DNA of 64,000 bases from an uncultured Bacteroidales bacterium (GTDB lineage Bacteria; Bacteroidota; Bacteroidia; Bacteroidales; UBA932), in the NCBI GenBank assembly GCA_947167015.1, contig CAMVGM010000003.1, positions 1-64,000 on the forward strand, given 5' to 3'. A program made the position numbers and the translations under genes. This document shows, in pieces, positions 1 through 64,000 of the stretch (within the stretch, counting starts at the first letter, position 1; the number at the start of each line of letters is the position of its first letter). Below the pieces are notes generated by a model. The model was not told where the DNA came from. It saw only the letters and a program-made list of their open reading frames with translations, and did no database searches.

Positions 1-777
1 TTCCGCATCGACCACATCCTCGGCTTCTTCCGCATCTGGGAGATCCCCACGGAGTACAAGAGCGGCATGATGGGCCACTTCAACCCGGCCCTGCCGTATT
101 CGCCGGAGGAGATCTCGGCTCTGGGCCTGCCGATGGAGGGTCTCTTCCATCCCGACCCGCGCCATCCGGGCATGTACCAGCCGCTGATCGCGCCGGCTTC
201 GGCCGACCTGCCGCAGTGGCAGCAGGAGCGCTTCGGCGCCCTGTACAACGACTTCTTCTACCACCGCCACGACGAGTTCTGGCGCCGCAACGCCGAGCGC
301 AAGCTGCCCGAACTGCTGGGCGCCACGGGGATGCTCGCCTGCGGCGAAGACCTCGGCATGGTGCCGGACTGCGTGCCCGGCGTGATGGACCACGAGAAGA
401 TCCTCTCGCTGAAGATGCGTGGGATGGAGCAGGAAGGCCCGTGGAAGTACCTGAGCGTGTGCGCCACGTCCAGCCACGACATGGAGACGCTGCGGATGCA
501 GTGCGACCACGACCCGGAGCCCTGGGAGGTGCGCCGCATGCTGTGGGAGTTCCTGGATTCCCCGTCGATGCTCGCCATCTTCCCGCTGCAGGACTGGGTG
601 GCCCTGGACAAGGGCCTGCGCCGCGCCGACCGCATGGCCGAGCGCATCAACCAGCCCGCCGACCCGCACCACCACTGGCGCTTCCGTCTGCACTTCGATG
701 TGCACGAGCTGCTGAAGGCCAGCGAGTTGAACGTCGCCGTGGAAGGCCTGGTCAAGGACGCCCGCCGCGCCGCCTAG
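1..777 (+). CDS. malQ: 4-alpha-glucanotransferase (amylomaltase, GH77), 3' part only
   Basis: Cytosolic enzyme that transfers alpha-1,4-glucan segments between maltodextrins in glycogen/maltose metabolism. The open frame runs from base 1, so the N-terminus lies outside the window and 258 residues remain. The first codons read RIDHILGFFRIWEIP, the highly conserved GH77 motif that contains a catalytic-site Asp. Further on, ACGEDLGMVPDCV (with the conserved Glu-Asp) and SSHDMETLR are also typical of the family. Bacteroidetes members are about 890 residues and begin with starch-binding domains, which would lie upstream. It ends at a TAG, 81 bases before the next gene. Family assignment is firm; the start is unknown. 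Confidence 0.93.
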   Translation, partial: FRIDHILGFFRIWEIPTEYKSGMMGHFNPALPYSPEEISALGLPMEGLFHPDPRHPGMYQPLIAPASADLPQWQQERFGALYNDFFYHRHDEFWRRNAERKLPELLGATGMLACGEDLGMVPDCVPGVMDHEKILSLKMRGMEQEGPWKYLSVCATSSHDMETLRMQCDHDPEPWEVRRMLWEFLDSPSMLAIFPLQDWVALDKGLRRADRMAERINQPADPHHHWRFRLHFDVHELLKASELNVAVEGLVKDARRAA

Positions 778-828
778 CCGCCGGCTCCGTTTTCGGCAGT
801 TTTCGATACAACCAGTCCTTTTATTCAG

Positions 829-836
829 TACCTTTG
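829..836 (+). promoter_or_regulatory. -7 box TACCTTTG ahead of lipoprotein gene
   Basis: TACCTTTG matches the Bacteroidetes -7 consensus TAnnTTTG and lies 22 bases before the start codon at 859. No clear TTTG was found at the expected -33 spacing, so this is a probable promoter with a weak upstream element. Confidence 0.45.
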
Positions 837-858
837 CCGCTCCAAAGATAAAAAGACA

Positions 859-1800
859 ATGAAACGATTTATAAAATATACCGTTTCCCTGGCCGCCGCC
901 GCGCTGCTGCTGTCGCTCGGCGCCTGCAATGACCTGGAGCCCTGGCCGGCACCGCTCACCGAACGGGGGATATCCCGGGAAGTAAGCAAGGATTTCTTTA
1001 CCCGGAATGGCGGCAACGTCCGCATCCTGGAGGCGTATCACCTGCAGGATGAGGGCCGCGACGTGATTTCTTTCCGGGACGCGGACGGCGTGGAGGGGCG
1101 CAGCGAGTACCTGGACGGTACGTGGCAGATGACCGTCCGCACCCTCGATCCGGACCGCCTGACGGCGTCCCTGCCGCTGAGCGTGATCCAGGCCTTTGCC
1201 GGACTCGGGCTCGGCACGCCCTGCTTCGTGGAAAGCATAGACCGTATCGCTGAGATCACCCGCGCCGGCATCGCGCACACGATGTACGATTTTATCTTCG
1301 CAACGGACCTGACCGGCGCCGGGAATCATTTCCTGAGGCACTACGTGCTGATCAACGAGGACGGCATCGTGCTTGCCAACGACAACGCTTCTTCCAATCC
1401 GGCCGAATGGTTCCGGGACTTCGACCAGGCCCTGGGCTACATCCGGGATCGCTATGCGGACTGCGATGTCCGCGGGCACGCCAACCGCAGCGGCATCGAT
1501 ACGTTCTATATCCTCCACGACGGAAAGATGAAGCAGGTCCGCTTCCATAACAATTTCCAGGTCAACTATCCCGACATCCGGGAGGCCTGGGAGGAAACGG
1601 AGTACGAACTGGATCCGACGGAAGTTCCCGCCGAGGTGCGCGAACTGTGCCGGAACTGGCGTGAAAGCGATCCGCAGGCCGATACTTCCTATGAGAAGTA
1701 CTATTTCCTGGAGAATGCGCGGGGCGGTTTCTACGGCTACCAGATCAGTGAAAATTCACAGGAAACCCTGCTGACCCAATACACCGCCATCGCAGAGTAA
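859..1800 (+). CDS. lipoprotein of unknown function
   Basis: A 313-residue protein with a basic start (MKRFIKY), a hydrophobic stretch and a lipobox ending LGAC (Cys23), so it should be lipidated and face the periplasm or cell surface. I do not recognise a family with certainty. Two segments have the layout of a short strand followed by LPLSVIQAF or VPAEVRELC, which loosely recalls PepSY-like putative beta-lactamase-inhibitor domains found in Bacteroidetes; this is only a resemblance. It has its own promoter box and is followed by a strong terminator, so it appears to be a single-gene unit separate from malQ and from the downstream operon. Confidence 0.75.
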   Translation: MKRFIKYTVSLAAAALLLSLGACNDLEPWPAPLTERGISREVSKDFFTRNGGNVRILEAYHLQDEGRDVISFRDADGVEGRSEYLDGTWQMTVRTLDPDRLTASLPLSVIQAFAGLGLGTPCFVESIDRIAEITRAGIAHTMYDFIFATDLTGAGNHFLRHYVLINEDGIVLANDNASSNPAEWFRDFDQALGYIRDRYADCDVRGHANRSGIDTFYILHDGKMKQVRFHNNFQVNYPDIREAWEETEYELDPTEVPAEVRELCRNWRESDPQADTSYEKYYFLENARGGFYGYQISENSQETLLTQYTAIAE

Positions 1801-1826
1801 TACCATTCCCCGCCTGCCGAGAATTC

Positions 1827-1872
1827 CCGGGCCGTATCCTCATTTATGGGGATGCGGCCCGGTTTGTTTTTC
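1827..1872 (+). terminator. intrinsic terminator after the lipoprotein gene
   Basis: A 13-bp stem (1827-1839 pairing with 1850-1862, one G-T pair) with a 10-base loop is followed by a T-rich tract (tttgttttt). It isolates the lipoprotein gene at 859 from the iron/redox operon that starts at 1943. Confidence 0.88.
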
Positions 1873-1885
1873 ATCATTTTACGGG

Positions 1886-1917
1886 ATTGACCTGAAGGGG
1901 GCGGCCGCGTAATTTTG
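1886..1917 (+). promoter_or_regulatory. promoter of the porin-imelysin-cytochrome operon
   Basis: ATTG at 1886-1889 (one mismatch to TTTG), a 20-base spacer and TAATTTTG at 1910-1917 fit the Bacteroidetes -33/-7 pattern. The start codon at 1943 is 25 bases beyond the -7 box. A short dyad-like segment (ctaagaacttag, 1930-1941) sits between the box and the ATG. Confidence 0.7.
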
Positions 1918-1942
1918 CATCTCGGTTTCTAAGAACTTAGAG

Positions 1943-3223
1943 ATGAAAAATAGTGTGTGTGTTTTGCTTGGCCTCCTGCTGGCGGGCTTTCCGATGTCCG
2001 CCCAGGTGGCCTCGCAAGTTAATGGCCGCCTGACCGTCGGCGGTTACGGGGAAGTGGCGCTGACCCGGAATTTCTACAGCGACAACGTCTATCGTTATTC
2101 CCATCCTTCTGATTATAAAGACGATCCGTCACACGGCCGTTTCGACGTGCCGCACGCCGTCATTTACCTGGGCTACGACTTCGGCAAGGGCTGGACGATG
2201 CAGACCGAGATCGAATTCGAGCATACCGGCACCGGCTCCGCCGTGGAGAAAGAGTTCACCGAGGCGGGCGAGTGGGAGGCCGAGATCGAGAAAGGCGGCG
2301 AAGTGGAACTGGAACAGTTCTGGATCCAGAAGAGCTTCGCCCCGCAGCTGAACGTCCGCATCGGCCACCTGGTGGTGCCCGTGGGCGGCCTGAACAACGC
2401 GCACGAACCGCTGAATTTCTTCACCGTGTACCGCCCCGAAGGCGAATACACCATCCTTCCCTCCACCTGGCACGACACCGGCGTCAGCCTCTGGGGCCGC
2501 GCCGGCGCCTGGCGCTACGAAGCCCTCGTGATCGCCGGGATGGACGCCTTCATGTACGACCGCGACAATTTCATCAAGCACGGCGCCGGTTCGCCCTACG
2601 AGTTCAAGGTGGCCAACAACCTGGGCTTCGCCGCCCGCATCGACAATTACTCCGTCAAGGACCTGCGGCTGAGCCTGAGCGGCTTCTACGGGCAGGGGAT
2701 GCACAATTCCTATCCGCACGACATGTGGAACACCCGCTACGCCGGCATCAAGGGGCACACCGCCTTCGGCGCCTTCGACTTCGCCTACACGGGGCCGTAC
2801 CTGACCGTCCGCGGCAACGCCGACTGGGGCTTCGTGAGCGACGCCTCCACCATCAGCACGGTCAAGCGCAACCTCACGTCCGGCTCCGCCCCGTACCGGA
2901 AGACGCCGGTGGGCAAGGGCGCCTGCGCCGCGGGTATCGAGGCAGGCTACGACATCCTGCACCTCTTCAGCGGCGTCCGCGACAAGGAGCAGAAGTTCTA
3001 CCTCTTCGGCCGTTACGAATACTACGATTCCTATATCCCGGACAGCGACCAGCCGGACTATCCCTATACCGACCGGCACCGCATCGCCGTGGGCTTCAAC
3101 TGGCTGCCGCTGCCGCAGATTGCGGTGAAGGGCGAGTACTCGCACCGTTTCCTTCCCAGCCAGTACAACAACGAGCCTTCCGTGTCGGTGGGCGTCGCCT
3201 ATATGGGATTCTTTACCCGATAA
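1943..3223 (+). CDS. outer-membrane beta-barrel protein (porin-like)
   Basis: A 426-residue protein with a signal peptide (cleavage near AQVASQ, residues 20-25) and alternating strand patterns throughout. It ends in an aromatic residue region (VAYMGFFTR), as many outer-membrane barrels do. The N-terminal GGYGEVALT and the segment with RIGHLVVPVGGLNNAHEP resemble phosphate-selective (OprO/OprP-like) porins, but substrate cannot be read from sequence. It is the first gene of an operon with an imelysin lipoprotein 21 bases downstream and a di-haem cytochrome, which suggests it passes the metal or small ligand handled by them. Confidence 0.8.
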   Translation: MKNSVCVLLGLLLAGFPMSAQVASQVNGRLTVGGYGEVALTRNFYSDNVYRYSHPSDYKDDPSHGRFDVPHAVIYLGYDFGKGWTMQTEIEFEHTGTGSAVEKEFTEAGEWEAEIEKGGEVELEQFWIQKSFAPQLNVRIGHLVVPVGGLNNAHEPLNFFTVYRPEGEYTILPSTWHDTGVSLWGRAGAWRYEALVIAGMDAFMYDRDNFIKHGAGSPYEFKVANNLGFAARIDNYSVKDLRLSLSGFYGQGMHNSYPHDMWNTRYAGIKGHTAFGAFDFAYTGPYLTVRGNADWGFVSDASTISTVKRNLTSGSAPYRKTPVGKGACAAGIEAGYDILHLFSGVRDKEQKFYLFGRYEYYDSYIPDSDQPDYPYTDRHRIAVGFNWLPLPQIAVKGEYSHRFLPSQYNNEPSVSVGVAYMGFFTR

Positions 3224-3244
3224 TCACTTAAAAAACAAACTGAT

Positions 3245-4465
3245 ATGAAAAAGTTCCTTTCTTTGATTGCCCTGGCCGCCCTCTGTGTGGCGGCGGCATC
3301 CTGCAATGGCAACGGCCGCGAGACCGGCGGCCTGAGCGACGCTGAAAAAGCGATGAAAAACGTAGCGGCCCAGTATGTTCCCGGCGTGATCTACGCCACC
3401 TACGGCGACCTCGCCAAGGAAAGCGGCGAACTGTACGACCTGCTCGCCGCGGCCGCGGTCAAGGGCCCCGGCAAACTCAGCCAGGGCGACGTGGACGCCA
3501 TTTGCGCCAAATTCCTCCAGGCCCGCCAGAGCTGGGAGGAGTCCGAAGCCTTCCTGTTCGGCGCCGCCACGGACTTCGGCATCGATCCGCACATCGACAC
3601 CTGGCCGCTGGACGTGGACGGCCTCGCCACCGAACTGTCCAACGCCGAGAAGGTAGAGGCCCTCAAGGGTGAGGACGGCATCGCCTACGCCGCCGCCAAG
3701 CTGGGCCAGGAACTCCTGGGCTTCCACGGCATCGAATTCGTCCTCTTCCGGGACGGCAAGAACCGCACGGTGGCCGCCCTGCAGGGCAACGAGGACCACG
3801 ACGCCTTCGCGGGCAAGACCGTGACCGGTGCGCAGGAACTGATCTACGCGGCCGCCGTGGCCGGCGACCTGCGCGACAACTGCTACCGCCTGTGCGTGTC
3901 CTGGAACCCCGCATCTCCGAAGGCCTACGTGGACCGCTGCGAGGAACTGGAAGTGGCCGTGACCGTGACCGGATCCGACCTGAGCTACGGCGAGAACCTG
4001 CTCGGCGCCGCCGAGGCTGGCAGCTCCTACAAGACCTGGCAGAGCGCGATGGCCTCCATCCTGAAGGCCGGCTGCTCCAACATCTGCGCCGAGGTGGCCG
4101 ACGTGAAGATGGGCAACGCCCACACGGGCGAGGACATCAACTACATCGAGTCCCCGTACAGCAAGCAGTCCTTCCAGGACTTCATCGACAACATCCTGAG
4201 CATCCAGTACAGCCTCTACGGCAAGGCCGGGGCGACGAGCGCGCAGGCCGGCAGCCTGATGGACTTCTTCGCCACGCAGAAATACAGCGGCGCCACCGCC
4301 CTCCAGCAGGCGCTGGACGCTTCGCTCGCCGCGCTCAAGGCCTGCAAGGCCAAGGGAGCCTTCGTGGACATCTACGCCGACGCCTCCGTGCAGAAGGCGA
4401 TGGACGAGATCAGCGCCCTGGACGACGAGATCAACAAGGCGGCGGACTGGATCCTGAGACAGTAA
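3245..4465 (+). CDS. imelysin-family (peptidase M75) lipoprotein
   Basis: A 406-residue lipoprotein: lipobox AASC with Cys20, then an alpha-helical imelysin fold. The family's hallmark GxHxxE appears as GFHGIE at residues 159-164. Imelysins (IrpA, ICMP, EfeO relatives) are iron-regulated envelope proteins thought to bind metal; a proteolytic role is doubtful. The gene lies 21 bases after the porin and 13 bases before the di-haem cytochrome gene, in the same orientation. Porin, imelysin and di-haem oxidoreductase genes occurring together is a known pattern in iron-responsive loci. The specific ligand is inferred, not shown. Confidence 0.9.
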   Translation: MKKFLSLIALAALCVAAASCNGNGRETGGLSDAEKAMKNVAAQYVPGVIYATYGDLAKESGELYDLLAAAAVKGPGKLSQGDVDAICAKFLQARQSWEESEAFLFGAATDFGIDPHIDTWPLDVDGLATELSNAEKVEALKGEDGIAYAAAKLGQELLGFHGIEFVLFRDGKNRTVAALQGNEDHDAFAGKTVTGAQELIYAAAVAGDLRDNCYRLCVSWNPASPKAYVDRCEELEVAVTVTGSDLSYGENLLGAAEAGSSYKTWQSAMASILKAGCSNICAEVADVKMGNAHTGEDINYIESPYSKQSFQDFIDNILSIQYSLYGKAGATSAQAGSLMDFFATQKYSGATALQQALDASLAALKACKAKGAFVDIYADASVQKAMDEISALDDEINKAADWILRQ

Positions 4466-4478
4466 AAAAGCATCTGCC

Positions 4479-6203
4479 ATGAAACACACTATTTTGAACC
4501 TTCTCCTTCCGGGCGCCCTGGCGCTGCTTGCCAGCGGCTGTTTCCCGGAGTCTTACGATACCCGTTTCGGGGACGACAAGCGGGAATCCGACGCCAAGTA
4601 CGTCGGGCAGGCCGTCGGCAATTTCTCGGCGGAGGAATGGTATCCGGGCGGTGTGCTCGGCACCACGGACAACGTGACCGAAGGCTGCTATGAAGACGAG
4701 ACGCCCGCCACGGAGCAGCAGGGCCTGATGCAGGCCTTCAACCTCGGCGAGGCGGCCTTCGAGCGCAACTTTACGATCAATACCGCCCCGTTCAAGGGCC
4801 TCGGCCCGGCATACCTGCGCACCTCCTGCCTGGACTGCCACCCCGGCTACGGCCACGGCAAGCGCCAGCCGTACTACAAGGCCGGCTTCGGCAACGGCTA
4901 CCTGCTGGTGGTCTATCACCCCGCCGACGGGGCCAACAGCGATGACGGCCCTTACGTGGCCGAGGTGACCGGCATGCCGCAGACCAAGGCGGTCGCCCCC
5001 TTCCTCCCGCCCATCGACGAGGACAAGATCCGGATGGACTGGCTGCCCGTCACCGCCATGGAAAGCGGGCTGCCGATGACCTTCCCGGACGGGGAGCGTT
5101 ACGAACTCATCTACCCGGAACTCTCCATCCCCCAGGATGCCTTCAACACCGACCCGACCCCGTATGAGACCGGAAACCAGGCGGTTGCGTTCCGCCTCGA
5201 GTCCACGATCGGCATCATCGGCACGGGCCTGCTGGACGCCATCCCCGAAGAGGACATCAAGGCCCAGTACCAGGCGGAAGCCCCCTACGTGGAGCTGAAC
5301 CCGGCCTTCTGGGACAAGGAAGCGAATGATTTCGCCCCCACGGCGTGGTATTCCCTGGCCGCCGGGCAGTTCGCCGACGGCACCCCGGCCCCCGCGGGCA
5401 CCAAGAAACTCAAGCGCTTCACCTATGCGATGACGCGCGCCTCCCTGCAGGACGGCGCCGGCGCCAACGCCATCTGGAACATCACCAACGTCAGCCGCGC
5501 CGACCGCCCCTTCCTCTACACCACCAAGGCCTGGGCCAAGGCGATGTCGGAGAATGCGGGGGTGATCGCCGCGATCCAGAAGGACCCGTCTTCCCCGTAT
5601 TATGCCGACGGCACGCCCGAAGGCATCGCGGACGCGGTCCTGCACCTGCTGGACCCTTCGACCAACCAGTTCGACAACGCCTGGCACAACTTTACGCCGG
5701 AGATGAGCGACGACCAGTACTACAATTTCCTCGTCTGGCACCGCGGCCTGTCCATCCCGCGCGCCCGCGACCTCAACCGCAAGGACGTCCAGCGGGGCAA
5801 GCAGGTGTTCACGGAGATCGGCTGCGCCAGCTGCCACCGCCCGTCCTGGAATACGAAGTCCGACAACTACTGGGCGCCGGCCATCGTGGACGGCAAACCC
5901 TTGCCGCGCTACGAAAACCAGACCATCTGGCCTTATACCGACATGCTCCAGCACCGCCTGTACATGAAAAACGGCATCCACGGCAGCTGGTGCCGCACCA
6001 CCCCGCTCTGGGGCCGGGGCCTTTCGAAGGCCAACACCGGCGCCGAGGACCGGCTTCACGACGACCGCGCCCGCAACGTGATCGAAGCCATCATGTGGCA
6101 CGGATATAGCAAGAAAAGCGATGCCTACCCGGCCACGGAAAAGTTCTACAAGCTCTCCAAGGAGGACCGGGAGGCCGTAGTAGCCTTCATCGATGCAATC
6201 TAA
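4479..6203 (+). CDS. di-haem oxidoreductase-like c-type cytochrome lipoprotein (DUF1111/DHOR family)
   Basis: A 574-residue lipoprotein (lipobox ASGC, Cys21) with two haem-attachment sites, CLDCH at 117-121 and CASCH at 449-453. Spacing and length fit the DUF1111 'putative thiol oxidoreductase' family, related to MauG/bacterial di-haem peroxidases. It would act outside the inner membrane, on the periplasmic or surface side. It follows the imelysin gene and its last codons overlap the start of the CcsBA gene, which supplies the covalent haem attachment it needs. The electron donor or acceptor is unknown; oxidising or reducing iron during uptake is a reasonable inference. Confidence 0.9.
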   Translation: MKHTILNLLLPGALALLASGCFPESYDTRFGDDKRESDAKYVGQAVGNFSAEEWYPGGVLGTTDNVTEGCYEDETPATEQQGLMQAFNLGEAAFERNFTINTAPFKGLGPAYLRTSCLDCHPGYGHGKRQPYYKAGFGNGYLLVVYHPADGANSDDGPYVAEVTGMPQTKAVAPFLPPIDEDKIRMDWLPVTAMESGLPMTFPDGERYELIYPELSIPQDAFNTDPTPYETGNQAVAFRLESTIGIIGTGLLDAIPEEDIKAQYQAEAPYVELNPAFWDKEANDFAPTAWYSLAAGQFADGTPAPAGTKKLKRFTYAMTRASLQDGAGANAIWNITNVSRADRPFLYTTKAWAKAMSENAGVIAAIQKDPSSPYYADGTPEGIADAVLHLLDPSTNQFDNAWHNFTPEMSDDQYYNFLVWHRGLSIPRARDLNRKDVQRGKQVFTEIGCASCHRPSWNTKSDNYWAPAIVDGKPLPRYENQTIWPYTDMLQHRLYMKNGIHGSWCRTTPLWGRGLSKANTGAEDRLHDDRARNVIEAIMWHGYSKKSDAYPATEKFYKLSKEDREAVVAFIDAI

Positions 6204-7398
6204 GACACTCAAGATCCTGAGCTACGGCTCCATGGCGGTCGTCATCGCGATGATGATGGCCGCCACGTTCGTGGAGCGCCTCCACGACACCGACACGGCC
6301 CTGCGGGTCATTTATCACAACCCCGTTTTCTTCGTCCTGTGGGCGGTGGCGGCCGTTTCCGGCTTCGCGCTCCTGCTGCGCCAGGGCGGGGCGAAGCGCC
6401 CGGCGACCCTGCTGCTGCACGTCGCCCTGCTGCTGATCCTCGCCGGGGCGCTGATCACCCACCTGGGCGGGAAGAGCGGCAGCATCCATCTCCGCGAGGG
6501 CGTGCCGAGCAGCGCGCTGGAACTGGACGACGGGACCTCCGACGTCCTCCCGTTCTCGCTGGAACTTAAGGAGTTCCGCATTGAGTACGACCCCGGCACC
6601 GAGAACGTTTCGGATTACGTTTCCGAACTGGTGTGCGAGGGGGAACCCGTCACCATCTCGATGAACCATATCCTCAAGCACGACGGCTGGCGCTTCTACC
6701 AGGCGGATTACGACGAGGACGGGGCGGGCAGCATCCTGGCCGTGAGCCGGGATCCCTGGGGCGTGGGCGTCACCTACGCGGGTTACCTGCTCCTGCTGGT
6801 CGCGATGATCGGCTATTTCTTCCAGCGGGACAGCACCTGGCGGCGGGCGCGGACCGCCCTGCGCGGGCCGGAGAAGGTCCGGCGCCGGCGCGCGCTTCCC
6901 TGGGTGCTCGCCGCGGCCGGGGCCGCGATGCTGGCCGCCTGGCTCATCAGCGTCTTCCCGAAAGGACCGCTGATGCCGGTGCTGCGCTCCCCCCTGCTGT
7001 TCATCCACATGCTCCCCATCATCGTCAGCTACGCGCTGTTCGGGCTGACAACCCTGCTGGGCCTGGTGGGCCTGTTCGTCCGCGAGAACACCTCGGAACG
7101 CCTGCGGAACGTGAGCCTGCGGGTGCTGTTCCCGGCCGTGTTCCTGCTGACCTTCGGAACCTTCCTGGGGGCCGTGTGGGCGAACATCTCCTGGGGCAGC
7201 TACTGGGCCTGGGACCCCAAGGAGACCTGGGCGCTGGTGACCCTGCTGGTCTATTCCTTCGCCCTGCACGCCGACACGCTGCCGGTGCTGCGCAAGCCGC
7301 GCGTCTTCCATCTGTTCTGCGTGCTGGCCTTCCTGGCGGTGCTGACGACCTATTTCGGGGTCAACCTCTTCCTGGGCGGGATGCACAGCTACGCATAG
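6193..7398 (+). CDS. ccsA: compact CcsBA-type cytochrome c synthase (System II)
   Basis: A 401-residue polytopic membrane protein. Residues 1-215 form a short ResB/CcsB-like part with two early membrane helices, a periplasmic domain and a third helix. The C-terminal half is CcsA-like with the haem-handling WGSYWAWDPKETW motif near residues 332-346 and flanking membrane His residues (IHMLP, ALHAD, GGMH). It attaches haem to CxxCH sites of exported apocytochromes. It is much shorter than typical fused CcsBA proteins (often 600-1000 residues), and it overlaps the cytochrome gene by 11 bases, suggesting translational coupling to its client. Confidence 0.88.
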   Translation: MQSKTLKILSYGSMAVVIAMMMAATFVERLHDTDTALRVIYHNPVFFVLWAVAAVSGFALLLRQGGAKRPATLLLHVALLLILAGALITHLGGKSGSIHLREGVPSSALELDDGTSDVLPFSLELKEFRIEYDPGTENVSDYVSELVCEGEPVTISMNHILKHDGWRFYQADYDEDGAGSILAVSRDPWGVGVTYAGYLLLLVAMIGYFFQRDSTWRRARTALRGPEKVRRRRALPWVLAAAGAAMLAAWLISVFPKGPLMPVLRSPLLFIHMLPIIVSYALFGLTTLLGLVGLFVRENTSERLRNVSLRVLFPAVFLLTFGTFLGAVWANISWGSYWAWDPKETWALVTLLVYSFALHADTLPVLRKPRVFHLFCVLAFLAVLTTYFGVNLFLGGMHSYA

Positions 7399-7437
7399 AA
7401 GCGGCTGATTTCAAGCTTTTTGCTTTCGGGGTCCGCA

Positions 7438-7469
7438 TTTGGACCTTCGAAAGCATTTTTTTATATTTG
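7438..7469 (+). promoter_or_regulatory. promoter of nfeD-floA
   Basis: TTTG at 7438-7441, exactly 20 bases, then TATATTTG at 7462-7469: a full match to the Bacteroidetes -33/-7 consensus, 21 bases before the nfeD start codon. Confidence 0.85.
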
Positions 7470-7490
7470 TAAAGTATATATCTCTCTGCT

Positions 7491-7961
7491 ATGTGGTGGA
7501 TCGTTGTAACCCTGTTGTTGTTGGGCGTCATCCTGATGCTCGTTGAAATGCTCCTGGTCCCGGGCGTCGGGATCGCCGGCTTCCTGAGCCTCGGCTCGCT
7601 GGGCGTCGCCTGCTGGTACGCCTTCACCTCGATATCCACGGCCGCCGGCTGGTGGACCACCCTGGCCGCCATGCTGCTGCTGGGCGCGATGGTGTTCTTC
7701 GCGCTGCGCGCCAAGACCTGGCGCCGCTTCGAACTCAAGACCGAAATGACCTCGAAGATGGGCACGGAGGCGAAAGACGTGCGCGTGGGCGACCGCGGCG
7801 TCGCGTACACGCGCCTCGCGCCGCTGGGCACCGGCCGCTTCGGCGAGGTCAACTGCGAGGTCAAGAGCTACGACAACCAGATGATCGCCGCCGGCACGCC
7901 GCTGGAGGTCGTCTCGATCGAAGAGAACAAACCCCTTGTCAAACCCATAACGAACGAATAA
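7491..7961 (+). CDS. NfeD-family membrane protein (short form)
   Basis: A 156-residue protein with membrane helices in residues 1-70 (including [19 protein letters not shown]) and a C-terminal OB-fold NfeD domain from about residue 95 ([22 protein letters not shown]). It lacks the ClpP-like protease part of long NfeD proteins. NfeD proteins are obligate partners of flotillin/stomatin-like scaffolds in membrane microdomains. Here the flotillin-like gene starts one base after its stop codon, which supports that pairing. Confidence 0.9.
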
Positions 7962-7962
7962 C

Positions 7963-8907
7963 ATGAACCCCATCATCTGGATCGTCATCGCGATCGTCGG
8001 ACTCATCATCGTCCTCTGGTTCTTCCCCGTGGCCCTATGGTTCCAGGCCCTCCTGTCCGGGGTGTACGTATCCCTCATCCAGCTCGTGCTGATGCGCTGG
8101 AGGGGCGTGAACCCCCGCACCATCGTGATGGCGCTCATCACGGGCACCAAGGCCGGGCTCACGCTCAAGGCCAACGAACTTGAAGCCCATTATCTCGCGC
8201 GCGGTAACGTTACCAAGGTCGTGATGGCGCTCATCTCCGCCAACAAGGCCAACATCCCCATCGACTTCAAGATGGCGTCCGCCATCGACCTCGCCGGCCG
8301 CGACGTGCTCGAGGCCGTGCAGATGTCGGTCAACCCGAAGGTCATCGACACCCCGCCCGTCACCGCCGTGGCAAAGGACGGCATCCAGCTCATCGCGAAG
8401 GCGCGCGTGACCGTGCGTGCGAACATCAAGCAGCTCGTCGGCGGCGCCGGCGAGGAGACCGTGCTCGCCCGCGTCGGCGAGGGCATCGTCTCGTCCATCG
8501 GTTCGTCCGACAGCCACAAGTCCGTGCTGGAGAACCCCGACAGCATCTCCAAGCTGGTGCTGAGCAAGGGCCTCGACGCCGGAACGGCCTATGAGATCCT
8601 TTCCATCGACATCGCCGACATCGACGTGGGCAAGAACATCGGCGCCGTGCTCCAGATGGACCAGGCCGATGCCGACAAGAACATCGCCCAGGCCCGCGCC
8701 GAGGAGCGCCGCGCCATGGCGGTGGCCCAGGAGCAGGAGATGAAGGCCAAGGCCCAGGAGGCCCGCGCCCGCGTGATCGAGGCCGAGGCCCAGGTGCCGC
8801 TGGCCATGGCCGAGGCTTTCCGCAGCGGCAATCTCGGCATCATGGACTACTACCGGATGAAGAACATCCAGGCAGACACCGAGATGCGCGAGAACATCGC
8901 CAAATAG
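7963..8907 (+). CDS. floA: flotillin-like protein FloA
   Basis: A 314-residue SPFH-superfamily membrane scaffold. An N-terminal membrane segment (about residues 3-27) and re-entrant hydrophobic stretch are followed by the FloA-specific block ([22 protein letters not shown]), a PHB domain and a C-terminal Ala/Glu-rich coiled coil ([20 protein letters not shown]). The length and the C-terminal [14 protein letters not shown] segment are characteristic of the FloA/YqfA family. It organises functional membrane microdomains and is transcribed with nfeD from the promoter at 7438. Confidence 0.95.
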
Positions 8908-8947
8908 GCGCCTTTTCGTGCAATATTCACAAAATCAGCCCGCAAAG

Positions 8948-8978
8948 TTTCTTTGTTTTGAGAAAAATACTAACTTTG
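8948..8978 (+). promoter_or_regulatory. promoter of secDF
   Basis: TAACTTTG at 8971-8978 matches the -7 consensus. TTTC at 8948-8951 (one mismatch to TTTG), 19 bases upstream, can serve as the -33 box. The secDF start is 38 bases downstream of the -7 element, in a locally AT-rich spacer. Confidence 0.65.
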
Positions 8979-9016
8979 CGGACTATTTTGTGACTTATAT
9001 TTAATTTACCATACTT

Positions 9017-12000
9017 ATGCAAAGCAAAGGTGCTATCAGAATCGTCACGATCTGCCTCCTGCTCGCCTGCCTCTGGCAGCTGTCCTTCACCGCGGTGACG
9101 GCCATCCACAACCGGAAGGCCGAGAAGCGCGCTGAACAGATTGCCCAGGCCGCGAACCTGGGCGCCATCGCCGAGGCGGACCGTGCTTTCTATCTCGATT
9201 CCATCCGGAAGATCGAATCCCGCCGTTATACGGATTCCATCTCCGGCGAGAAAGTTTATTTGGGTTATACTTTCAAGCAGGTCCAGAACCAGGAGATCAA
9301 CCTCGGCCTCGACCTCAAGGGCGGTATGAACGTCATGCTGCAGGTCCAGCTCGAGGATCTGGTGCGCGCCCTGTCCGGCAACAACCAGAGCCCGGAATTC
9401 CAGCGCGCCATCGCCCTCGCCAAGGAGCGCATCGTCAACTCCCAGTCCGACTTCATCACCCTCTTCGCCGAGGCGATGAAGGAGACCGCCCCCGGCACGC
9501 GTCTCGCCCAGATCTTCGGAACCTATGAGATGCGCGACCGCATCAAGCCCGAGTCCACCGACGAACAGGTCGTTTCCGTGATCAAGGAAGAGGCGGAGAG
9601 CGCCGTGGCGAACTCCTTCAACGTCCTGCGCAACCGTATCGACCGCTTCGGCGTCACCCAGCCGTCCATCCAGAAGATCGGCAACACCGGCCGCATCCTC
9701 GTGGAACTCCCCGGCGTGAAGGAACCCGAGCGTGTCCGCAAGCTGCTCCAGGGCACCGCCTCCCTCGAATTCTGGCCGACATTCACCTTCGATGAGATGT
9801 CCGCTTACCTCGACGAGGCCAACAGCCGCCTGGCCGAGCTGCTCGCCGCCAATGCCGCCGACGCGCCCGCCGAGACCGCCCCGGCTTCTGACGACCTCGT
9901 GTCCCGCGAGATCCAGGCCCAGGAGGCCAACTCCGAGGACGCCGGTCTCGAGGCCGCCCGCAAGGCCAACCCGCTGTACGCGATCCTCAGCCCGTCCGGC
10001 ATGCGCGGCAACGCCTGCATCGCTTTCGCCGCTGCCGCCGACACGGCCCAGGTCAACAAGTACCTCCGCATGCCGGAGATCGAGGCCATCTTCCCGGCGG
10101 AATTCCGTCCGATGTGGTCCGTGCAGCCGTCCGAGTACATGCAGAGCGACAACATCTACGAGCTCGTGGCGATCAAGGCCACGTCCCGCGACGGCAAGGC
10201 CCCGCTCGACGGCGGTGTCGTGACCGACGCCCACGTGGACTATGACCAGCGCCGCGGCGGCAACCCGGGCGTTTCCATGACCATGAACGCCGAGGGCGCC
10301 AACACCTGGGCCCGCCTGACCAAGGAGAACATCGGCCGCCAGGTCGCCATCGTGCTCGACGGTACCGTGTACTCCTACCCGACCGTCCAGACCGAGATCA
10401 CCGGAGGTTCCTCCTCCATCACCGGCAACTTCACCATCGAAGAGGCCACCGACCTTACCAACGTCCTCAAGTCCGGTAAGCTGCCCGCCCCCGCCACCAT
10501 CGTGCAGGAGCAGGTCGTCGGTCCGTCCCTCGGTGCCGAGTCCATCCGCGCCGGTCTCATCTCCTTCCTGATCGCGTTCTGCCTCGTCCTCATCTACATG
10601 CTCTTCTTCTACCAGGGAGCGGGCGTGGCGGCCGATATCGCGCTGCTTTCCAACGTCGTGCTCCTCTTCGGCACCCTGTCCGCCTTCGGCGCCGTCCTGA
10701 CGCTGCCGGGTATCGCGGGTCTCGTGCTGACCCTGGGTATGGCCGTGGACGCCAACGTAATCATCTATGAGCGCATCAAGGAAGAGCTCAAGGCCGGCAA
10801 GGGCCTGAGCAAGGCCGTCGCCGACGGTTACAGGAACGCTTACTCCGCCATCATCGACGGCCAGGTGACCACCCTCCTGACGGGTTTGGTGCTGTTCTTC
10901 TTCGGCTCCGGTCCGATCAAGGGCTTCGCGACTACCCTCATCATCGGTATCATCACCTCCGTGTTCACCTCCATCTTCGTCACCCGCCTGATCTTCGAAG
11001 GCCGCATCACGCGCGGCAAGAACATCACGTTCGAGAACAACCTGACGAAGAACTTCCTGAAGAACACGCACATCAACTTCCTGGACGGCCGCAAGTGGTC
11101 CTACATCGTCTCCGGCGCCCTCATCCTCATCGCGCTCGGCTCGATGTTCATCAAGGGCTTCACCTACGGTGTCGACTTCACCGGCGGCCGCACCTACGTG
11201 GTCCGCTTCGACAAGCCCGTGACCGCCGAGGACGTCCGTTCCGCCGTGAACAAGACCTTCAACCTGGCGGATCCCGAGTCCTCCGTCGAGGTCAAGCAGT
11301 TCGGTGGCGACAGCCAGATGAAGATCACGACCTCCTACAAGTTCGAGGACGAGACCTCCACCGTGGACGCCGAGATCGAGCACATGCTCTTCGACTCCCT
11401 GAAGGACTTCTACGTGGAGCCCGTCACCTTCGAGAGCTTCACCTCCACGCTGGAGAACCCGAACGGTATCATCTCCTCCGACAAGGTGGGCGCCTCCATC
11501 GCCAACGACATCAAGCGCAACGCCATCATCTCCATCATCCTCGCCCTCATCGTCATCTTCGCTTACATCGCGATGCGGTTCAAGGGCTGGAACTGGGGTC
11601 TCGGCGGCGTGGTCTCCCTGGCACACACCGCGATCATCATCATCGGCTTCTTCTCCCTGTTCAGCGGCATCCTGCCGTTCAACCTGGACGTGGACCAGAC
11701 CTTCATCGCCGCCATCCTGACGATCATCGGTTACGCCATCAACGACAATGTGGTGATCTTCGACCGTATCCGTGAGAACCTCGCGCTCCACCCGAGCGAC
11801 GACTTCAAGGAGACGGTCAACAAGTCCCTCAACGCGACCCTGACCCGTACGGTCAACACCTCGGTCTCGACCCTCCTCCCGATGCTCGCGATCGCGATCT
11901 TCGGCGGCGAGTCCATCCGCGGTCTGTCCGTCGCGCTCTGCCTCGGCGTGCTCATCGGTACCTACGCTTCCATCATGATCGGTACCCCGATCATGTACGA

Positions 12001-12052
12001 TGCGGAGATCCGCAGCCGCCAGAAGGCCGCCGCGAAGACGAGCAAGAAGTAA
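9017..12052 (+). CDS. secDF: protein translocase subunit SecDF (fused)
   Basis: A 1011-residue RND-type membrane protein that uses the proton gradient to complete Sec-dependent export on the periplasmic side. The SecD half starts with one membrane helix (residues 8-27) and has the conserved GLDLKGG at 97-103, a large periplasmic domain with an Ala/Asp-rich insert around 275-320, then five helices. The SecF half begins near residue 695, with VDFTGG near 719-724 and a second helix bundle. SecD-SecF fusion is usual in Bacteroidetes. It has its own promoter and terminator, so it is a single-gene unit. Confidence 0.97.
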   Translation: MQSKGAIRIVTICLLLACLWQLSFTAVTAIHNRKAEKRAEQIAQAANLGAIAEADRAFYLDSIRKIESRRYTDSISGEKVYLGYTFKQVQNQEINLGLDLKGGMNVMLQVQLEDLVRALSGNNQSPEFQRAIALAKERIVNSQSDFITLFAEAMKETAPGTRLAQIFGTYEMRDRIKPESTDEQVVSVIKEEAESAVANSFNVLRNRIDRFGVTQPSIQKIGNTGRILVELPGVKEPERVRKLLQGTASLEFWPTFTFDEMSAYLDEANSRLAELLAANAADAPAETAPASDDLVSREIQAQEANSEDAGLEAARKANPLYAILSPSGMRGNACIAFAAAADTAQVNKYLRMPEIEAIFPAEFRPMWSVQPSEYMQSDNIYELVAIKATSRDGKAPLDGGVVTDAHVDYDQRRGGNPGVSMTMNAEGANTWARLTKENIGRQVAIVLDGTVYSYPTVQTEITGGSSSITGNFTIEEATDLTNVLKSGKLPAPATIVQEQVVGPSLGAESIRAGLISFLIAFCLVLIYMLFFYQGAGVAADIALLSNVVLLFGTLSAFGAVLTLPGIAGLVLTLGMAVDANVIIYERIKEELKAGKGLSKAVADGYRNAYSAIIDGQVTTLLTGLVLFFFGSGPIKGFATTLIIGIITSVFTSIFVTRLIFEGRITRGKNITFENNLTKNFLKNTHINFLDGRKWSYIVSGALILIALGSMFIKGFTYGVDFTGGRTYVVRFDKPVTAEDVRSAVNKTFNLADPESSVEVKQFGGDSQMKITTSYKFEDETSTVDAEIEHMLFDSLKDFYVEPVTFESFTSTLENPNGIISSDKVGASIANDIKRNAIISIILALIVIFAYIAMRFKGWNWGLGGVVSLAHTAIIIIGFFSLFSGILPFNLDVDQTFIAAILTIIGYAINDNVVIFDRIRENLALHPSDDFKETVNKSLNATLTRTVNTSVSTLLPMLAIAIFGGESIRGLSVALCLGVLIGTYASIMIGTPIMYDAEIRSRQKAAAKTSKK

Positions 12053-12075
12053 TCCCGTCCCGGGATATCCGAAAG

Positions 12076-12110
12076 AGAGACCCGGCCTGTCGAAGGCCGG
12101 GTCTCTTTTT
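12076..12110. terminator. terminator between secDF and dnaE, probably bidirectional
   Basis: A perfect 13-bp stem (12076-12088 with 12094-12106) and a 5-base loop are followed by TTTTT on the plus strand. Read from the minus strand the hairpin is followed by CTTTC, so it may also stop dnaE transcription, whose stop codon is at 12137. Confidence 0.92.
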
Positions 12111-12136
12111 GTCTTTCGGCGCGCCTGCCGGCGGGT

Positions 12137-15100
12137 CTATTTGTGTGAGACGTTGTACATCACCCCCAGCCGCTGGAGGGCCGAGATGAAGGGCTCGTTC
12201 ACGCCGACGGAGAATTTCTTGGAATAGAACTCCAGGTTGTAGCCCGTCGCCTTGTCGTGCAGGTACAGCGACAGGGGTACGCCGCCCTTGTTGGCCTTCA
12301 GGGTCTTGACGAGTTTCGTGCGGAACTCCTGGCTGAGGCGGTCGGATTCCAGCACGATCGTAAATCCGGTGATCAGGTCCTCCCCGAGGTTGCCCAGCAA
12401 GGTGATCTTCTTGATCTTGAAGCCGTAAGGAGCCCGCTTGCCAGCCGCCCGCTCTTCCGGTTTCACGAAATAGCGCGGCGAGATCTCGCCTTCCACGAAG
12501 ATCTGGGCGTGCAGCTGCATGAACGGCAGCTGTTGCTGGTAGTCTTTGCCGAACAGGGCGAATTCGTAGGTTCCGCTATAATCTTCCACCGTCACCCGCG
12601 CGCCCGGCGTGCCGGTGCGCGTGGTGATGGTCTTGACATCCGTGACGATGCCCGCCACAGCAGCCTTGCCCGCCTTGTCAGCCGACTCACAGGCGTCGAT
12701 GCGCTCCTGGAGGCCGGACAGAGCACAGTCCGTAAATGTTTCTATCTCAAAGCGGTAGCGGTCCAGCGGATGGGCGGACAGATACATTCCCACGAACTCC
12801 TTCTCCTGCTGGAGCAGGGCCAGGACGTCCTCTTCCCCGACCATCATCGGCGCCTCCGGCCGGACCGGCTTCAGTTCCTCGGCCTCGCCGAAGAGCGAGG
12901 TGGAAGAATCCAGCTGGTCGTTGCGGTAGAGGCCCGCGTATTTGACGACCTCGTCGATGAACAGTTCCCCGTTCTTGCAGGGCAGGAAATACTGCGAACG
13001 CTTCAGCCCGAAGGAATCCAGCGCGCCCGAATAGACCAAGGTCTCGAGGCTGCGCCGGTTGAGCATCTCGGCGTTCCGCTCCACGAAATCGAAGAGGTCT
13101 CCGAAGGGCCCGTTCGCCGCCCGTTCGGCGATGATGGCCTCCACCACGTTCTCGCCGAAGCCCTTCAGGCCGCCCAGGCCGAAGCGGATGTCGCCGTTCT
13201 TGTTCACGGAGAACTGTGCCGCGGACTCGTTCACGTCCGGGCTGAGCACGTTGATGCCCGCCTTGCGGCAGTCCGCCATGATCTCCTTCATCTCGTCCAT
13301 GTTCGAGATGTTCTGTGTCAGGTTGGAGGCCTGGAATTCGGACGGGTAGTGCGCCTTGATCCACGCGGTCTGGTAACTCACCCAGGCATAGCAGGTGGCG
13401 TGCGACTTGTTGAAGGCGTACTTGGCGAAAGCCTCCCAGTCGGACCAGATCTTCGTCAGGACCGCCTCCGGATGTCCGTTTGCGAGCGCCCCTTTCATGA
13501 AGGATTCCTTGAGGGAGTCCAGCACGGCTTTCTGCTTCTTGCCCATCGCCTTGCGGAGCTTGTCCGCCTTGCCCTTGGAGAAGCCGGCGAGTTTCTGCGA
13601 CAGGCGCATCACCTGCTCCTGATAGACCGTCACGCCGTAGGTTTCCTTCAGCAGGTCTTCCATTTCCGGCAGGTCGTAGCGGATCTTGGACGGGTCATTC
13701 TTGCCCGCCACGAAGTTCGGGATGTAGTCCATCGGGCCCGGACGGTAGAGGGCGTTCATGGCGATCAGGTCCTCGAAACGCTCGGGGTGGAGGCGGATCA
13801 GCCACTCCTTCATGCCGCCGGATTCAAACTGGAAGATGCTCTTGGTGTCGCCCCGGGCGTAGAGTTCGTACACCGCCGGGTCGTCGATGGGGATCTTCTC
13901 GATGTCGATGTCCTTGCCGAAGCGGTTCTTGACCAGGTCCAGCGCCCGCTTGATGATGGAGAGCGTCTTGAGTCCCAAGAAATCCATCTTCAGCATGCCC
14001 ACGTCCTCGATCTTGGTGCCTTCGTACTGGCTCAGCCAGACTTCCTGGCCCGTGGCCTTGTCGGTACCCAGCGAGATGGGGATGTAGTCGGTGAGGTTGC
14101 CGCGGCCGATGATCATCGCACAGGCGTGGACGCCCGTCTGGCGGATGCAGCCTTCCAGCTGCAGGGCGTATTCGAGTACCTCCCGCACCAGCGGGTCCCC
14201 GTTCTCATATTCGTTCTTCAGGGCGGGGACGTATTTGACGCTGTTGGCGAGGGTGGGCTTGTATTCCTTCTCCTCACCGTTTTCGCGCACGATGATCGGG
14301 CGGTCGGGGATGAGCTTGGTCAGGCGGTTGGATTCCGGCAGCGGCAGGTTGGAGATGCGCGCCACGTCCTTGACGGCCAGTTTGGCGGCCATCGTGCCGA
14401 AGGTGATGACGTGCGAGACGTGGTCGGCGCCGTAGCGGTCCTGGACGTACTGGATCACGCGGTAGCGGCCCTCGTCGTCGAAGTCCACGTCGATATCCGG
14501 CATCGAGATGCGCTCCGGGTTAAGGAAACGCTCGAACAGGAGGTCGTAGCGGATCGGGTCGAGGTTGGTGATGCCGAGGCAGTAGGACACGCAGGAACCG
14601 GCCGCAGAGCCACGCCCCGGACCCACCGAAACGCCGTTGCGCCGCCCCCAGTTGATGAAATCCTGGACGATGAGGAAGTAGTCCGGGAAGCCCATGTAGG
14701 AGATGGTCATCAGCTCGAAGTGCAGGCGGTCCCGCTGCTCGTTGCTGAGCGTCTCGCCATAGCGCTGGCGCGCGCCTTCATAGGTCAGATGGCAGAGATA
14801 GGCCACCGAACGGCAGAATTCGTCGCCGCGGTAGTTCTTCACCTCGTGCCCTTCCTTGTCCTTGGAAATCTCGTACTTGCCGTTCTCGATGATGTCGGCG
14901 TATTTCTCCAGCTGTGCGTCGATGTCCGCGAGGAAGTCCGCCGGCAGCTCGAACTTCGGCAGCACGTGGCCGCGGTCGATCTCGAAGCGCTCCACCTTAT
15001 CCAGCACCTCGAGGGTGTTAGCGAGCGCCTCCGGGTGTTCCGGGAACAGGGCCGCCATCTCCTCCTCGCTCTTCAGATACTCCTGCTGCGTGTAGCGCAG

Positions 15101-15832
15101 GCGCTTGGGATCATCCACCATCGCATTGGTGGTCAAGCAGATAAGCCGGTCGTGCGCGGGGCCGTCCTCCTTGCGGACGAAGTGCACGTCGTTGGTTGCG
15201 ACCACCTTCACGCCGTGTTTGACGGCAAGTTCGAAGATGCGGGTGGTGTATTCCTTCTGGCGCTCGTACAGCTCGGTCGTCATGCCGGGGACCTCGGTCT
15301 TGTGGAGCATCACCTCCAGGTAGTAGTCTTCCCCGAAGACGCGCTTGTGCCATTCGATGGCGCGGTCCACACCTTCCGCATCGCCAGCCAGGATCCCGCG
15401 CGGGACCTCTCCCGCCATGCAGGCGGAGCAGCAGATGAGCCCCTCGTGGTACTTTTCCAGCACCTCGTGGCTCACGCGCGGCTTGTAGTACATGCCCTCG
15501 ATGTGCCCGGTGGAGACGATCTTCATCAGGTTCCGGTAGCCCGTATAGTTCTTGGCGAGCAGGATGAGGTGGTAGTACTTCTTGTGCTCGTTGTCCTTCA
15601 GGCGGTGGTCGTAGTGCTGCGTGACGTAGATCTCGCAGCCGAGAATGGGCTTTACGCCGGCGTGCTTCTTCGCCACGTCGCAGAAGTCCTTCACGCCGTA
15701 CATGTTGCCGTGGTCGGTGATCGCCAGGCCCGGCATCCCCAGTTCTTCCGCGCGGCGGAAGAGCTTCTCGATGTCGCTCATCCCGTCGAGGATGGAGTAT
15801 TGGGTATGGACGTGCAGGTGTACGAAGGACAT
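12137..15832 (-). CDS. dnaE: DNA polymerase III alpha subunit
   Basis: The 1231-residue replicative polymerase. Residues 3-10 (FVHLHVHT) open the PHP domain with its metal-binding His residues. The catalytic palm contains PDIDVDF near residues 444-450, and the GRGSAAGSCVSYCLG block precedes it. The tail has the helix-hairpin-helix and an OB fold (AGIVTDVKTITTRTG) near residue 1060. This is the DnaE1 type, not PolC (no embedded exonuclease). The start is fixed by the PHP motif and lies only seven bases after a -7 promoter box, so the mRNA leader must be very short. Confidence 0.97.
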   Translation of the reverse strand: MSFVHLHVHTQYSILDGMSDIEKLFRRAEELGMPGLAITDHGNMYGVKDFCDVAKKHAGVKPILGCEIYVTQHYDHRLKDNEHKKYYHLILLAKNYTGYRNLMKIVSTGHIEGMYYKPRVSHEVLEKYHEGLICCSACMAGEVPRGILAGDAEGVDRAIEWHKRVFGEDYYLEVMLHKTEVPGMTTELYERQKEYTTRIFELAVKHGVKVVATNDVHFVRKEDGPAHDRLICLTTNAMVDDPKRLRYTQQEYLKSEEEMAALFPEHPEALANTLEVLDKVERFEIDRGHVLPKFELPADFLADIDAQLEKYADIIENGKYEISKDKEGHEVKNYRGDEFCRSVAYLCHLTYEGARQRYGETLSNEQRDRLHFELMTISYMGFPDYFLIVQDFINWGRRNGVSVGPGRGSAAGSCVSYCLGITNLDPIRYDLLFERFLNPERISMPDIDVDFDDEGRYRVIQYVQDRYGADHVSHVITFGTMAAKLAVKDVARISNLPLPESNRLTKLIPDRPIIVRENGEEKEYKPTLANSVKYVPALKNEYENGDPLVREVLEYALQLEGCIRQTGVHACAMIIGRGNLTDYIPISLGTDKATGQEVWLSQYEGTKIEDVGMLKMDFLGLKTLSIIKRALDLVKNRFGKDIDIEKIPIDDPAVYELYARGDTKSIFQFESGGMKEWLIRLHPERFEDLIAMNALYRPGPMDYIPNFVAGKNDPSKIRYDLPEMEDLLKETYGVTVYQEQVMRLSQKLAGFSKGKADKLRKAMGKKQKAVLDSLKESFMKGALANGHPEAVLTKIWSDWEAFAKYAFNKSHATCYAWVSYQTAWIKAHYPSEFQASNLTQNISNMDEMKEIMADCRKAGINVLSPDVNESAAQFSVNKNGDIRFGLGGLKGFGENVVEAIIAERAANGPFGDLFDFVERNAEMLNRRSLETLVYSGALDSFGLKRSQYFLPCKNGELFIDEVVKYAGLYRNDQLDSSTSLFGEAEELKPVRPEAPMMVGEEDVLALLQQEKEFVGMYLSAHPLDRYRFEIETFTDCALSGLQERIDACESADKAGKAAVAGIVTDVKTITTRTGTPGARVTVEDYSGTYEFALFGKDYQQQLPFMQLHAQIFVEGEISPRYFVKPEERAAGKRAPYGFKIKKITLLGNLGEDLITGFTIVLESDRLSQEFRTKLVKTLKANKGGVPLSLYLHDKATGYNLEFYSKKFSVGVNEPFISALQRLGVMYNVSHK

Positions 15833-15839
15833 GGTTGTA

Positions 15840-15847
15840 CAAAGATA
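15840..15847 (-). promoter_or_regulatory. dnaE: -7 box TATCTTTG of dnaE
   Basis: On the minus strand TATCTTTG ends seven bases before the dnaE ATG at 15832. No good -33 TTTG is seen at normal spacing, because that region is occupied by the terminator hairpin of the upstream gene. If used, transcription would start at or within a few bases of the ATG. Confidence 0.55.
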
Positions 15848-15850
15848 CAG

Positions 15851-15881
15851 AAAAACACCCGACCTTCAGCGGGTCGGGTGT
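15851..15881 (-). terminator. terminator of the LytTR gene, containing its stop codon
   Basis: On the minus strand a perfect 10-bp stem (15881-15872 with 15864-15855) is followed by a run of T (complement of 15851-15855). The stop codon of the LytTR gene (15868-15866) lies in the hairpin loop, so the last codons form the first arm of the terminator. Confidence 0.85.
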
Positions 15882-16630
15882 CCGATTGTTGATAAAAAAT
15901 CTTTGATTCCGCGACTGTACACATCGCCGACGGGAATGTGGGTCCCGTCGTCCAGGACAACCCCTTCGCGACCGGCTTCCCGTATCCGCGAAAGGTTGAT
16001 GATATAAGACCGGTGCACGCGCAGGAAGCGCCCGGCGGGGAGTTTTTCCTGCAGGTTCTTGAGCCGTTCCAGGACGATCAGGGGCTCCGGCTCGCCGTCG
16101 CGCCAGATCTTGACATATTCGCTCATCCCCTCGACATAGCGGATCTGTTCCGTCCCGACAAGCACGTCCCTGCCCTCGGACCGGAAGGTCATCGTATCCT
16201 CCAGGGGAACGGCAAACCGGACCTGCTCGTCCCGCTGCCGGATTTCGCTTTCCAGCTCGCGGATCCGGGCGGCCGAGCGCGATGCCCGGAACACGTAAAT
16301 GATGCCGATGTTCGCCGCCAGCATCAGCACGCCCGACAGGATTTCCAGCCACTCCGGCCGCAGCGGCCCCCTGCCATCCGGACCGCCGGGTCCCGGCGGA
16401 GGAGGGGGTGGTCCCCAGGAAGCATCCGGGGGAGGAAATCCGTCTTCCGGCGGCGCGGGCGGCGGCATTTCCGGTCCGGGGCCGCCGTGCGCCAGCAGCA
16501 CATACGCCACGAACGCCGCCAGCAGGACGATCGTCACGGCAGCATACACCCTCGGCTTGTTCTTGCGAACCAGCCAGGGTGCTGCCAGGAACGTATGCAG
16601 CAGGAGCAGAAGCAGGAAAGCGATGATCAT
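15866..16630 (-). CDS. membrane-anchored LytTR-domain transcriptional regulator
   Basis: A 254-residue protein. Hydrophobic helices at about 1-19 and 28-47 are followed by a Pro/Gly-rich loop (49-92, with a run of six Pro), a third helix (95-116), a charged coiled-coil linker (117-140) and a LytTR DNA-binding domain (145-250). The domain signature RFLRVHRSYIINL is present at 201-213. There is no receiver or kinase domain, so the membrane part is the likely sensor, with the low-complexity loop predicted outside the membrane. It is divergent from the beta-helix lipoprotein gene at 16760 with 129 bases between them, making that gene a likely target. Confidence 0.88.
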   Translation of the reverse strand: MIIAFLLLLLLHTFLAAPWLVRKNKPRVYAAVTIVLLAAFVAYVLLAHGGPGPEMPPPAPPEDGFPPPDASWGPPPPPPGPGGPDGRGPLRPEWLEILSGVLMLAANIGIIYVFRASRSAARIRELESEIRQRDEQVRFAVPLEDTMTFRSEGRDVLVGTEQIRYVEGMSEYVKIWRDGEPEPLIVLERLKNLQEKLPAGRFLRVHRSYIINLSRIREAGREGVVLDDGTHIPVGDVYSRGIKDFLSTIGHPTR

Positions 16631-16635
16631 TTATG

Positions 16636-16643
16636 CAAAAATA
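16636..16643 (-). promoter_or_regulatory. possible -7 box TATTTTTG of the LytTR gene
   Basis: TATTTTTG on the minus strand matches TAnnTTTG and ends five bases before the ATG at 16630. No -33 match was found. Use of this box would give a nearly leaderless transcript. Confidence 0.4.
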
Positions 16644-16759
16644 CGCATTTTCGGCAGACCCCCTCCTTCCGTTTCGCTGAAATATTCCGCCCGTTCGCTG
16701 AATCGCGTGGAAAACGGCAGATTATTTGTGTTTCGGAGCGTCGTTACTAAAACCGCAAT

Positions 16760-18517
16760 ATGATGAAAACCCGAATCAACCTTCTTCAATTGCCGCTGCT
16801 GCTGCTTCTGGCCAGCGCCTGCAGCGATGACGATCCCCTCTCGCCCTTCGGGCCGGAGGGCGGCTTCCCGGGCGGTTTCTCCGGCACGGGGGCCACGACC
16901 ACACCTGTCGATCCGGTAACCCCGGACACCACCGTCAAAGACAATTTCGTCCTCGAAGACAGCGAAGACGACATTGCCAACACTACCTTCACCCGCACGA
17001 TTTCCATTGTCTTCGGCAGCGCGGGCGCCACCGTGACCGGAGATGAAAAAGGCCTCGTTTCCGTGTCCGGAAACGACGTGACCGTCAACAGTACCGGCAG
17101 CGGGGAAACCATCCGTTACGAGCTCTCAGGGGCCGCTTCCGACGGATTCCTGAAGATTTACGGCGACAAGAAACAAGCCCTCGTGCTCAAGGGACTGGAC
17201 CTGACCAACCCCGACGGCGCCGCCATCAACAACCAGAACAAGAAGCGCACGTTCGTCGTGCTGGAAGGCGCCAACAAGCTCGCAGACGGCAAGAAATACG
17301 CCGACACCCCGGAAGGAGAGGACGAAAAAGCGGCTCTCTTCAGCGAAGCGCAGCTGGTCTTCAGCGGCTCCGGTTCGCTGGAAGTCAATGCCACGGGCAA
17401 GGCCGGCATCACATCGGATGACTACGTGCGCGTGCTGGCGGGTCCGACCCTGACGGTCTCTTCGACCGGCGGGCATGGCCTCCGCGGCAAAGACGCCGTC
17501 GTGCTGACCGGCGGCACGCTGGACATCACGGTCAGCAAAAAGGGCAAGAAGGCCGTCTCGTCCGACGGTACGGTGCGCATCGACGGCGGACAGGCCCGCC
17601 TGACAGTCTCCGGCGGCGTGGACGATTCCGACCTGACCGACCTGTCCTCTTCGTCCGGCATCAAGGCCGACTCCACCTTCGTGATGACCGGCGGCTCGCT
17701 CAGCATCTCGAACAGCGGCCAGGGCGGGAAAGGCATCAGCGGTGACGGAGATGCCCTGATTTCCGGCGGCACCGTGGAAATCTCCGTCACGGGCACCAAC
17801 TACGAGGTCACGGGGGCGGACGCCGTCGGCCTGGAAGACACGACATCCTCCGCCAAGGGCATCAAGTTCGACGGCAAACTCGTCGTCACGGGCGGGACCG
17901 TCCGGGTGTCTGCCAAAAACCACGAAGCCATTGAGTCCAAGGGAGATATGGTCATCACGGGAGGAGAGGTCTATGGCAATTCTTCCGACGACGCCATCAA
18001 CGCGGGCGGCAACCTGATCGTGAACGGCGGCCGGGTCTGCGCCTGGTCCACGGGCAACGACGGCATCGACGCCAACGGGAACTGCTACATCCAGGGCGGC
18101 ATCGTCTATGCCGTCGGATCCGGCACGCCCGAGGTCGCCATCGACGCCAACACCGAAGGGGGATTCAAACTGTATGTCATCGGCGGGACGCTCGTCGCCG
18201 TCGGCGGCCTGGAAAACGGCGCGAACCTCTCCCAGGCCTGCTATCAGGCCACTTGGAGCCAGAGTACCTGGTATGCCCTCTACGCGGACGACAAGCCCGT
18301 CTTCGCGTTCAAGACGCCGGAGCGCGGCGGCAATTCCCTGGTCGTTTCCACCTCCGGGACGCCGGCCCTGAAGTCCGGCGTGTCCGTCAGCGGCGGGACG
18401 TCCCTGTTCGACGGCCAGGGCGCCGTGGACGGCAGCGTGTCCGGCGGCAGCGCCGTCTCCCTGTCTGCCTACAGCGGCGGCATGGGCGGACCCGGCGGCG
18501 GCCCCAGGGGTTGGTAG
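16760..18517 (+). CDS. surface lipoprotein with Cthe_2159-like carbohydrate-binding beta-helix domain
   Basis: A 585-residue lipoprotein (lipobox ASAC, Cys21) with a Gly/Thr/Pro-rich linker to about residue 65. The rest is a right-handed beta-helix built of short repeats such as VVLTGGTLDITVS, LVVTGGTVRVSA, MVITGGEVYGNS and LIVNGGRVCAWS. The repeat style, KGIKFDGKLVVTGG and DDAINAGGNL blocks match the Cthe_2159 (DUF4353) family, whose founding member binds acidic polysaccharide such as polygalacturonate. The tail is Gly-rich (GGMGGPGGGPRGW). The gene diverges from a membrane LytTR regulator. Ligand in this organism is unknown. Confidence 0.85.
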   Translation: MMKTRINLLQLPLLLLLASACSDDDPLSPFGPEGGFPGGFSGTGATTTPVDPVTPDTTVKDNFVLEDSEDDIANTTFTRTISIVFGSAGATVTGDEKGLVSVSGNDVTVNSTGSGETIRYELSGAASDGFLKIYGDKKQALVLKGLDLTNPDGAAINNQNKKRTFVVLEGANKLADGKKYADTPEGEDEKAALFSEAQLVFSGSGSLEVNATGKAGITSDDYVRVLAGPTLTVSSTGGHGLRGKDAVVLTGGTLDITVSKKGKKAVSSDGTVRIDGGQARLTVSGGVDDSDLTDLSSSSGIKADSTFVMTGGSLSISNSGQGGKGISGDGDALISGGTVEISVTGTNYEVTGADAVGLEDTTSSAKGIKFDGKLVVTGGTVRVSAKNHEAIESKGDMVITGGEVYGNSSDDAINAGGNLIVNGGRVCAWSTGNDGIDANGNCYIQGGIVYAVGSGTPEVAIDANTEGGFKLYVIGGTLVAVGGLENGANLSQACYQATWSQSTWYALYADDKPVFAFKTPERGGNSLVVSTSGTPALKSGVSVSGGTSLFDGQGAVDGSVSGGSAVSLSAYSGGMGGPGGGPRGW

Positions 18518-18531
18518 CCTACCAACCCTGG
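18504..18531. repeat. hairpin shared by the 3' ends of two convergent genes
   Basis: A 9-bp perfect stem (18508-18516 with 18520-18528) with a 3-base loop, extended by three pairs across a one-base bulge. It covers the last codons and stops of both the beta-helix lipoprotein gene and the ThiL-like gene, so both proteins end in Gly-Trp. No T-run follows on either side, so it may act as a transcript-end stabiliser rather than a classical terminator. Confidence 0.6.
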
Positions 18532-19514
18532 GCTGAAACGGGGTGCTCCAGGCCGTCGGGCGAGACCAGCACAGCCCCGACCTCCGGCTGCGCCAGGTGG
18601 CCGATGATGTCGAATGTCTGGAATTCCGTACGGAAACGCTCGTACTGGGCAATCGGAACGACGTACAGGAGGTGATAGTCCTCGCCGCCGTTCATCGCCG
18701 CGGACACGGGGTCGAGGTTGAGCTCCCGGCCCAGGTCGAAACTGCCGCCCTCGAAAGGAATCTTGTCGGCATAGACCTTGACCCCCAGCCCGCTGTCGCG
18801 CCGCAGGCGCAGCAACGCATCCGCGAGGCCCCGGGTGACGAAATAGCCGTACGCCGGGGCGACTTTCGCCTCTTCAAGCTGCGCAGGCAGGTCCGGACCC
18901 AGTTCGGGCCGCAGATAGGCGCCCACGAGCATCCTGTACTTCTCGAGCGAGGCCTGGTCGGTGGAACCCTTTTCGAACTTGAGCCGTTCGCGCTCGAGTA
19001 CCTGCAGGCCGAGGAAAGCGGCGCCCAGGGCCCCCGACACGCAGACCAGGTCCTTGCTCTGCGCCACGGGGCGGGCGGCGGAAACGGCTGCGCTATGGCG
19101 CCCGGTGGCCGCCAGGGCCAGCGTCAGGCCGTTGCGGGAGGGCTGCAGGTCCAGGCTGAGATGCTTGTAGCCGTGCTCCTGCGCGGCGGCGACCAGCCCG
19201 CTCCAGAGTTCCTGTACCTGCGGGAAATCCAGTTTCGCGGAGACGCCGAGCTGCACCGAAAGGCCTTCGGGGTGCGCCAGGACGGCGTACAGCTCGCCCG
19301 TGACCTTCAGCACGGCCTTGCGCCCGAGGTGTTTCAGCGGGAAATAGACCAGGTCGAAGTCGATCCCTTCCAGCATCAGGCCGGAAGCCGTGGTAATGCA
19401 CTCCTGCGGCTTCGCTTCGAGCCACAGCGGCTCTTCGAAGGGGCGGTAGGGCGTGCCTTCGAAAAGCTGCCTTACCGCCTCGATACGGCCCAGTTCCGAG
19501 AAGGTCTGCGCCAT
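18519..19514 (-). CDS. ThiL-like AIR synthase-related protein, possibly catalytically altered
   Basis: A 331-residue protein of the thiamine-monophosphate kinase/AIR synthase fold. The C-terminal NGGEDYHLLYVVP matches the ThiL AxxGGEDYELL block, and GLMLEGIDFDLVYFPLKHLG aligns with ThiL's STDMLVEGVHFDL region. However, the N-terminal GDDAA nucleotide/Mg motif is not seen, the STD is replaced by ASG, and the SDIAA region reads GELYA. These losses suggest it is not a normal kinase. It starts three bases after glyS and is probably cotranscribed with it. Either a divergent thiamine kinase or a repurposed paralogue. Confidence 0.7.
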   Translation of the reverse strand: MAQTFSELGRIEAVRQLFEGTPYRPFEEPLWLEAKPQECITTASGLMLEGIDFDLVYFPLKHLGRKAVLKVTGELYAVLAHPEGLSVQLGVSAKLDFPQVQELWSGLVAAAQEHGYKHLSLDLQPSRNGLTLALAATGRHSAAVSAARPVAQSKDLVCVSGALGAAFLGLQVLERERLKFEKGSTDQASLEKYRMLVGAYLRPELGPDLPAQLEEAKVAPAYGYFVTRGLADALLRLRRDSGLGVKVYADKIPFEGGSFDLGRELNLDPVSAAMNGGEDYHLLYVVPIAQYERFRTEFQTFDIIGHLAQPEVGAVLVSPDGLEHPVSAQGW

Positions 19515-19517
19515 CCG

Positions 19518-21056
19518 TTACAGGTTGCGGAGAAGGTTGTTGAGGTTCACCTTCGCGTCGATCATCGCACGGAGACCGTCGATGGGGACGCGCTCCTGCT
19601 GCATCGTGTCGCGGTCGCGCACGGTGACGCAGCGGTCGTTGAGGGACTCGTGGTCCACGGTGATGCAGAACGGGGTGCCGATGGCATCCTGGCGGCGGTA
19701 GCGCTTGCCGATGCTGTCCTTCTCCTCGTACTGGCAGTTGAAGTCGTATTTCAGCAGGTCCATCACCTCCTGGGCGAGTTCCGGCAGGCCGTCTTTCTTG
19801 ACGAGCGGCAGCACCGCGGCCTTGACGGGCGCGAGCGGGGCGGGGATGCTCATCACGACGCGGGTTTCGCCGTTCTCCAGCTGCTCCTCGTGCAGGGAGT
19901 GGGACAGGACGGCGAGCACCATACGGTCCACGCCGATGGATGTCTCGACCACGTACGGGGTGTAGGCGGCGCCTTCCTCGGGATCGAAGTATTCGATCTT
20001 CTTGCCGGAGTACTTCTGGTGGTTGCCCAGGTCGAAGTTCGTACGGCTGTGGATGCCCTCCAACTCCTTGAAACCGAAGGGGAAATTGAATTCGATGTCT
20101 GTCGCGGCGTTGGCGTAGTGGGCCAGCTTCTCGTGATCGTGGAAACGGTAGTTCTCGGCGCCCATGCCGATGTTGACGTGCCACTTCATGCGGTTCTCCT
20201 TCCACTTGGCGAACCACTCGAGTTCGGTGCCCGGCTTGATGAAGAACTGCATCTCCATCTGCTCGAACTCGCGCATGCGGAAGATGAACTGGCGGGCGAC
20301 GATCTCGTTGCGGAAAGCCTTGCCGATCTGCGCGATGCCGAAAGGAATCTTCATGCGGCCGGTCTTCTGGACGTTCAGGTAGTTCACGAAGATGCCCTGG
20401 GCGGTCTCGGGACGCAGGTAGATGGTGTTGGCGCCGTCGGCGGTGCTGCCCATCGAGGTGCTGAACATCAGGTTGAACTGGCGGACGTCCGTCCAGTTGC
20501 AGGTGCCGCTGATGGGGCAGACGATGCCGCAGTCGATGATGATCTGGCGGTATTCCGCGAAGTCGGAGGCCTGCTCGGCGGCCACGTAGCGGTTGTGGAC
20601 CTCGTCGTACTTGGCCTTTTCACGCAGGACATTAGGGTTGGTGGCGCGGAACTGCGCCTCGTCGAAGCCCTCGCCGAATTTCTTGCGGCCCTTCTCGACC
20701 TCCTTGTTGATCTTCTCCTCGATCTTGCCCAGGTAGTCCTCGATGAGGACGTCGGCGCGATAGCGCTTCTTGGAGTCCTTGTTGTCGATGAGCGGGTCGT
20801 TGAAGGCGCTCACGTGGCCGGAAGCCTCCCAGATGCGGGGGTGCATGAAGATGCAGGAGTCGATGCCCACGATGTTCTCGTGCATGCGGGTCATCGCGTT
20901 CCACCAGTATTGCTTGATGTTGTTCTTCAGTTCGACGCCCATCTGGCCGTAGTCGTACACGGCGGCCAGGCCGTCATAAATCTCGCTGGACGGGAAAATG
21001 AAACCGTACTCCTTGCAGTGTGCCACGAGTACCTTGAACAGTTCTTCTTGAGTCAT
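19518..21056 (-). CDS. glyS: glycyl-tRNA synthetase (single-chain, eukaryote/archaeal type)
   Basis: A 512-residue class II aminoacyl-tRNA synthetase that charges tRNA-Gly in the cytosol as a homodimer. Motif 2 (QIGKAFRNEI), the SGHVSAFNDPL segment, RPETAQGIF, and motif 3 (ETSIGVDRMVLAVL) followed by the anticodon-binding domain (APVKAAVLPLV) are all present. This is the GRS1 type used by Bacteroidetes instead of the alpha2beta2 GlyQ/GlyS enzyme. It has a promoter box in the gap after folK and is followed immediately by the ThiL-like gene. Confidence 0.96.
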   Translation of the reverse strand: MTQEELFKVLVAHCKEYGFIFPSSEIYDGLAAVYDYGQMGVELKNNIKQYWWNAMTRMHENIVGIDSCIFMHPRIWEASGHVSAFNDPLIDNKDSKKRYRADVLIEDYLGKIEEKINKEVEKGRKKFGEGFDEAQFRATNPNVLREKAKYDEVHNRYVAAEQASDFAEYRQIIIDCGIVCPISGTCNWTDVRQFNLMFSTSMGSTADGANTIYLRPETAQGIFVNYLNVQKTGRMKIPFGIAQIGKAFRNEIVARQFIFRMREFEQMEMQFFIKPGTELEWFAKWKENRMKWHVNIGMGAENYRFHDHEKLAHYANAATDIEFNFPFGFKELEGIHSRTNFDLGNHQKYSGKKIEYFDPEEGAAYTPYVVETSIGVDRMVLAVLSHSLHEEQLENGETRVVMSIPAPLAPVKAAVLPLVKKDGLPELAQEVMDLLKYDFNCQYEEKDSIGKRYRRQDAIGTPFCITVDHESLNDRCVTVRDRDTMQQERVPIDGLRAMIDAKVNLNNLLRNL

Positions 21057-21095
21057 ATCTTCTTTTACTAACTGATTATCAATTTATCAATCGGG

Positions 21096-21103
21096 CAAAG
21101 GTA
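21096..21103 (-). promoter_or_regulatory. glyS: -7 box TACCTTTG of glyS
   Basis: On the minus strand TACCTTTG lies directly after the folK stop codon and 39 bases before the glyS ATG. The spacer between them is AT-rich with a repeated ATTGATAA/ATTGATAAT element. The -33 element would be inside folK and is not obvious. Confidence 0.6.
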
Positions 21104-21104
21104 A

Positions 21105-21539
21105 TCATTTCTGCGGAAAAATCTCCGCGAGCGGGCGCATAATGAACTCCCGCTGCCGCATCAGGGGGTGCGGAATCTTCAAATCGGGCGTATCGACCGT
21201 CAGATCGCCGTAGAGCAGGATGTCGATGTCGATGGGGCGGTCGCGGTAGATGCGGCGCCCTTCGGCGTCATATTCCGGCGCTCCGCGGCGGCCCATCGCC
21301 CGCTCGATCCGCTTGCAGATGTGCAGCAGCGTCTCCGGCCGCCGGGCGCTGCGGTAACGCACGACGCAGTTCAGGAACGGGGGGCCGTCGAAGCCCCACG
21401 CGGGCGTTTCGATGATGGAGGAAAGGGCCTCGTAGGGGCGACCCAGGGCCTTATCCAGACGTCGCAGCGCCTCTTCGATCCGGGCCCGGCGGTCGCCCAG
21501 GTTGGATCCGAGGGAGAAATAGACGTCCTGCTGCTTCAT
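21105..21539 (-). CDS. folK: 2-amino-4-hydroxy-6-hydroxymethyldihydropteridine pyrophosphokinase
   Basis: A 144-residue HPPK of folate biosynthesis; it transfers pyrophosphate from ATP to 6-hydroxymethyl-dihydropterin in the cytosol. Diagnostic features are VYFSLGSNLGDR at the N-terminus and the signature RDRPIDIDILLYG near residues 100-112. The start MKQQDVYF was chosen because the frame upstream has no homology-like sequence and overlaps sufT. The gene begins two bases after sufT, so it belongs to the sufS-sufE-sufT-folK run on the minus strand. Confidence 0.94.
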   Translation of the reverse strand: MKQQDVYFSLGSNLGDRRARIEEALRRLDKALGRPYEALSSIIETPAWGFDGPPFLNCVVRYRSARRPETLLHICKRIERAMGRRGAPEYDAEGRRIYRDRPIDIDILLYGDLTVDTPDLKIPHPLMRQREFIMRPLAEIFPQK

Positions 21540-21541
21540 CG

Positions 21542-21898
21542 CTAGAGTTCGGGGTCCCAGCCCAGGGCCACGCGGGCTTCGTCGGACAGGAGGCTGGAAT
21601 CCCAGGCGGGCTCCCAGACCAGTTCGATCTCGCATTTCGTCACGCCGGGCGTGTTTTCCACGCTGCGCTGCACCTCCGCGATCACTTCGTCCGCCATCGG
21701 ACAGTTGGGGGCGGTGAAGGTCATCTTGATGAACACCTCGTGTTCCTTGTTGATGTGGAGTTCATAGACGAGGCCCAGGTCATAGACGTTCACCGGGATT
21801 TCCGGGTCATAGACCTGCTTGAGGGACAGGACGACGTTCTCGTAGAGCGGGGCGAGTTCCTTCACGTCCTCGGGGGTCAATACTTCTTTCGGATCCAT
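21542..21898 (-). CDS. sufT: SufT/MIP18-family iron-sulfur assembly protein (DUF59)
   Basis: A 118-residue cytosolic protein of the DUF59/MIP18 family involved in maturing Fe-S proteins. It contains VYDPEIPVNVYDLGLVYEL and TAPNCPMADEV, the latter with the conserved Cys. The ATG at 21898 is preferred over one nine codons upstream because it sits just after the sufE stop (one base away), as for the other genes in this tightly packed operon. Context with SufE and SufS supports the role. Confidence 0.9.
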   Translation of the reverse strand: MDPKEVLTPEDVKELAPLYENVVLSLKQVYDPEIPVNVYDLGLVYELHINKEHEVFIKMTFTAPNCPMADEVIAEVQRSVENTPGVTKCEIELVWEPAWDSSLLSDEARVALGWDPEL

Positions 21899-21899
21899 C

Positions 21900-22313
21900 T
21901 CACACGTATTTTCGGGCCGTTTCACGGATGGTGGCGATCATCGAAGCCAGGCCTCCCGCACGTGTCGGGGAGAGGTTTTCACGCAGGCCGAGCCGGTCCA
22001 CGAAGGAAAAGTCGTCCGCGGCGATCTCGGCGGCCGGCCGGCCGGAATAGACGCCGACCAGCAGGGAGATGATGCCCTTGGTGATGATGGCGTCGCTGTC
22101 GGCCCGGAAAACGAGATTGCCATCTTCCAGCGTCGTGTCCAGCCACACCCGGGACTGGCAGCCCTTGATCAGGCGGTCTTCGGTCTTCAGTTCCTCCGGA
22201 AACGGGGGGAGCCGGTGGCCGAGATCGATCAGATATTCATATTTGTCCAGCCATTCGTCGTACATCGAGAAATCCTCGATAACCTCTGACTGGGCTTCCT
22301 GTAATGTTTTCAT
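21900..22313 (-). CDS. sufE: sulfur acceptor protein SufE
   Basis: A 137-residue cytosolic protein that takes persulfide from SufS and passes it to the Fe-S scaffold. The active-site Cys is in LIKGCQSRVW, and the C-terminal SFVDRLGLRENLSPTRAGGL is typical of the family. Its ATG overlaps the sufS stop by four bases (ATGA), which both fixes the start and implies translational coupling. Confidence 0.95.
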   Translation of the reverse strand: MKTLQEAQSEVIEDFSMYDEWLDKYEYLIDLGHRLPPFPEELKTEDRLIKGCQSRVWLDTTLEDGNLVFRADSDAIITKGIISLLVGVYSGRPAAEIAADDFSFVDRLGLRENLSPTRAGGLASMIATIRETARKYV

Positions 22314-23539
22314 CCTTCCAGCATTTTGATCGCCCGTTCGAGCGAATCCATCAAATATTCCGCCTCCTGCAGCGTGTTGTACGGCGCGAAGGAAACGCGG
22401 AGCATGCCCGTCACGCCGAAGCGGTCCATCAGCGGCTCCGCGCACATCTGCCCGGAGCGGACGGCCACGCCCATTTTGTCCAAAATGAGTGCCAGGTCCT
22501 CGTGATGCAAATGTTCCACGGAGAACGAAAAGAGGGGAATCTTGTCTTTATCGTCCGTCGGATCACCGAAGAGCCGGATGCGTTTGTCGGAACGCAAACG
22601 GTTCAGCATGAACGACTTGATTGCTTCCATGTTTTCCAGGACGGCGGGGTCGCGCATCGCTTCAGCCATCTCGATGGCCGGACGCAGCGTGGGCGTTCCG
22701 GCGATGTTCTGGGTGCCCGCCTCGAATTTCTGGGGCAGCGGGGCATAGGTCGTACCGGACCAGCGGACCGTACCGATCATCTCGCCGCCGCCCATATACG
22801 GCGGCATCTGATCCAGGAGTTCCCGACGGCCATAAAGCACACCCGTGCCCGGGGCAGCATACAGCTTGTGTCCGGAGAAGGCGTAGAAATCACAGCCCAA
22901 GTCGCGCACGTCGACACCTTCGTGCACGATGCCCTGCGCACCGTCGACCAATACTGCGCAATTTCTTGAATGACAAATATTTACAATCTCTTTTACAGGA
23001 CTGACGATACCCAGGACGTTGGAAATGTGCGCAACGCATAGCAGCTTCGTGCGTTCCGTCAGTAGTTCCGGCAGGCGTTCGATGCAAAGGCGGCCGCGCT
23101 CGTCCACAGGAAGCACTTTCAGCACGGCTCCCTTGCGCTCGCAAAGCATCTGCCAGGGGACAATGTCGGAATGGTGCTCCGCCTCGCCGACGACGATCTC
23201 GTCGCCCGCATGCACGAAGGCCTCGCCGAAGGAGAAAGCGACCAGGTTGATGGACGCCGTAGCGCCGGAGGTAAAAATGATCTCTTCCCGGCTCCCGGCG
23301 TTCAGGAAATCGCGGACAGCGTCCCGCGTCGATTCATATTCGGCGGTGGCCAGGTCGGCGATGCGGTGGACGGCGCGGTGCAGGTTGGCGTTGTATTTCT
23401 CCGACATTTCCGTCCACTTCCGGATGACGGAAAGCGGACGCTGCGAGGTGGCCGCATTGTCCAGATAGACAAGCGGTTTTCCATAGACGCGCTCCCCCAG
23501 TTCGGGGAACTCCTGCCGTATTTTTTCGACCTGTGTCAT
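22310..23539 (-). CDS. sufS: cysteine desulfurase SufS
   Basis: A 409-residue PLP enzyme that releases sulfur from L-cysteine for Fe-S cluster assembly. The PLP-binding Lys is in SGHK (Lys225) and the persulfide Cys in RSGQMCAEP (Cys366). The N-terminal VYLDNAATSQRP is also diagnostic of the SufS/CsdA group. The ATG at 23539 is preferred over one seven codons upstream because a -7 promoter box at 23549-23556 lies between them. Other subunits of the SUF system (SufBCD) are not in this window. Confidence 0.95.
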   Translation of the reverse strand: MTQVEKIRQEFPELGERVYGKPLVYLDNAATSQRPLSVIRKWTEMSEKYNANLHRAVHRIADLATAEYESTRDAVRDFLNAGSREEIIFTSGATASINLVAFSFGEAFVHAGDEIVVGEAEHHSDIVPWQMLCERKGAVLKVLPVDERGRLCIERLPELLTERTKLLCVAHISNVLGIVSPVKEIVNICHSRNCAVLVDGAQGIVHEGVDVRDLGCDFYAFSGHKLYAAPGTGVLYGRRELLDQMPPYMGGGEMIGTVRWSGTTYAPLPQKFEAGTQNIAGTPTLRPAIEMAEAMRDPAVLENMEAIKSFMLNRLRSDKRIRLFGDPTDDKDKIPLFSFSVEHLHHEDLALILDKMGVAVRSGQMCAEPLMDRFGVTGMLRVSFAPYNTLQEAEYLMDSLERAIKMLEG

Positions 23540-23548
23540 AGAGAAATG

Positions 23549-23568
23549 CAAATTTAACATTATTTTTG
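23549..23568. promoter_or_regulatory. back-to-back -7 boxes for sufS (minus) and ruvA (plus)
   Basis: Minus-strand TAAATTTG occupies 23549-23556, nine bases before the sufS ATG. Plus-strand TATTTTTG occupies 23561-23568, 19 bases before the ruvA ATG. Only four bases separate them, so each promoter's -33 region overlaps the other's start region and simultaneous use should interfere. Neither has a clear TTTG at -33. Confidence 0.55.
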
Positions 23569-23587
23569 TGAAACGAGCAGAGTTACC

Positions 23588-24181
23588 ATGATAGATTACA
23601 TTTCCGGAAAGCTTGTTACGCTCACGCCCACGATGGCGGTGATCGACAACCAGGGCATCGGCTACGCCCTCGAAATCTCCCTGCAGACCTACGATGTCCT
23701 GAACGGCAAGGACACGGCCACCGCCTTTGTCCAGCGCCAGCTCAACCCGCGCGACGGCACCGACGTGGACTACGGTTTCGCCACGCGCGAAGAGCGGGAA
23801 CTCTTCCGCCAGATCACGAGCGTATCCGGAATGGGTGCCGCTTCGGCCCGGATGGTTCTCTCTTCCCTTTCCGCCGAAGAACTCCGCAACGCCATCCTCG
23901 CCGAGGACGTCGCACGCCTGAAATCCGTCAAGGGAATCGGCCTGAAGACCGCCCAGCGCATGGTCCTCGAACTGAAGGACAAGATCGTCAAGGGAGACGG
24001 CGCTGAACCCGGGGTGCTGCTGCGCAGCGACGTTAACGCCGCGGCCGAAGAAGCCGGCACGGCGCTGCAGATGCTCGGCTTCAGCAAGCCCAATATTAAT
24101 AAAGCTCTGCAGGCCATCCTGAAGGCAAACCCGCAGGCCAGCGTGGAAGAGCTCATCAAGGCCGCCCTCCAGCGGCTCTGA
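23588..24181 (+). CDS. ruvA: Holliday junction branch migration protein RuvA
   Basis: A 197-residue protein that binds four-way DNA junctions and loads RuvB. The N-terminal OB fold (MIDYISGKLVTLTPTMAVIDNQGIGY) and tandem helix-hairpin-helix motifs (VSGMGAASARMVLSSL and VKGIGLKTAQRMVLELKDK) are clear. The C-terminal domain III that contacts RuvB is at about 150-197. RuvB is encoded 7 kb away in this window. Its stop is two bases from the convergent mnmG stop. Confidence 0.96.
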   Translation: MIDYISGKLVTLTPTMAVIDNQGIGYALEISLQTYDVLNGKDTATAFVQRQLNPRDGTDVDYGFATREERELFRQITSVSGMGAASARMVLSSLSAEELRNAILAEDVARLKSVKGIGLKTAQRMVLELKDKIVKGDGAEPGVLLRSDVNAAAEEAGTALQMLGFSKPNINKALQAILKANPQASVEELIKAALQRL

Positions 24182-24183
24182 GA

Positions 24184-26046
24184 CTAGCGGCCGAAATACA
24201 CCAGCAGGACGGAGATGTCCGCAGGCGAGACCCCGGAAATCCGGGACGCCTGGGCAATGGTGCGCGGCTGGTAGCGCGCCAGTTTCTGCCGGCATTCGAT
24301 GGTCAGGCCGCTCACCCGGTCGAAATCAAAATCCTCCGGAATCTTCAGGTCCTCGAGGCGCTGCAGTTTCTCGGCCATCGCGAGTTCGCGGTCGATGTAA
24401 CCCTGATAACGCAGCGAGATCTCGACACTCTCGACCACTTCCCTATCGTACGTTCCACGTGGAACGATTTTTAACAATTCCGCAAGTTCCACTTCCGGAC
24501 GTGTCGCCAGGTCTGAGATCTTTTTGGATTCCGTGATGGCACTGGACCCGACCGACTCCAGGTACGGGTTCGCCTGCCCGGCTGTCAGATTCTTGCTTCG
24601 GCAGAACGCCTCCAGTTCATCCACACGTTCGTACTTGCGCATCGTCGCGGCATAGCGCTCTTCGTCGGCCAGGCCGATGGCGTGGGACAGCGCCGTCAGG
24701 CGCCGGTCGGCATTGTCCTGGCGCAACAGGATACGGTATTCGGCCCGGGAGGTGAACATCCGATAGGGCTCGTCCACGCCTTTCGTCACCAGGTCGTCGA
24801 TGAGGACGCCCATATAGGATTGGTCGCGTCGCAGGACGAACGGCTCTTTCTCCCGGATCTTGAGATGGGCGTTGATGCCCGCCACGATCCCCTGCGCCGC
24901 CGCTTCTTCGTAACCCGTCGTTCCGTTGACCTGTCCGGCCAGGAAGAGGTTTTCGATGCTCCTCAGTTCGAGCGTGGGGCGAAGCTGCGTCGGGTCGAAA
25001 TAGTCATACTCGACCGCATAGGCAGGCCGGAAGATCTTGACCTCCTCGAGTCCCTCGATCGCATGGAGGGCATCCAGCTGGACTTGGAGCGGCAGCGAAG
25101 AAGAAAATCCCTGCAGGTAGTATTCGTTCGTCCAGCGGCCCTCCGGCTCGAGGAAAAGCTGGTGCGCGCCGTTCTCCGGAAAGACGCGAAGCTTGTCCTC
25201 GATGCTCGGGCAATAGCGCGGGCCGCGCCCGTGAATCATCCCGGTGAAGAGCGGAGATTCGTCGAATCCGCTGCGGAGGATGTCGTGCACCGCCTCGTTG
25301 GTATGGAGGATAAAGCAGGGCATCTGGCTGCTGCCGGGCCGCTGCACGGCGGACGCTTCGGCCAGGAAAGAGAAGCGTGCGGGATCCGGATCGCCGAGTT
25401 GCAGTTCGAGCCGGCCGGTATCGACGGAGGAGATGTCAATGCGCGGCGGGGTCCCGGTCTTCATCCGGTCGGAGACGATCCCCATTTCCCGGAGCTGTTC
25501 CGTCAGTCCGTGCGACGCGCTCTCGCCGAGCCGGCCGCCTTCCATTTCATGGCGGCCGATGAAAAGCTTGCCGCCCAGGAAGGTTCCGGCGGTCAAAATA
25601 ACCGCTTGAGACTTGAAAATTGCGCCGGTATTCGTACGGATGCCGCAGATTTTTGAATTCTCAACGAGAAAAGAAGTCGCAGAATCCGCGTAAATATCTA
25701 ATTTACAGGCACTTTCAAGAATTTTGCGCCATTCCAGCGAAAACTGGATTTTATCGCACTGCGCCCGGGGGCTCCACATCGCGGGCCCCTTGGAACGGTT
25801 GAGCATCCGGAACTGCAGGGTGGTACGGTCCGTGACGATGCCGCTCCATCCGCCGAGCGCATCGATCTCCCGGATGATCTGTCCCTTGGCGATTCCCCCC
25901 ATCGCCGGGTTGCAGGACATCCGGGCGAAACCCAGCATGTCCATCGTGACGAGGAGCACGGACGATCCCAAGCGGGACGCGGCCATCGCGGCCTCGCATC
26001 CGGCGTGCCCTCCCCCGACGACGATGATGTCATAACGCTTCTCCAT
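24184..26046 (-). CDS. mnmG: tRNA uridine 5-carboxymethylaminomethyl modification enzyme MnmG
   Basis: A 620-residue FAD/NADH enzyme that, with MnmE, modifies the wobble uridine of several tRNAs. The N-terminal [14 protein letters not shown] dinucleotide fold, [18 protein letters not shown], and [19 protein letters not shown] are diagnostic. An in-frame GTG one codon upstream is possible, but the ATG at 26046 matches the family start and shares a base with the ybeY stop (TGATG). MnmE is not in this window. Confidence 0.96.
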
Positions 26047-26465
26047 CACAGGGACGCCTTCATCTTCAGATAATAATCTTCCTTGGCACGCATCTGCGCG
26101 ATTTCTTCCTCGGTGTGGTCGTCATAACCGATCAGGTGGAGCAGGCCGTGCACCATCACCCGGTCCAGTTCGTCCGGGAAAGGGACGTCATAGAACAGGG
26201 CGTTCTCGCGGACGGAGTCGATGCTGATGAACAGATCCCCGGAAAGGATGTCTTTTTCGCAGTAATCGAAGGTAATGATGTCCGTGAAGTAGTCGTGCTG
26301 GAGATAACGCATGTTGACGTCGAGGATATAGTTGTCCGAGCAGAAGATGATGTTCACCGCGCCGATGCGGCGCATCTCGCTCCCGGCTACCATCTTGAGC
26401 CAGCGGTTGTTCTGCATCTTCTGCTTCAGTTCAAAGCGTATATCTTCCTGGAAATAGCGTATCAT
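26046..26465 (-). CDS. ybeY: endoribonuclease YbeY (16S rRNA maturation)
   Basis: A 139-residue metal-dependent RNase acting in rRNA processing and ribosome quality control. The metal site [12 protein letters not shown] is present, with His106, His110 and His117; the last His is one position later than in the E. coli-type HGxLHLxGYDH. The first in-frame ATG, six codons upstream, lies inside the -7 box, so MIRYFQED at 26465 is taken as the start. The stop overlaps the mnmG start by one base. Confidence 0.92.
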
Positions 26466-26480
26466 GGGGAAACTTTTTTG

Positions 26481-26528
26481 CAAATTTACACCAATAATTG
26501 GAATTGAAATTATTTATTTCTATCTTTG
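26481..26528. promoter_or_regulatory. divergent promoters of ybeY (minus) and the tonB-like gene (plus)
   Basis: Plus strand: ATTG at 26497-26500, 20-base spacer, TATCTTTG at 26521-26528, 34 bases before the ATG at 26563. Minus strand: TAAATTTG at 26481-26488, 15 bases before the ybeY ATG, without a clear -33 element. The region is strongly AT-rich compared with the flanking genes. Confidence 0.7.
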
Positions 26529-26562
26529 AGACTCGAATGGATTATTAAATTTAACCACAGAT

Positions 26563-27252
26563 ATGGAAGTCAAGAAATCACCCAAAGCCGATCTGAACAA
26601 CAAGAAACTCTTGTTCGTCGAGATCGGACTGGTCCTGTCCCTCCTGATCACCATCGGTGCTTTCGAGTACAAGACCAAGGAGAAGCAGGAAAGTATTCTC
26701 ACCGCAGAGAATACGGAACTCATTGAGGAAGAGATTATTCCGATCACACAGGACACCCCTCCGCCGCCCCCCGAGGCTCCGAAGATCCCCATCCTCTCCG
26801 ACCAGATCGACATCGTTGACGACAACATCAAGGTGGACGACAGCATCCTCAACCTCGAGGATGACGCCAATCTGGGCGTAGAGATCATGGACTATGTCGA
26901 GGAGGTTCAGGAAGAGGTCGTCGAGGAGGAAGCGATTCCGTTCGCCCTCGTCGAGGAGAAGCCCAAATTCCAGGGCGGTGACGCCAACACCTTCTCCAAG
27001 TGGGTCTCCCAGCATCTCGAGTATCCTGAAATCGCGAAGGAAAACGGCGTATCCGGCCGTGTGATGGTGCAGTTCACCGTCAACCCGAACGGTTCCGTCT
27101 CCGACGTGAAGGTGCTCCGCGGTGTCGATCCTTCCCTGGACAAGGAAGCCGTCCGCGTGATCCAGAGCTCCCCGAAGTGGACTCCGGGCCGCCAGCGCGA
27201 CCGCGCCGTCAAGGTGACCTATCAGTTCCCTGTGATCTTCCAGCTGCGATAA
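26563..27252 (+). CDS. tonB: TonB-family energy transducer
   Basis: A 229-residue inner-membrane anchored periplasmic protein. It has a single membrane helix at about 17-35 (FVEIGLVLSLLITIGAF), a PPPPPEAPKIP linker near 66-76, an acidic spacer (VEEVQEEVVEEEAIP) and a C-terminal TonB domain (about 140-229) with YPEIAKENGVSGRVMVQF and SSPKWTPGRQRDRAVKV. It couples the proton-motive force to TonB-dependent outer-membrane receptors such as SusC at 60875. ExbB/ExbD are not adjacent, so its motor partners must be elsewhere. Bacteroidetes usually have several TonB paralogues. Confidence 0.92.
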   Translation: MEVKKSPKADLNNKKLLFVEIGLVLSLLITIGAFEYKTKEKQESILTAENTELIEEEIIPITQDTPPPPPEAPKIPILSDQIDIVDDNIKVDDSILNLEDDANLGVEIMDYVEEVQEEVVEEEAIPFALVEEKPKFQGGDANTFSKWVSQHLEYPEIAKENGVSGRVMVQFTVNPNGSVSDVKVLRGVDPSLDKEAVRVIQSSPKWTPGRQRDRAVKVTYQFPVIFQLR

Positions 27253-27273
27253 TCCAAGCAGAACACCTACAAA

Positions 27274-27304
27274 GAGGCCGTCCGTACGCGGATGGCCTTT
27301 TTTT
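27274..27304 (+). terminator. terminator after tonB
   Basis: A 9-bp stem (27276-27284 with 27289-27297, one G-T pair) and a TACG tetraloop are followed by seven T (27298-27304). It lies only nine bases before the hflX ATG, and no TAnnTTTG box is visible between them. Confidence 0.9.
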
Positions 27305-27312
27305 GACCGAAT

Positions 27313-28497
27313 ATGGAGAACAAGAAAGAAGAGAAAGCGGTATTTGTCGGCATCATCCGCCAGGATGACGATGAACAGAAAATCTACGAGTACCTGGACG
27401 AACTCCAGTTCCTGGCGGAAACGGCGGGCGCCAGGGGCGACAAAAAATTCGTCCAGCGGGTGGACCGCCCCGACAAGGCAACCTATATCCGGACCGGAAA
27501 ACTCAAGGAAATCGCTGACTATTGCGAAGAAAACCAGATCAACTATGTTATCTTCGATGACGAGTTGACTGGAATGCAACAGCGTAATATAGAGAAGGTT
27601 ATCAAGACGTCGGCAGTCATCGACCGGACCAGCCTGATCCTGGAAATCTTCTCCCAGCGCGCCCAGACTGCCTACGCCAAGACGCAGGTGGAACTGGCCC
27701 GCTACAACTACATGCTCCCCCGCCTTGCCGGCATGTGGACGCACCTGGAGCGCCAGCGCGGCGGCATGGGCACCCGCGGCGGCATGGGTGAGACCCAGAT
27801 CGAAGTGGACCGCCGCATCGTGCGGGAGCGTATCTCCAAACTCAAGGAAGACCTGAAGAAGATCGACAAGCAGATGGCCACCCAGCGCAGCAACCGCGGG
27901 CAGCTGGTCCGCCTGTCGCTGGTGGGCTACACCAACGTGGGAAAATCCACGCTGATGAACCTGCTCTCCAAATCCGACGTATTCGCCGAGAACAAGCTGT
28001 TCGCCACCCTGGACACCACCGTCCGCAAGGTCGTGATCAGCAACGTGCCCTTCCTGCTGAGCGACACCGTCGGCTTCATCCGCAAACTTCCCACCCAGCT
28101 GATCGAGGCCTTCAAGAGCACCCTGGACGAGGTCCGCGAGGCGGATATCCTCGTGCACGTGGTGGATATTTCACACCCGGACTACGAGGAGCAGATGGAA
28201 GTCGTGGACAAGACGCTGAAGGACATTTCCGCGGCGGACAAGCCCGTGTACGTGGTTTTCAACAAGACCGACGCCTACACCTACGAACCCTACGACGAGT
28301 TCTCCCTGCAGCCCAAGACCGAGCGAAACTACACCCTCGACGAGGTCAAGTACAAGTGGATCAGCGGCCGGAAAATCCCCTGCATCTTCATCTCCGCCAT
28401 CAAGAAGGAGAACATAGAAAAACTCCGCGACGACATCTACAAGATGGTCGCGGAGATTCACGCGGGACGTTATCCCTTCAATAATTTCCTCTGGTAA
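27313..28497 (+). CDS. hflX: ribosome-associated GTPase HflX
   Basis: A 394-residue cytosolic GTPase that binds the large ribosomal subunit and can split stalled ribosomes. The N-terminal HflX domain ends with the Gly-rich RQRGGMGTRGGMGETQIE segment and a coiled coil. The G domain has P-loop GYTNVGKST, DTVGFI and NKTD. The start follows a T-run terminator by nine bases, so expression may depend on readthrough from tonB. Its TAA is directly adjacent to the convergent frdB stop with no intervening base. Confidence 0.95.
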   Translation: MENKKEEKAVFVGIIRQDDDEQKIYEYLDELQFLAETAGARGDKKFVQRVDRPDKATYIRTGKLKEIADYCEENQINYVIFDDELTGMQQRNIEKVIKTSAVIDRTSLILEIFSQRAQTAYAKTQVELARYNYMLPRLAGMWTHLERQRGGMGTRGGMGETQIEVDRRIVRERISKLKEDLKKIDKQMATQRSNRGQLVRLSLVGYTNVGKSTLMNLLSKSDVFAENKLFATLDTTVRKVVISNVPFLLSDTVGFIRKLPTQLIEAFKSTLDEVREADILVHVVDISHPDYEEQMEVVDKTLKDISAADKPVYVVFNKTDAYTYEPYDEFSLQPKTERNYTLDEVKYKWISGRKIPCIFISAIKKENIEKLRDDIYKMVAEIHAGRYPFNNFLW

Positions 28498-29277
28498 CTA
28501 ATCAGAGAATTTCGCCTTCAGGAACTCGCGGTTCAGGCGCGCGATGTGCGAGACGGTGATGCCCTTCGGGCACTCCAACTCGCAGGCGCGGGTGTTCGTA
28601 CAGTTGCCGAAGCCCAGTTCGTCCATCTTGGCGACCATCGCCTTGGCACGGCGTTTCGCTTCCGGACGGCCCTGCGGCAGCAGGGCGAGGGAACTGACGC
28701 GGGCGGCGACGAAGAGCATCGCAGAGCCGTTCTTGCAGGTGGCCACACAGGCGCCGCAACCCACGCAGGCCGCCGCGTCCATGCTCTCCTCCGCCTGGTC
28801 GTGCGGAATGAGGATATTGTTGGCATCCTGGGCGGAACCGGTGCGCACGGAAATGAATCCGCCGGCCTGCAGGATCTTGTCGAAGGCGGTACGGTCCACG
28901 ACCAGGTCCTTGATGACCGGGAATCCGGCGCTGCGCCAGGGCTCCACCGTGATGGTGGCTCCGTCCTTGAAGTGACGCATGAAGAGCTGGCAGGTGGTCA
29001 CGTGATCGTCCGGACCGTGCGCACGGCCGTCGATATACAGGCCGCAGGCGCCGCAGATGCCTTCGCGGCAGTCGTGGTCGAAGGAAACGGGGCCGCTGCT
29101 CTTGCATCCGCGCTCCACGGCCACGGGATCGCAACCCTCGCGGATCAGCTGCTCGTTCAGGATATCCAGCATCTCCAGGAAAGAAGCATCCTCCTCGATC
29201 CCGGCAATGTGGTACGTCTCGAAATGACCCTTGACCTTGGCGTTCTTCTGACGCCATATTTTCAGATTGAATTCCAT
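28498..29277 (-). CDS. frdB: fumarate reductase/succinate dehydrogenase iron-sulfur subunit
   Basis: A 259-residue electron-transfer subunit. [2Fe-2S] ligands are Cys70, Cys75, Cys78 and Cys96; the second group is [11 protein letters not shown] (Cys171, 174, 177, 181), and [14 protein letters not shown] (Cys226, 232, 236) supplies the remaining ligands for the [4Fe-4S] and [3Fe-4S] clusters. The sequence style is that of the Bacteroidetes menaquinone-linked enzyme, which mainly reduces fumarate in anaerobes. It follows frdA by five bases. No gene for the di-haem membrane anchor (SdhC/FrdC) is adjacent. Confidence 0.93.
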
Positions 29278-29282
29278 CTCGC

Positions 29283-31229
29283 TTAGTCTTTGTAATTTCT
29301 CGTTTTCACCTCGATAAACTCATACTTGAGCGGCTCCTTGTGGAGTTCCGGCTCCTGGTCTTCGCCCTTGAATTCCCAGGCCGCCACGTACATGAATTCG
29401 TCGTCTTTCCGCTTCGCCTCGCCCTCTTCGGTCTGGCTCTCGATGCGGAAATGACCGCCGCAGGATTCGGCGCGGTTCAGCGCGTCGCGCGCCATCAGCT
29501 CGCCGATATCGAAGAAATCTTCCAGGCGGAGGGCCTTCTCAAGTTCCTGATTGAACTCGAACTGGCTGCCGGGCACATTGACGTTCTCATAGAATTCCTT
29601 CTTGAGCGCCTTGATGTCTTCGATCGCCTTCTTGAGTCCCTTCTCGTCACGCGCCATGCCCACATAATCCCACATGATGTTGCCCAGACGCTTGTGGATG
29701 GAATCCACCGTCTCCTTGCCCTTGATGGAGAAAAGACGGTCGATACGGGCCTGGACGGCCTTTTCCGCAGCATCGAACTCCGGCGTGTTCACGTCGGTCT
29801 TGGGCTCCGCGAACTTGTAGGACAGATAGTCGCCGATCGTGACGGGCAGGATGAAGTAACCGTCCGCCAGACCCTGCATCAGGGCGGAAGCGCCGAGACG
29901 GTTTCCGCCGTGGTCGGAGAAGTTGGCTTCGCCGATGGCGTACAGACCCGGAATGGTGGTCTGGAGGTCGTAGTCCACCCAGATGCCGCCCATCGTGTAG
30001 TGGATGGCCGGATAGATCATCATCGGCTCCTCCCAAGGGGAAGAGGCGGTGATCTTCTCATACATCTCGAAGAGGTTGCCGTAGCGCTCGGCCACCCGCT
30101 GGCGGCCCAGGCGCTTGATGGCGTCCGCGAAGTCGAGATAGACGGCCTTGCCGGTCTCGTTCACGCCGAAACCTGCGTCGCAGCGCTCCTTGGCGGCCCG
30201 GGAAGCCACGTCGCGCGGCACCAGGTTGCCGAAGGCCGGATAGCGGCGCTCGAGATAGTAGTCACGGTCCTCTTCGGGAATCTGGGAGGCCTTGATCTCA
30301 TGCTTGCGAAGCTTTTCCACGTCTTCCTTCTTCTTAGGCACCCAGATGCGGCCGTCGTTACGCAGGGACTCGGACATCAGGGTCAGCTTGCACTGCTGGT
30401 CACCGTGCACGGGGATACAGGTCGGGTGGATCTGCGCGAAGCAGGGATTGGCAAAGTACGCTCCCTTCCTGTAGCACTGCATCGCGGCGGAACCGTTGCT
30501 GTTCATCGCGTTGGTAGAGAGGAAGTAAGTATTGCCGTAGCCGCCCGTTGCGATCACGACGGCGTGGGCACCGAAACGCTCCAGCTCGCCTGTCACGAGG
30601 TTGCGGGCGATGATGCCCTTCGCCTGTCCGTTCACGATCACCAGGTCCAGCATCTCGTGACGCGGATAGGACTTCACACTGCCGGCGGCGATTTCTTTGT
30701 TCAGGGATGCATAAGCACCCAGCAGCAGCTGCTGGCCGGTTTGGCCGCGGGCGTAGAAGGTACGGCTGACCTGCACGCCGCCGAAGGAACGGTTCGCCAG
30801 GTATCCGCCGTATTCGCGGGCGAAAGGAATTCCCTGTGCGACGCACTGGTCGATGATTGCAGCGCTCACCTCCGCCAGACGGTACACGTTCGCCTCGCGG
30901 CTGCGGTAATCGCCGCCCTTGATCGTGTCATAGAACAGACGGTACACGGAGTCGTTGTCGTTCTGATAGTTCTTGGCGGCGTTGATACCGCCCTGCGCAG
31001 CGATGGAGTGCGCCCGGCGGGGCGAGTCGCTGATGCAGAAGATCTTCACATTGTAGCCCAACTCGCCCAGGGAAGCGGCTGCAGAAGCGCCGCCCAGGCC
31101 GGTTCCGACCACGATGATCTCAAGTTTTCTCTTGTTGTTCGGACTCACGAGACGGATTTCCGACTTGCGCCGGGTCCATTTGCTCTCCAGCGGTCCTGCA
31201 GGAATCTTGGAATTTAACTTGTCAGACAT
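29283..31229 (-). CDS. frdA: fumarate reductase/succinate dehydrogenase flavoprotein subunit
   Basis: A 648-residue catalytic subunit. The dinucleotide-binding [12 protein letters not shown] (about 40-51), the His for covalent FAD (His74 in [11 protein letters not shown]), substrate-site segment HPTCIPVHG and [12 protein letters not shown] are seen. With FrdB it interconverts fumarate and succinate at the cytoplasmic face of the inner membrane. In Bacteroides the usual order is cytochrome b, frdA, frdB. Here ruvB is directly upstream with only 32 bases between, leaving no room for the anchor gene. No TAnnTTTG box was found in that gap. Confidence 0.94.
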
Positions 31230-31261
31230 TTTCGGGTATTTGTATTTATTCTTGCTTTATT

Positions 31262-32281
31262 TTAAAACAGGGTGTTTGCATTGTTCTGATAAGGATCCAG
31301 GCCCAGATGCTTGTAGGAAAGTTCCGTCGCGACGCGCCCGCGCTGGGTGCGCACGATGAATCCTTCCTTGATCAGGAAAGGCTCGTACACTTCCTCGTAC
31401 GTGCCCTGGTCCTCCCCGATCGCCGTCGCAAGGGTATTCGCCCCGACGGGACCGCCCTTGAAGGTGGAGATGATCGTCCGGAGGATCTTATTGTCGATGG
31501 CGTCCAGGCCGCGCTTGTCGATGTTGAGCTTGTCCAGGGCATAGCGCGCGATCTTGAGGTCGATGTGTCCGTCTCCCATCACCTGGGCGAAATCCCGGAC
31601 GCGGCGGAGCAGGGAATTGGCGATCCGGGGCGTACCGCGGCTGCGCAGGGCGATTTCCCGGGCGGCTTCCTCTTCGATCTCGACCTTCAGGATGCCCGCG
31701 CTCCGCTTCACGATCCGGACCAGGTCGTCGGTATCGTAGTATTCCAGCCCTTCGGTGATGCCGAAACGAGCCCGCAACGGCGCCGTGAGCAGACCCGCGC
31801 GCGTGGTCGCGCCCACAAGTGTAAAAGGATTCAGGGAAATCCGCACCGACCGGGCCCCGGGCCCCTTGTCGATCATGATGTCGATGACATAGTCCTCCAT
31901 CGCGGAATACAGGTACTCTTCCACCTCCGGGGAGAGCCGGTGGATCTCGTCGATGAAAAGCACGTCTCCCGTTTCCAGCGAGGTCAGCAGGCCGGCCAGG
32001 TCGCCGGGGCGGTCGAGGACCGGTCCCGAGGTGATCTTCATGTTCACCCCCATCTCGTTGGCGATGATGTGTGCGAGGGTGGTCTTTCCCAGACCGGGAG
32101 GACCGTGGAAAAGGGTGTGGTCCAGCGATTCGCCGCGCATTTTGGCGGCCTGGATATAGATTCTGAGCCGGGATACGATTTCACCTTGTCCCGTGAAATC
32201 TTCCAGCTCCCGGGGCCGGATAATTCCGTCCAAATCCTTATCTTTGCCGTCGCTGATATTATGTGGGTCGAAGTCTGGCAT
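31262..32281 (-). CDS. ruvB: Holliday junction DNA helicase RuvB
   Basis: A 339-residue AAA+ motor that drives branch migration with RuvA. Walker A GPPGLGKT is at 60-67, Walker [10 protein letters not shown] at about 108-116, the family signature [10 protein letters not shown] follows, and the C-terminal winged helix contains [10 protein letters not shown]. It is separated from ruvA in this genome and lies just upstream of frdA on the same strand. It diverges from mfd across the AT-rich gap described as a candidate origin. Confidence 0.96.
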
Positions 32282-32304
32282 AAAAGTCGGTGACGATTAG
32301 AATA

Positions 32305-32312
32305 CAAATATA
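32305..32312 (-). promoter_or_regulatory. ruvB: -7 box TATATTTG of ruvB
   Basis: TATATTTG on the minus strand lies 23 bases before the ruvB ATG and matches the -7 consensus fully. A TTTG at the ideal distance is not seen; TTTTC occurs slightly closer. Confidence 0.6.
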
Positions 32313-32340
32313 GTTCTTTTATTTTGAAAATCTGTTCTTC

Positions 32341-32548
32341 TTGTTAGGTTTGTTGAAATGTTGATAAATCTATCAAACGTTTGATTATCAGATTTTTAGA
32401 AAGAAAGAGAATAGTTAGTAAAAAGGTTGAAAAGTTGTTTTTAGCGATGTTGAAAAACCGGCGTCTCCCGTCATCAACAGGAAAAAAAGTTTTTTCAACG
32501 GATTATCAACAGGGTTTTCAACCGCTATTACAGGATGGATGTTGATAA
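32341..32548. other. candidate chromosomal replication origin (DnaA-box-like cluster)
   Basis: Within 198 bases there are nine copies of a 9-mer NGTTGAWAW-like element. Forward: 32351-32359, 32359-32367 (TGTTGATAA), 32425-32433, 32448-32456 (TGTTGAAAA) and 32540-32548 (TGTTGATAA). Reverse: 32471-32479, 32492-32500, 32503-32511 (TTATCAACA) and 32515-32523. TGTTGATAA differs by one base from the classical DnaA box TGTGGATAA. A perfect 14-bp palindrome (32372-32385) and an AT-rich block (32386-32430) lie among them. Flanking genes diverge, and gene strand bias flips here. Alternatively the cluster could be a DnaA-regulated promoter region; dnaA itself is not in the window. Confidence 0.5.
32372..32385. 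repeat. 14-bp perfect palindrome ATCAAACGTTTGAT
   Basis: A fully self-complementary 14-mer between the diverging ruvB and mfd genes, directly next to two DnaA-box-like elements and extended imperfectly by GATAA/TTATC on either side. Size and symmetry fit a dimeric protein-binding site. Confidence 0.75.
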
Positions 32549-35500
32549 GTAAGAAAGCATCGGAACTCCTGCGTGACAGAATACAATCCGGACGGGAAGT
32601 ATTCTGCCGCGGGCTATTTCTGTCCGCCCGCTGGTTCGTCCTTTCCCAGGTAGCCCGGGAGGGGATGCAGGTTGTCGTGCTGCCGAACAAGGAGGCCGCC
32701 GAATACTGCGCGGCCGACCTCTATCATCTGATAGAGGGAGACCGTGTCTTCTTCCTGCCGGAATCCGGGAAGAACGTGGAAAGGAGCAATTACAAGTCTT
32801 CCCTGGGCGTCCAGCGCACGGCCGCCATCGGAAAGATCCTTTCTTTTTCCGCCGGATCCGGTGAACTGCTGGTCATCGTCAGCTATCCGGAGGCCCTGGC
32901 GGAGGAGATTCCCGCCACCCGGACCATCACCGATTCGGTACTCCACATCCGGGTAGGAGAGGAACTTTCCCACGAAGAGATCATCCGGGTGCTTTCGGGA
33001 CAGAACTTCGAGAAAGTGGATTTCGTGTCCGCGCCGGGGCAGTACGCCATCCGCGGATCCATCGTGGACATATTCTCTTTCTCGGACAGCAATCCATACC
33101 GCATTTCTTTCTGGGGCAATGAGATAGAGGCCATTCATTCTTTCGATTGCAATACCCAGCTTTCCAGGGAGCAGGTCAATGCCGTGGATATCGTTTCCGA
33201 TGTACTGAGCGGTGCTTCCGGAGCGGCGGGACAGCCCCTGTCCGACATCTTTCCGGAAGACAGCTGCGTATGGCTGGATTCTTCGGACATGTATGCGCGG
33301 GAGGCTTTCTTCGGCGGCCTGGCCCGTTTCCGGCGGGTTTTCATCGACACTCCCCTCTCGCACGACGGCGACGATTTCGTCCAGTTCCACATTTCTCCGC
33401 AACCTTCCTTCAACAAGAACTTCGAGATCCTGACGGAAGACATCCGCAGCCGTATCGAATCGGGATACAAGGTCTATATCTACGGCGAGAAGGAATCCCA
33501 GCTGGAGCGCATCCGGTCCATCCTGGGACAGAACGGCGGCATCATCCCGGAGTTCGTCAGCGGAAAGAACATCCACAACGGCTTCATCGATGCGGACGAG
33601 CAGGTCTGCTGCTATTCTGACCACGAGATTTTCGACCGTTTCCACCGGGTGAACATCCGCCGCACGGTCGAAAAAAGCGAGCAGTTGACGCTCAACGACC
33701 TGAATTCTTTCAATATAGGGGATTACGTCGTACACATCGATCACGGTGTCGGCGTGTTCGGCGGCCTGGTCCGCCTGCGCGACGACTACGGAAGGATGCG
33801 CGAGGTGGTGAAAATCACCTACAAGGACGGCGACGTGGTGTTCGTGTCCGTGCACGCGCTGCACAAGATTTCCCGTTTCCGTTCCCGGGACGGAGAGCCT
33901 CCGCGGATCAACAAACTGGGATCCAAGAGCTGGACGACGCTCAAATACAATGCGAAGTCCCGCGTTAAGGACATCGCCAAGGACCTCATCCAGCTTTATG
34001 CGAAGCGGCGGGCGTCCAAGGGCTTCGCCTACTCCCCCGATACCTACCTGCAGGAGGAACTGGAGTCCTCGTTCATGTATGAGGACACTCCGGATCAGGA
34101 GACCGCGACGAAGGCCGTCAAGCAGGATATGGAGGACAACTGCCCGATGGACCGCCTCATCTGCGGTGACGTGGGCTTCGGAAAGACGGAAATCGCCGTC
34201 CGGGCGGCTTTCAAGGCCGTTTCCGACAACAAGCAGGTGGCTGTGCTCGTGCCGACGACCATCCTGGCGCTGCAGCACTACAATACCTTCACCCAGCGCC
34301 TGCAGAACCTGCCCTGCAACGTGGAATACGTCAGCCGCCTGCGTACCGCCAAGGAAATCACCGATATCAAGCAACGGCTGAAATCGGGCCAGATCGACAT
34401 CCTGATCGGCACGCACAAGATTCTCGGAAAGGACTTCGAATTCAAGGACCTGGGCCTGCTGGTCATCGACGAGGAACAGAAATTCGGCGTGTCCGCCAAG
34501 GAGAAACTCCGTCAGATCCGGGCGTCCGTCGATACCCTCACGCTCACGGCCACTCCGATCCCCCGCACGCTGCAGTTCTCCCTGCTGGGCGCCCGGGACC
34601 TCAGCATCATCAACACCCCGCCGCCCAACCGCATCCCCATCCAGACGGAGATCATCCTTTTCGACGAGAAAGAAATCCGGAGCATCATCAATTATGAACT
34701 CAACCGGGGCGGCCAGGTCTTCTTCCTGCACAACAAAGTGGAGGAACTGCCTGCCATCTATGACATCCTGCACCGCCTGATCCCGGATATGAAGATCTGC
34801 GTGGCGCACGGCCAGATGGAATCCCGCGAACTGGAGAACAAGATGCTGGACTTCATCCGCGGCGACTACGACATGATGCTCTGCACCACCATCATCGAGA
34901 ACGGTCTGGACATTCCCAACGCCAACACGATCCTGATCAACCAGGCGCAGAACTTCGGTCTGAGCGACCTGCACCAGCTCCGCGGCCGGGTGGGACGCTC
35001 CAACAAGAAGGCCTTCTGCTACCTGATCGTGCCCCCGCTGGTGAGCATCACCGACGACGCGCGCCGCCGCCTGAAGGCCATCGAGGAATTCTCCGACCTG
35101 GGCAGCGGTTTCAACATCGCCATGCAGGACCTGGACATCCGCGGCGCCGGCAACCTGCTGGGCGCCGAGCAGAGCGGATTCATCATGGACATGGGCTTCG
35201 AAACTTACCAGAAGATCCTCGCGGAAGCGATGGAGGAACTGGGCGTGGAAACCGGCCTCGTGACGAAGAACGACCGGGGCAAGTTCGTGACGGAATGCAC
35301 GATAGAGACGGACCAGCCGGCCCATATCCCCGACGATTACATCGACGTGACGGCCGAGAAGATCCGCATCTACCGTGTCCTGGACGCCATGTCTTCCGAC
35401 AAGGAGATCGACCGCTACGCCGCCCAGCTGTCCGACCGTTTCGGCGCCTTCCCCGCCGAACTGCAGAACCTCTTCGAGGTCGTCAAGATTCGCAACCTGG

Positions 35501-35733
35501 GCGCCGCCCTGGGCTTCGAGAAGATCATCGTGAAGAACGGGCTGATGATCACCTTCTTCATCGCGAACCAGATGTCCCCCTATTACAAATCGCAGACTTT
35601 CGCCACCCTGCTGGAGAAAGCCGCCGCGACGCCGCGCTACGAACTCAAACAGAGCGAGGGGAAACTCAAGATCGTGGTCCGGAACGTGCCTTCCCTGCAG
35701 GATGCCCGGTCCATTTTGGGCAAGTTGAGATAA
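32539..35733 (+). CDS. mfd: transcription-repair coupling factor Mfd
   Basis: A 1064-residue SF2 translocase that removes stalled RNA polymerase from DNA lesions and recruits UvrA. The N-terminal UvrB-like region ([15 protein letters not shown] near 170-185), the RNA polymerase interaction domain ([15 protein letters not shown]), Walker A GDVGFGKT at about 543-550, Walker B IDEEQKFG and the C-terminal TRCF domain are all present. It is slightly shorter than the E. coli protein (1148). The ATG overlaps the last DnaA-box-like repeat of the upstream gap. No clear TAnnTTTG promoter was found for it. Confidence 0.96.
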
Positions 35734-35746
35734 TTTCGTAAATTTG
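35715..35746 (+). promoter_or_regulatory. coaX: promoter of coaX
   Basis: TTTG at 35715-35718, a 20-base spacer and TAAATTTG at 35739-35746 match the consensus fully. The -33 box is inside the end of mfd; the coaX ATG is 13 bases beyond the -7 box, so the leader is very short. Confidence 0.85.
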
Positions 35747-35759
35747 CACGATTGCACGT

Positions 35760-36488
35760 ATGGCGAATCTCCTGGTTGAAACCGGCAATACGGCGCTGAA
35801 AGCCGCCTGGGCCGAGGGAAGCACCCTCGGAAAAACCTTCCGTTACCAGGGAGAGAAGATGATGGATTATCTGCTCTCCCTGCTGGAAAAGGACCGTCCC
35901 GAGGTGCTGACCGTCGCCTCCGCGGAAGGGGTTTCTCCGGAAGAAGAGGCGGTCCTGCGCGGCCGGTGCGGCCATCTGCTCATCCTGGACCGCGCCCACA
36001 CGAATTACCTGCTGCGTTACGACCTGCCCGAATACCTGTCCTATGACCGGGCGGCGGAACTGATCGCCGCGGCGTACCTCTTCAAGGAGAAGCCGGTGAC
36101 CGTTTTCGACTTCGGAACGACGCTGACGGTGGATTTCCTGAGCCGTGACGGGCGTTACCTGGGGGGCAACGTCTCCCCCGGCTGCAGGACGCGTTTCAAG
36201 GCGCTGGAGCGCTATTCCAAGTCCCTTCCGCTGGTCGATACGCCCGAAAAACACCGCCCGGAAGGCCATTCCCTGACGGAGTCCGTGGAGTCCGGCGTCA
36301 TTTCGGGCATAATGTTTGAAATTGAAGGGTACATCAGGCGCAGACCGGAGAATATCGTAATATTTACGGGTGGAGACGCAATTTATTTTGCCAAACGGAT
36401 GAAAAATTCCATCTTTGTAGTTTGCAATCTGGTTCTGATGGGCCTGGCATTGATAACGGACGATTATGTCGAGAAGAATCTTAAATAG
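35760..36488 (+). CDS. coaX: type III pantothenate kinase
   Basis: A 242-residue ASKHA-fold enzyme that phosphorylates pantothenate in the first step of coenzyme A synthesis. Supporting motifs are VFDFGTTLTVDF, GGNVSPGCRTRF and IFTGGDA. The first phosphate-binding motif reads VETGNT, where most CoaX proteins have DxGNT, a conservative Asp-to-Glu change at a catalytic position. The gene overlaps the next one by 23 bases and heads a plus-strand run of envelope genes, an association frequently seen in Bacteroidetes. Confidence 0.9.
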   Translation: MANLLVETGNTALKAAWAEGSTLGKTFRYQGEKMMDYLLSLLEKDRPEVLTVASAEGVSPEEEAVLRGRCGHLLILDRAHTNYLLRYDLPEYLSYDRAAELIAAAYLFKEKPVTVFDFGTTLTVDFLSRDGRYLGGNVSPGCRTRFKALERYSKSLPLVDTPEKHRPEGHSLTESVESGVISGIMFEIEGYIRRRPENIVIFTGGDAIYFAKRMKNSIFVVCNLVLMGLALITDDYVEKNLK

Positions 36489-37776
36489 AGCTGTCTTGGC
36501 CGCAATCATCGCCCTGTGTACCGCTTTCAGCGCGCACGGGCAGGCTGCGGGTACCTACACGCCCTATTCCATATACGGAGTCGGCGACCTCGCCCAGCCC
36601 GGAACCGCCTGGAACAAGACCATGGGCGGTGTGGGCGTCGGCGTGCGCAACAACCGTTACCTGAACCTGCTGAACCCCGCCGCCGTCACGGCGCGGGACA
36701 GCCTCGCCTTCATGACCGATTTCTCGCTCTACAGCGACAACAAGATGTTCCAGCAGGGCAACATCAAATCCGCCAGCAACACGTTCAACATCAACGACCT
36801 GGCGATGTCCTTCCCGCTTTGGAAAGGTACGGCGATGATGGTGGGTATCCAGCCCTACAGCGATACCGGCTTCGGCTACAGTTTCAACTATACCGACCCG
36901 GACCTGATCGGCCGCACCGGCAACATCACCTATTCCGCCGCCGGAAACGGCAGCGTGTACAAGGGATTCGTCATGGCCGGCGCCCGCATCGGCAAACGCC
37001 TGTCCGTCGGCGCGCAGTGGAACTACTACTTCGGCAAGATCGAGAAGACCTTCTATACGACCTTCAACGATGCCTCATACAACAGCATCAAGAACGGCTC
37101 GACCGTCCGCCTGACGGGAAGCAGTTTCAAGTTCGGCGTCCAGTACGAGCAGCCGCTCGGCTCGGCGCTGACCCTCGGCCTCGGAGCCACGTACACCACC
37201 TCGGCGCGTCTCGGCGGCACTTCGGAGAGTTCCCGTTTCTCTGCCGGCACGGCCGCTTCGGACACGCTGTTCTTCAAGGTGGACAAACTCGGCACCGATT
37301 CCAAGGTGCAGCTCGCCGGCGAACTTGGCGCGGGCCTTTCCCTGCGGGACAACGGCCGCTGGATGGCCGCGTTCGACTATACCCGTTCCGACTGGAGCGG
37401 CTGCGGGCTGGACGGAACCCGGGGATTCACTGCGTGCAAATCTTTCTCCGCCACCGTCGCAGAGGCGTATCGCGTTGGTTTTGAAATCATTCCGAACCGC
37501 AACGACATACGCTACTATTTCAACCACGTGGCATACCGTCTGGGGGCCTATCACAAAAAGGAATACTATTTGCTAGATGGTAATCGTGTAACGTCGACAG
37601 GCATCACGCTGGGATTCACCCTGCCGATCGTGAACAACTACAACGGCCTGACGCTGGGCGTCGATTTCGGTCAGCGGGGCGCGGTCTCTGAGAAGATGGT
37701 CCGGGAGCGGTACATAAACTTCTCCATCGGGTTCAACCTCTTCGACATCTGGTTCCGGAAGGTCCAGTATCAGTAA
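36466..37776 (+). CDS. predicted outer-membrane beta-barrel protein
   Basis: A 436-residue protein with a signal peptide (MSRRILNRAVLAAIIALCTAFSA, cleavage near HGQ) and a long series of amphipathic strands, for example GLGATYTTSARLGG and WMAAFDYTRSDWSG. The NPAAVTARDS segment near residue 66 resembles FadL/PorV-like barrels, but I cannot assign a substrate. Its start overlaps coaX by 23 bases. It sits ahead of a TPR protein, LptC and a PpiD-like chaperone, suggesting a role in outer-membrane biogenesis or maintenance rather than nutrient uptake. Confidence 0.78.
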   Translation: MSRRILNRAVLAAIIALCTAFSAHGQAAGTYTPYSIYGVGDLAQPGTAWNKTMGGVGVGVRNNRYLNLLNPAAVTARDSLAFMTDFSLYSDNKMFQQGNIKSASNTFNINDLAMSFPLWKGTAMMVGIQPYSDTGFGYSFNYTDPDLIGRTGNITYSAAGNGSVYKGFVMAGARIGKRLSVGAQWNYYFGKIEKTFYTTFNDASYNSIKNGSTVRLTGSSFKFGVQYEQPLGSALTLGLGATYTTSARLGGTSESSRFSAGTAASDTLFFKVDKLGTDSKVQLAGELGAGLSLRDNGRWMAAFDYTRSDWSGCGLDGTRGFTACKSFSATVAEAYRVGFEIIPNRNDIRYYFNHVAYRLGAYHKKEYYLLDGNRVTSTGITLGFTLPIVNNYNGLTLGVDFGQRGAVSEKMVRERYINFSIGFNLFDIWFRKVQYQ

Positions 37777-37812
37777 AATTAGGATGCTAAAACGAAATAA
37801 CATTATTGAGAT

Positions 37813-39135
37813 ATGAAAAAGTTAACCATTGCCCTCCTGACGATTGCCGCGATGCTGACGGGGACCCAGGTCTTCGCGCAAGGCAAGTATGGCGCAGACA
37901 GCGCTGAGTGCATCAAGAACCTTTCTTTCTACTCTGAGTATTTCAAGCAGAAGAATTATGATGAGGCCATGCCGAGCTGGCGCCAGGCCTACAAGCTCTG
38001 CCCGCCGACGGCGAGCCAGAACCTGTACATCAACGGCGCGACCCTGCTCCGCCAGATGATCAGCAAGAACGCCAAGGATGCCAAGTACCGCAACGCCCTG
38101 GTGGACTCCCTGCTCACGCTTTATGATATCCGTGCGCAGTACTACCCCAACAATGCGGTGGCCGCCCTCAACAACAAGGGCCAGGACCTGTTCAACTACG
38201 TGAAGAACGATCCCAAGAAGCTCTATGACGGCTTCGAGGGCATCATCGCCGCCAACAAGGAGAAGATCCGTCCGACCCTGCTGCTCTTCGACCTCCAGGC
38301 CGCTATCGACCTGTTCCAGGCCGGCCAGCTGGATGCCGAGACCGTGATCAACGCCTACCAGCGCAACAGCGACCTGCTCGAGACCATCAAGCCGGCCAAC
38401 GATGCCGACAAGGAGCAGGTGGCCAATGTCAAGAACGACATGGGCAGCGTCTTCGCCGCCAGCAAGGTCGCCAGCTGCGAGACCCTCGTCGAGCTGTACA
38501 CCCCGCGCCTGGCCGCCGATCCGGACAACCTGACGCTCGCCCAGAGCATCGTGAAGACGATGAGCATCACCGAGGGTTGCGACGACAACGACCTCTTCCT
38601 GCAGGCCGTGACCACGATGAACAAGCTGGATCCGTCCCCGAGCTCTTCCTATTACCTGTCCCGCCTGCACGGTGGCCGCGGCAACTTCACCGAGGCTGTC
38701 TCCTACCTGGAGAACGCCCTGGCCGGCCTCGAGGCCGACGATGCCAAGCGGGGTGACTGGACCTACGAGCTGGCTACGCTCTGCTTCAAGGCAGGCCAGA
38801 GCGGCCGCGCCTTCGAGTATGCTTCCAAGGTGGCCGCCGAGAACGAGGCCATGGCCGGCAAGGCCTACTTCCTGATCGGCAACATCTGGGGCTCCACCCG
38901 CTGCGGCGGCGACGAGATTTCCCGTCGCGCCCCTTACTGGGTGGCCTGCGACTACATGAACAAGGCCAAGGCCGCAGACCCGTCCCTGACGGAAGAGGCG
39001 AACCGCTACATCAGCCAGTATAGCGTGTATTTCCCGGAGACCGCCGAGGCTTTCATGTACGACGTCACCCGCGGCCAGTCCTATACGGTCGTCTGCGGCG
39101 GAATGCGTGCCACGACGACGGTGCGTACCCGTTAG
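37813..39135 (+). CDS. periplasmic tetratricopeptide-repeat protein
   Basis: A 440-residue exported protein with a signal peptide ending AQG (about residue 23). Helical repeats of TPR type are visible, such as NLSFYSEYFKQKNYDEAMPSWRQAY at residues 29-53 (written here as the helix pair) and YYLSRLHGGRGNFTEAVSYL further on. Such proteins scaffold other envelope proteins. It lies between the barrel gene and lptC, and its final codons overlap the most likely lptC start. The precise role is unknown. Confidence 0.82.
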   Translation: MKKLTIALLTIAAMLTGTQVFAQGKYGADSAECIKNLSFYSEYFKQKNYDEAMPSWRQAYKLCPPTASQNLYINGATLLRQMISKNAKDAKYRNALVDSLLTLYDIRAQYYPNNAVAALNNKGQDLFNYVKNDPKKLYDGFEGIIAANKEKIRPTLLLFDLQAAIDLFQAGQLDAETVINAYQRNSDLLETIKPANDADKEQVANVKNDMGSVFAASKVASCETLVELYTPRLAADPDNLTLAQSIVKTMSITEGCDDNDLFLQAVTTMNKLDPSPSSSYYLSRLHGGRGNFTEAVSYLENALAGLEADDAKRGDWTYELATLCFKAGQSGRAFEYASKVAAENEAMAGKAYFLIGNIWGSTRCGGDEISRRAPYWVACDYMNKAKAADPSLTEEANRYISQYSVYFPETAEAFMYDVTRGQSYTVVCGGMRATTTVRTR

Positions 39136-39769
39136 TTTGCGACGGAAGGGACATATCCTTATCTTGCTGGCAATCACGATGGTGGTTGCCAGCATTGTCG
39201 TTTCTTGCGGCAGCCAGATCGGGGAAGCGGACCGGCTCGACCTGGACAAGACGCCCACCCAGCGGATTTACGACATGTTCGCCGTGCAGACGCGCAACGG
39301 CTCCGTGGCGATGCGTATCGAATCCGACCTGATGGAGCATTACGACGCCGATACGGCTTCGTACGACGCCTTCCCGAACGGGATTTCGGTCTATGGCTAT
39401 ACCGATGAGGGCCTGCTCGAATCTGTCATCGTGGCGGACGACGCGCGGCACATCGTTCCGAAGGACCGCAACAAGGACGAGATCTGGGAGGCCTTCGGCA
39501 ACGTCATCCTGCACAATGTCATCGAGCAGGAAACGATGGAGACGGACACGATCTACTGGGACCAGGCGAAGCGGGAGGTCTATACCGACTGCTACGTCAA
39601 GATGTATTCCCGGCAGGGCTTCCTGCAGGGATACGGGATGCGTTCCGACGACCACGTACGCAACTCGATCCTGTACCGTCCGTTCGACGGATACGGGGTC
39701 GTCGTGCAGGATAGTACGCTCGTAATCATTGATTCTGTGAATTTTATTGGGCCGTTTCCAAAAAATTGA
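39107..39769 (+). CDS. lptC: LPS export ABC transporter periplasmic protein LptC (lipoprotein form)
   Basis: About 220 residues with an N-terminal hydrophobic segment ending in a lipobox (VVSC). The remainder fits the LptC fold: TPTQRIYDMFAVQTRNG, then IVADDARHIVPKDR, ILHNVIEQETMETDTIYWDQ and GYGMRSDDHVRN are typical of the OstA-like/LptC family in Bacteroidetes. LptC bridges LptB2FG and LptA in lipopolysaccharide transport. There is no ATG at the start: GTG at 39107 (overlapping the TPR gene by 29 bases) or TTG at 39137 (just after its stop) are the candidates. Confidence 0.85.
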   Translation: MPRRRCVPVSLRRKGHILILLAITMVVASIVVSCGSQIGEADRLDLDKTPTQRIYDMFAVQTRNGSVAMRIESDLMEHYDADTASYDAFPNGISVYGYTDEGLLESVIVADDARHIVPKDRNKDEIWEAFGNVILHNVIEQETMETDTIYWDQAKREVYTDCYVKMYSRQGFLQGYGMRSDDHVRNSILYRPFDGYGVVVQDSTLVIIDSVNFIGPFPKN

Positions 39770-39778
39770 CTAAATTCG
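39746..39778 (+). promoter_or_regulatory. probable promoter of the PpiD-like gene
   Basis: ATTG at 39746-39749, a 21-base spacer and TAAATTCG at 39771-39778 (one mismatch to TAnnTTTG). The start codon is 36 bases beyond the -7 box. Confidence 0.5.
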
Positions 39779-39814
39779 CAGCCCCTTATCGGAAAATTAT
39801 AAAAACACATAACA

Positions 39815-41887
39815 ATGGCGGTACTTGAAAAAATACGCGTTAAATTCGGCCTCGTGATTTCCATCATCATCGCGCTGGCCCTCCTTTCCTTTATCATCGA
39901 CCCCAGCACCCTGGAGTCTGCGCTCAACTCGATGTCCTCCAAGTATGACGTCGGCCAGATCGCAGGCAAGAACATTTCCTATACGGATTTCCAGGCCGAC
40001 GTCGACCGTTACACGACCATCAACGAACTGCTCGGCGCGGGACGCGACGAGGAGACGCAGAAGCAGATCCGCAGCGCTGCCTGGCAGGAGCTTCTCGACA
40101 AATACATGTTTGTCAAGAACGCGAAGAACGCCGGCATCACCGTGGGTGAGGACGAAATGGTCTCCCTGATGAGCGGGGAGTATGTCTCCCCCGCCCTGGC
40201 ACAGAATCCCGTCTTCATGGACGAGAGCGGCAACTTCTCCGCCGACCGCCTGAAGGCTTTCATCGAGAACGTCGACGCCGACGGCAGCGGCCAGCTGCGC
40301 ACCTACTGGGACTACATCCAGAACACCGTCCACAACCAGCAGTACTATGCGAAGTACGGCGCCCTGTTCAACGCCAGCGGCATGGACAACGCGCTGCAGC
40401 TCGCCCAGGCGGTCGCCGAGGGCAACACCACGGCCGACGTGGACTACTGCGTGGCTTTCTACCCGGTGGTTCCCGACAGCACCGTCACCGTGAGCTCCGA
40501 CGAGATCCGCGCCTACTACAAGGCCCACAAGGACTTCTTCAAGCAGAACGCCACCCGTGAGATCGAGTACGTGATCTACGAGGTCGTCCCGTCCTCCGAC
40601 GACATCGCCGCCGCCAGCGCCGCGATGAACGAGGCCTACGACGAGTTCGCCACCACCGACAACATGCGTTCCTTCCTGTCGAAGAACTCCGACCGCGCCC
40701 TGGATACCTACTGGTACAAGGCGGGCGAACTCGCCACGGTCAACCGCGAGCTCGACGAGCAGATCTTCTCCGGCAACAAGCTCACCCAGATCGTCACCTC
40801 CGGCAACACCTTCCTGGCGGCCCGCGAAATGGACAGCAAGATGCTTCCCGACTCCGCATTCGTCAAGCACATCCTTCTGCAGGGTGAGAACGCCGGCCAG
40901 CTGGCCGACAGCCTGCTGACCGTGCTGAAGAAGGGCGGCAACCTCGCCAACCTCGCCGCGAGCTATTCCGCCGACCAGGGTTCCGCAGCCGACGGCGAAC
41001 TCGGCAGCATCGGCTGGATGACCCAGACCTATATGATTCCGGGCTTCGAGGGTGTCTTCGAGGCCGCCGTGAACCAGCCGTATATCCTTGATACCCAGTA
41101 CGGCAAGCACATCGTGGTCGTGAGCCAGAAGACCAAGCCGGTCGCCAAGAAGCAGGTCGCCGTCCTCGAGAAGAGCGCCCTGGCCAGCAAGGATACCTTC
41201 AACTCCTTCTACGCGCAGGCCAACACCTTCGCCACCCTCGCCGGCGGTACCTACGACGGCTACAAGAAGGCCCTCGATTCCACCAAGGTCTATTCCCATC
41301 CGGCCACCATCAGCGAGGCGACCGCCAACTACGGCGCCATCGACAACGCCAAGGAAGTGACCCGCTGGGCCTTCGACAACAAGGTCGGCAAGGCCTCCAA
41401 CATCATCACCGTGGACAACAACTACTTCTTCGTCGTCGCCGTGAAGGACGCCACCAAGGAGGGTTACACCCCGGTCGAGAAGGTCGCTCCCCAAATCCAG
41501 GACAAGCTGTACTCCGACAAGATCCAGGCCGTCAAGACCAAGGAGGTCGCCGAGAAGATCGCCGGCGCCACCACGATGGAGGAAGTCGCCGAGCGTCTCG
41601 GCGTGCAGGTCGAGCATCGCGATGCCCTCTCGCTGGGTTCCACCGGCGTCGAGCCGGCCCTGATCGGTGCCGTCGCCGCCGCCAAGGATGGCGAGATCTT
41701 CGGCCCCGTCCCCGGTATCATGGGTTCCTACGTCGTCCGTGTCTCCAACCGCGAGACTGGCTCCTTCTACACCGAGGATGACGCCAAGGCGCTGTCCACG
41801 CAGAAGGCCCAGTACCTCTCGCAGCTGATCCTCTCCGTGATGCAGGAATACGACAACGTCAAAGACAACCGCGAGCGCTTCTTCTAG
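39815..41887 (+). CDS. ppiD: PpiD-like periplasmic peptidyl-prolyl isomerase/chaperone
   Basis: A 690-residue inner-membrane anchored protein. The N-terminus (MAVLEKIRVKFG) leads into one membrane helix at about 12-29, followed by SurA_N-like helical regions. A central parvulin domain spans about 345-440 (FVKHILLQGENA, ADGELGSIGWMT, TQYGKHIVVV), and the C-terminal part holds a second, degenerate isomerase-like region (AAAKDGEIFGPVPG). It helps fold proteins leaving the Sec translocon. Its location after lptC matches a conserved Bacteroidetes envelope cluster. It is followed by a strong terminator. Confidence 0.9.
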   Translation: MAVLEKIRVKFGLVISIIIALALLSFIIDPSTLESALNSMSSKYDVGQIAGKNISYTDFQADVDRYTTINELLGAGRDEETQKQIRSAAWQELLDKYMFVKNAKNAGITVGEDEMVSLMSGEYVSPALAQNPVFMDESGNFSADRLKAFIENVDADGSGQLRTYWDYIQNTVHNQQYYAKYGALFNASGMDNALQLAQAVAEGNTTADVDYCVAFYPVVPDSTVTVSSDEIRAYYKAHKDFFKQNATREIEYVIYEVVPSSDDIAAASAAMNEAYDEFATTDNMRSFLSKNSDRALDTYWYKAGELATVNRELDEQIFSGNKLTQIVTSGNTFLAAREMDSKMLPDSAFVKHILLQGENAGQLADSLLTVLKKGGNLANLAASYSADQGSAADGELGSIGWMTQTYMIPGFEGVFEAAVNQPYILDTQYGKHIVVVSQKTKPVAKKQVAVLEKSALASKDTFNSFYAQANTFATLAGGTYDGYKKALDSTKVYSHPATISEATANYGAIDNAKEVTRWAFDNKVGKASNIITVDNNYFFVVAVKDATKEGYTPVEKVAPQIQDKLYSDKIQAVKTKEVAEKIAGATTMEEVAERLGVQVEHRDALSLGSTGVEPALIGAVAAAKDGEIFGPVPGIMGSYVVRVSNRETGSFYTEDDAKALSTQKAQYLSQLILSVMQEYDNVKDNRERFF

Positions 41888-41904
41888 TTCGCGGCACGTC
41901 ATAA

Positions 41905-41945
41905 AAGAACCGGCCCCTACGTGCGTGGGGGCCGGTTCTTCTTTT
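41905..41945. terminator. bidirectional terminator between the PpiD-like gene and galK
   Basis: A perfect 13-bp stem (41905-41917 with 41928-41940) and 10-base loop, followed by CTTTT on the plus strand and by TTTTAT on the minus strand. It sits between two convergent genes and can end both. Confidence 0.92.
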
Positions 41946-41958
41946 CCCGGGCAGGGGA

Positions 41959-43110
41959 TTACAGCTTGCGGGCGCCGTCGGAGATGACGACGTCGTAGAT
42001 CTTCGGGGCGTGGCCGAACTTGAGGGTGAATTCCGCCTTGGCCGCGGCCACGAACGGCAGGTAGAGCTCGTTCTTGACCAGGTTGATGGTGCAGCCGCCG
42101 AAGCCGCCTCCCATCACGCGGGAACCCGTCACGCCGAGCCGGCGGGCCAGGCGGTTGAGGAAGTCAAGTTCCTCGCAGCTTACCTCGTAGAGCTTGCTCA
42201 GGCCGAAGTGGGTCTGGTACATCATCTCACCCACGGTCTCGTAATCACCGCGCTCCAGGGCGTCGCAGACGTCCAGCACGCGCTGGACCTCGCCGATCAC
42301 GTATTCCGCGCGGATGAAGTCCTCACTGGAGATTTGGTCGCGGACCTCGTCCAGCCACACGCGCTTGCAGTCGCTCAGGAAGTCGATCTCGGGATGGTTC
42401 TTCTTGATGGCGGCGGCGGCGCGCTCGCAGCTCTGGCGGCGGTAGTTATAGGCCGAAGAGGCGAGTTCGTGCTTTACGCAGGAGTCCACCAGGACGAGCT
42501 TGTAGCCCTTGGGGTCGAAGGGGAAGTATTTGTATTCCAGGGTCTTGCAGTTGAGGCGGATGAGGCTGCCGGCCTTGCCGAAGCAGGAGGCGAACTGGTC
42601 CATGATGCCGCACTTCACACCGCAGTAGTTGTGCTCCGTGCTCTGGCCGATCTTGGCGAGTTCGAACTTGTCGATGCCGTTCTGGAAAAGGTCGTTGATC
42701 GCGAAGGCGAAGCAACTCTCGAGGGCTGCGGAAGAGCTCAGGCCTGCGCCCAGGGGCACGTCGCCCGCGAAAACCGCGTCGAAACCGTCCACCTTCCCGC
42801 CGCGCTTGATCGTCTCGCGGCACACGCCGAAGACGTAGCGGGCCCAGGCCTCTTCGGGCTTGTCCTCCTCGTTCAGGCCGAATCCGGCCACGGCGTCATA
42901 GTCCAGGGAGAACAGGTTCACCCGGCGGGTGCCGTTGGGTTTGATTTCGGCGACGATGCCCTTGTCGATGGCGCCGGGGAAGACGTAACCGCCGTTGTAG
43001 TCGGTGTGCTCGCCGATCAGGTTGACACGGCCGGCCGCAGCGTACATCGTACCGCCTTCGCCGTACAGGGAGAGGAATTTCTCGTGGATTTTGGTGTTCA
43101 TGTCTTGCAT
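41959..43110 (-). CDS. galK: galactokinase
   Basis: A 383-residue GHMP kinase that makes galactose-1-phosphate in the Leloir pathway. The GRVNLIGEHTDYNGGYVFP signature at about 27-45, the ATP loop PLGAGLSSSAALE and the C-terminal VMGGGFGGCTINLV are all present. A second ATG three codons in (43101) is an alternative start. Other gal genes are not adjacent. The minus-strand -7 box at 43142 suggests it is transcribed separately from the gene at 43150. Confidence 0.96.
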   Translation of the reverse strand: MQDMNTKIHEKFLSLYGEGGTMYAAAGRVNLIGEHTDYNGGYVFPGAIDKGIVAEIKPNGTRRVNLFSLDYDAVAGFGLNEEDKPEEAWARYVFGVCRETIKRGGKVDGFDAVFAGDVPLGAGLSSSAALESCFAFAINDLFQNGIDKFELAKIGQSTEHNYCGVKCGIMDQFASCFGKAGSLIRLNCKTLEYKYFPFDPKGYKLVLVDSCVKHELASSAYNYRRQSCERAAAAIKKNHPEIDFLSDCKRVWLDEVRDQISSEDFIRAEYVIGEVQRVLDVCDALERGDYETVGEMMYQTHFGLSKLYEVSCEELDFLNRLARRLGVTGSRVMGGGFGGCTINLVKNELYLPFVAAAKAEFTLKFGHAPKIYDVVISDGARKL

Positions 43111-43141
43111 AACTATGTGATTTTAGAATTTGTCGCAACCA

Positions 43142-43149
43142 CAAATGTA
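43142..43149 (-). promoter_or_regulatory. galK: -7 box TACATTTG of galK
   Basis: TACATTTG on the minus strand directly follows the stop of the upstream phosphodiesterase gene and lies 31 bases before the galK ATG. The -33 region would be within the upstream gene and shows no clear TTTG. Confidence 0.55.
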
Positions 43150-44025
43150 TCAAAAATAAACGATAATCACAACAGGGAGGTGGTCGCTTACGCCGCCCTG
43201 ATAACGCGGACCCACGAAGGTCCGGCGGGGCTTCAGTCCGCCGAAAGCGGAATCCGGGACCAGCAGCAGGGGGTCGGCAAACACCTCTTCCCGCACGGCG
43301 GAGAAGCCCCCGGCGAAGGCGCCGTCGATCTTTTCCCAGCGTCCGTTGTATTTGAGCGTCCCCTGCGGGGCGTCCGGCCACAGGTCCTGGTTGAAGTCCC
43401 CGATGGCGAGGGTGCGGGCGGTCCCGGCGGCGTGGAGCGAGTCCGTCAGGGTCTGCAGCCGCGCGCGGGCGGCCTCGCGCCGCTCGTCCTTGCCGCCGAT
43501 CTGCGACGGGTGGTGGTTCACCAGGATGGCGAGGCTGTCGAATTCCGCGAGCAGGATGTCCCGCGTGGCCATTACGCCGCCCGCGCTGTCCGGAACGTGT
43601 TTGGGGGCGCTGGCGCGCAGGGGGAGAGTGGAACGGCGGCAGAGCAGTGCGCAGTCGATGCCGCGGTGGTCCGGGGACTCGTAATGGACGATGCGGTAGT
43701 CGAGCTTCCGCAGGGCCGTCGTGGCGTTCATCTGCCGCAGCACGTAGCCGTTTTCGACCTCGGCGAAGCCCACCGCGTCCGGCAGGCGTCCGTAGCGGTC
43801 GGCGATGCGCAGCAGGGTCTTCGCCACGGCGTCGCACTTCGCATAGAAGCGCCCGGCCGTCCAGTACTGCGGCTTTTCCGGGGAGTGGTAATCGAAGAAG
43901 TTCTCCACGTTCCAGAAGACGACCAGCAGGGAATCGCGGCCGGCAGGCGGCGCCTGTGCGCGGATTGAAAGGGGGAGCGGCGGCAGCGGGGCCGCCAGCA
44001 GGAGGAGGAGAAGAAGTCTTTTCAT
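43150..44025 (-). CDS. exported endonuclease/exonuclease/phosphatase-family protein
   Basis: A 291-residue protein with a Leu-rich signal peptide (residues 4-22, then IRAQAPP). The EEP fold motifs are intact: FWNVENFFD (Asn39, Glu41), GFAEVEN, NHHPSQ, AIGDFNQD and SDHLPVV at the C-terminus, which together form the metal and catalytic site. Members act as nucleases or phosphodiesterases; the secreted Bacteroidetes versions are uncharacterised. A role in scavenging extracellular DNA or phosphate is possible but not shown. Confidence 0.87.
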   Translation of the reverse strand: MKRLLLLLLLAAPLPPLPLSIRAQAPPAGRDSLLVVFWNVENFFDYHSPEKPQYWTAGRFYAKCDAVAKTLLRIADRYGRLPDAVGFAEVENGYVLRQMNATTALRKLDYRIVHYESPDHRGIDCALLCRRSTLPLRASAPKHVPDSAGGVMATRDILLAEFDSLAILVNHHPSQIGGKDERREAARARLQTLTDSLHAAGTARTLAIGDFNQDLWPDAPQGTLKYNGRWEKIDGAFAGGFSAVREEVFADPLLLVPDSAFGGLKPRRTFVGPRYQGGVSDHLPVVIIVYF

Positions 44026-44073
44026 CGTTCGTCAGTTTAAGTCGTTCCGTCTGCGAATATGGTGAAAATTGTG

Positions 44074-44081
44074 TATTTTTG
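44074..44081 (+). promoter_or_regulatory. ychF: -7 box TATTTTTG of ychF
   Basis: TATTTTTG matches the -7 consensus and lies 20 bases before the ychF ATG at 44102. No convincing -33 TTTG is seen. Confidence 0.55.
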
Positions 44082-44101
44082 TACCATAAAATCGAAAGAA
44101 C

Positions 44102-45205
44102 ATGTCCCTCAAGTGCGGCATCGTCGGCCTTCCCAACGTCGGCAAATCCACCCTCTTCAACTGCGTGAGCGCGGGGGGCGCCCAGAGCGCCAATTTCCCG
44201 TTCTGCACCATCGAACCCAATCTCGGCTCCACCAACGTCCCCGACAAGCGCCTGGAGGTGCTGACGGAGATCTGCCATCCCCAGCGCACGATTCCCGCCA
44301 CGGTGGACATCGTGGACATCGCCGGGCTGGTCCGCGGCGCCAGCCGGGGAGAGGGCCTCGGGAACCAGTTCCTCGCCAACATCCGCGAGTGCGACGCCAT
44401 CCTGCACGTGCTGCGCTGCTTCGACGACGGCAACGTCGTCCACGTGGACGGCTCGGTGGACCCGGTGCGCGACAAGGAGGTGGTGGACCTGGAACTGCAG
44501 ATCAAGGACCTGGAGACGGTGAACGCCCGCATCTCCAAGGTTCAGAAGCAGGCCACGACCGGCGGCGACAAGGAGGCCCGGAAGCTCCTCGACCTGCTGC
44601 TCCGCTACAAGGCCGCCCTCGAGCAGGGGAAGTCCTGCCGCAGCGTCCCCCTGCAGAATGACGAGGAAGCCGCGCTTGCGCACGACCTCTTCCTGCTCAC
44701 CGACAAGCCCGTGATGTACGTCTGCAACGTCGATGACGCGTCCGCGGTCAGCGGCAACAAGTACGTGGACGCCGTCCGCGAGGCGGTGAAGGACGAACAG
44801 GCCGAGATCCTGGTCATCTCCGCCCGCACGGAGGCCGAAATCGCCGAGATGGAGGATTACGACGACCGGCAGATGTTCCTGGAGGAGATGGGCCTGCAGG
44901 AGTCCGGCGTGGTGCGCCTGATCCAGGGCGCCTATCACCTGCTGGGCCTGCAGACGTTCTTCACGGCCGGCGCGGACGAGTGCCGCGCATGGACCATCCA
45001 CAAGGGCGACAAGGCCCCGAAGGCCGCCGGCGTCATCCATTCCGATTTCGAGAAGGGGTTCATCCGCGCCGAGGTGATCAAGTATGACGATTTCGTGAAG
45101 TACAAGACCGAGGCTGCCGTCCGCGCCGCCGGCAAGATGGGGATCGAGGGCAAGGAGTACGTCGTGCAGGACGGCGACATCATGCATTTCCTTTTCAATG
45201 TCTGA
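44102..45205 (+). CDS. ychF: redox-responsive ATPase YchF
   Basis: A 367-residue OBG-family P-loop protein that prefers ATP. It has the P-loop GLPNVGKST, DIAGLVRGASRGEGLG, the altered base-recognition motif VCNVDD in place of NKxD, a long coiled coil near 130-200 and a C-terminal TGS domain (FFTAGADECRAWTIHKG). It binds ribosomes and is linked to stress responses. Its last eight bases overlap the CpXC gene, so the two are cotranslated. Confidence 0.96.
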   Translation: MSLKCGIVGLPNVGKSTLFNCVSAGGAQSANFPFCTIEPNLGSTNVPDKRLEVLTEICHPQRTIPATVDIVDIAGLVRGASRGEGLGNQFLANIRECDAILHVLRCFDDGNVVHVDGSVDPVRDKEVVDLELQIKDLETVNARISKVQKQATTGGDKEARKLLDLLLRYKAALEQGKSCRSVPLQNDEEAALAHDLFLLTDKPVMYVCNVDDASAVSGNKYVDAVREAVKDEQAEILVISARTEAEIAEMEDYDDRQMFLEEMGLQESGVVRLIQGAYHLLGLQTFFTAGADECRAWTIHKGDKAPKAAGVIHSDFEKGFIRAEVIKYDDFVKYKTEAAVRAAGKMGIEGKEYVVQDGDIMHFLFNV

Positions 45206-45782
45206 GATAAAGACTACCTGTTCCCGCTGCGGGACGCAGTTTTCCGCAGAGGTGCCGCAGAGCGTGAACGCCGCGCTTGCTTCGGACCTGAAGGAGCAGG
45301 TCCGGAGTGGCGAGCTGTTCAAGCGCGCCTGCCCGGTGTGCGGGACCGTCAACCTGCTGAAATTCCCGTTCCTGTATTACGATACGGACGAGCGTCTGAT
45401 GATCGTGCTGTCGGAGACGCCGCTGGCGGCGGACGGCCTGCCGGAGGGTTTTACCGGCCGGCTGGTGAGCAGCGTCGGGGAGCTCGTCGAGAAGGTGAAG
45501 ATCTTCGGCTGCGGGCTGGATGACATCGTCATCGAGATGTGCAAGTTCGTGACCTGCCAGGAGTTGAAGAAGGACGTGACGCTTCGTTTCGTGGGGACGG
45601 AGGGGGCCGACGGCGAGATGACGTTCACCTATCCGGAGAACGGGCAGATGGAGTTGGTGGCGGTGGGCTTCAACGTCTATGAGGACTGCGCCGGGATCCT
45701 GCAGCGCAATCCCGTCATCCGCGATTCCGCGACCGGCCTCGCCACCGTCGACCAGGCCTGGCTCTCCCGTTTTTTCCGCTAG
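45198..45782 (+). CDS. CpXC-domain zinc-ribbon protein
   Basis: A 194-residue protein with two Cys pairs, CSRC (Cys8, Cys11) and CPVC (Cys45, Cys48), the arrangement that defines the CpXC family and probably binds one zinc. The remainder is an uncharacterised alpha/beta region. The gene overlaps ychF by eight bases, and its stop codon shares three bases with the convergent oxidoreductase gene (CTAG). Function is unknown; coupling to YchF may hint at a ribosome or nucleotide-related role. Confidence 0.82.
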   Translation: MSEIKTTCSRCGTQFSAEVPQSVNAALASDLKEQVRSGELFKRACPVCGTVNLLKFPFLYYDTDERLMIVLSETPLAADGLPEGFTGRLVSSVGELVEKVKIFGCGLDDIVIEMCKFVTCQELKKDVTLRFVGTEGADGEMTFTYPENGQMELVAVGFNVYEDCAGILQRNPVIRDSATGLATVDQAWLSRFFR

Positions 45783-46594
45783 ACTCCGCTGAAGGAGGAA
45801 AAGCCGCCGTCTACGGGTAAGACGACGCCGGTGACGAAGGAGGCGGCGTCCGAGCAGAGGAACTGCGCGGCGCCGTTGAGTTCGGTCAGGTCGCCGAAGC
45901 GGCGCATCGGCGTCTTGGCGATGACCTTCTTCGAGCGGTCGGTCAGCGAACCGTCCTCGTTCAGCAGGGCGGCGCGGTTCTGCTTGCCGATGAAAAAGCC
46001 CGGCGCCAGCGCGTTCACGCGGATCTTCTCCCCGTATTTGATCGCCATCTCGGCCGCCAGCCAGCGGGTGAAATTCGACACCCCCTCCTTGGCGGCGCCG
46101 TAGCCCGCCACGCGCGTCAGGGCGTCGTAGGCGGCCATCGACGAGATGTTCAGGATGCAGCCGTAACCCTGCGCGGCGAAGACCTTCGTGAACACGTGGC
46201 AGGGATAGACCGTGCCGTTGAGGTTGAGGTCCAGCACCTTGGTCCAGTCCTCGAGCTTCATGTCCCAGAAGTTCTGGTCCGGCATCACGTTGGCCCCGGC
46301 CACGTTGCCGCCCGCCACGTTGATGAGGATGTCCACGCGCCCGTAGGCGGCCACCACCTCGTCCGCGATCTTCGAGACGGCCTGCGTGTCCATCACGTTG
46401 CAGGCATAGCCGCAGGGCCGCCCGCCGAGAGCATTCAGGGCCTCCACCACGGGTTCCACCTGTTCGGGACGGTGCACGAGGGCCACCACGTCGGCGCCCT
46501 GCGCCGCAAAATGACGGGCGAGCGAGCCGCCCAAGGCTCCGGCGGCGCCGCTGATTACGGCCACCTTGCCGGCTACGGAAAACTGTTCGTTCAT
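45779..46594 (-). CDS. SDR-family oxidoreductase, probable D-mannonate oxidoreductase
   Basis: A 271-residue short-chain dehydrogenase. The cofactor motif SGAAGALGG is near residues 15-23, NVAGGN follows the beta4 strand, and the catalytic Ser and YGAAK (Tyr-x-x-x-Lys) are intact. In Bacteroidetes such SDRs replace UxuB and reduce D-fructuronate to D-mannonate. The adjacent uxuA gene supports this: the ATG overlaps the uxuA stop by four bases (ATGA). The start is fixed by that overlap and by the family N-terminus (MNEQFSVAGKVAVISG). Confidence 0.85.
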   Translation of the reverse strand: MNEQFSVAGKVAVISGAAGALGGSLARHFAAQGADVVALVHRPEQVEPVVEALNALGGRPCGYACNVMDTQAVSKIADEVVAAYGRVDILINVAGGNVAGANVMPDQNFWDMKLEDWTKVLDLNLNGTVYPCHVFTKVFAAQGYGCILNISSMAAYDALTRVAGYGAAKEGVSNFTRWLAAEMAIKYGEKIRVNALAPGFFIGKQNRAALLNEDGSLTDRSKKVIAKTPMRRFGDLTELNGAAQFLCSDAASFVTGVVLPVDGGFSSFSGV

Positions 46595-47769
46595 ATCTTG
46601 GATCGTTTGATTTCGTCGCGTACGGCCGCCATCATCCCTTCCACCTGCCCCAGGGCGAGCATGCGGCCGTGGAAGCCGTAGCCCGGGTTGTAGCCGACGG
46701 CCTCGTCGCCCAGGATCGTCTTGCCGTGGTCCACGCGCATCGGCAGCTCGCGCCCTTCGCGCTCGAAGATGCGTACCAGCTCCACCAGGTTCACGCGCCC
46801 GGCGGTGTGCGGCGCCTCCACGAAGTCGCCGCCCGGCAGGAGATTGCAGGAGCGCAGGTGCACGAAATGCGTGCGCGGGGCGAACTCGCGCGCCATCGCC
46901 TCCACGTCGTTGTGCGCGCCCGCGGAGAGCGAGCCCGCGCAGAAAGTGAGCCCGTTGTGGAAATCGTCCACGGCCGAAAGGAGCCAGCGGATGTCGTCGG
47001 CGTCGCAGACGATGCGCGGCAGGCCGAAGACGGGCATCGGCGGGTCGTCGGGGTGGATGCACAGGCGGATGTCCCATTCCCGGCAGACGGGCAGGACCGC
47101 CTCGAGGAAGTAGCGCAGGTTCTCGCGCAGCTGCGCCTTGGAAACGCCGGCGTACGGCGCCATCAGGGCGCGGAACTTCTCCACGGGGGAGCCGTCCCCG
47201 CCCAGCGGGCCGTTGATGAAGCCCTGTGTCTTGGTGATGATGGTATCGACGATCTGCGAGCGGTCCGCGTCGGTGGCCACGCGGTCCAGCGCCTCCACCT
47301 TCTCCACGACCTCCGGGGGAAAATCGCGTTCCGCGCCTTCCCGGCCGAGGATCTTGATGTCGAACCAGGCGAAGCGGACGTAGTCGAAATACAGCGACAG
47401 CGAACCGTCGGGCATCGGGCGCTCCAGGTCGGTGCGCACCCAGTCGATCACGGGCATGAAATTGTAGCAGACGGTATGGATGCCGCAGCGGCCGAGATTC
47501 TCCAGGCTCCGGATGTACGTGTCGATCAGCGCGTCCCGCCGGGGGCCGGCGTACTTGATCTCCTCGCTGACGGGCAGGCTTTCAACGACCGACCAGCGCA
47601 GGCCGGCCGCCTCGATCCGCTCTTTCATCGCGCGAATGGCGGCTTCCGTCCACAGTTCGCCGGGGGAGAGCCGGTGCAAGGCCGTCACCACGCCTTCCAC
47701 GCCGATCTGGCGCATCATTTCCAGGGTGACTTTGTCGGAGGGGCCGAACCACCTCCAGGTTTTCTCCAT
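46591..47769 (-). CDS. uxuA: mannonate dehydratase
   Basis: A 392-residue cytosolic enzyme that converts D-mannonate to 2-keto-3-deoxygluconate in hexuronate catabolism. It begins MEKTWRWFGPSDKVTL, very close to E. coli UxuA (MEQTWRWYGP). CIHPDDPPMPVFGLPR, FCAGSLSAG and the metal/substrate residues in RVDHGKT are characteristic. Upstream in-frame ATGs exist, but one lies inside the -7 promoter box, so 47769 is preferred. It is the first gene of a two-gene operon. UxaC, for the preceding isomerisation, is not in the window. Confidence 0.95.
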   Translation of the reverse strand: MEKTWRWFGPSDKVTLEMMRQIGVEGVVTALHRLSPGELWTEAAIRAMKERIEAAGLRWSVVESLPVSEEIKYAGPRRDALIDTYIRSLENLGRCGIHTVCYNFMPVIDWVRTDLERPMPDGSLSLYFDYVRFAWFDIKILGREGAERDFPPEVVEKVEALDRVATDADRSQIVDTIITKTQGFINGPLGGDGSPVEKFRALMAPYAGVSKAQLRENLRYFLEAVLPVCREWDIRLCIHPDDPPMPVFGLPRIVCDADDIRWLLSAVDDFHNGLTFCAGSLSAGAHNDVEAMAREFAPRTHFVHLRSCNLLPGGDFVEAPHTAGRVNLVELVRIFEREGRELPMRVDHGKTILGDEAVGYNPGYGFHGRMLALGQVEGMMAAVRDEIKRSKI

Positions 47770-47793
47770 CATCGTCGGGTTCGGATTATAAAG

Positions 47794-47820
47794 CAAAGTT
47801 AAGAAAAAACGCTATCTTTG
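47794..47820. promoter_or_regulatory. divergent -7 boxes for uxuA (minus) and the YeiH gene (plus)
   Basis: TAACTTTG on the minus strand at 47794-47801 lies 24 bases before the uxuA ATG. TATCTTTG on the plus strand at 47813-47820 lies 31 bases before the exporter ATG. The 11-base gap means the two promoter regions overlap. Clear -33 elements were not found for either. Confidence 0.6.
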
Positions 47821-47851
47821 TTTGTCGTATAAGAACCAAAACCTGTAGAAA

Positions 47852-49207
47852 ATGGCAAATAACAACAATCTGTCCAAGCTTTGGAAGACCGAAGACTGGC
47901 TGGCCGTTTGGATCGGTTTCATCGTCATCCTGATCGGCATCGTGGCCGTCCTGACCAAGGCGTTCGATTTCTCGGCTCTTACGTTCAAGACCTGGACCTG
48001 GGGCGAGGCGCTCAACGACGCGCAGATGGCCAAGGTCGTCCCGCTCGGGCAGCAGTTCGCCGCCGGCGCCTTCTGGGGCAAGCTCCTGCGCACGGTCCTC
48101 GTGCTCGGCGTGCTCTTCACCGTCGGGGCCGCCCTGCTGGGCGAGAAAGTGAAGAAATTCATCCCCGCGTTCCTGGGCGTCTTCGTGCTGGCCGTGATCG
48201 TCCGCCTCATCAGCGCCGAGTTCACCCTCAACCGCTATCTCGAGTGGGCTTTCTGGGCCTTAATCGTGGGTATCCTGATTTCCAATACGATAGGCACGCC
48301 CAAGTGGCTCAAGCCAGCCGTCAAGACCGAGTTCTACATCAAGACGGGCCTGGTGATCATGGGTTTCTCCGTGCTCTTCTCCAACATCGCGAAGTTCGGC
48401 CTCTACGGCCTGGGCATCGCCTGGATCGTCACCCCGGTCGTCATCCTCTTCATGTGGTGGTTCGGCACCAAGGTGCTCAAGATGGACAACAAGCCGCTGG
48501 TGATCACGATGGCCTCCGCCACGAGCGTCTGCGGTACCTCCGCCGCCATCGCCACGGGCGCCGCCTCCAACTGCAAGAAGGACGACCTGACGATGACCAT
48601 CTCCATCTCCATTATCTTCACGGTGCTGATGATGGCCCTCGAGCCCGTCATCATCCGCTGGACGGGAATGTCTCCGATCATGGGCGGCGCGCTCATCGGC
48701 GGTACGGTGGACAGCACCGGCGCCGTGGCCGTGGCCGGTTCCGTGCTGGGCGGCGAGGCCGAGCAGGCCGCCGTGCTGGTCAAGATGATCCAGAACATCC
48801 TCATCGGCTTCATCGCCTTCTTCGTGGCCCTGTTCTTCGCCACCCGCGTGAACCGGAAGGAAGGCCAGAAAGTGGGCGCCGGCGAGATTTGGACCCGCTT
48901 CCCGAAATTCATCATCGGCTTCTTCATCGCGTCGCTCGTCGCGTCCTTCATCATCCAGCCGCTGGCCGGCGCGGACCAGGTGAAGGCCATCAACGGCGTG
49001 CTCGACCAGTATAAGAACTGGGCCTTCGTGCTGGCCTTCGTCAGCATCGGCCTGGACACCAACTTCAAGGACCTGGTGAAGCAGATGCAGGGCGGCAAGC
49101 CGCTCTGGCTCTATCTCGTCGGGCAGTTCTTCAACATCGCGCTGACCTTCTTCGCGGTGTGGCTGCTGCTCAGCGGCGTGCTCTTCCCTGTCCCGCACCT
49201 TTCCTAA
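47852..49207 (+). CDS. YeiH-family putative sulfate exporter (UPF0324)
   Basis: A 451-residue polytopic inner-membrane protein with about eleven hydrophobic segments. ATSVCGTSAAIATGAA and GGALIGGTVDSTGAVAVAGS are hallmarks of the YeiH/Cons_hypoth698 family. A proposed role in exporting sulfate or sulfonate-related anions comes mainly from family annotation and is not well proven. The next gene begins three bases after its stop and carries a membrane segment of a kind that I associate with small genes following such exporters. It diverges from uxuA. Confidence 0.85.
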   Translation: MANNNNLSKLWKTEDWLAVWIGFIVILIGIVAVLTKAFDFSALTFKTWTWGEALNDAQMAKVVPLGQQFAAGAFWGKLLRTVLVLGVLFTVGAALLGEKVKKFIPAFLGVFVLAVIVRLISAEFTLNRYLEWAFWALIVGILISNTIGTPKWLKPAVKTEFYIKTGLVIMGFSVLFSNIAKFGLYGLGIAWIVTPVVILFMWWFGTKVLKMDNKPLVITMASATSVCGTSAAIATGAASNCKKDDLTMTISISIIFTVLMMALEPVIIRWTGMSPIMGGALIGGTVDSTGAVAVAGSVLGGEAEQAAVLVKMIQNILIGFIAFFVALFFATRVNRKEGQKVGAGEIWTRFPKFIIGFFIASLVASFIIQPLAGADQVKAINGVLDQYKNWAFVLAFVSIGLDTNFKDLVKQMQGGKPLWLYLVGQFFNIALTFFAVWLLLSGVLFPVPHLS

Positions 49208-49210
49208 AGG

Positions 49211-50050
49211 ATGCCCAAATCCAGACGCGCGGCCCGGGTGGCCCTCCTCGTGGTGGGAGGGGCCATCCTGGCCGCGGCCGTCTATATCATGGTCCGCCGC
49301 ATCGGGCTGAACCCCGAGCTGGACTTCGGCGCCGGTGCCTACTACTATGCCGACATCCCGGAATTCGAAAAAAAACTGGACTGGGATACCTATCAGGCGC
49401 AGCTGCCCTTCTGGGTGTACGTGGTCCTGTTCCTGGCCTGGGGCGCGCTGATGTACTGGGTCTGGACAAGAATGGAAAAACACACAAAACCAAAGCATAT
49501 GGAAAAATTGAATCATCCTGCCATCCTGGTCGTTGACATGCTCAACGACTTCGTGACCGGCGCCATCGGCTGCGACCGCGCCCGCGCCATCGTCCCCGCC
49601 ACCGCCCGCCTGCTCGCTGCCGCGCGCGAGAAGGGCGTTCCTGTCATCTACTGCAACGACGCCCACCTGCCGGGCATCGACCGGGAGCTTCAGATCTGGG
49701 GCGACCACGCCATCGTGGGCACGCCCGGCGCCGAGGTGATCCCCGAACTGACTCCGCAGCCCTGCGACTTCGTGGTGCCCAAGCGCCGCTACAGCGGCTT
49801 CTTCCAGACCGACCTGGACATCCTCCTGAAGGAGCTGGGCGTCAAGACCGTGATCATCACCGGCCTGCACACGCACATGTGCTGCCGCCATACCTCCGCC
49901 GACGCCTACTGCCTCGGCTACGACGTGGTGGCCGCCAAGGAAGCGACCAATTCCTTCACCGAAGAAGACTATCTCGGCGGCCTGGCCTACCTGAAGACCT
50001 GCTACGGCGCCGACGCCTACAGCAACGACGAACTCATCGCCGCCTTCTAG
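49211..50050 (+). CDS. membrane-tethered cysteine hydrolase (isochorismatase-like), apparent fusion
   Basis: A 279-residue frame in two parts. Residues 1-88 carry two membrane helices (about 8-27 and 67-86) around a short loop containing LDFGAGAYYYADIP. Residues 97-279 form a cysteine hydrolase of the nicotinamidase/isochorismatase family with the catalytic triad Asp109, Lys191 and Cys224 or Cys225 (THMCCRH). An internal ATG at 49499 begins MEKLNHPAILVVD, exactly where a free hydrolase would start, and MEK is repeated nine residues earlier. It may be a true fusion, or one frame yielding a separate hydrolase by internal initiation. Substrate unknown. Confidence 0.8.
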   Translation: MPKSRRAARVALLVVGGAILAAAVYIMVRRIGLNPELDFGAGAYYYADIPEFEKKLDWDTYQAQLPFWVYVVLFLAWGALMYWVWTRMEKHTKPKHMEKLNHPAILVVDMLNDFVTGAIGCDRARAIVPATARLLAAAREKGVPVIYCNDAHLPGIDRELQIWGDHAIVGTPGAEVIPELTPQPCDFVVPKRRYSGFFQTDLDILLKELGVKTVIITGLHTHMCCRHTSADAYCLGYDVVAAKEATNSFTEEDYLGGLAYLKTCYGADAYSNDELIAAF

Positions 50051-50075
50051 AAAACTGCTGACGGCAAGCATAATC

Positions 50076-50106
50076 AACGGGGATCGCATCACGCGGTCCC
50101 CGTTTT
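50076..50106 (+). terminator. terminator hairpin, copy 1
   Basis: A 12-bp stem (50076-50087 with 50093-50104, one T-G pair) with a 5-base loop, followed by a short T-run. It ends the exporter-hydrolase operon. A copy identical at 28 of 29 positions occurs at 51350-51378. Confidence 0.85.
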
Positions 50107-50130
50107 ATGTATTGACAGGCCTTCCCGAGA

Positions 50131-50148
50131 TTATTTAAAGTTAAATAA
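50131..50148. repeat. AT-only inverted repeat upstream of the ATPase gene
   Basis: TTATTTAA (50131-50138) and TTAAATAA (50141-50148) form a perfect inverted repeat around AG. It lies seven bases upstream of the -33 box of the ATPase promoter, in the most AT-rich block of this neighbourhood, and may be an operator or an upstream promoter element. Confidence 0.5.
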
Positions 50149-50154
50149 TTATAA

Positions 50155-50186
50155 TTTGAATAATTGAAAATAAAATAATATCTTTG
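50155..50186 (+). promoter_or_regulatory. promoter of the AAA ATPase gene
   Basis: TTTG at 50155-50158, a 20-base spacer and TATCTTTG at 50179-50186: a full consensus match. The ATG at 50206 is 19 bases beyond the -7 box. Confidence 0.88.
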
Positions 50187-50205
50187 CGTTGATTAACAAA
50201 GGAAT

Positions 50206-51345
50206 ATGAAACCAAACAATCCTTTCATCATCACCAGCGAGTACCTCGGATCGGCCTATTTCTGCGACCGGGAGTTTGAAACGAAAGTCCTGACCGACAA
50301 TATCCTGAACGGCAGGAACACGGTCCTGGTCTCCGACCGCAGGATGGGCAAGTCCGGCCTGATCGCCCACGCTTTTGACCAGGCGGCCGTCCGGGAGACT
50401 TTCCGCACCTTCTCCGTGGACCTATACGCGACAACGTCCCTGTCCGAAATGGTGTTCCTGCTGGCCAAGGAAATCATCGGTCCCCTCAAAAGTCACGGAA
50501 AGAAGGCGCTGGAAGGGTTCTGGTCCGTCGTCAAGTCCCTGCGGCCCGGCTTCAAGCTGGATGCGGTTTCGGGACAGTTCGTCTTCGACCTGGCCCTGGG
50601 AGAGATCCGCCTCCCGCAGGAGTCCCTGAAGGAGATCTTCCAGTATCTGGAAGGCAGCGGGACGCCCTGCATCGTGGCGATGGATGAGTTCCAGCAGATA
50701 GCGGAATACCCCGAGGGCAACGTCATCGAACTGCTCCGGGGCTACGTGCAGAAGTGCAAGCACACCTGGTTCGTGTTTGCCGGGAGCAAGCGCCGTATGA
50801 TGGAGCCGTTGTTCAACAGCCCCTCCGAGCCGTTTTACATGAGCTGCTCCCCGCTTTACCTGGAAGCCATCCCGCAGGAAGCGTACCTCCGGTTCGCCTC
50901 CCGTCATTTCAATGAAGCCGGGAAACGAATCTCCCACGAGGCTTTCCGCCGCATCTATGGTTTGTTTGAAGGCCATACCTGGTATGTCCAGCGTATGTTG
51001 AATGAACTCTATGCCTGGACGCCGCCGGGAGAAGCCGCCACGGAAGATTTTGTCCAGCCCGTCCTGGACCACCTTCTCAAACTGGGGGCCCGCGCATTCC
51101 GGGAACAGTTGTCCACGATGGCGGAAAGTCAGAAACGGCTCTTGATCGCCGTGGCCAGGGAGGGAAAGGTCCCGGGTGTCACCTCGTACGCCTTCTGCAA
51201 AAAACACGCACTCAAAAGCCCCAGCACGGCACAAAGCGCGATGCGTTCGCTGTACGAAAAGGAACTTGTTACACGGGACGGGACGGTCTATTCCGTCACC
51301 AACCGGCTGTTTGGTCTTTGGTTGCGAAACGAATACGGAGAATAA
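50206..51345 (+). CDS. archaeal-type AAA ATPase of unknown function
   Basis: A 379-residue protein of the ATPase family common in archaea and Bacteroidetes. The P-loop region reads SDRRMGKSGLI (residues 43-53), Walker B is CIVAMDEFQQI, and FVFAGSKRRMM resembles the sensor strand. The C-terminal third looks like a winged helix (SPSTAQSAMRSLYEKELVTRD), typical of this group. These ATPases often stand alone next to mobile or variable DNA, and their role is unknown. The gene has its own strong promoter and is bracketed by two nearly identical hairpins, consistent with a mobile or independently inserted cassette. Confidence 0.85.
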   Translation: MKPNNPFIITSEYLGSAYFCDREFETKVLTDNILNGRNTVLVSDRRMGKSGLIAHAFDQAAVRETFRTFSVDLYATTSLSEMVFLLAKEIIGPLKSHGKKALEGFWSVVKSLRPGFKLDAVSGQFVFDLALGEIRLPQESLKEIFQYLEGSGTPCIVAMDEFQQIAEYPEGNVIELLRGYVQKCKHTWFVFAGSKRRMMEPLFNSPSEPFYMSCSPLYLEAIPQEAYLRFASRHFNEAGKRISHEAFRRIYGLFEGHTWYVQRMLNELYAWTPPGEAATEDFVQPVLDHLLKLGARAFREQLSTMAESQKRLLIAVAREGKVPGVTSYAFCKKHALKSPSTAQSAMRSLYEKELVTRDGTVYSVTNRLFGLWLRNEYGE

Positions 51346-51349
51346 GAAA

Positions 51350-51385
51350 AACGGGGATCGCATCGCGCGGTCCCCGTTCCGGTTT
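51350..51385 (+). terminator. terminator hairpin, copy 2
   Basis: The same 12-bp stem (51350-51361 with 51367-51378) as copy 1, differing by one base in the loop. The tail here is ttccggtttt instead of an immediate T-run, so it may be a weaker terminator. It starts four bases after the ATPase stop. Confidence 0.75.
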
Positions 51386-51400
51386 TAGTACAGTTTATCG

Positions 51401-52396
51401 TTATTCATCGAGGCCTTCGATGGTCTCGATGGTGCCGTCTTCGCGGTAGGTGAGCTCGCAGACCTTCAGGCTGCGCAGGCGGTTGATGCCCTTGGAGATG
51501 CCGCTGTCGTGGTGGAAGAGCCACCACTTGCCGTTATACTCCACGATGCTGTGGTGCGTGGTCCAGCCGAACACCGGGGTCAGGATGACGCCCTTGTAGG
51601 TGAAGGGGCCGTAGGGGTTGTCGCCGATGGCGTAGCAGAGTTTGTGCGTGTCGCCGGTGGAGTAGCTGAAGTAGTACTTGCCCTTGTACTTGTGCATCCA
51701 GCTGGCCTCGAAGAAGCGGCGCTCGTTGTCCTCGACCTTGATCGGGGTGCCGTCCTCGTCCAGGAGGACGACCGGCTTCGGATCCTCGCCGAACTGGAGC
51801 ATGTCCTTGGAGAGCTTCACCACGCGGGCCGGGATGGCGGGCTGGCCGTCGGCCGGGTAGGAGGTGCCGCAGTCCTTGGCGAGGTTGTCCTCGTAGCGCT
51901 GGAGCTGGCCGCCCCAGATGCCGCCGAAGTACATGTAGTACTCGTCGTCATCGTCGTGCAGGATGGCGTAGTCGATGGAATAGCTGCCGCGGATGGGGTC
52001 CGGCATCGCCTTGAACGGGCCGGTGGGGGAGTCGCTCACGGCGACGCCCGCCCGGAAGATGTCGGTCTTGTCCTTGGCCGGGAAGTACATGTAGTACTTG
52101 CCGTCGCGGCCCTTCACGACCTCGTTGTCCCACAGCTGGCGGCGCGCCCAGGGGATATCCTTGATATCCAGCGCCATGCCATTGTCCTTGATGGGCGAGG
52201 TCATCGGGTCGGGTCCTTCGAGGGAGAGGACGTGGTAGTCCTTCATGTCGTACTCGCTGCCGAAGTCGTCGTCCGGAGCGGCGGACTCCCAGTCGTGGGA
52301 AGGGTAGATGTAGAGCTTGCCGTCGAACACGTGCACGGACGGGTCGGCCATATAGTCCTCGGGGAAGAGGTAGCGTTTCTGAACTTTCTTTGCCAT
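51401..52396 (-). CDS. glycoside hydrolase family 43 protein, cytosolic
   Basis: A 331-residue five-bladed beta-propeller hydrolase, probably a beta-xylosidase or alpha-L-arabinofuranosidase. The general base is Asp18 in YMADPSVHVF, the modulator Asp142 in SYSIDYAIL and the proton donor Glu230 in RRFFEASWMHKY. There is no signal peptide, so it should cleave imported oligosaccharides in the cytosol. It begins four bases after the GPH transporter gene, which fits uptake followed by intracellular cleavage. The exact linkage cannot be read from sequence. Confidence 0.88.
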   Translation of the reverse strand: MAKKVQKRYLFPEDYMADPSVHVFDGKLYIYPSHDWESAAPDDDFGSEYDMKDYHVLSLEGPDPMTSPIKDNGMALDIKDIPWARRQLWDNEVVKGRDGKYYMYFPAKDKTDIFRAGVAVSDSPTGPFKAMPDPIRGSYSIDYAILHDDDDEYYMYFGGIWGGQLQRYEDNLAKDCGTSYPADGQPAIPARVVKLSKDMLQFGEDPKPVVLLDEDGTPIKVEDNERRFFEASWMHKYKGKYYFSYSTGDTHKLCYAIGDNPYGPFTYKGVILTPVFGWTTHHSIVEYNGKWWLFHHDSGISKGINRLRSLKVCELTYREDGTIETIEGLDE

Positions 52397-52400
52397 GGTG

Positions 52401-53834
52401 TTATTCTGCTAAGTGTCTTGCTTCGATTTCCTGGTTGATCTGGTCCATGCGCTCGTCGCTGAGCTCATACTTGCTGATGATGAAGATGGCGAGGAGCAGC
52501 AGCAGGGCGGGGATCACGCAGACCAGCCAGAGGATGCCCTGCTCGGCGAGCGGGGTCTGCTTCGCGGCGTCGGCATTGAAGCCCACCCAGGCAAGCACCA
52601 GGCCGGGAACCACGCCGCCGAGGGCCATGCCGGCCTTGAAGAAGATGCCGGTCAGGGCGTTGACGATGCCGGCGATGCGCTTGCCGGTGGTGTATTCGCC
52701 GTAGGAGATGACTTCCGGCACCAGGGCCCACATGTAGCCCGTGGCGGTGATGATGCCCGTGCTCTTGACGAACTGTGCGATGCAGAGCAGCACGAAGTTG
52801 CTCTTAGTGGCCGGGATGGACACGAAGGTGTACATCAGCGCCATGCCGAGGATCGCGACGCCGAGGAAGAGGTAGAACATGCCTTTCTTGCCGATCTTGC
52901 GCTTGATGGCGGGCACGAGCGGCATGAAGATGAACGCCGGGATGGTGCCGAGCCACATGAAGAGGGTGGTCAGCAGCGGGGTGGCGCCCACGTTATAGGT
53001 CATGAAGTAGGCGTCGGCGGCGTTGCCCACGCTCATCATCGCGAAGGCGGTGATGAAGAAGAAGGCCACGACGCGCAGCGGCTTGTTGCGCACGAATTCC
53101 ATCCACAGGTCGCTCACCTTCACGTTGGCGGACTCCTTCTGGTCCATCACGACCTTCTCCTTGCACTGGGAGAAGCAGAAGAACAGCAGCAGCAGGCCCG
53201 CCAGGGCGAAGATCGTCATCGTGATGAACCAGGCGGGAGCGGCCTCCGGGGTGTTGTACACGGCCGTCATCTTGCCGGTCTCGGGGTTGAGGACCTTCGG
53301 GGCAAAGATGGCGATGATCAGCGGCAGGGACTTCACGCACAGGGCGCCGAGATTGGCCATGAACATGCGCGTGGAGGTGAGGATGGTGATCTCGTTGGTG
53401 TCGCGGGTGAGCGAGGCGTTCAGGGCGCCGTACGGCACGTTCACGAGGGTGTAGCACATCGACATGCCGACGTAGGTGACGTAGGCGTAGAGCAGGGAGC
53501 CGCTGAAGCCGTTCCAAAAGCAGAGGATGGCGAGGCCCACGAGCGGAATGCCGCCCAGGATGAGCCAGGAGCGGTATTTGCCCCATTTGGGATTGCCCTT
53601 GTCCACGATGGTGCCGACCACGGGGTCCCAGAGGACGTCCACGAGGCGGACGATCAGGAACATCAGGGCCGCGGCGCCGGGCTTGAGCCCGAACACGTTG
53701 GTGTAGAAGAAGAGCAGCCAGATGCTGATGGTCTGGTAGATGAGGTTCTGCGCCATGTCGCCGGCGCCGAATCCGATGCGTTGTCTCCAGTTGAGTTTGT
53801 AGAAGCCTTTGGCTTCCGTTGCGGTGTTGGCCAT
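52401..53834 (-). CDS. GPH-family sugar:cation symporter
   Basis: A 477-residue inner-membrane transporter with about twelve helices. LVRLVDVLWDPVVGTIVDKGNPKWGKYRSW (helix 2 and the following loop) is the hallmark of the glycoside-pentoside-hexuronide family in the major facilitator superfamily. Likely cargo is a xylo- or glucurono-oligosaccharide, inferred from the GH115 and GH43 genes on either side. It has a -7 promoter box of its own and leads a two-gene unit with GH43. Confidence 0.9.
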   Translation of the reverse strand: MANTATEAKGFYKLNWRQRIGFGAGDMAQNLIYQTISIWLLFFYTNVFGLKPGAAALMFLIVRLVDVLWDPVVGTIVDKGNPKWGKYRSWLILGGIPLVGLAILCFWNGFSGSLLYAYVTYVGMSMCYTLVNVPYGALNASLTRDTNEITILTSTRMFMANLGALCVKSLPLIIAIFAPKVLNPETGKMTAVYNTPEAAPAWFITMTIFALAGLLLLFFCFSQCKEKVVMDQKESANVKVSDLWMEFVRNKPLRVVAFFFITAFAMMSVGNAADAYFMTYNVGATPLLTTLFMWLGTIPAFIFMPLVPAIKRKIGKKGMFYLFLGVAILGMALMYTFVSIPATKSNFVLLCIAQFVKSTGIITATGYMWALVPEVISYGEYTTGKRIAGIVNALTGIFFKAGMALGGVVPGLVLAWVGFNADAAKQTPLAEQGILWLVCVIPALLLLLAIFIISKYELSDERMDQINQEIEARHLAE

Positions 53835-53877
53835 AGGTTATGGGTTTTACGTTATTTCCTCAGATAACAAATATACG

Positions 53878-53919
53878 CGCAATCCCGGACAGAGTGTGCC
53901 GGGATTGCGTCAAAAAATG
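53878..53919 (-). promoter_or_regulatory. hairpin after GH115 overlapping the symporter promoter
   Basis: An 11-bp stem (53888-53898 with 53909-53919) lies just after the GH115 stop. Immediately beyond it on the minus strand is TATATTTG (53885-53878), a full -7 match 43 bases before the symporter ATG. The hairpin thus occupies the expected -33 region; the following sequence is only weakly T-rich. Confidence 0.6.
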
Positions 53920-53926
53920 GAAATAA

Positions 53927-56464
53927 TCAGTCAGCGGCGGCGCGGACGGCCGGGGACTCTTCCCCGAAGAGGAACTGCGGGGTGTATCCGCCGTAGTCCA
54001 CCACGATCTTTTCGAACACGATGCCCGGGTCCAGCGGACGCAGCGTGAGCGTGGTCCAGCCGCCGCCGGCGGGCAGTTCGGAAACGGTCTCCACGACGCG
54101 CCGGGCGACGGTCGGATAATAGACCGAATAGATGTTGGCGGGATCTTCGTTCAGCCGTTCGTTGAAGAACTGCACCCGTTTCGCGCCGTCCAGGTCCACC
54201 TCATAGCGGTGGCCGCTGTTGTTGAAGGCGAGGGTGGACTTGGTGACCACGTGCACCTTCACGCCGGCCGTGCCTTCGGGCAGCTGCACCCGATAGCTCA
54301 GGGTGCCGCCCTCCGCCGGGACGGTGTAGGGCATCAGGGCCACGCCGCCGAGCGTGCGGCCCATGTAGGGGATGACGGTCCACGCCGCGTCCGGCGCGGG
54401 CGTCGAGGCGAACCAGTGCTCCGCCTCGATGGCGGTGTAGCCGCGCGGGTCGGCCGCGAAGGAGAAGCCGCCGGGGGCCACGTCGCCGAGGCGCTTCACT
54501 TCCGGCAGGCGGTCCGCCGGGAAATTGTCGTTCCAGGAGAAGTAGCCGATGTGCTTCTGTGTCATCATCCCGTCCCACTTGCCGCCGGACATCTCCTTGT
54601 TGTACTGCTCCATCAGGAAGGCGTCGCGCGCGAAGCAGCGCTCCACCTTGTCGGCCCAGCGGTCCGCGGCCGGGTCGCCCTTGGCGAAGAGGTCGTGGTT
54701 CATCGCCTGGGCGTAGTACATCTCGTACAGGTTGGAGAGGGCCTGCACGGGGAAGAGGATGATCTGCCGGTAGGCATCGCGCCGGGCGGGCGCGAGGGCG
54801 AGGAACTGCCGCAGCGCCTCGGCTTCCAGGCGGGCGAAGTCGTCGCAGACGCGCCGGAATTCACCGGAAGCGAGGTCGTAGGTGCGGCGGTCCATCATCT
54901 CGGCCGTGGTGCGGCCGCTGTATTTGCTGTAGAGGTTGAGGATGCGGGCCGCCTCGTCCGCCTGGTCCTCCCCGAAGGCCGCCGCGCAGAAGGCGCGTGT
55001 GTGGTCCAGCAGGTTCGCCGCCGTGAAGGATTCCGGCCGGCGGGCCATCGCGAGGAAGAGGTCGATGGGGTATTCCATCGGCTTGAGGTCGCCGACGTTC
55101 AGCACCCAGAGCCGGTCGACGCCGTAGGCCCAGGTCAGCTGGAGCTGTTCCCACATATTCTGTATCGGGGTGATGTTCAGCCACTTGGAGTTGCGCGGGG
55201 CGCCCACGTAGTCCACGTGGTAATAGATACCCCAGCCGCCTTTGCGCTTACGCTCCTCCGGGGTGGGGAGCTTGCGCACGTCGCCCCAGTTGTCGTCGCT
55301 CAGCAGGATCGTCACGTCGTCGGGCACGCGCAGGCCCAGGTCGTAGTACTGCTGGACCTCCTTGTAGAGGGCCCACACCTGCGGGCGCTCCTCGGCGGGC
55401 CGGCCGGTGACCTTGCGGATGATCTTGCGCTGGTTCTTGATGATGCCCTCCAGCAGGCCGATGTATTTCGCCTCTTCGCCTTCCTTGCCCAGGGCGGCGT
55501 CGCCGTCACCCCGCATGCCGATGGTGATGAGGTCTTCGGTGTCCTTAGCGCGCTCCATCCCTTCGGTGAAGAAGCGGTCGAGGACTTTCCGGTTCACAGT
55601 GTAGTCCCAGGGGCCGTCCGCGCCGCGCCGGCGCACCCATTCCTGGTGGTTGCGCGCCATGGGCTCGTGGTGCGAGGTGCCCATGATGATGCCCATCTCG
55701 TCGGCCGTGCGGCTGTTCTCCGGGTCGTCGGCGTAGAAGGCCCAGTCCCACATCGCCGGCCAGAGGAAATTGGCCCGCAGGCGCAGCAGGAGCTCGAAAA
55801 CCCGGGCGTAGAAGCGGTGGTCGCCGTAGTCGGTGCCGAAGGTGTTCTTCACCCAGCCGGTCAGGCAGGGCGCCTCGTCGTTGAGGAAGATGCCGCGGTA
55901 GCGCACGGCGGGCGGATCGGTGCGGTAGGTTCCCGGCGCCATCGACAGGTTCTCGCGCTGTCCGGCCGGCACGTCCGCCCAGTAGTACCAGGGCGACACG
56001 CCGATCTGCTCGGAGATTTCGTAGATGCCGTAGATGGTCCCGCGCATGTCGGAGCCCGCGATGACCAGGACGTCTTCATAGCCGGGAACCGACCGGCCGA
56101 GGGTGGAAATGAAATAACTCTCGTAAAGCCCCTGCAGGGACGAGACGTCCACCAGGCCTTTCGCGGCGAGGTCCCGGATGAGGGGGCCGTCGATGGAGCC
56201 GGCCAGGATGGCGCGCGGCCCCGCGGCGGGAGCCTCCGTGCCGCACACCCGCGCGAAATCGTCGCGCAGGTTCGCTGCGGCCAGCAGGATGCCCTTCGCT
56301 TCGGCGGGGTCCGTGACCACGGCGGCGGGAACGCTGTTTTCAATCAGCGGGAAGCGGCCGGGGGCCGTCCGTGCTTCGGTGATGCCGGGGAAATCGATGG
56401 CGGACGCCGTCAGGCAGGAAAGCAGGACGGCGGCCAGGCCGGAAAAGAAATGCGGGATTCTCAT
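53927..56464 (-). CDS. GH115 alpha-glucuronidase, exported
   Basis: An 845-residue enzyme with a signal peptide (residues 1-22, ending TASA), so it acts in the periplasm or at the cell surface. The long catalytic region contains GTIYGIYEISEQIGVSPWYYWADVP, NFLWPAMWDWAF, GIIMGTSHHEPMARN and ITIGMRGDGD, which are characteristic of family GH115. This family removes glucuronic acid or 4-O-methyl-glucuronic acid from intact xylan. A C-terminal beta-sandwich (about 690-830) completes the fold. Its position next to an HTCS and SusC indicates a glucuronoxylan locus. Confidence 0.93.
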   Translation of the reverse strand: MRIPHFFSGLAAVLLSCLTASAIDFPGITEARTAPGRFPLIENSVPAAVVTDPAEAKGILLAAANLRDDFARVCGTEAPAAGPRAILAGSIDGPLIRDLAAKGLVDVSSLQGLYESYFISTLGRSVPGYEDVLVIAGSDMRGTIYGIYEISEQIGVSPWYYWADVPAGQRENLSMAPGTYRTDPPAVRYRGIFLNDEAPCLTGWVKNTFGTDYGDHRFYARVFELLLRLRANFLWPAMWDWAFYADDPENSRTADEMGIIMGTSHHEPMARNHQEWVRRRGADGPWDYTVNRKVLDRFFTEGMERAKDTEDLITIGMRGDGDAALGKEGEEAKYIGLLEGIIKNQRKIIRKVTGRPAEERPQVWALYKEVQQYYDLGLRVPDDVTILLSDDNWGDVRKLPTPEERKRKGGWGIYYHVDYVGAPRNSKWLNITPIQNMWEQLQLTWAYGVDRLWVLNVGDLKPMEYPIDLFLAMARRPESFTAANLLDHTRAFCAAAFGEDQADEAARILNLYSKYSGRTTAEMMDRRTYDLASGEFRRVCDDFARLEAEALRQFLALAPARRDAYRQIILFPVQALSNLYEMYYAQAMNHDLFAKGDPAADRWADKVERCFARDAFLMEQYNKEMSGGKWDGMMTQKHIGYFSWNDNFPADRLPEVKRLGDVAPGGFSFAADPRGYTAIEAEHWFASTPAPDAAWTVIPYMGRTLGGVALMPYTVPAEGGTLSYRVQLPEGTAGVKVHVVTKSTLAFNNSGHRYEVDLDGAKRVQFFNERLNEDPANIYSVYYPTVARRVVETVSELPAGGGWTTLTLRPLDPGIVFEKIVVDYGGYTPQFLFGEESPAVRAAAD

Positions 56465-56486
56465 GTGGCAGGGTTTTTACGTAGGG

Positions 56487-56494
56487 CAAAGGTA
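56487..56494 (-). promoter_or_regulatory. -7 box TACCTTTG of the GH115 gene
   Basis: TACCTTTG on the minus strand lies 22 bases before the GH115 ATG. The -33 region shows no clear TTTG, as might be expected for an activator-dependent promoter. Confidence 0.55.
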
Positions 56495-56568
56495 AACAAA
56501 ACTCCCTCCGGGGCGTTCCGATTTGGGACCAAAGGTTTTCAAATGTGTAACAATACGGGGCCTGCGGC

Positions 56569-59500
56569 CTATTCGAAAAGCTTCCGCAGCGCTTCGTCGT
56601 CCGGGTTCTCCTGCAGGCGCGCGACGAACTCCCGCGGCGATACGCCGAAGTAATCCCGGAACGAACTGGAGAAGTAGGAGTGCGAGGAGAAGCCGATGCG
56701 GTAGGCCACTTCGGACACGTTGACCTTGTTGTTGGCGAGCAGGTAGGCGGCCTGCTTCATCCGGCATTTGCGGATCAGCACGCTGGGCGGCTCCTTGCCG
56801 TATTCCTTGAGCTTTCGGTTGAGGTGGACGCGGCTGATGCCCACGTCTTCGCAGAGGGCGGTCACGTCGAAGGCCGGGTCTTCCAGGTGCTCCTGGATGC
56901 TCTCGGTCACGCGGCGCATCAGCCGTTCGTCGGCGGAACCCATCTTGATGCCGGAGTAGTCGAAGTTCATCGCCACGCCGAACTTGTCCTTGACCGCCTC
57001 GCGGGCGTCGATCACCTGCGAGATGCTGCTGAGCAGCAGTTCGACCGAGATCGGCTTGGAGAGGAACTTGTCGGCGCCGCTGTCGCTGGCGGCCTGCGCC
57101 TCCTGTTCGCCGTCCTGCCCGGTCAGGATGAGTACGGGAACGTGTTTCGTAGCCGGGTTGCGGCGGATCTCCGCGCACAGGGCCGTGCCGGTCATCCCGG
57201 GCATCACCAGGTCGGTGAGCACGGCGTCCGGGACCGTTTCCCCGATGCGGGAGAGGGCCTCCTGCGCCGCGGCGCAGGCGACCACGTTGTAGCGGCTGCG
57301 GAGCAGGGAAGAGAGGTACTCCCGCGTCTCATCGTCGTCCTCGACCACGAACACCGTCCGGAGTGCCTTGGCGGCCTTCCTGTCTTCGGACGCGGCGGAG
57401 GCGAAGGTTTCGTCCTCGTGGCTGTCGAGACGGATCTCGCGGCCCTTGACATAGAGGTCCTGGTGGTGGGTGGTGGCGGAGAGTTCCTGGTCGGACAGGT
57501 GGTCCTTGCCGAGCGGTACGAGCACGCGGAAGCGTACGCCGTCCTCTTCGTTTTCCACGCCGATCTGCCCGTGGTGCAGCGCAACCAGCATCTTGGTGAG
57601 GTTCAGGCCCACGCCCGATCCGGTGTTGGCGTCATAGGGGTCCACCTGGATGAAGCGGTCGAAGATGCGGCTGATGTAGGCGTCCTCGATCCGGCTGCCG
57701 GAGTTGAACACGCTGACTTCCAGGAACTCCCGGATCTCCGGGGCGAGTTCGCCGCGGTTGGTCCGGGGTGCGGAGATGCCGAGCCGGATGCGGCCTCCGT
57801 CCGGGGTGTGCTTGAAGGCGTTGGAGAGGATGTTGTAGATGATCTTGTCGAAGTTGCCCTGGTCGATCCAGACATTTTCTTCCGCATGGACGGCGTCGAT
57901 GCCGAAGCGGATATGCTTGCTTTCCGCGAGCGGGAGGAAGGACTGCATGATGTCCTTGACGAAATAGACGAGGTCGGTCTGGCGGAAGTGCATCGGCATC
58001 TGCCCGGCGTCGATTTTCCGGATGTCCATCAACTGGTTTACCAGGCGGTTGATACGCAGGCAGTTGCGGTACATCAGGTTGTAGGTGTCCTTCTGCGCGG
58101 GATCCTGTTCGTTTTCACGCAGGGTGCGCAGCGGGCCCATCACCAGGGTGAGCGGGGTCCGGATCTCGTGGGTCAGATTGGTGAACAGGCCGAGGCGGAG
58201 TTCCTTCAGTTCGGCGTCTTTTTCCTGTATCTCACGCTGCTTGCGCTGGCGGTAGAAGCGCCGGAGCAGGAAGGCCAGGCCGGTGAGCAGCAGCAGGTAG
58301 CACAGGAAGGCCGGTCCCGTGCGGTACCAGGGAGCCTCCACCTTCAGGCTCACGGTGTGCTGGGTGAACCCGTCCGGCTCTCCGGCGAAATAGGCCCGGA
58401 CGTCCAGCTCGTAGCGGCCCGGGGGGACGTTCGTGTAGGTGACGGAGCGCTGCTGTGCCTGGACCGTCCGCCAGCCGGCGTCGTAGCCGCGCAGCCGGTA
58501 GTCATAGACGATGCGCTGGGGGTTGGTGTATTCTGGGACGGAAAACTCCACGGAGAAGAGGTCCACGCCCCGCGGGACCGTGATCCGGGAGGCTTCCGAA
58601 ATATGCTTGTCGATGAGGTTGGCGCTGCCCGCTTCCGGGTCGTAGGTGACCTCGCGGTCCAGCAGGGTCAGCCGGGCCAGGGACACCTGGGGGACGGCGT
58701 GGGCGCTTCCGCCGATCAGCAGCGGCGAGAAGGCGGTCAGGCCGGCGGTGCCGCCGAAGTAAAGCCGTCCGGAGTTGGACCGGAAGGCCGCGCCGGAGCG
58801 GAATTCGTTGCCCTGGAGTCCGTCGGAGGCATAATAGCTGGTAATCTTGCCGGTGCGCGGCGCCAGGCGCGAGAGTCCGCGCGTGGTGGAGATCCATACG
58901 TCGCCGCCGGAGGTGCAGAGGATGTCCCGGATGACGTTGTTCGCCAGGCCGTCCGTTTCGGTGAACTGCCGGACGTCCCGGGTGGCTTCATCCACGCAGA
59001 AAAGCCCTTCTTCCGTGCCAAACCACATCGTGCCGTCGGCATTGCCGGCGATGGCGTAGATGCGCGGCGGCACCGGGTCCTGCTGCAGGATCGTGTAAGG
59101 GAGGATCCTGCCGGAGGACGGGTCGTAGCGCTTCGGGCCGTTGTAGGTGCCTACCCAGAGCAGTCCGTTGGCGTCCAGATGCAGGGCGCTGATCCAGCGG
59201 TAGTCGTCCTCGACCAGGTGGCCGGAGATTTTCCGCCGGGCGGCGTCGATGATGACGAGTCCGGCGCCGTAGGTTCCCACATAGACCTGGTCGCGCACGG
59301 GGTCGTAGGCCAGGGTGCGGATACGCTCGGTCCCGACGACGTCCCATCCGGAAAACTTCTTCACGCCGCTTCCGTCCAGGTAGTACAAGCCGTCCAGGAA
59401 GGTTCCGATCCAGAGCGTGCCGCGGACGTCGCCGGTCACGGCCATGACGGAATTGTTGCTGAGGGCGGAGTTGTCCCGGTTGTATATGCGTTCGGGGCCG

Positions 59501-60702
59501 CTCCCGTCCAGGGGCTTGCGGAACAGGCCGGCGCCGTCCGTGGCCACCCAGAGGGTGGTGCCGTCTTCATACACGGACATGATGCAGGCGCTGTTCTCCC
59601 CGGGCAGGCCGCGGCTGCTGCAGCCGATGTAGGAGAAGCCGAACATGGATTTCGGGGCGACGGCGATGCCTTTCTGGTACAGGCCGAGCCAGAGGTTGCC
59701 CTGGGTGTCCTCGAACATCAGGGTAGCCTTCCAGTCCCGGGTGTCTTCCCGGATGGAAGAGATGCGGGCCGGTCCCAGTTCTTCGCTGCGCGGGTCGAAC
59801 TGGAACAGGCCGCCGTTCTCGTTGCAGACCAGGAAGGGCCGGCCTTCGTCGGGACTCGCCTGGCCGTTGAAGATGATGGAAGAAGCGATCAGGGAGGATG
59901 CCTGCCGGCCGCGTGCCTTCCGTATGGTCCCGGTCGCGGCGTCGAAGAACAGCAGGCCTTGGGAACTGCCGATCAGGAGGGCGCCGGAATAGGGGTCCGC
60001 GGCGATGTCCCCGAGGCGGATCTGCGCCGCCTGCCGGAGGATCTCCGGGCTCCAGACGATGCCCCGGGCGGGTGTCAGGCTGTCCGCGTCCAGGATGGCC
60101 GGCAGGCCGGTCCCTTCGGGAAAGACCCACAGGCGGCGCGCGGCGTCCAGGAAAAGGGTGCGCACGTATTCGGACGGGAGATAAGGGTACAGGCGCTCGC
60201 GCAGGTCCCCGCGCAACTCCCGGGTGTCCGGGTCGATGAAATAGACGCCGTACCCGCTCGTGGCGGCCAGCAGGCTGCTGCCGTCGCGTCCGGGCAGCTC
60301 GAGCAGCCGGCTGATGTAGGGATTCGAGTCGGGGATCCGTTCGTCACGGAAATCGTAGCGGCTGAAACTGTTGTAGTCCGAGTCGAAGACGTCCAGTCCG
60401 CTGGCGGTACCCACCCATTTGGTGCCGCGGCTGTCCTCGAGGATGTCGATGACGGAGGAACTGGTCAGGGTGTTCTCTTTTTCGCGGTCGTGCCGGAAGG
60501 TCTCGAAGCCCACGCCGTCGAAACGAAGCAGGCCGCCCTCCGTCCCGATCCAAACGAAGCCCCGGCGGTCCTGGTAGAGGCGGTTGACCTGGGTGTTCGG
60601 CAAGCCGTTTTCCGGGGTGTACAGGCGGGCGTCCTGCGCTGCGGCCAGCGCCGGGAGGAGGCAGGTACAGCCGAGGGCGAGAATTATCCGTATCTTTTTC
60701 AT
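56569..60702 (-). CDS. hybrid two-component system regulator (HTCS)
   Basis: A 1377-residue one-protein sensor-regulator. Order: signal peptide (1-22); a periplasmic sensor of two-component regulator propeller repeats (for example RRGFVWIGTEGGLLRFDG) to about 650; Y_Y_Y domain about 715-785; membrane helix about 799-815; histidine kinase with NLTHEIRTP (His near 845) and N-box ILSNAFKH; receiver domain with phospho-acceptor Asp near 1163 in VLTDLVMPGM; and a C-terminal AraC-type DNA-binding domain (about 1265-1370). Such proteins bind an oligosaccharide and switch on the neighbouring polysaccharide genes. It is divergent from susC. All key residues are intact. Confidence 0.95.
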   Translation of the reverse strand: MKKIRIILALGCTCLLPALAAAQDARLYTPENGLPNTQVNRLYQDRRGFVWIGTEGGLLRFDGVGFETFRHDREKENTLTSSSVIDILEDSRGTKWVGTASGLDVFDSDYNSFSRYDFRDERIPDSNPYISRLLELPGRDGSSLLAATSGYGVYFIDPDTRELRGDLRERLYPYLPSEYVRTLFLDAARRLWVFPEGTGLPAILDADSLTPARGIVWSPEILRQAAQIRLGDIAADPYSGALLIGSSQGLLFFDAATGTIRKARGRQASSLIASSIIFNGQASPDEGRPFLVCNENGGLFQFDPRSEELGPARISSIREDTRDWKATLMFEDTQGNLWLGLYQKGIAVAPKSMFGFSYIGCSSRGLPGENSACIMSVYEDGTTLWVATDGAGLFRKPLDGSGPERIYNRDNSALSNNSVMAVTGDVRGTLWIGTFLDGLYYLDGSGVKKFSGWDVVGTERIRTLAYDPVRDQVYVGTYGAGLVIIDAARRKISGHLVEDDYRWISALHLDANGLLWVGTYNGPKRYDPSSGRILPYTILQQDPVPPRIYAIAGNADGTMWFGTEEGLFCVDEATRDVRQFTETDGLANNVIRDILCTSGGDVWISTTRGLSRLAPRTGKITSYYASDGLQGNEFRSGAAFRSNSGRLYFGGTAGLTAFSPLLIGGSAHAVPQVSLARLTLLDREVTYDPEAGSANLIDKHISEASRITVPRGVDLFSVEFSVPEYTNPQRIVYDYRLRGYDAGWRTVQAQQRSVTYTNVPPGRYELDVRAYFAGEPDGFTQHTVSLKVEAPWYRTGPAFLCYLLLLTGLAFLLRRFYRQRKQREIQEKDAELKELRLGLFTNLTHEIRTPLTLVMGPLRTLRENEQDPAQKDTYNLMYRNCLRINRLVNQLMDIRKIDAGQMPMHFRQTDLVYFVKDIMQSFLPLAESKHIRFGIDAVHAEENVWIDQGNFDKIIYNILSNAFKHTPDGGRIRLGISAPRTNRGELAPEIREFLEVSVFNSGSRIEDAYISRIFDRFIQVDPYDANTGSGVGLNLTKMLVALHHGQIGVENEEDGVRFRVLVPLGKDHLSDQELSATTHHQDLYVKGREIRLDSHEDETFASAASEDRKAAKALRTVFVVEDDDETREYLSSLLRSRYNVVACAAAQEALSRIGETVPDAVLTDLVMPGMTGTALCAEIRRNPATKHVPVLILTGQDGEQEAQAASDSGADKFLSKPISVELLLSSISQVIDAREAVKDKFGVAMNFDYSGIKMGSADERLMRRVTESIQEHLEDPAFDVTALCEDVGISRVHLNRKLKEYGKEPPSVLIRKCRMKQAAYLLANNKVNVSEVAYRIGFSSHSYFSSSFRDYFGVSPREFVARLQENPDDEALRKLFE

Positions 60703-60719
60703 TTTCGTTCCATTTGGTA

Positions 60720-60727
60720 CAAAAATA
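60720..60727 (-). promoter_or_regulatory. -7 box TATTTTTG of the HTCS gene
   Basis: TATTTTTG on the minus strand lies 17 bases before the HTCS ATG. A clear -33 TTTG is lacking. Confidence 0.5.
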
Positions 60728-60754
60728 CAAATTCAATTTTTACCGCAAGCGGAA

Positions 60755-60782
60755 TGTTACGAATTTAATAGCTTATGTAACA
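60755..60782. repeat. TGTTAC/GTAACA inverted repeat between HTCS and susC
   Basis: TGTTAC at 60755-60760 and GTAACA at 60777-60782 form an inverted repeat with centres 22 bases apart, about two DNA turns. It lies just upstream of the susC promoter and downstream-facing from the HTCS one, so it is a candidate regulator-binding site. Confidence 0.4.
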
Positions 60783-60812
60783 GGCTTTGCGCGGCTCAAT
60801 TATTAAATACGA

Positions 60813-60820
60813 TACATTTG
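60813..60820 (+). promoter_or_regulatory. -7 box TACATTTG of susC
   Basis: TACATTTG matches the -7 consensus. A TTTG at 60786-60789 is 23 bases upstream, longer than the usual spacing, which fits an activator-dependent promoter. The leader to the ATG at 60875 is about 50 bases and AT-rich. Confidence 0.6.
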
Positions 60821-60874
60821 CGATGGCGAAAATCCTGAAAACAGACAATCCCAATCTCATTAATCTCATCAACT

Positions 60875-63800
60875 ATGCAATTAAACCTTAAGAAAACGCT
60901 CGCCCTCGTGGCCGTAAGCCTGATGGCGCCGCTGTTCGCCCTTGCGCAGGACATCAGCATCAGCGGCACGGTCACGGACAAGAGCGGAGAAACCGTCATC
61001 GGCGCAGCCGTGATGGTCGTGGGTTCCAACAACGGCGCCGTTACCGGTGTCGATGGAACGTATTCTCTCCAGGCGGCCTCTTCGGCTATCCTCGAGGTCT
61101 CCTGCATCGGCTACAAATCGCAGCGCGTTGCCGTCCAGGGACGCAACCGCATCGACATTGTCCTCGAAGAAGATGCCGAGCAGCTGGAGGGTACCGTGGT
61201 CATCGGTTATGGTACCGCCCGCCGCCAGGACGTGACCGGTTCCATCGTCTCGGTCGGAGGCGACAACCTCCGTGCGGTCCCCGCCGGTGATGTCACCCGC
61301 GCGCTCGACGGCCGTATCGCCGGTGTCGAAATGACCCAGACCAACTCCAAGCCGGGCTCTTCGATGCAGATCCGCATCCGCGGCCAGCGCTCGCTGTCCG
61401 CCTCCAACGATCCGCTCATCGTGCTCGACGGCATGCCCTTCATGGGCTCCCTGACGGATATCTCCCCGAGCGACATCAAGAGCATGGACATCCTCAAGGA
61501 TGCCGCCTCTACCGCCATCTACGGCTCCCGCGGCGCCAACGGCGTCATCATCATCACGACCTACAAGGGTGTCGAAGGCCAGGAGCCGAAGATCTCCTTC
61601 AACAGCTACGTCACCCTCAAGAAGGCCGTCAAATATCCGATGATGCCGCGTGAGAAATATATCCAAATGCGCCAGATGGCCGGCAAGTTCCAGAACACGC
61701 TGGACGAATCCGACACCCAGTTCACCGACTGGCAGGACATGTTCTACCGCACCGGTTATACCCAGAACTACGACCTCAACATCGCCGGCGGCACCCGGAA
61801 CGGCAGCTACCGCTTCGGCGTCACCTATTTTAACGACGAGGCCGTCGTCCCGACCCAGGGCTACGACCGCATCGCGCTGAACGGCAGCGTGGACCAGAAG
61901 ATCGGCAAGTGGTTCCGCGTCGGTTTCACCACCAACACCAGCTACACCGCCAATACGGGCAACCAGGTGGATATGTACGCCGTCCTGTCCAAGTCTCCGC
62001 TCGTGGTGCCTTACGATGCTGACGGCAATCTCAAATGGCGCGTCAACATGCCGCTCGACGTCGATCAGTATGTCTTTACCCGCGAGCGCGTCGAGGACCT
62101 GACCGCCCAGGGCGTCTATGTGAGCGAATCCAAGTCGATCGCCACCTACAATACCGGGTACGTCCAGTTCAACTTCCCCTGGATCGAAGGTCTCAATTTC
62201 AAGAGCAGCGTCGGCCTGAACTACCGCAACTCCAAGGGCGGTTCCTTCACCGGCGTAGGCGTGAACGGCTCCGCCACCAACCCCAACGGCGCCTCCTGGT
62301 CCTTCAACGATACCTTCAACTGGACCGTCGAGAACCTCCTGACCTTCGACCGGACCTTCGGCAAGCACCACTTCAACGCCGTGGCGCTCTATTCCGCCGA
62401 GCAGACCACCAGCAGCGGACAGTCCCTGTCCGGCAAGAACATTCCGAACGAACTCTTCCAGTACTACAACATCGGCAGCGCCGTCGCTTCCGACATCACG
62501 GTGAACGGCGGCAGCTACACGCAGACCGGCCTCATCTCCTACATGGGCCGTCTGATGTACACCTACGACGACCGCTACATGTTCTCCGCGGCCGTCCGCT
62601 CCGACGCTTCCTCGCGCCTGGCGACCGGTCACAAGTGGCACACCTACCCGGCCGTTTCCGCAGGTTGGAACATCCACAACGAGGCCTTCATGCAGGACGC
62701 CGGCAGCTGGCTGGACGAACTCAAGCTCCGCATCGGCTACGGTGAGACCTCCAACCAGGCCATCTCCGCCTACGCCACCCTCGGCCGCCTCAGCACGATG
62801 CCGTACAACTTTGCCGATACGCAATATGCGACCGGCTACTACGTGTCCACGCTTCCGAACGAAGACCTCGGCTGGGAGTACTCCCAGACCTGGAACTTCG
62901 GTCTCGACTTCGGCTTCTGGCGGGGCCGCCTGCGCGGTACCCTCGAGTACTACCGGGTGGATACCAAGGACATCCTCCTGAGCCTCGGCCTGCCGTCCAC
63001 CTCCGGCGTGAGTTCCTACACCGCCAACATCGGCGCCACGCAGAACCGCGGTCTCGAACTGACCCTCAACGGCGTCATCCTCGACAAGGGAGACTGGCGC
63101 TGGGATGCCGGCCTGAACATCTACGCCAACCGCAACAAGCTGGTTGCGCTGGCCGACGGAACGGACCGCAACGAAGGCCAGGCCTGGTTTGTCGGATATC
63201 CGCTGAACTGTCTGTATGACTACGAGTTCGACGGCCTGTGGAAAGAGGGCGATCCTTACATGGACATCCTCGAGCCCAGCTCCGTCGTGAACGGCATGAA
63301 AGAAACGATCGGCGGCATCAAGGTCAAGTACCACGGCGATTACAATGCCGACGGCACCCCGGTCCGCGCCATCGACGACAACGACCGCGTGCCCATCAAC
63401 GCCGAGGCGCTCTTCCAGGGCGGTTTCAACACCAATGTGAGCTGGAAGAACCTGGAACTCTCGATGATCGGTTCCTTCCAGGCCGGCGGCATCCTGCTGT
63501 CCTCCCTGCACAGCGGCAACTCCTACCTGAACATGCTCACCGGCCGCCGCGGCCAGATCGACGTCGATTACTGGACGCCGCAGAACCCGAATGCCCGTTA
63601 TCCGCGACCGGGATCCAAGATCAGCAACGACAGCCCCAAGTACTCTTCCGTGCTGGCCCAGTACAACGGATCCTATCTCAAGATCCGCACGATCACGCTG
63701 GCATACCGCTTCCACAGGCTCCCGGCCCTGCGCCGCGCCGGCATCGACAACCTCCGCGTCTATGCCACCCTGCAGAACCCGGGCCTCGTGCTCTTCTCCG

Positions 63801-63952
63801 ACTTCACCCGCGAGACCGGACTTGATCCGGAAGCCAACGCCAACGGCGGCTCCACCGCCAGCGGCCGTCCCGGTCCGAGCCGTCTCTCCTACGTGGGCTT
63901 CAATACGCCGAATACGCGCAACTTCCTGTTCGGTGTGAACTTGACTTTCTAA
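60875..63952 (+). CDS. SusC-family TonB-dependent outer-membrane receptor
   Basis: A 1025-residue receptor that imports oligosaccharides with energy from TonB. Signal peptide 1-25; carboxypeptidase-regulatory-like domain about 27-105 (ISGTVTDKSGETVIGAAV); plug with the SusC signature VVIGYGTARRQDVTGSI and SNDPLIVLDGMPF; then a 22-strand barrel ending NFLFGVNLTF. It is followed 12 bases later by a SusD-like gene start. Its location next to HTCS and GH115 genes suggests glucuronoxylan fragments as cargo; this is inferred from neighbours, not from the receptor itself. Confidence 0.96.
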   Translation: MQLNLKKTLALVAVSLMAPLFALAQDISISGTVTDKSGETVIGAAVMVVGSNNGAVTGVDGTYSLQAASSAILEVSCIGYKSQRVAVQGRNRIDIVLEEDAEQLEGTVVIGYGTARRQDVTGSIVSVGGDNLRAVPAGDVTRALDGRIAGVEMTQTNSKPGSSMQIRIRGQRSLSASNDPLIVLDGMPFMGSLTDISPSDIKSMDILKDAASTAIYGSRGANGVIIITTYKGVEGQEPKISFNSYVTLKKAVKYPMMPREKYIQMRQMAGKFQNTLDESDTQFTDWQDMFYRTGYTQNYDLNIAGGTRNGSYRFGVTYFNDEAVVPTQGYDRIALNGSVDQKIGKWFRVGFTTNTSYTANTGNQVDMYAVLSKSPLVVPYDADGNLKWRVNMPLDVDQYVFTRERVEDLTAQGVYVSESKSIATYNTGYVQFNFPWIEGLNFKSSVGLNYRNSKGGSFTGVGVNGSATNPNGASWSFNDTFNWTVENLLTFDRTFGKHHFNAVALYSAEQTTSSGQSLSGKNIPNELFQYYNIGSAVASDITVNGGSYTQTGLISYMGRLMYTYDDRYMFSAAVRSDASSRLATGHKWHTYPAVSAGWNIHNEAFMQDAGSWLDELKLRIGYGETSNQAISAYATLGRLSTMPYNFADTQYATGYYVSTLPNEDLGWEYSQTWNFGLDFGFWRGRLRGTLEYYRVDTKDILLSLGLPSTSGVSSYTANIGATQNRGLELTLNGVILDKGDWRWDAGLNIYANRNKLVALADGTDRNEGQAWFVGYPLNCLYDYEFDGLWKEGDPYMDILEPSSVVNGMKETIGGIKVKYHGDYNADGTPVRAIDDNDRVPINAEALFQGGFNTNVSWKNLELSMIGSFQAGGILLSSLHSGNSYLNMLTGRRGQIDVDYWTPQNPNARYPRPGSKISNDSPKYSSVLAQYNGSYLKIRTITLAYRFHRLPALRRAGIDNLRVYATLQNPGLVLFSDFTRETGLDPEANANGGSTASGRPGPSRLSYVGFNTPNTRNFLFGVNLTF

Positions 63953-63964
63953 TCGGATCCGAAT

Positions 63965-64000
63965 ATGAAAAAGATAGTTAAAATCGCATTGGGTATCGCC
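63965..64000 (+). CDS. start of a SusD-like lipoprotein gene (cut by window end)
   Basis: An ATG 12 bases after the susC stop begins MKKIVKIALGIA, a typical signal-peptide start. The position directly after susC is where the surface glycan-binding SusD partner is almost always found. Only twelve codons are visible, so the family is inferred from position. Confidence 0.65.
   Translation, partial: MKKIVKIALGIA

Follow-up and report, generated by a model that had tools for sequence, protein, structure and literature searches.

A porin-imelysin-DHOR gene unit linked to an unusually short System II cytochrome c synthase in uncultured Bacteroidales

The locus described here raises the question of whether a module resembling known imelysin operons carries its own cytochrome c synthase and whether a synthase of only 401 residues could still do this work. 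The window, the whole 64,000-nucleotide stretch of DNA analyzed, derives from a 2.46-Mb bin (108 contigs, 78% complete). The closest relatives of the bin that bear a name belong to the uncultured rumen Bacteroidales, and the broader set includes Candidatus Cryptobacteroides. At positions 1943 to 7398, four open reading frames (ORFs) on the forward strand encode a porin-like barrel, an imelysin lipoprotein, a di-haem oxidoreductase (DHOR, formerly DUF1111), and a fused synthase, CcsBA. The intergenic gaps are 21 and 13 bases, followed by an 11-base overlap between the DHOR and CcsBA genes (6193 to 6203).

1827-1862, +: terminator-like hairpin of the upstream gene, 16 pairs followed by a T tract
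1887-1917, +: operon promoter, Bacteroidetes-type -33/-7 (TTG-N20-TAnnTTTG)
1943-3223, +: porin-like outer-membrane beta-barrel protein, 426 aa (low-confidence model), conserved first gene of the unit
3245-4465, +: imelysin lipoprotein, 406 aa (PF09375, E value, 1.8e-36; lipobox AASC)
3719-3736, +: GxHxxE motif (GFHGIE) of the imelysin, from the sequence
4479-6203, +: DHOR lipoprotein, 574 aa (PF06537; E value, 9.7e-33)
4827-4841, +: first CxxCH of DHOR (CLDCH), invariant among aligned homologues
5823-5837, +: second CxxCH of DHOR (CASCH), invariant among aligned homologues
6193-7398, +: minimal fused System II cytochrome c synthase CcsBA, 401 aa (ResB PF05140, E value, 4.8e-21; Cytochrom_C_asm PF01578, E value, 2.2e-29)
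7439-7469, +: promoter of the following unit (nfeD-like/floA pair), marking the operon end

A preliminary description had placed the four genes behind a single promoter, and the signals identified agreed with this. The promoter at 1887 to 1917 is preceded by the hairpin, which was by far the longest stem in a scan with a high chance level, and the next promoter begins only beyond CcsBA. Six promoters of the TTG-N20-TAnnTTTG type were observed in the window, compared with 0.08 expected; no RNA regulators were found within it. Just upstream of the operon (859 to 1800) lies a 313-residue lipoprotein-like ORF with no Pfam or NCBIfam match, which is kept in the nearest relative (L159).

Pfam matches and inspection of the sequence also upheld the gene identities first proposed, together with the 11-base overlap. 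The second protein carries both the PF09375 domain and GxHxxE of the imelysins (M75, ICMP/IrpA-like), and since this motif sits mid-protein, the domain is in canonical order rather than circularly permuted. PF06537 and two CxxCH motifs are both present in the third protein, and the two motifs were found in every intact DHOR copy examined. The porin-like protein of the window had no Pfam match and no PDB sequence match; its model formed a barrel (pLDDT 53) whose best PDB structure matches were generic OmpF-type porins.

A check of related genomes found the porin-imelysin-DHOR-CcsBA order conserved throughout the genus ("Cryptobacteroides"-like) and in other Bacteroidales families (G056 and G053). 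The same order was present in a record titled Prevotellaceae (L228), and the unit was present, without a porin match in its stretch, in a record titled Mediterranea (L230). DHOR was identified in 86 of 300 genomes of the genus, and a CcsA-type match in 84 of these 86 versus 100 of the 214 others (Fisher P = 1.6e-19, which overstates independence because the genomes are related). The linkage is not universal. Eight genomes, inspected for lacking a strong CcsBA match, carried porin-imelysin-DHOR without a linked CcsBA and had only a distant CcsA-type match elsewhere (loci L174 to L181, from G033, G096, G180, G212, G186, G235, G189, and G073; in L179 the porin is off the contig). In four of these eight loci, an acetyltransferase-like protein, a small membrane protein, a TonB-type receptor, and a rhodanese-like protein occupied the place of CcsBA. 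Conversely, CcsBA was present with DHOR not nearby, or only as a remnant, at L205, L202, L259, L210, L211, and L216. At a further locus (L164, from G141), a 76-residue C-terminal DHOR remnant (6534 to 6761) lies directly before an intact short CcsBA; here, judging from the sequence, the client seems to have been deleted and the synthase kept.

The interpretation that we favor, and regard as likely, is an outer-membrane imelysin/EfeB-like redox module co-transcribed with a reduced CcsBA that loads DHOR with haem. Small solutes would enter the periplasm through the porin; two lipoproteins, the imelysin and the di-haem DHOR, would act jointly on iron or an iron compound; and the reduced CcsBA would attach haem to both CxxCH motifs of DHOR.

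Whether DHOR is the only client was assessed across the genome contigs (78% complete), in which a PF01578 search returned one gene, the CcsBA of the window. CxxCH pattern hits showed no excess (89 versus 119 for the reversed-pattern control). Reading of the stretches around each hit left DHOR and one other lipoprotein, on contig C17, as the only plausible secreted cytochromes.

G000 contig C17:21614-22945 (L072, L277): PD40 beta-propeller lipoprotein with one CxxCH

NrfA was considered as a hidden client and rejected, as it was found in 5 of 300 genomes of the genus and not in G000. The expectation of a sole synthase among few cytochromes was thus sustained in part: PF01578, CxxCH, and NrfA searches agreed with it, but the PD40 lipoprotein is a second CxxCH protein. 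Members of this PD40-CxxCH family occurred in 88 of the 300 genomes, often in several copies, and CxxCH was kept in all 30 copies read. A CcsA-type gene was present in 79 of the 88 and in 105 of the 212 others (P = 8.7e-12). At the thresholds used, 52 of the 300 genomes had a CcsA-type gene and neither DHOR nor a PD40-CxxCH protein.

These data bear on a strong contender, which we stop only just short of accepting: that CcsBA is a general synthase, the cell's only one, serving both DHOR and the PD40-CxxCH lipoprotein, and that its place in this operon reflects DHOR being the main client. The retained CxxCH of the PD40 family, its co-occurrence with CcsA-type genes, and the presence of CcsBA without DHOR in several genomes all argue for it. 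However, a PD40 homologue was not found in 8 of 16 short-form genomes, while DHOR sequence was found in 15 of the 16, a comparison blurred by genome incompleteness. The terms "dedicated" and "self-contained," applied to the module at the outset, proved too strong because of the second CxxCH lipoprotein, the copies of CcsBA without DHOR, and the eight triples without a linked CcsBA. The enzyme is best called the only synthase found in the cell, linked to DHOR, its probable main client. Under the favored interpretation, it would probably also load haem onto the cell's one other CxxCH lipoprotein.

The role of the module in iron metabolism is suggested by analogy with imelysin/EfeB systems. An imelysin lipoprotein and a DUF1111 di-haem protein are shared with PA4370-PA4373, the Bacteroides ovatus imelysin PIBO, and EfeUOB, and operons regulated by Fur or iron bring imelysin and EfeB/DUF1111 genes together (PMC3143127). 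In comparison with these operons, the unit in the window adds a porin and a cytochrome synthase, and no EfeU permease was found among the ORFs and Pfam matches of the four-gene operon. It is also possible, although we lean away from it, that the module does not serve iron uptake and that DHOR is a di-haem peroxidase or periplasmic electron sink with the imelysin as its partner or assembly factor. Pfam calls DHOR a putative peroxidase, imelysin-like proteins with crystals in hand showed no specific binding of haem or ferric iron (PMC3143127), and the operon lacks an EfeU-type permease. Set against this are the Fur or iron regulation of characterized imelysin/EfeB operons (PMC3143127) and the lowered level of an imelysin-like transcript in a Bacteroidetes mutant of an iron regulator (PMC9478572).

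A search of 22 short- or long-form genomes for ferrochelatase yielded no match, and the controls were recovered; most of the 22 reach a completeness of 90% or more (0 of 19 such genomes with a match). Judged by gene content, the group does not seem able to complete haem synthesis by that route, and because no ferrochelatase was found, the haem used by CcsBA is probably scavenged or imported. The absence extends to the long forms and so does not on its own account for the shortened CcsBA.

To define what the 401-residue enzyme has kept, it was aligned to the CcsBA of Helicobacter hepaticus, with the naming of the haem-ligand histidines (TM-His and P-His) following PMC11322641.

6418-6420, +: H76, aligned to TM-His2 (H83 in H. 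hepaticus)
6838-6915, +: junction, residues 216-241, where periplasmic domain 2 (PD2) and TM5-8 (~250-350 residues) sit in long relatives
7006-7008, +: H272, aligned to P-His1 (H761 in H. hepaticus), invariant in 98/98
7192-7215, +: WWD motif core, W334-D341 (WGSYWAWD; W334, W338, W340, D341)
7267-7269, +: H359, aligned to TM-His1 (H858 in H. hepaticus)
7384-7386, +: H398, aligned to P-His2 (H897 in H. hepaticus), invariant in 98/98

The WWD motif, P-His1 and P-His2, TM-His1 and TM-His2, and the beta-cap domain PD1 are all present, placing the protein among System II synthases; PD1 was recognized by the PF05140 match and by an all-beta segment (residues 94 to 186) in the model. Residues 1 to 215 align with one end of the long form and residues 242 to 401 with the other; residues 343 to 727 of the H. 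hepaticus protein have no counterpart. The AF2 model (pLDDT 81) contained a single beta domain and nine probable membrane helices; its match to 7s9y had a TM score of 0.81, normalized to the query. Canonical fused CcsBA has 14 transmembrane helices and two periplasmic domains (PMC11322641, PMC10663686). From alignment and model, we infer that PD2 and TM5-8, about four helices, were lost; because these are missing, the protein is not a canonical member of the fused class. The H. hepaticus enzyme (7s9y/7s9z) shares the CcsB-CcsA fusion, four haem-ligand histidines, WWD, the PD1 beta cap, and core TM10-13, but has about 940 residues. Closer at hand, the long CcsBA that this operon encodes in other Bacteroidales (640 to 770 aa, e.g., G015 and G016), in most cases beside DHOR, keeps about 250 to 350 middle residues, and intermediates of 526 to 567 aa lack mainly PD2; both are about 40 to 69% identical to the 401-residue protein over the shared parts. 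Unfused CcsB-CcsA pairs resemble the short form in having a smaller periplasmic region with the beta cap only (PMC10663686), although they are two genes and CcsBA here is a single short polypeptide. In the favored interpretation, the reduced enzyme would operate with its beta cap, four core helices, WWD/P-His active site, and TM-haem ligands, and with nine predicted helices rather than 14.

The unusual shortness of CcsBA, remarked on from the sequence at the outset, proved real. CcsBA has 640 to 770 residues in most relatives, while end-to-end forms of ~400 residues with intact frames were found in 13 further species among those sampled from the genus (G307, G143, G132, G089, G223, G141, G105, G239, G069, G222, G306, G195, and G113), some with genomes 95 to 98% complete. 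Close relatives form a graded size series of about 770, 640, 550, 480, 400, and 330 residues. The N terminus is shorter still in G036 and G243, in which TM1-2 and TM-His2 are lost, and TM-His1 is replaced by Gln in the short CcsBA of G223. A 400-residue CcsA/ResB-like protein at 2879 to 4078 of L133 (G031), on a very long branch and with ~30% identity, is possibly another reduced synthase. The idea that the missing half is encoded elsewhere was rejected: it was not found in any of 12 short-form genomes searched, and long-form controls matched (4/4).

When 98 CcsBAs were placed on a quick tree using shared columns only, the window protein fell within a clade of eight short forms with a support of 100 (starred). 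The short state required six changes, of which the starred (well-supported) branches forced five; the exact number is soft because the tree has a few long branches. Since long forms are widely spread, the direction of change is taken to be loss, and CcsBA appears to have been shortened by a third or more in the lineage of the window and in several others. Within the window's clade, dN/dS was 0.17 to 0.37 for CcsBA and 0.10 to 0.14 for intact DHOR; between long-form pairs, the values were 0.085 to 0.23 and 0.03 to 0.14, respectively. These values indicate that the short CcsBA is under purifying selection while evolving faster than DHOR. Some relaxation is possible because its dN/dS is 2 to 4 times that of DHOR, versus 1.0 to 2.6 times in long forms. 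WWD and both P-His were invariant in all 98 CcsBAs, every short form included. A TM-haem histidine was missing or replaced in 7 of the 98 (3/25 short, 1/8 intermediate, and 3/65 long); these counts are too few to claim a loss of TM-haem ligands specific to reduced forms, and that idea was dropped.

That the short enzyme works is presumed in the favored interpretation. A bolder proposal, which we put forward tentatively and consider rather unlikely, is that the CcsBA of ~400 residues, arrived at independently on several occasions, works fully as a single-chain synthase. In these cells without ferrochelatase, loading of scavenged haem might then take place from the periplasmic side. If so, PD2 and TM5-8 would be dispensable, and periplasmic loading would explain the loss of TM-haem histidines in a few reduced forms with WWD and P-His unchanged. 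The opposite proposal, that the short CcsBA is decaying and no longer matures cytochromes, leaving DHOR as an apoprotein or with haem attached by another enzyme, is improbable. Its faster evolution relative to its operon partners and the ligand losses in G036, G243, and G223 could be read in this way, but dN/dS is well below 1, frames are intact in the 13 further species, and the active-site residues are invariant in every short form. In addition, no other CcsA-type gene was found in the genome, and both CxxCH motifs persist in each intact DHOR examined. An assembly artefact as the origin of the short ORF is hardly credible and was rejected, for although the source is a fragmented metagenome bin (108 contigs, 78% complete), the same form recurs in 13 other species, including those with genomes 95 to 98% complete.

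The components of the unit are known; what looks new is that a synthase is linked to the module and that CcsBA has been reduced repeatedly in nature. In a literature search that was thin on subscription journals, no paper was found that joined imelysin with cytochrome c biogenesis or described a CcsBA of ~400 residues. The finding bears on which parts of a System II synthase are required for haem transport and attachment, since the relatives amount to a natural deletion series run several times over. Because a graded size series exists among close relatives, a minimal synthase is directly testable, and the short CcsBA might serve as a compact tool to make c-type cytochromes. The linkage also suggests a rule by which cytochrome-dependent modules may be spotted in haem-scavenging gut bacteria.
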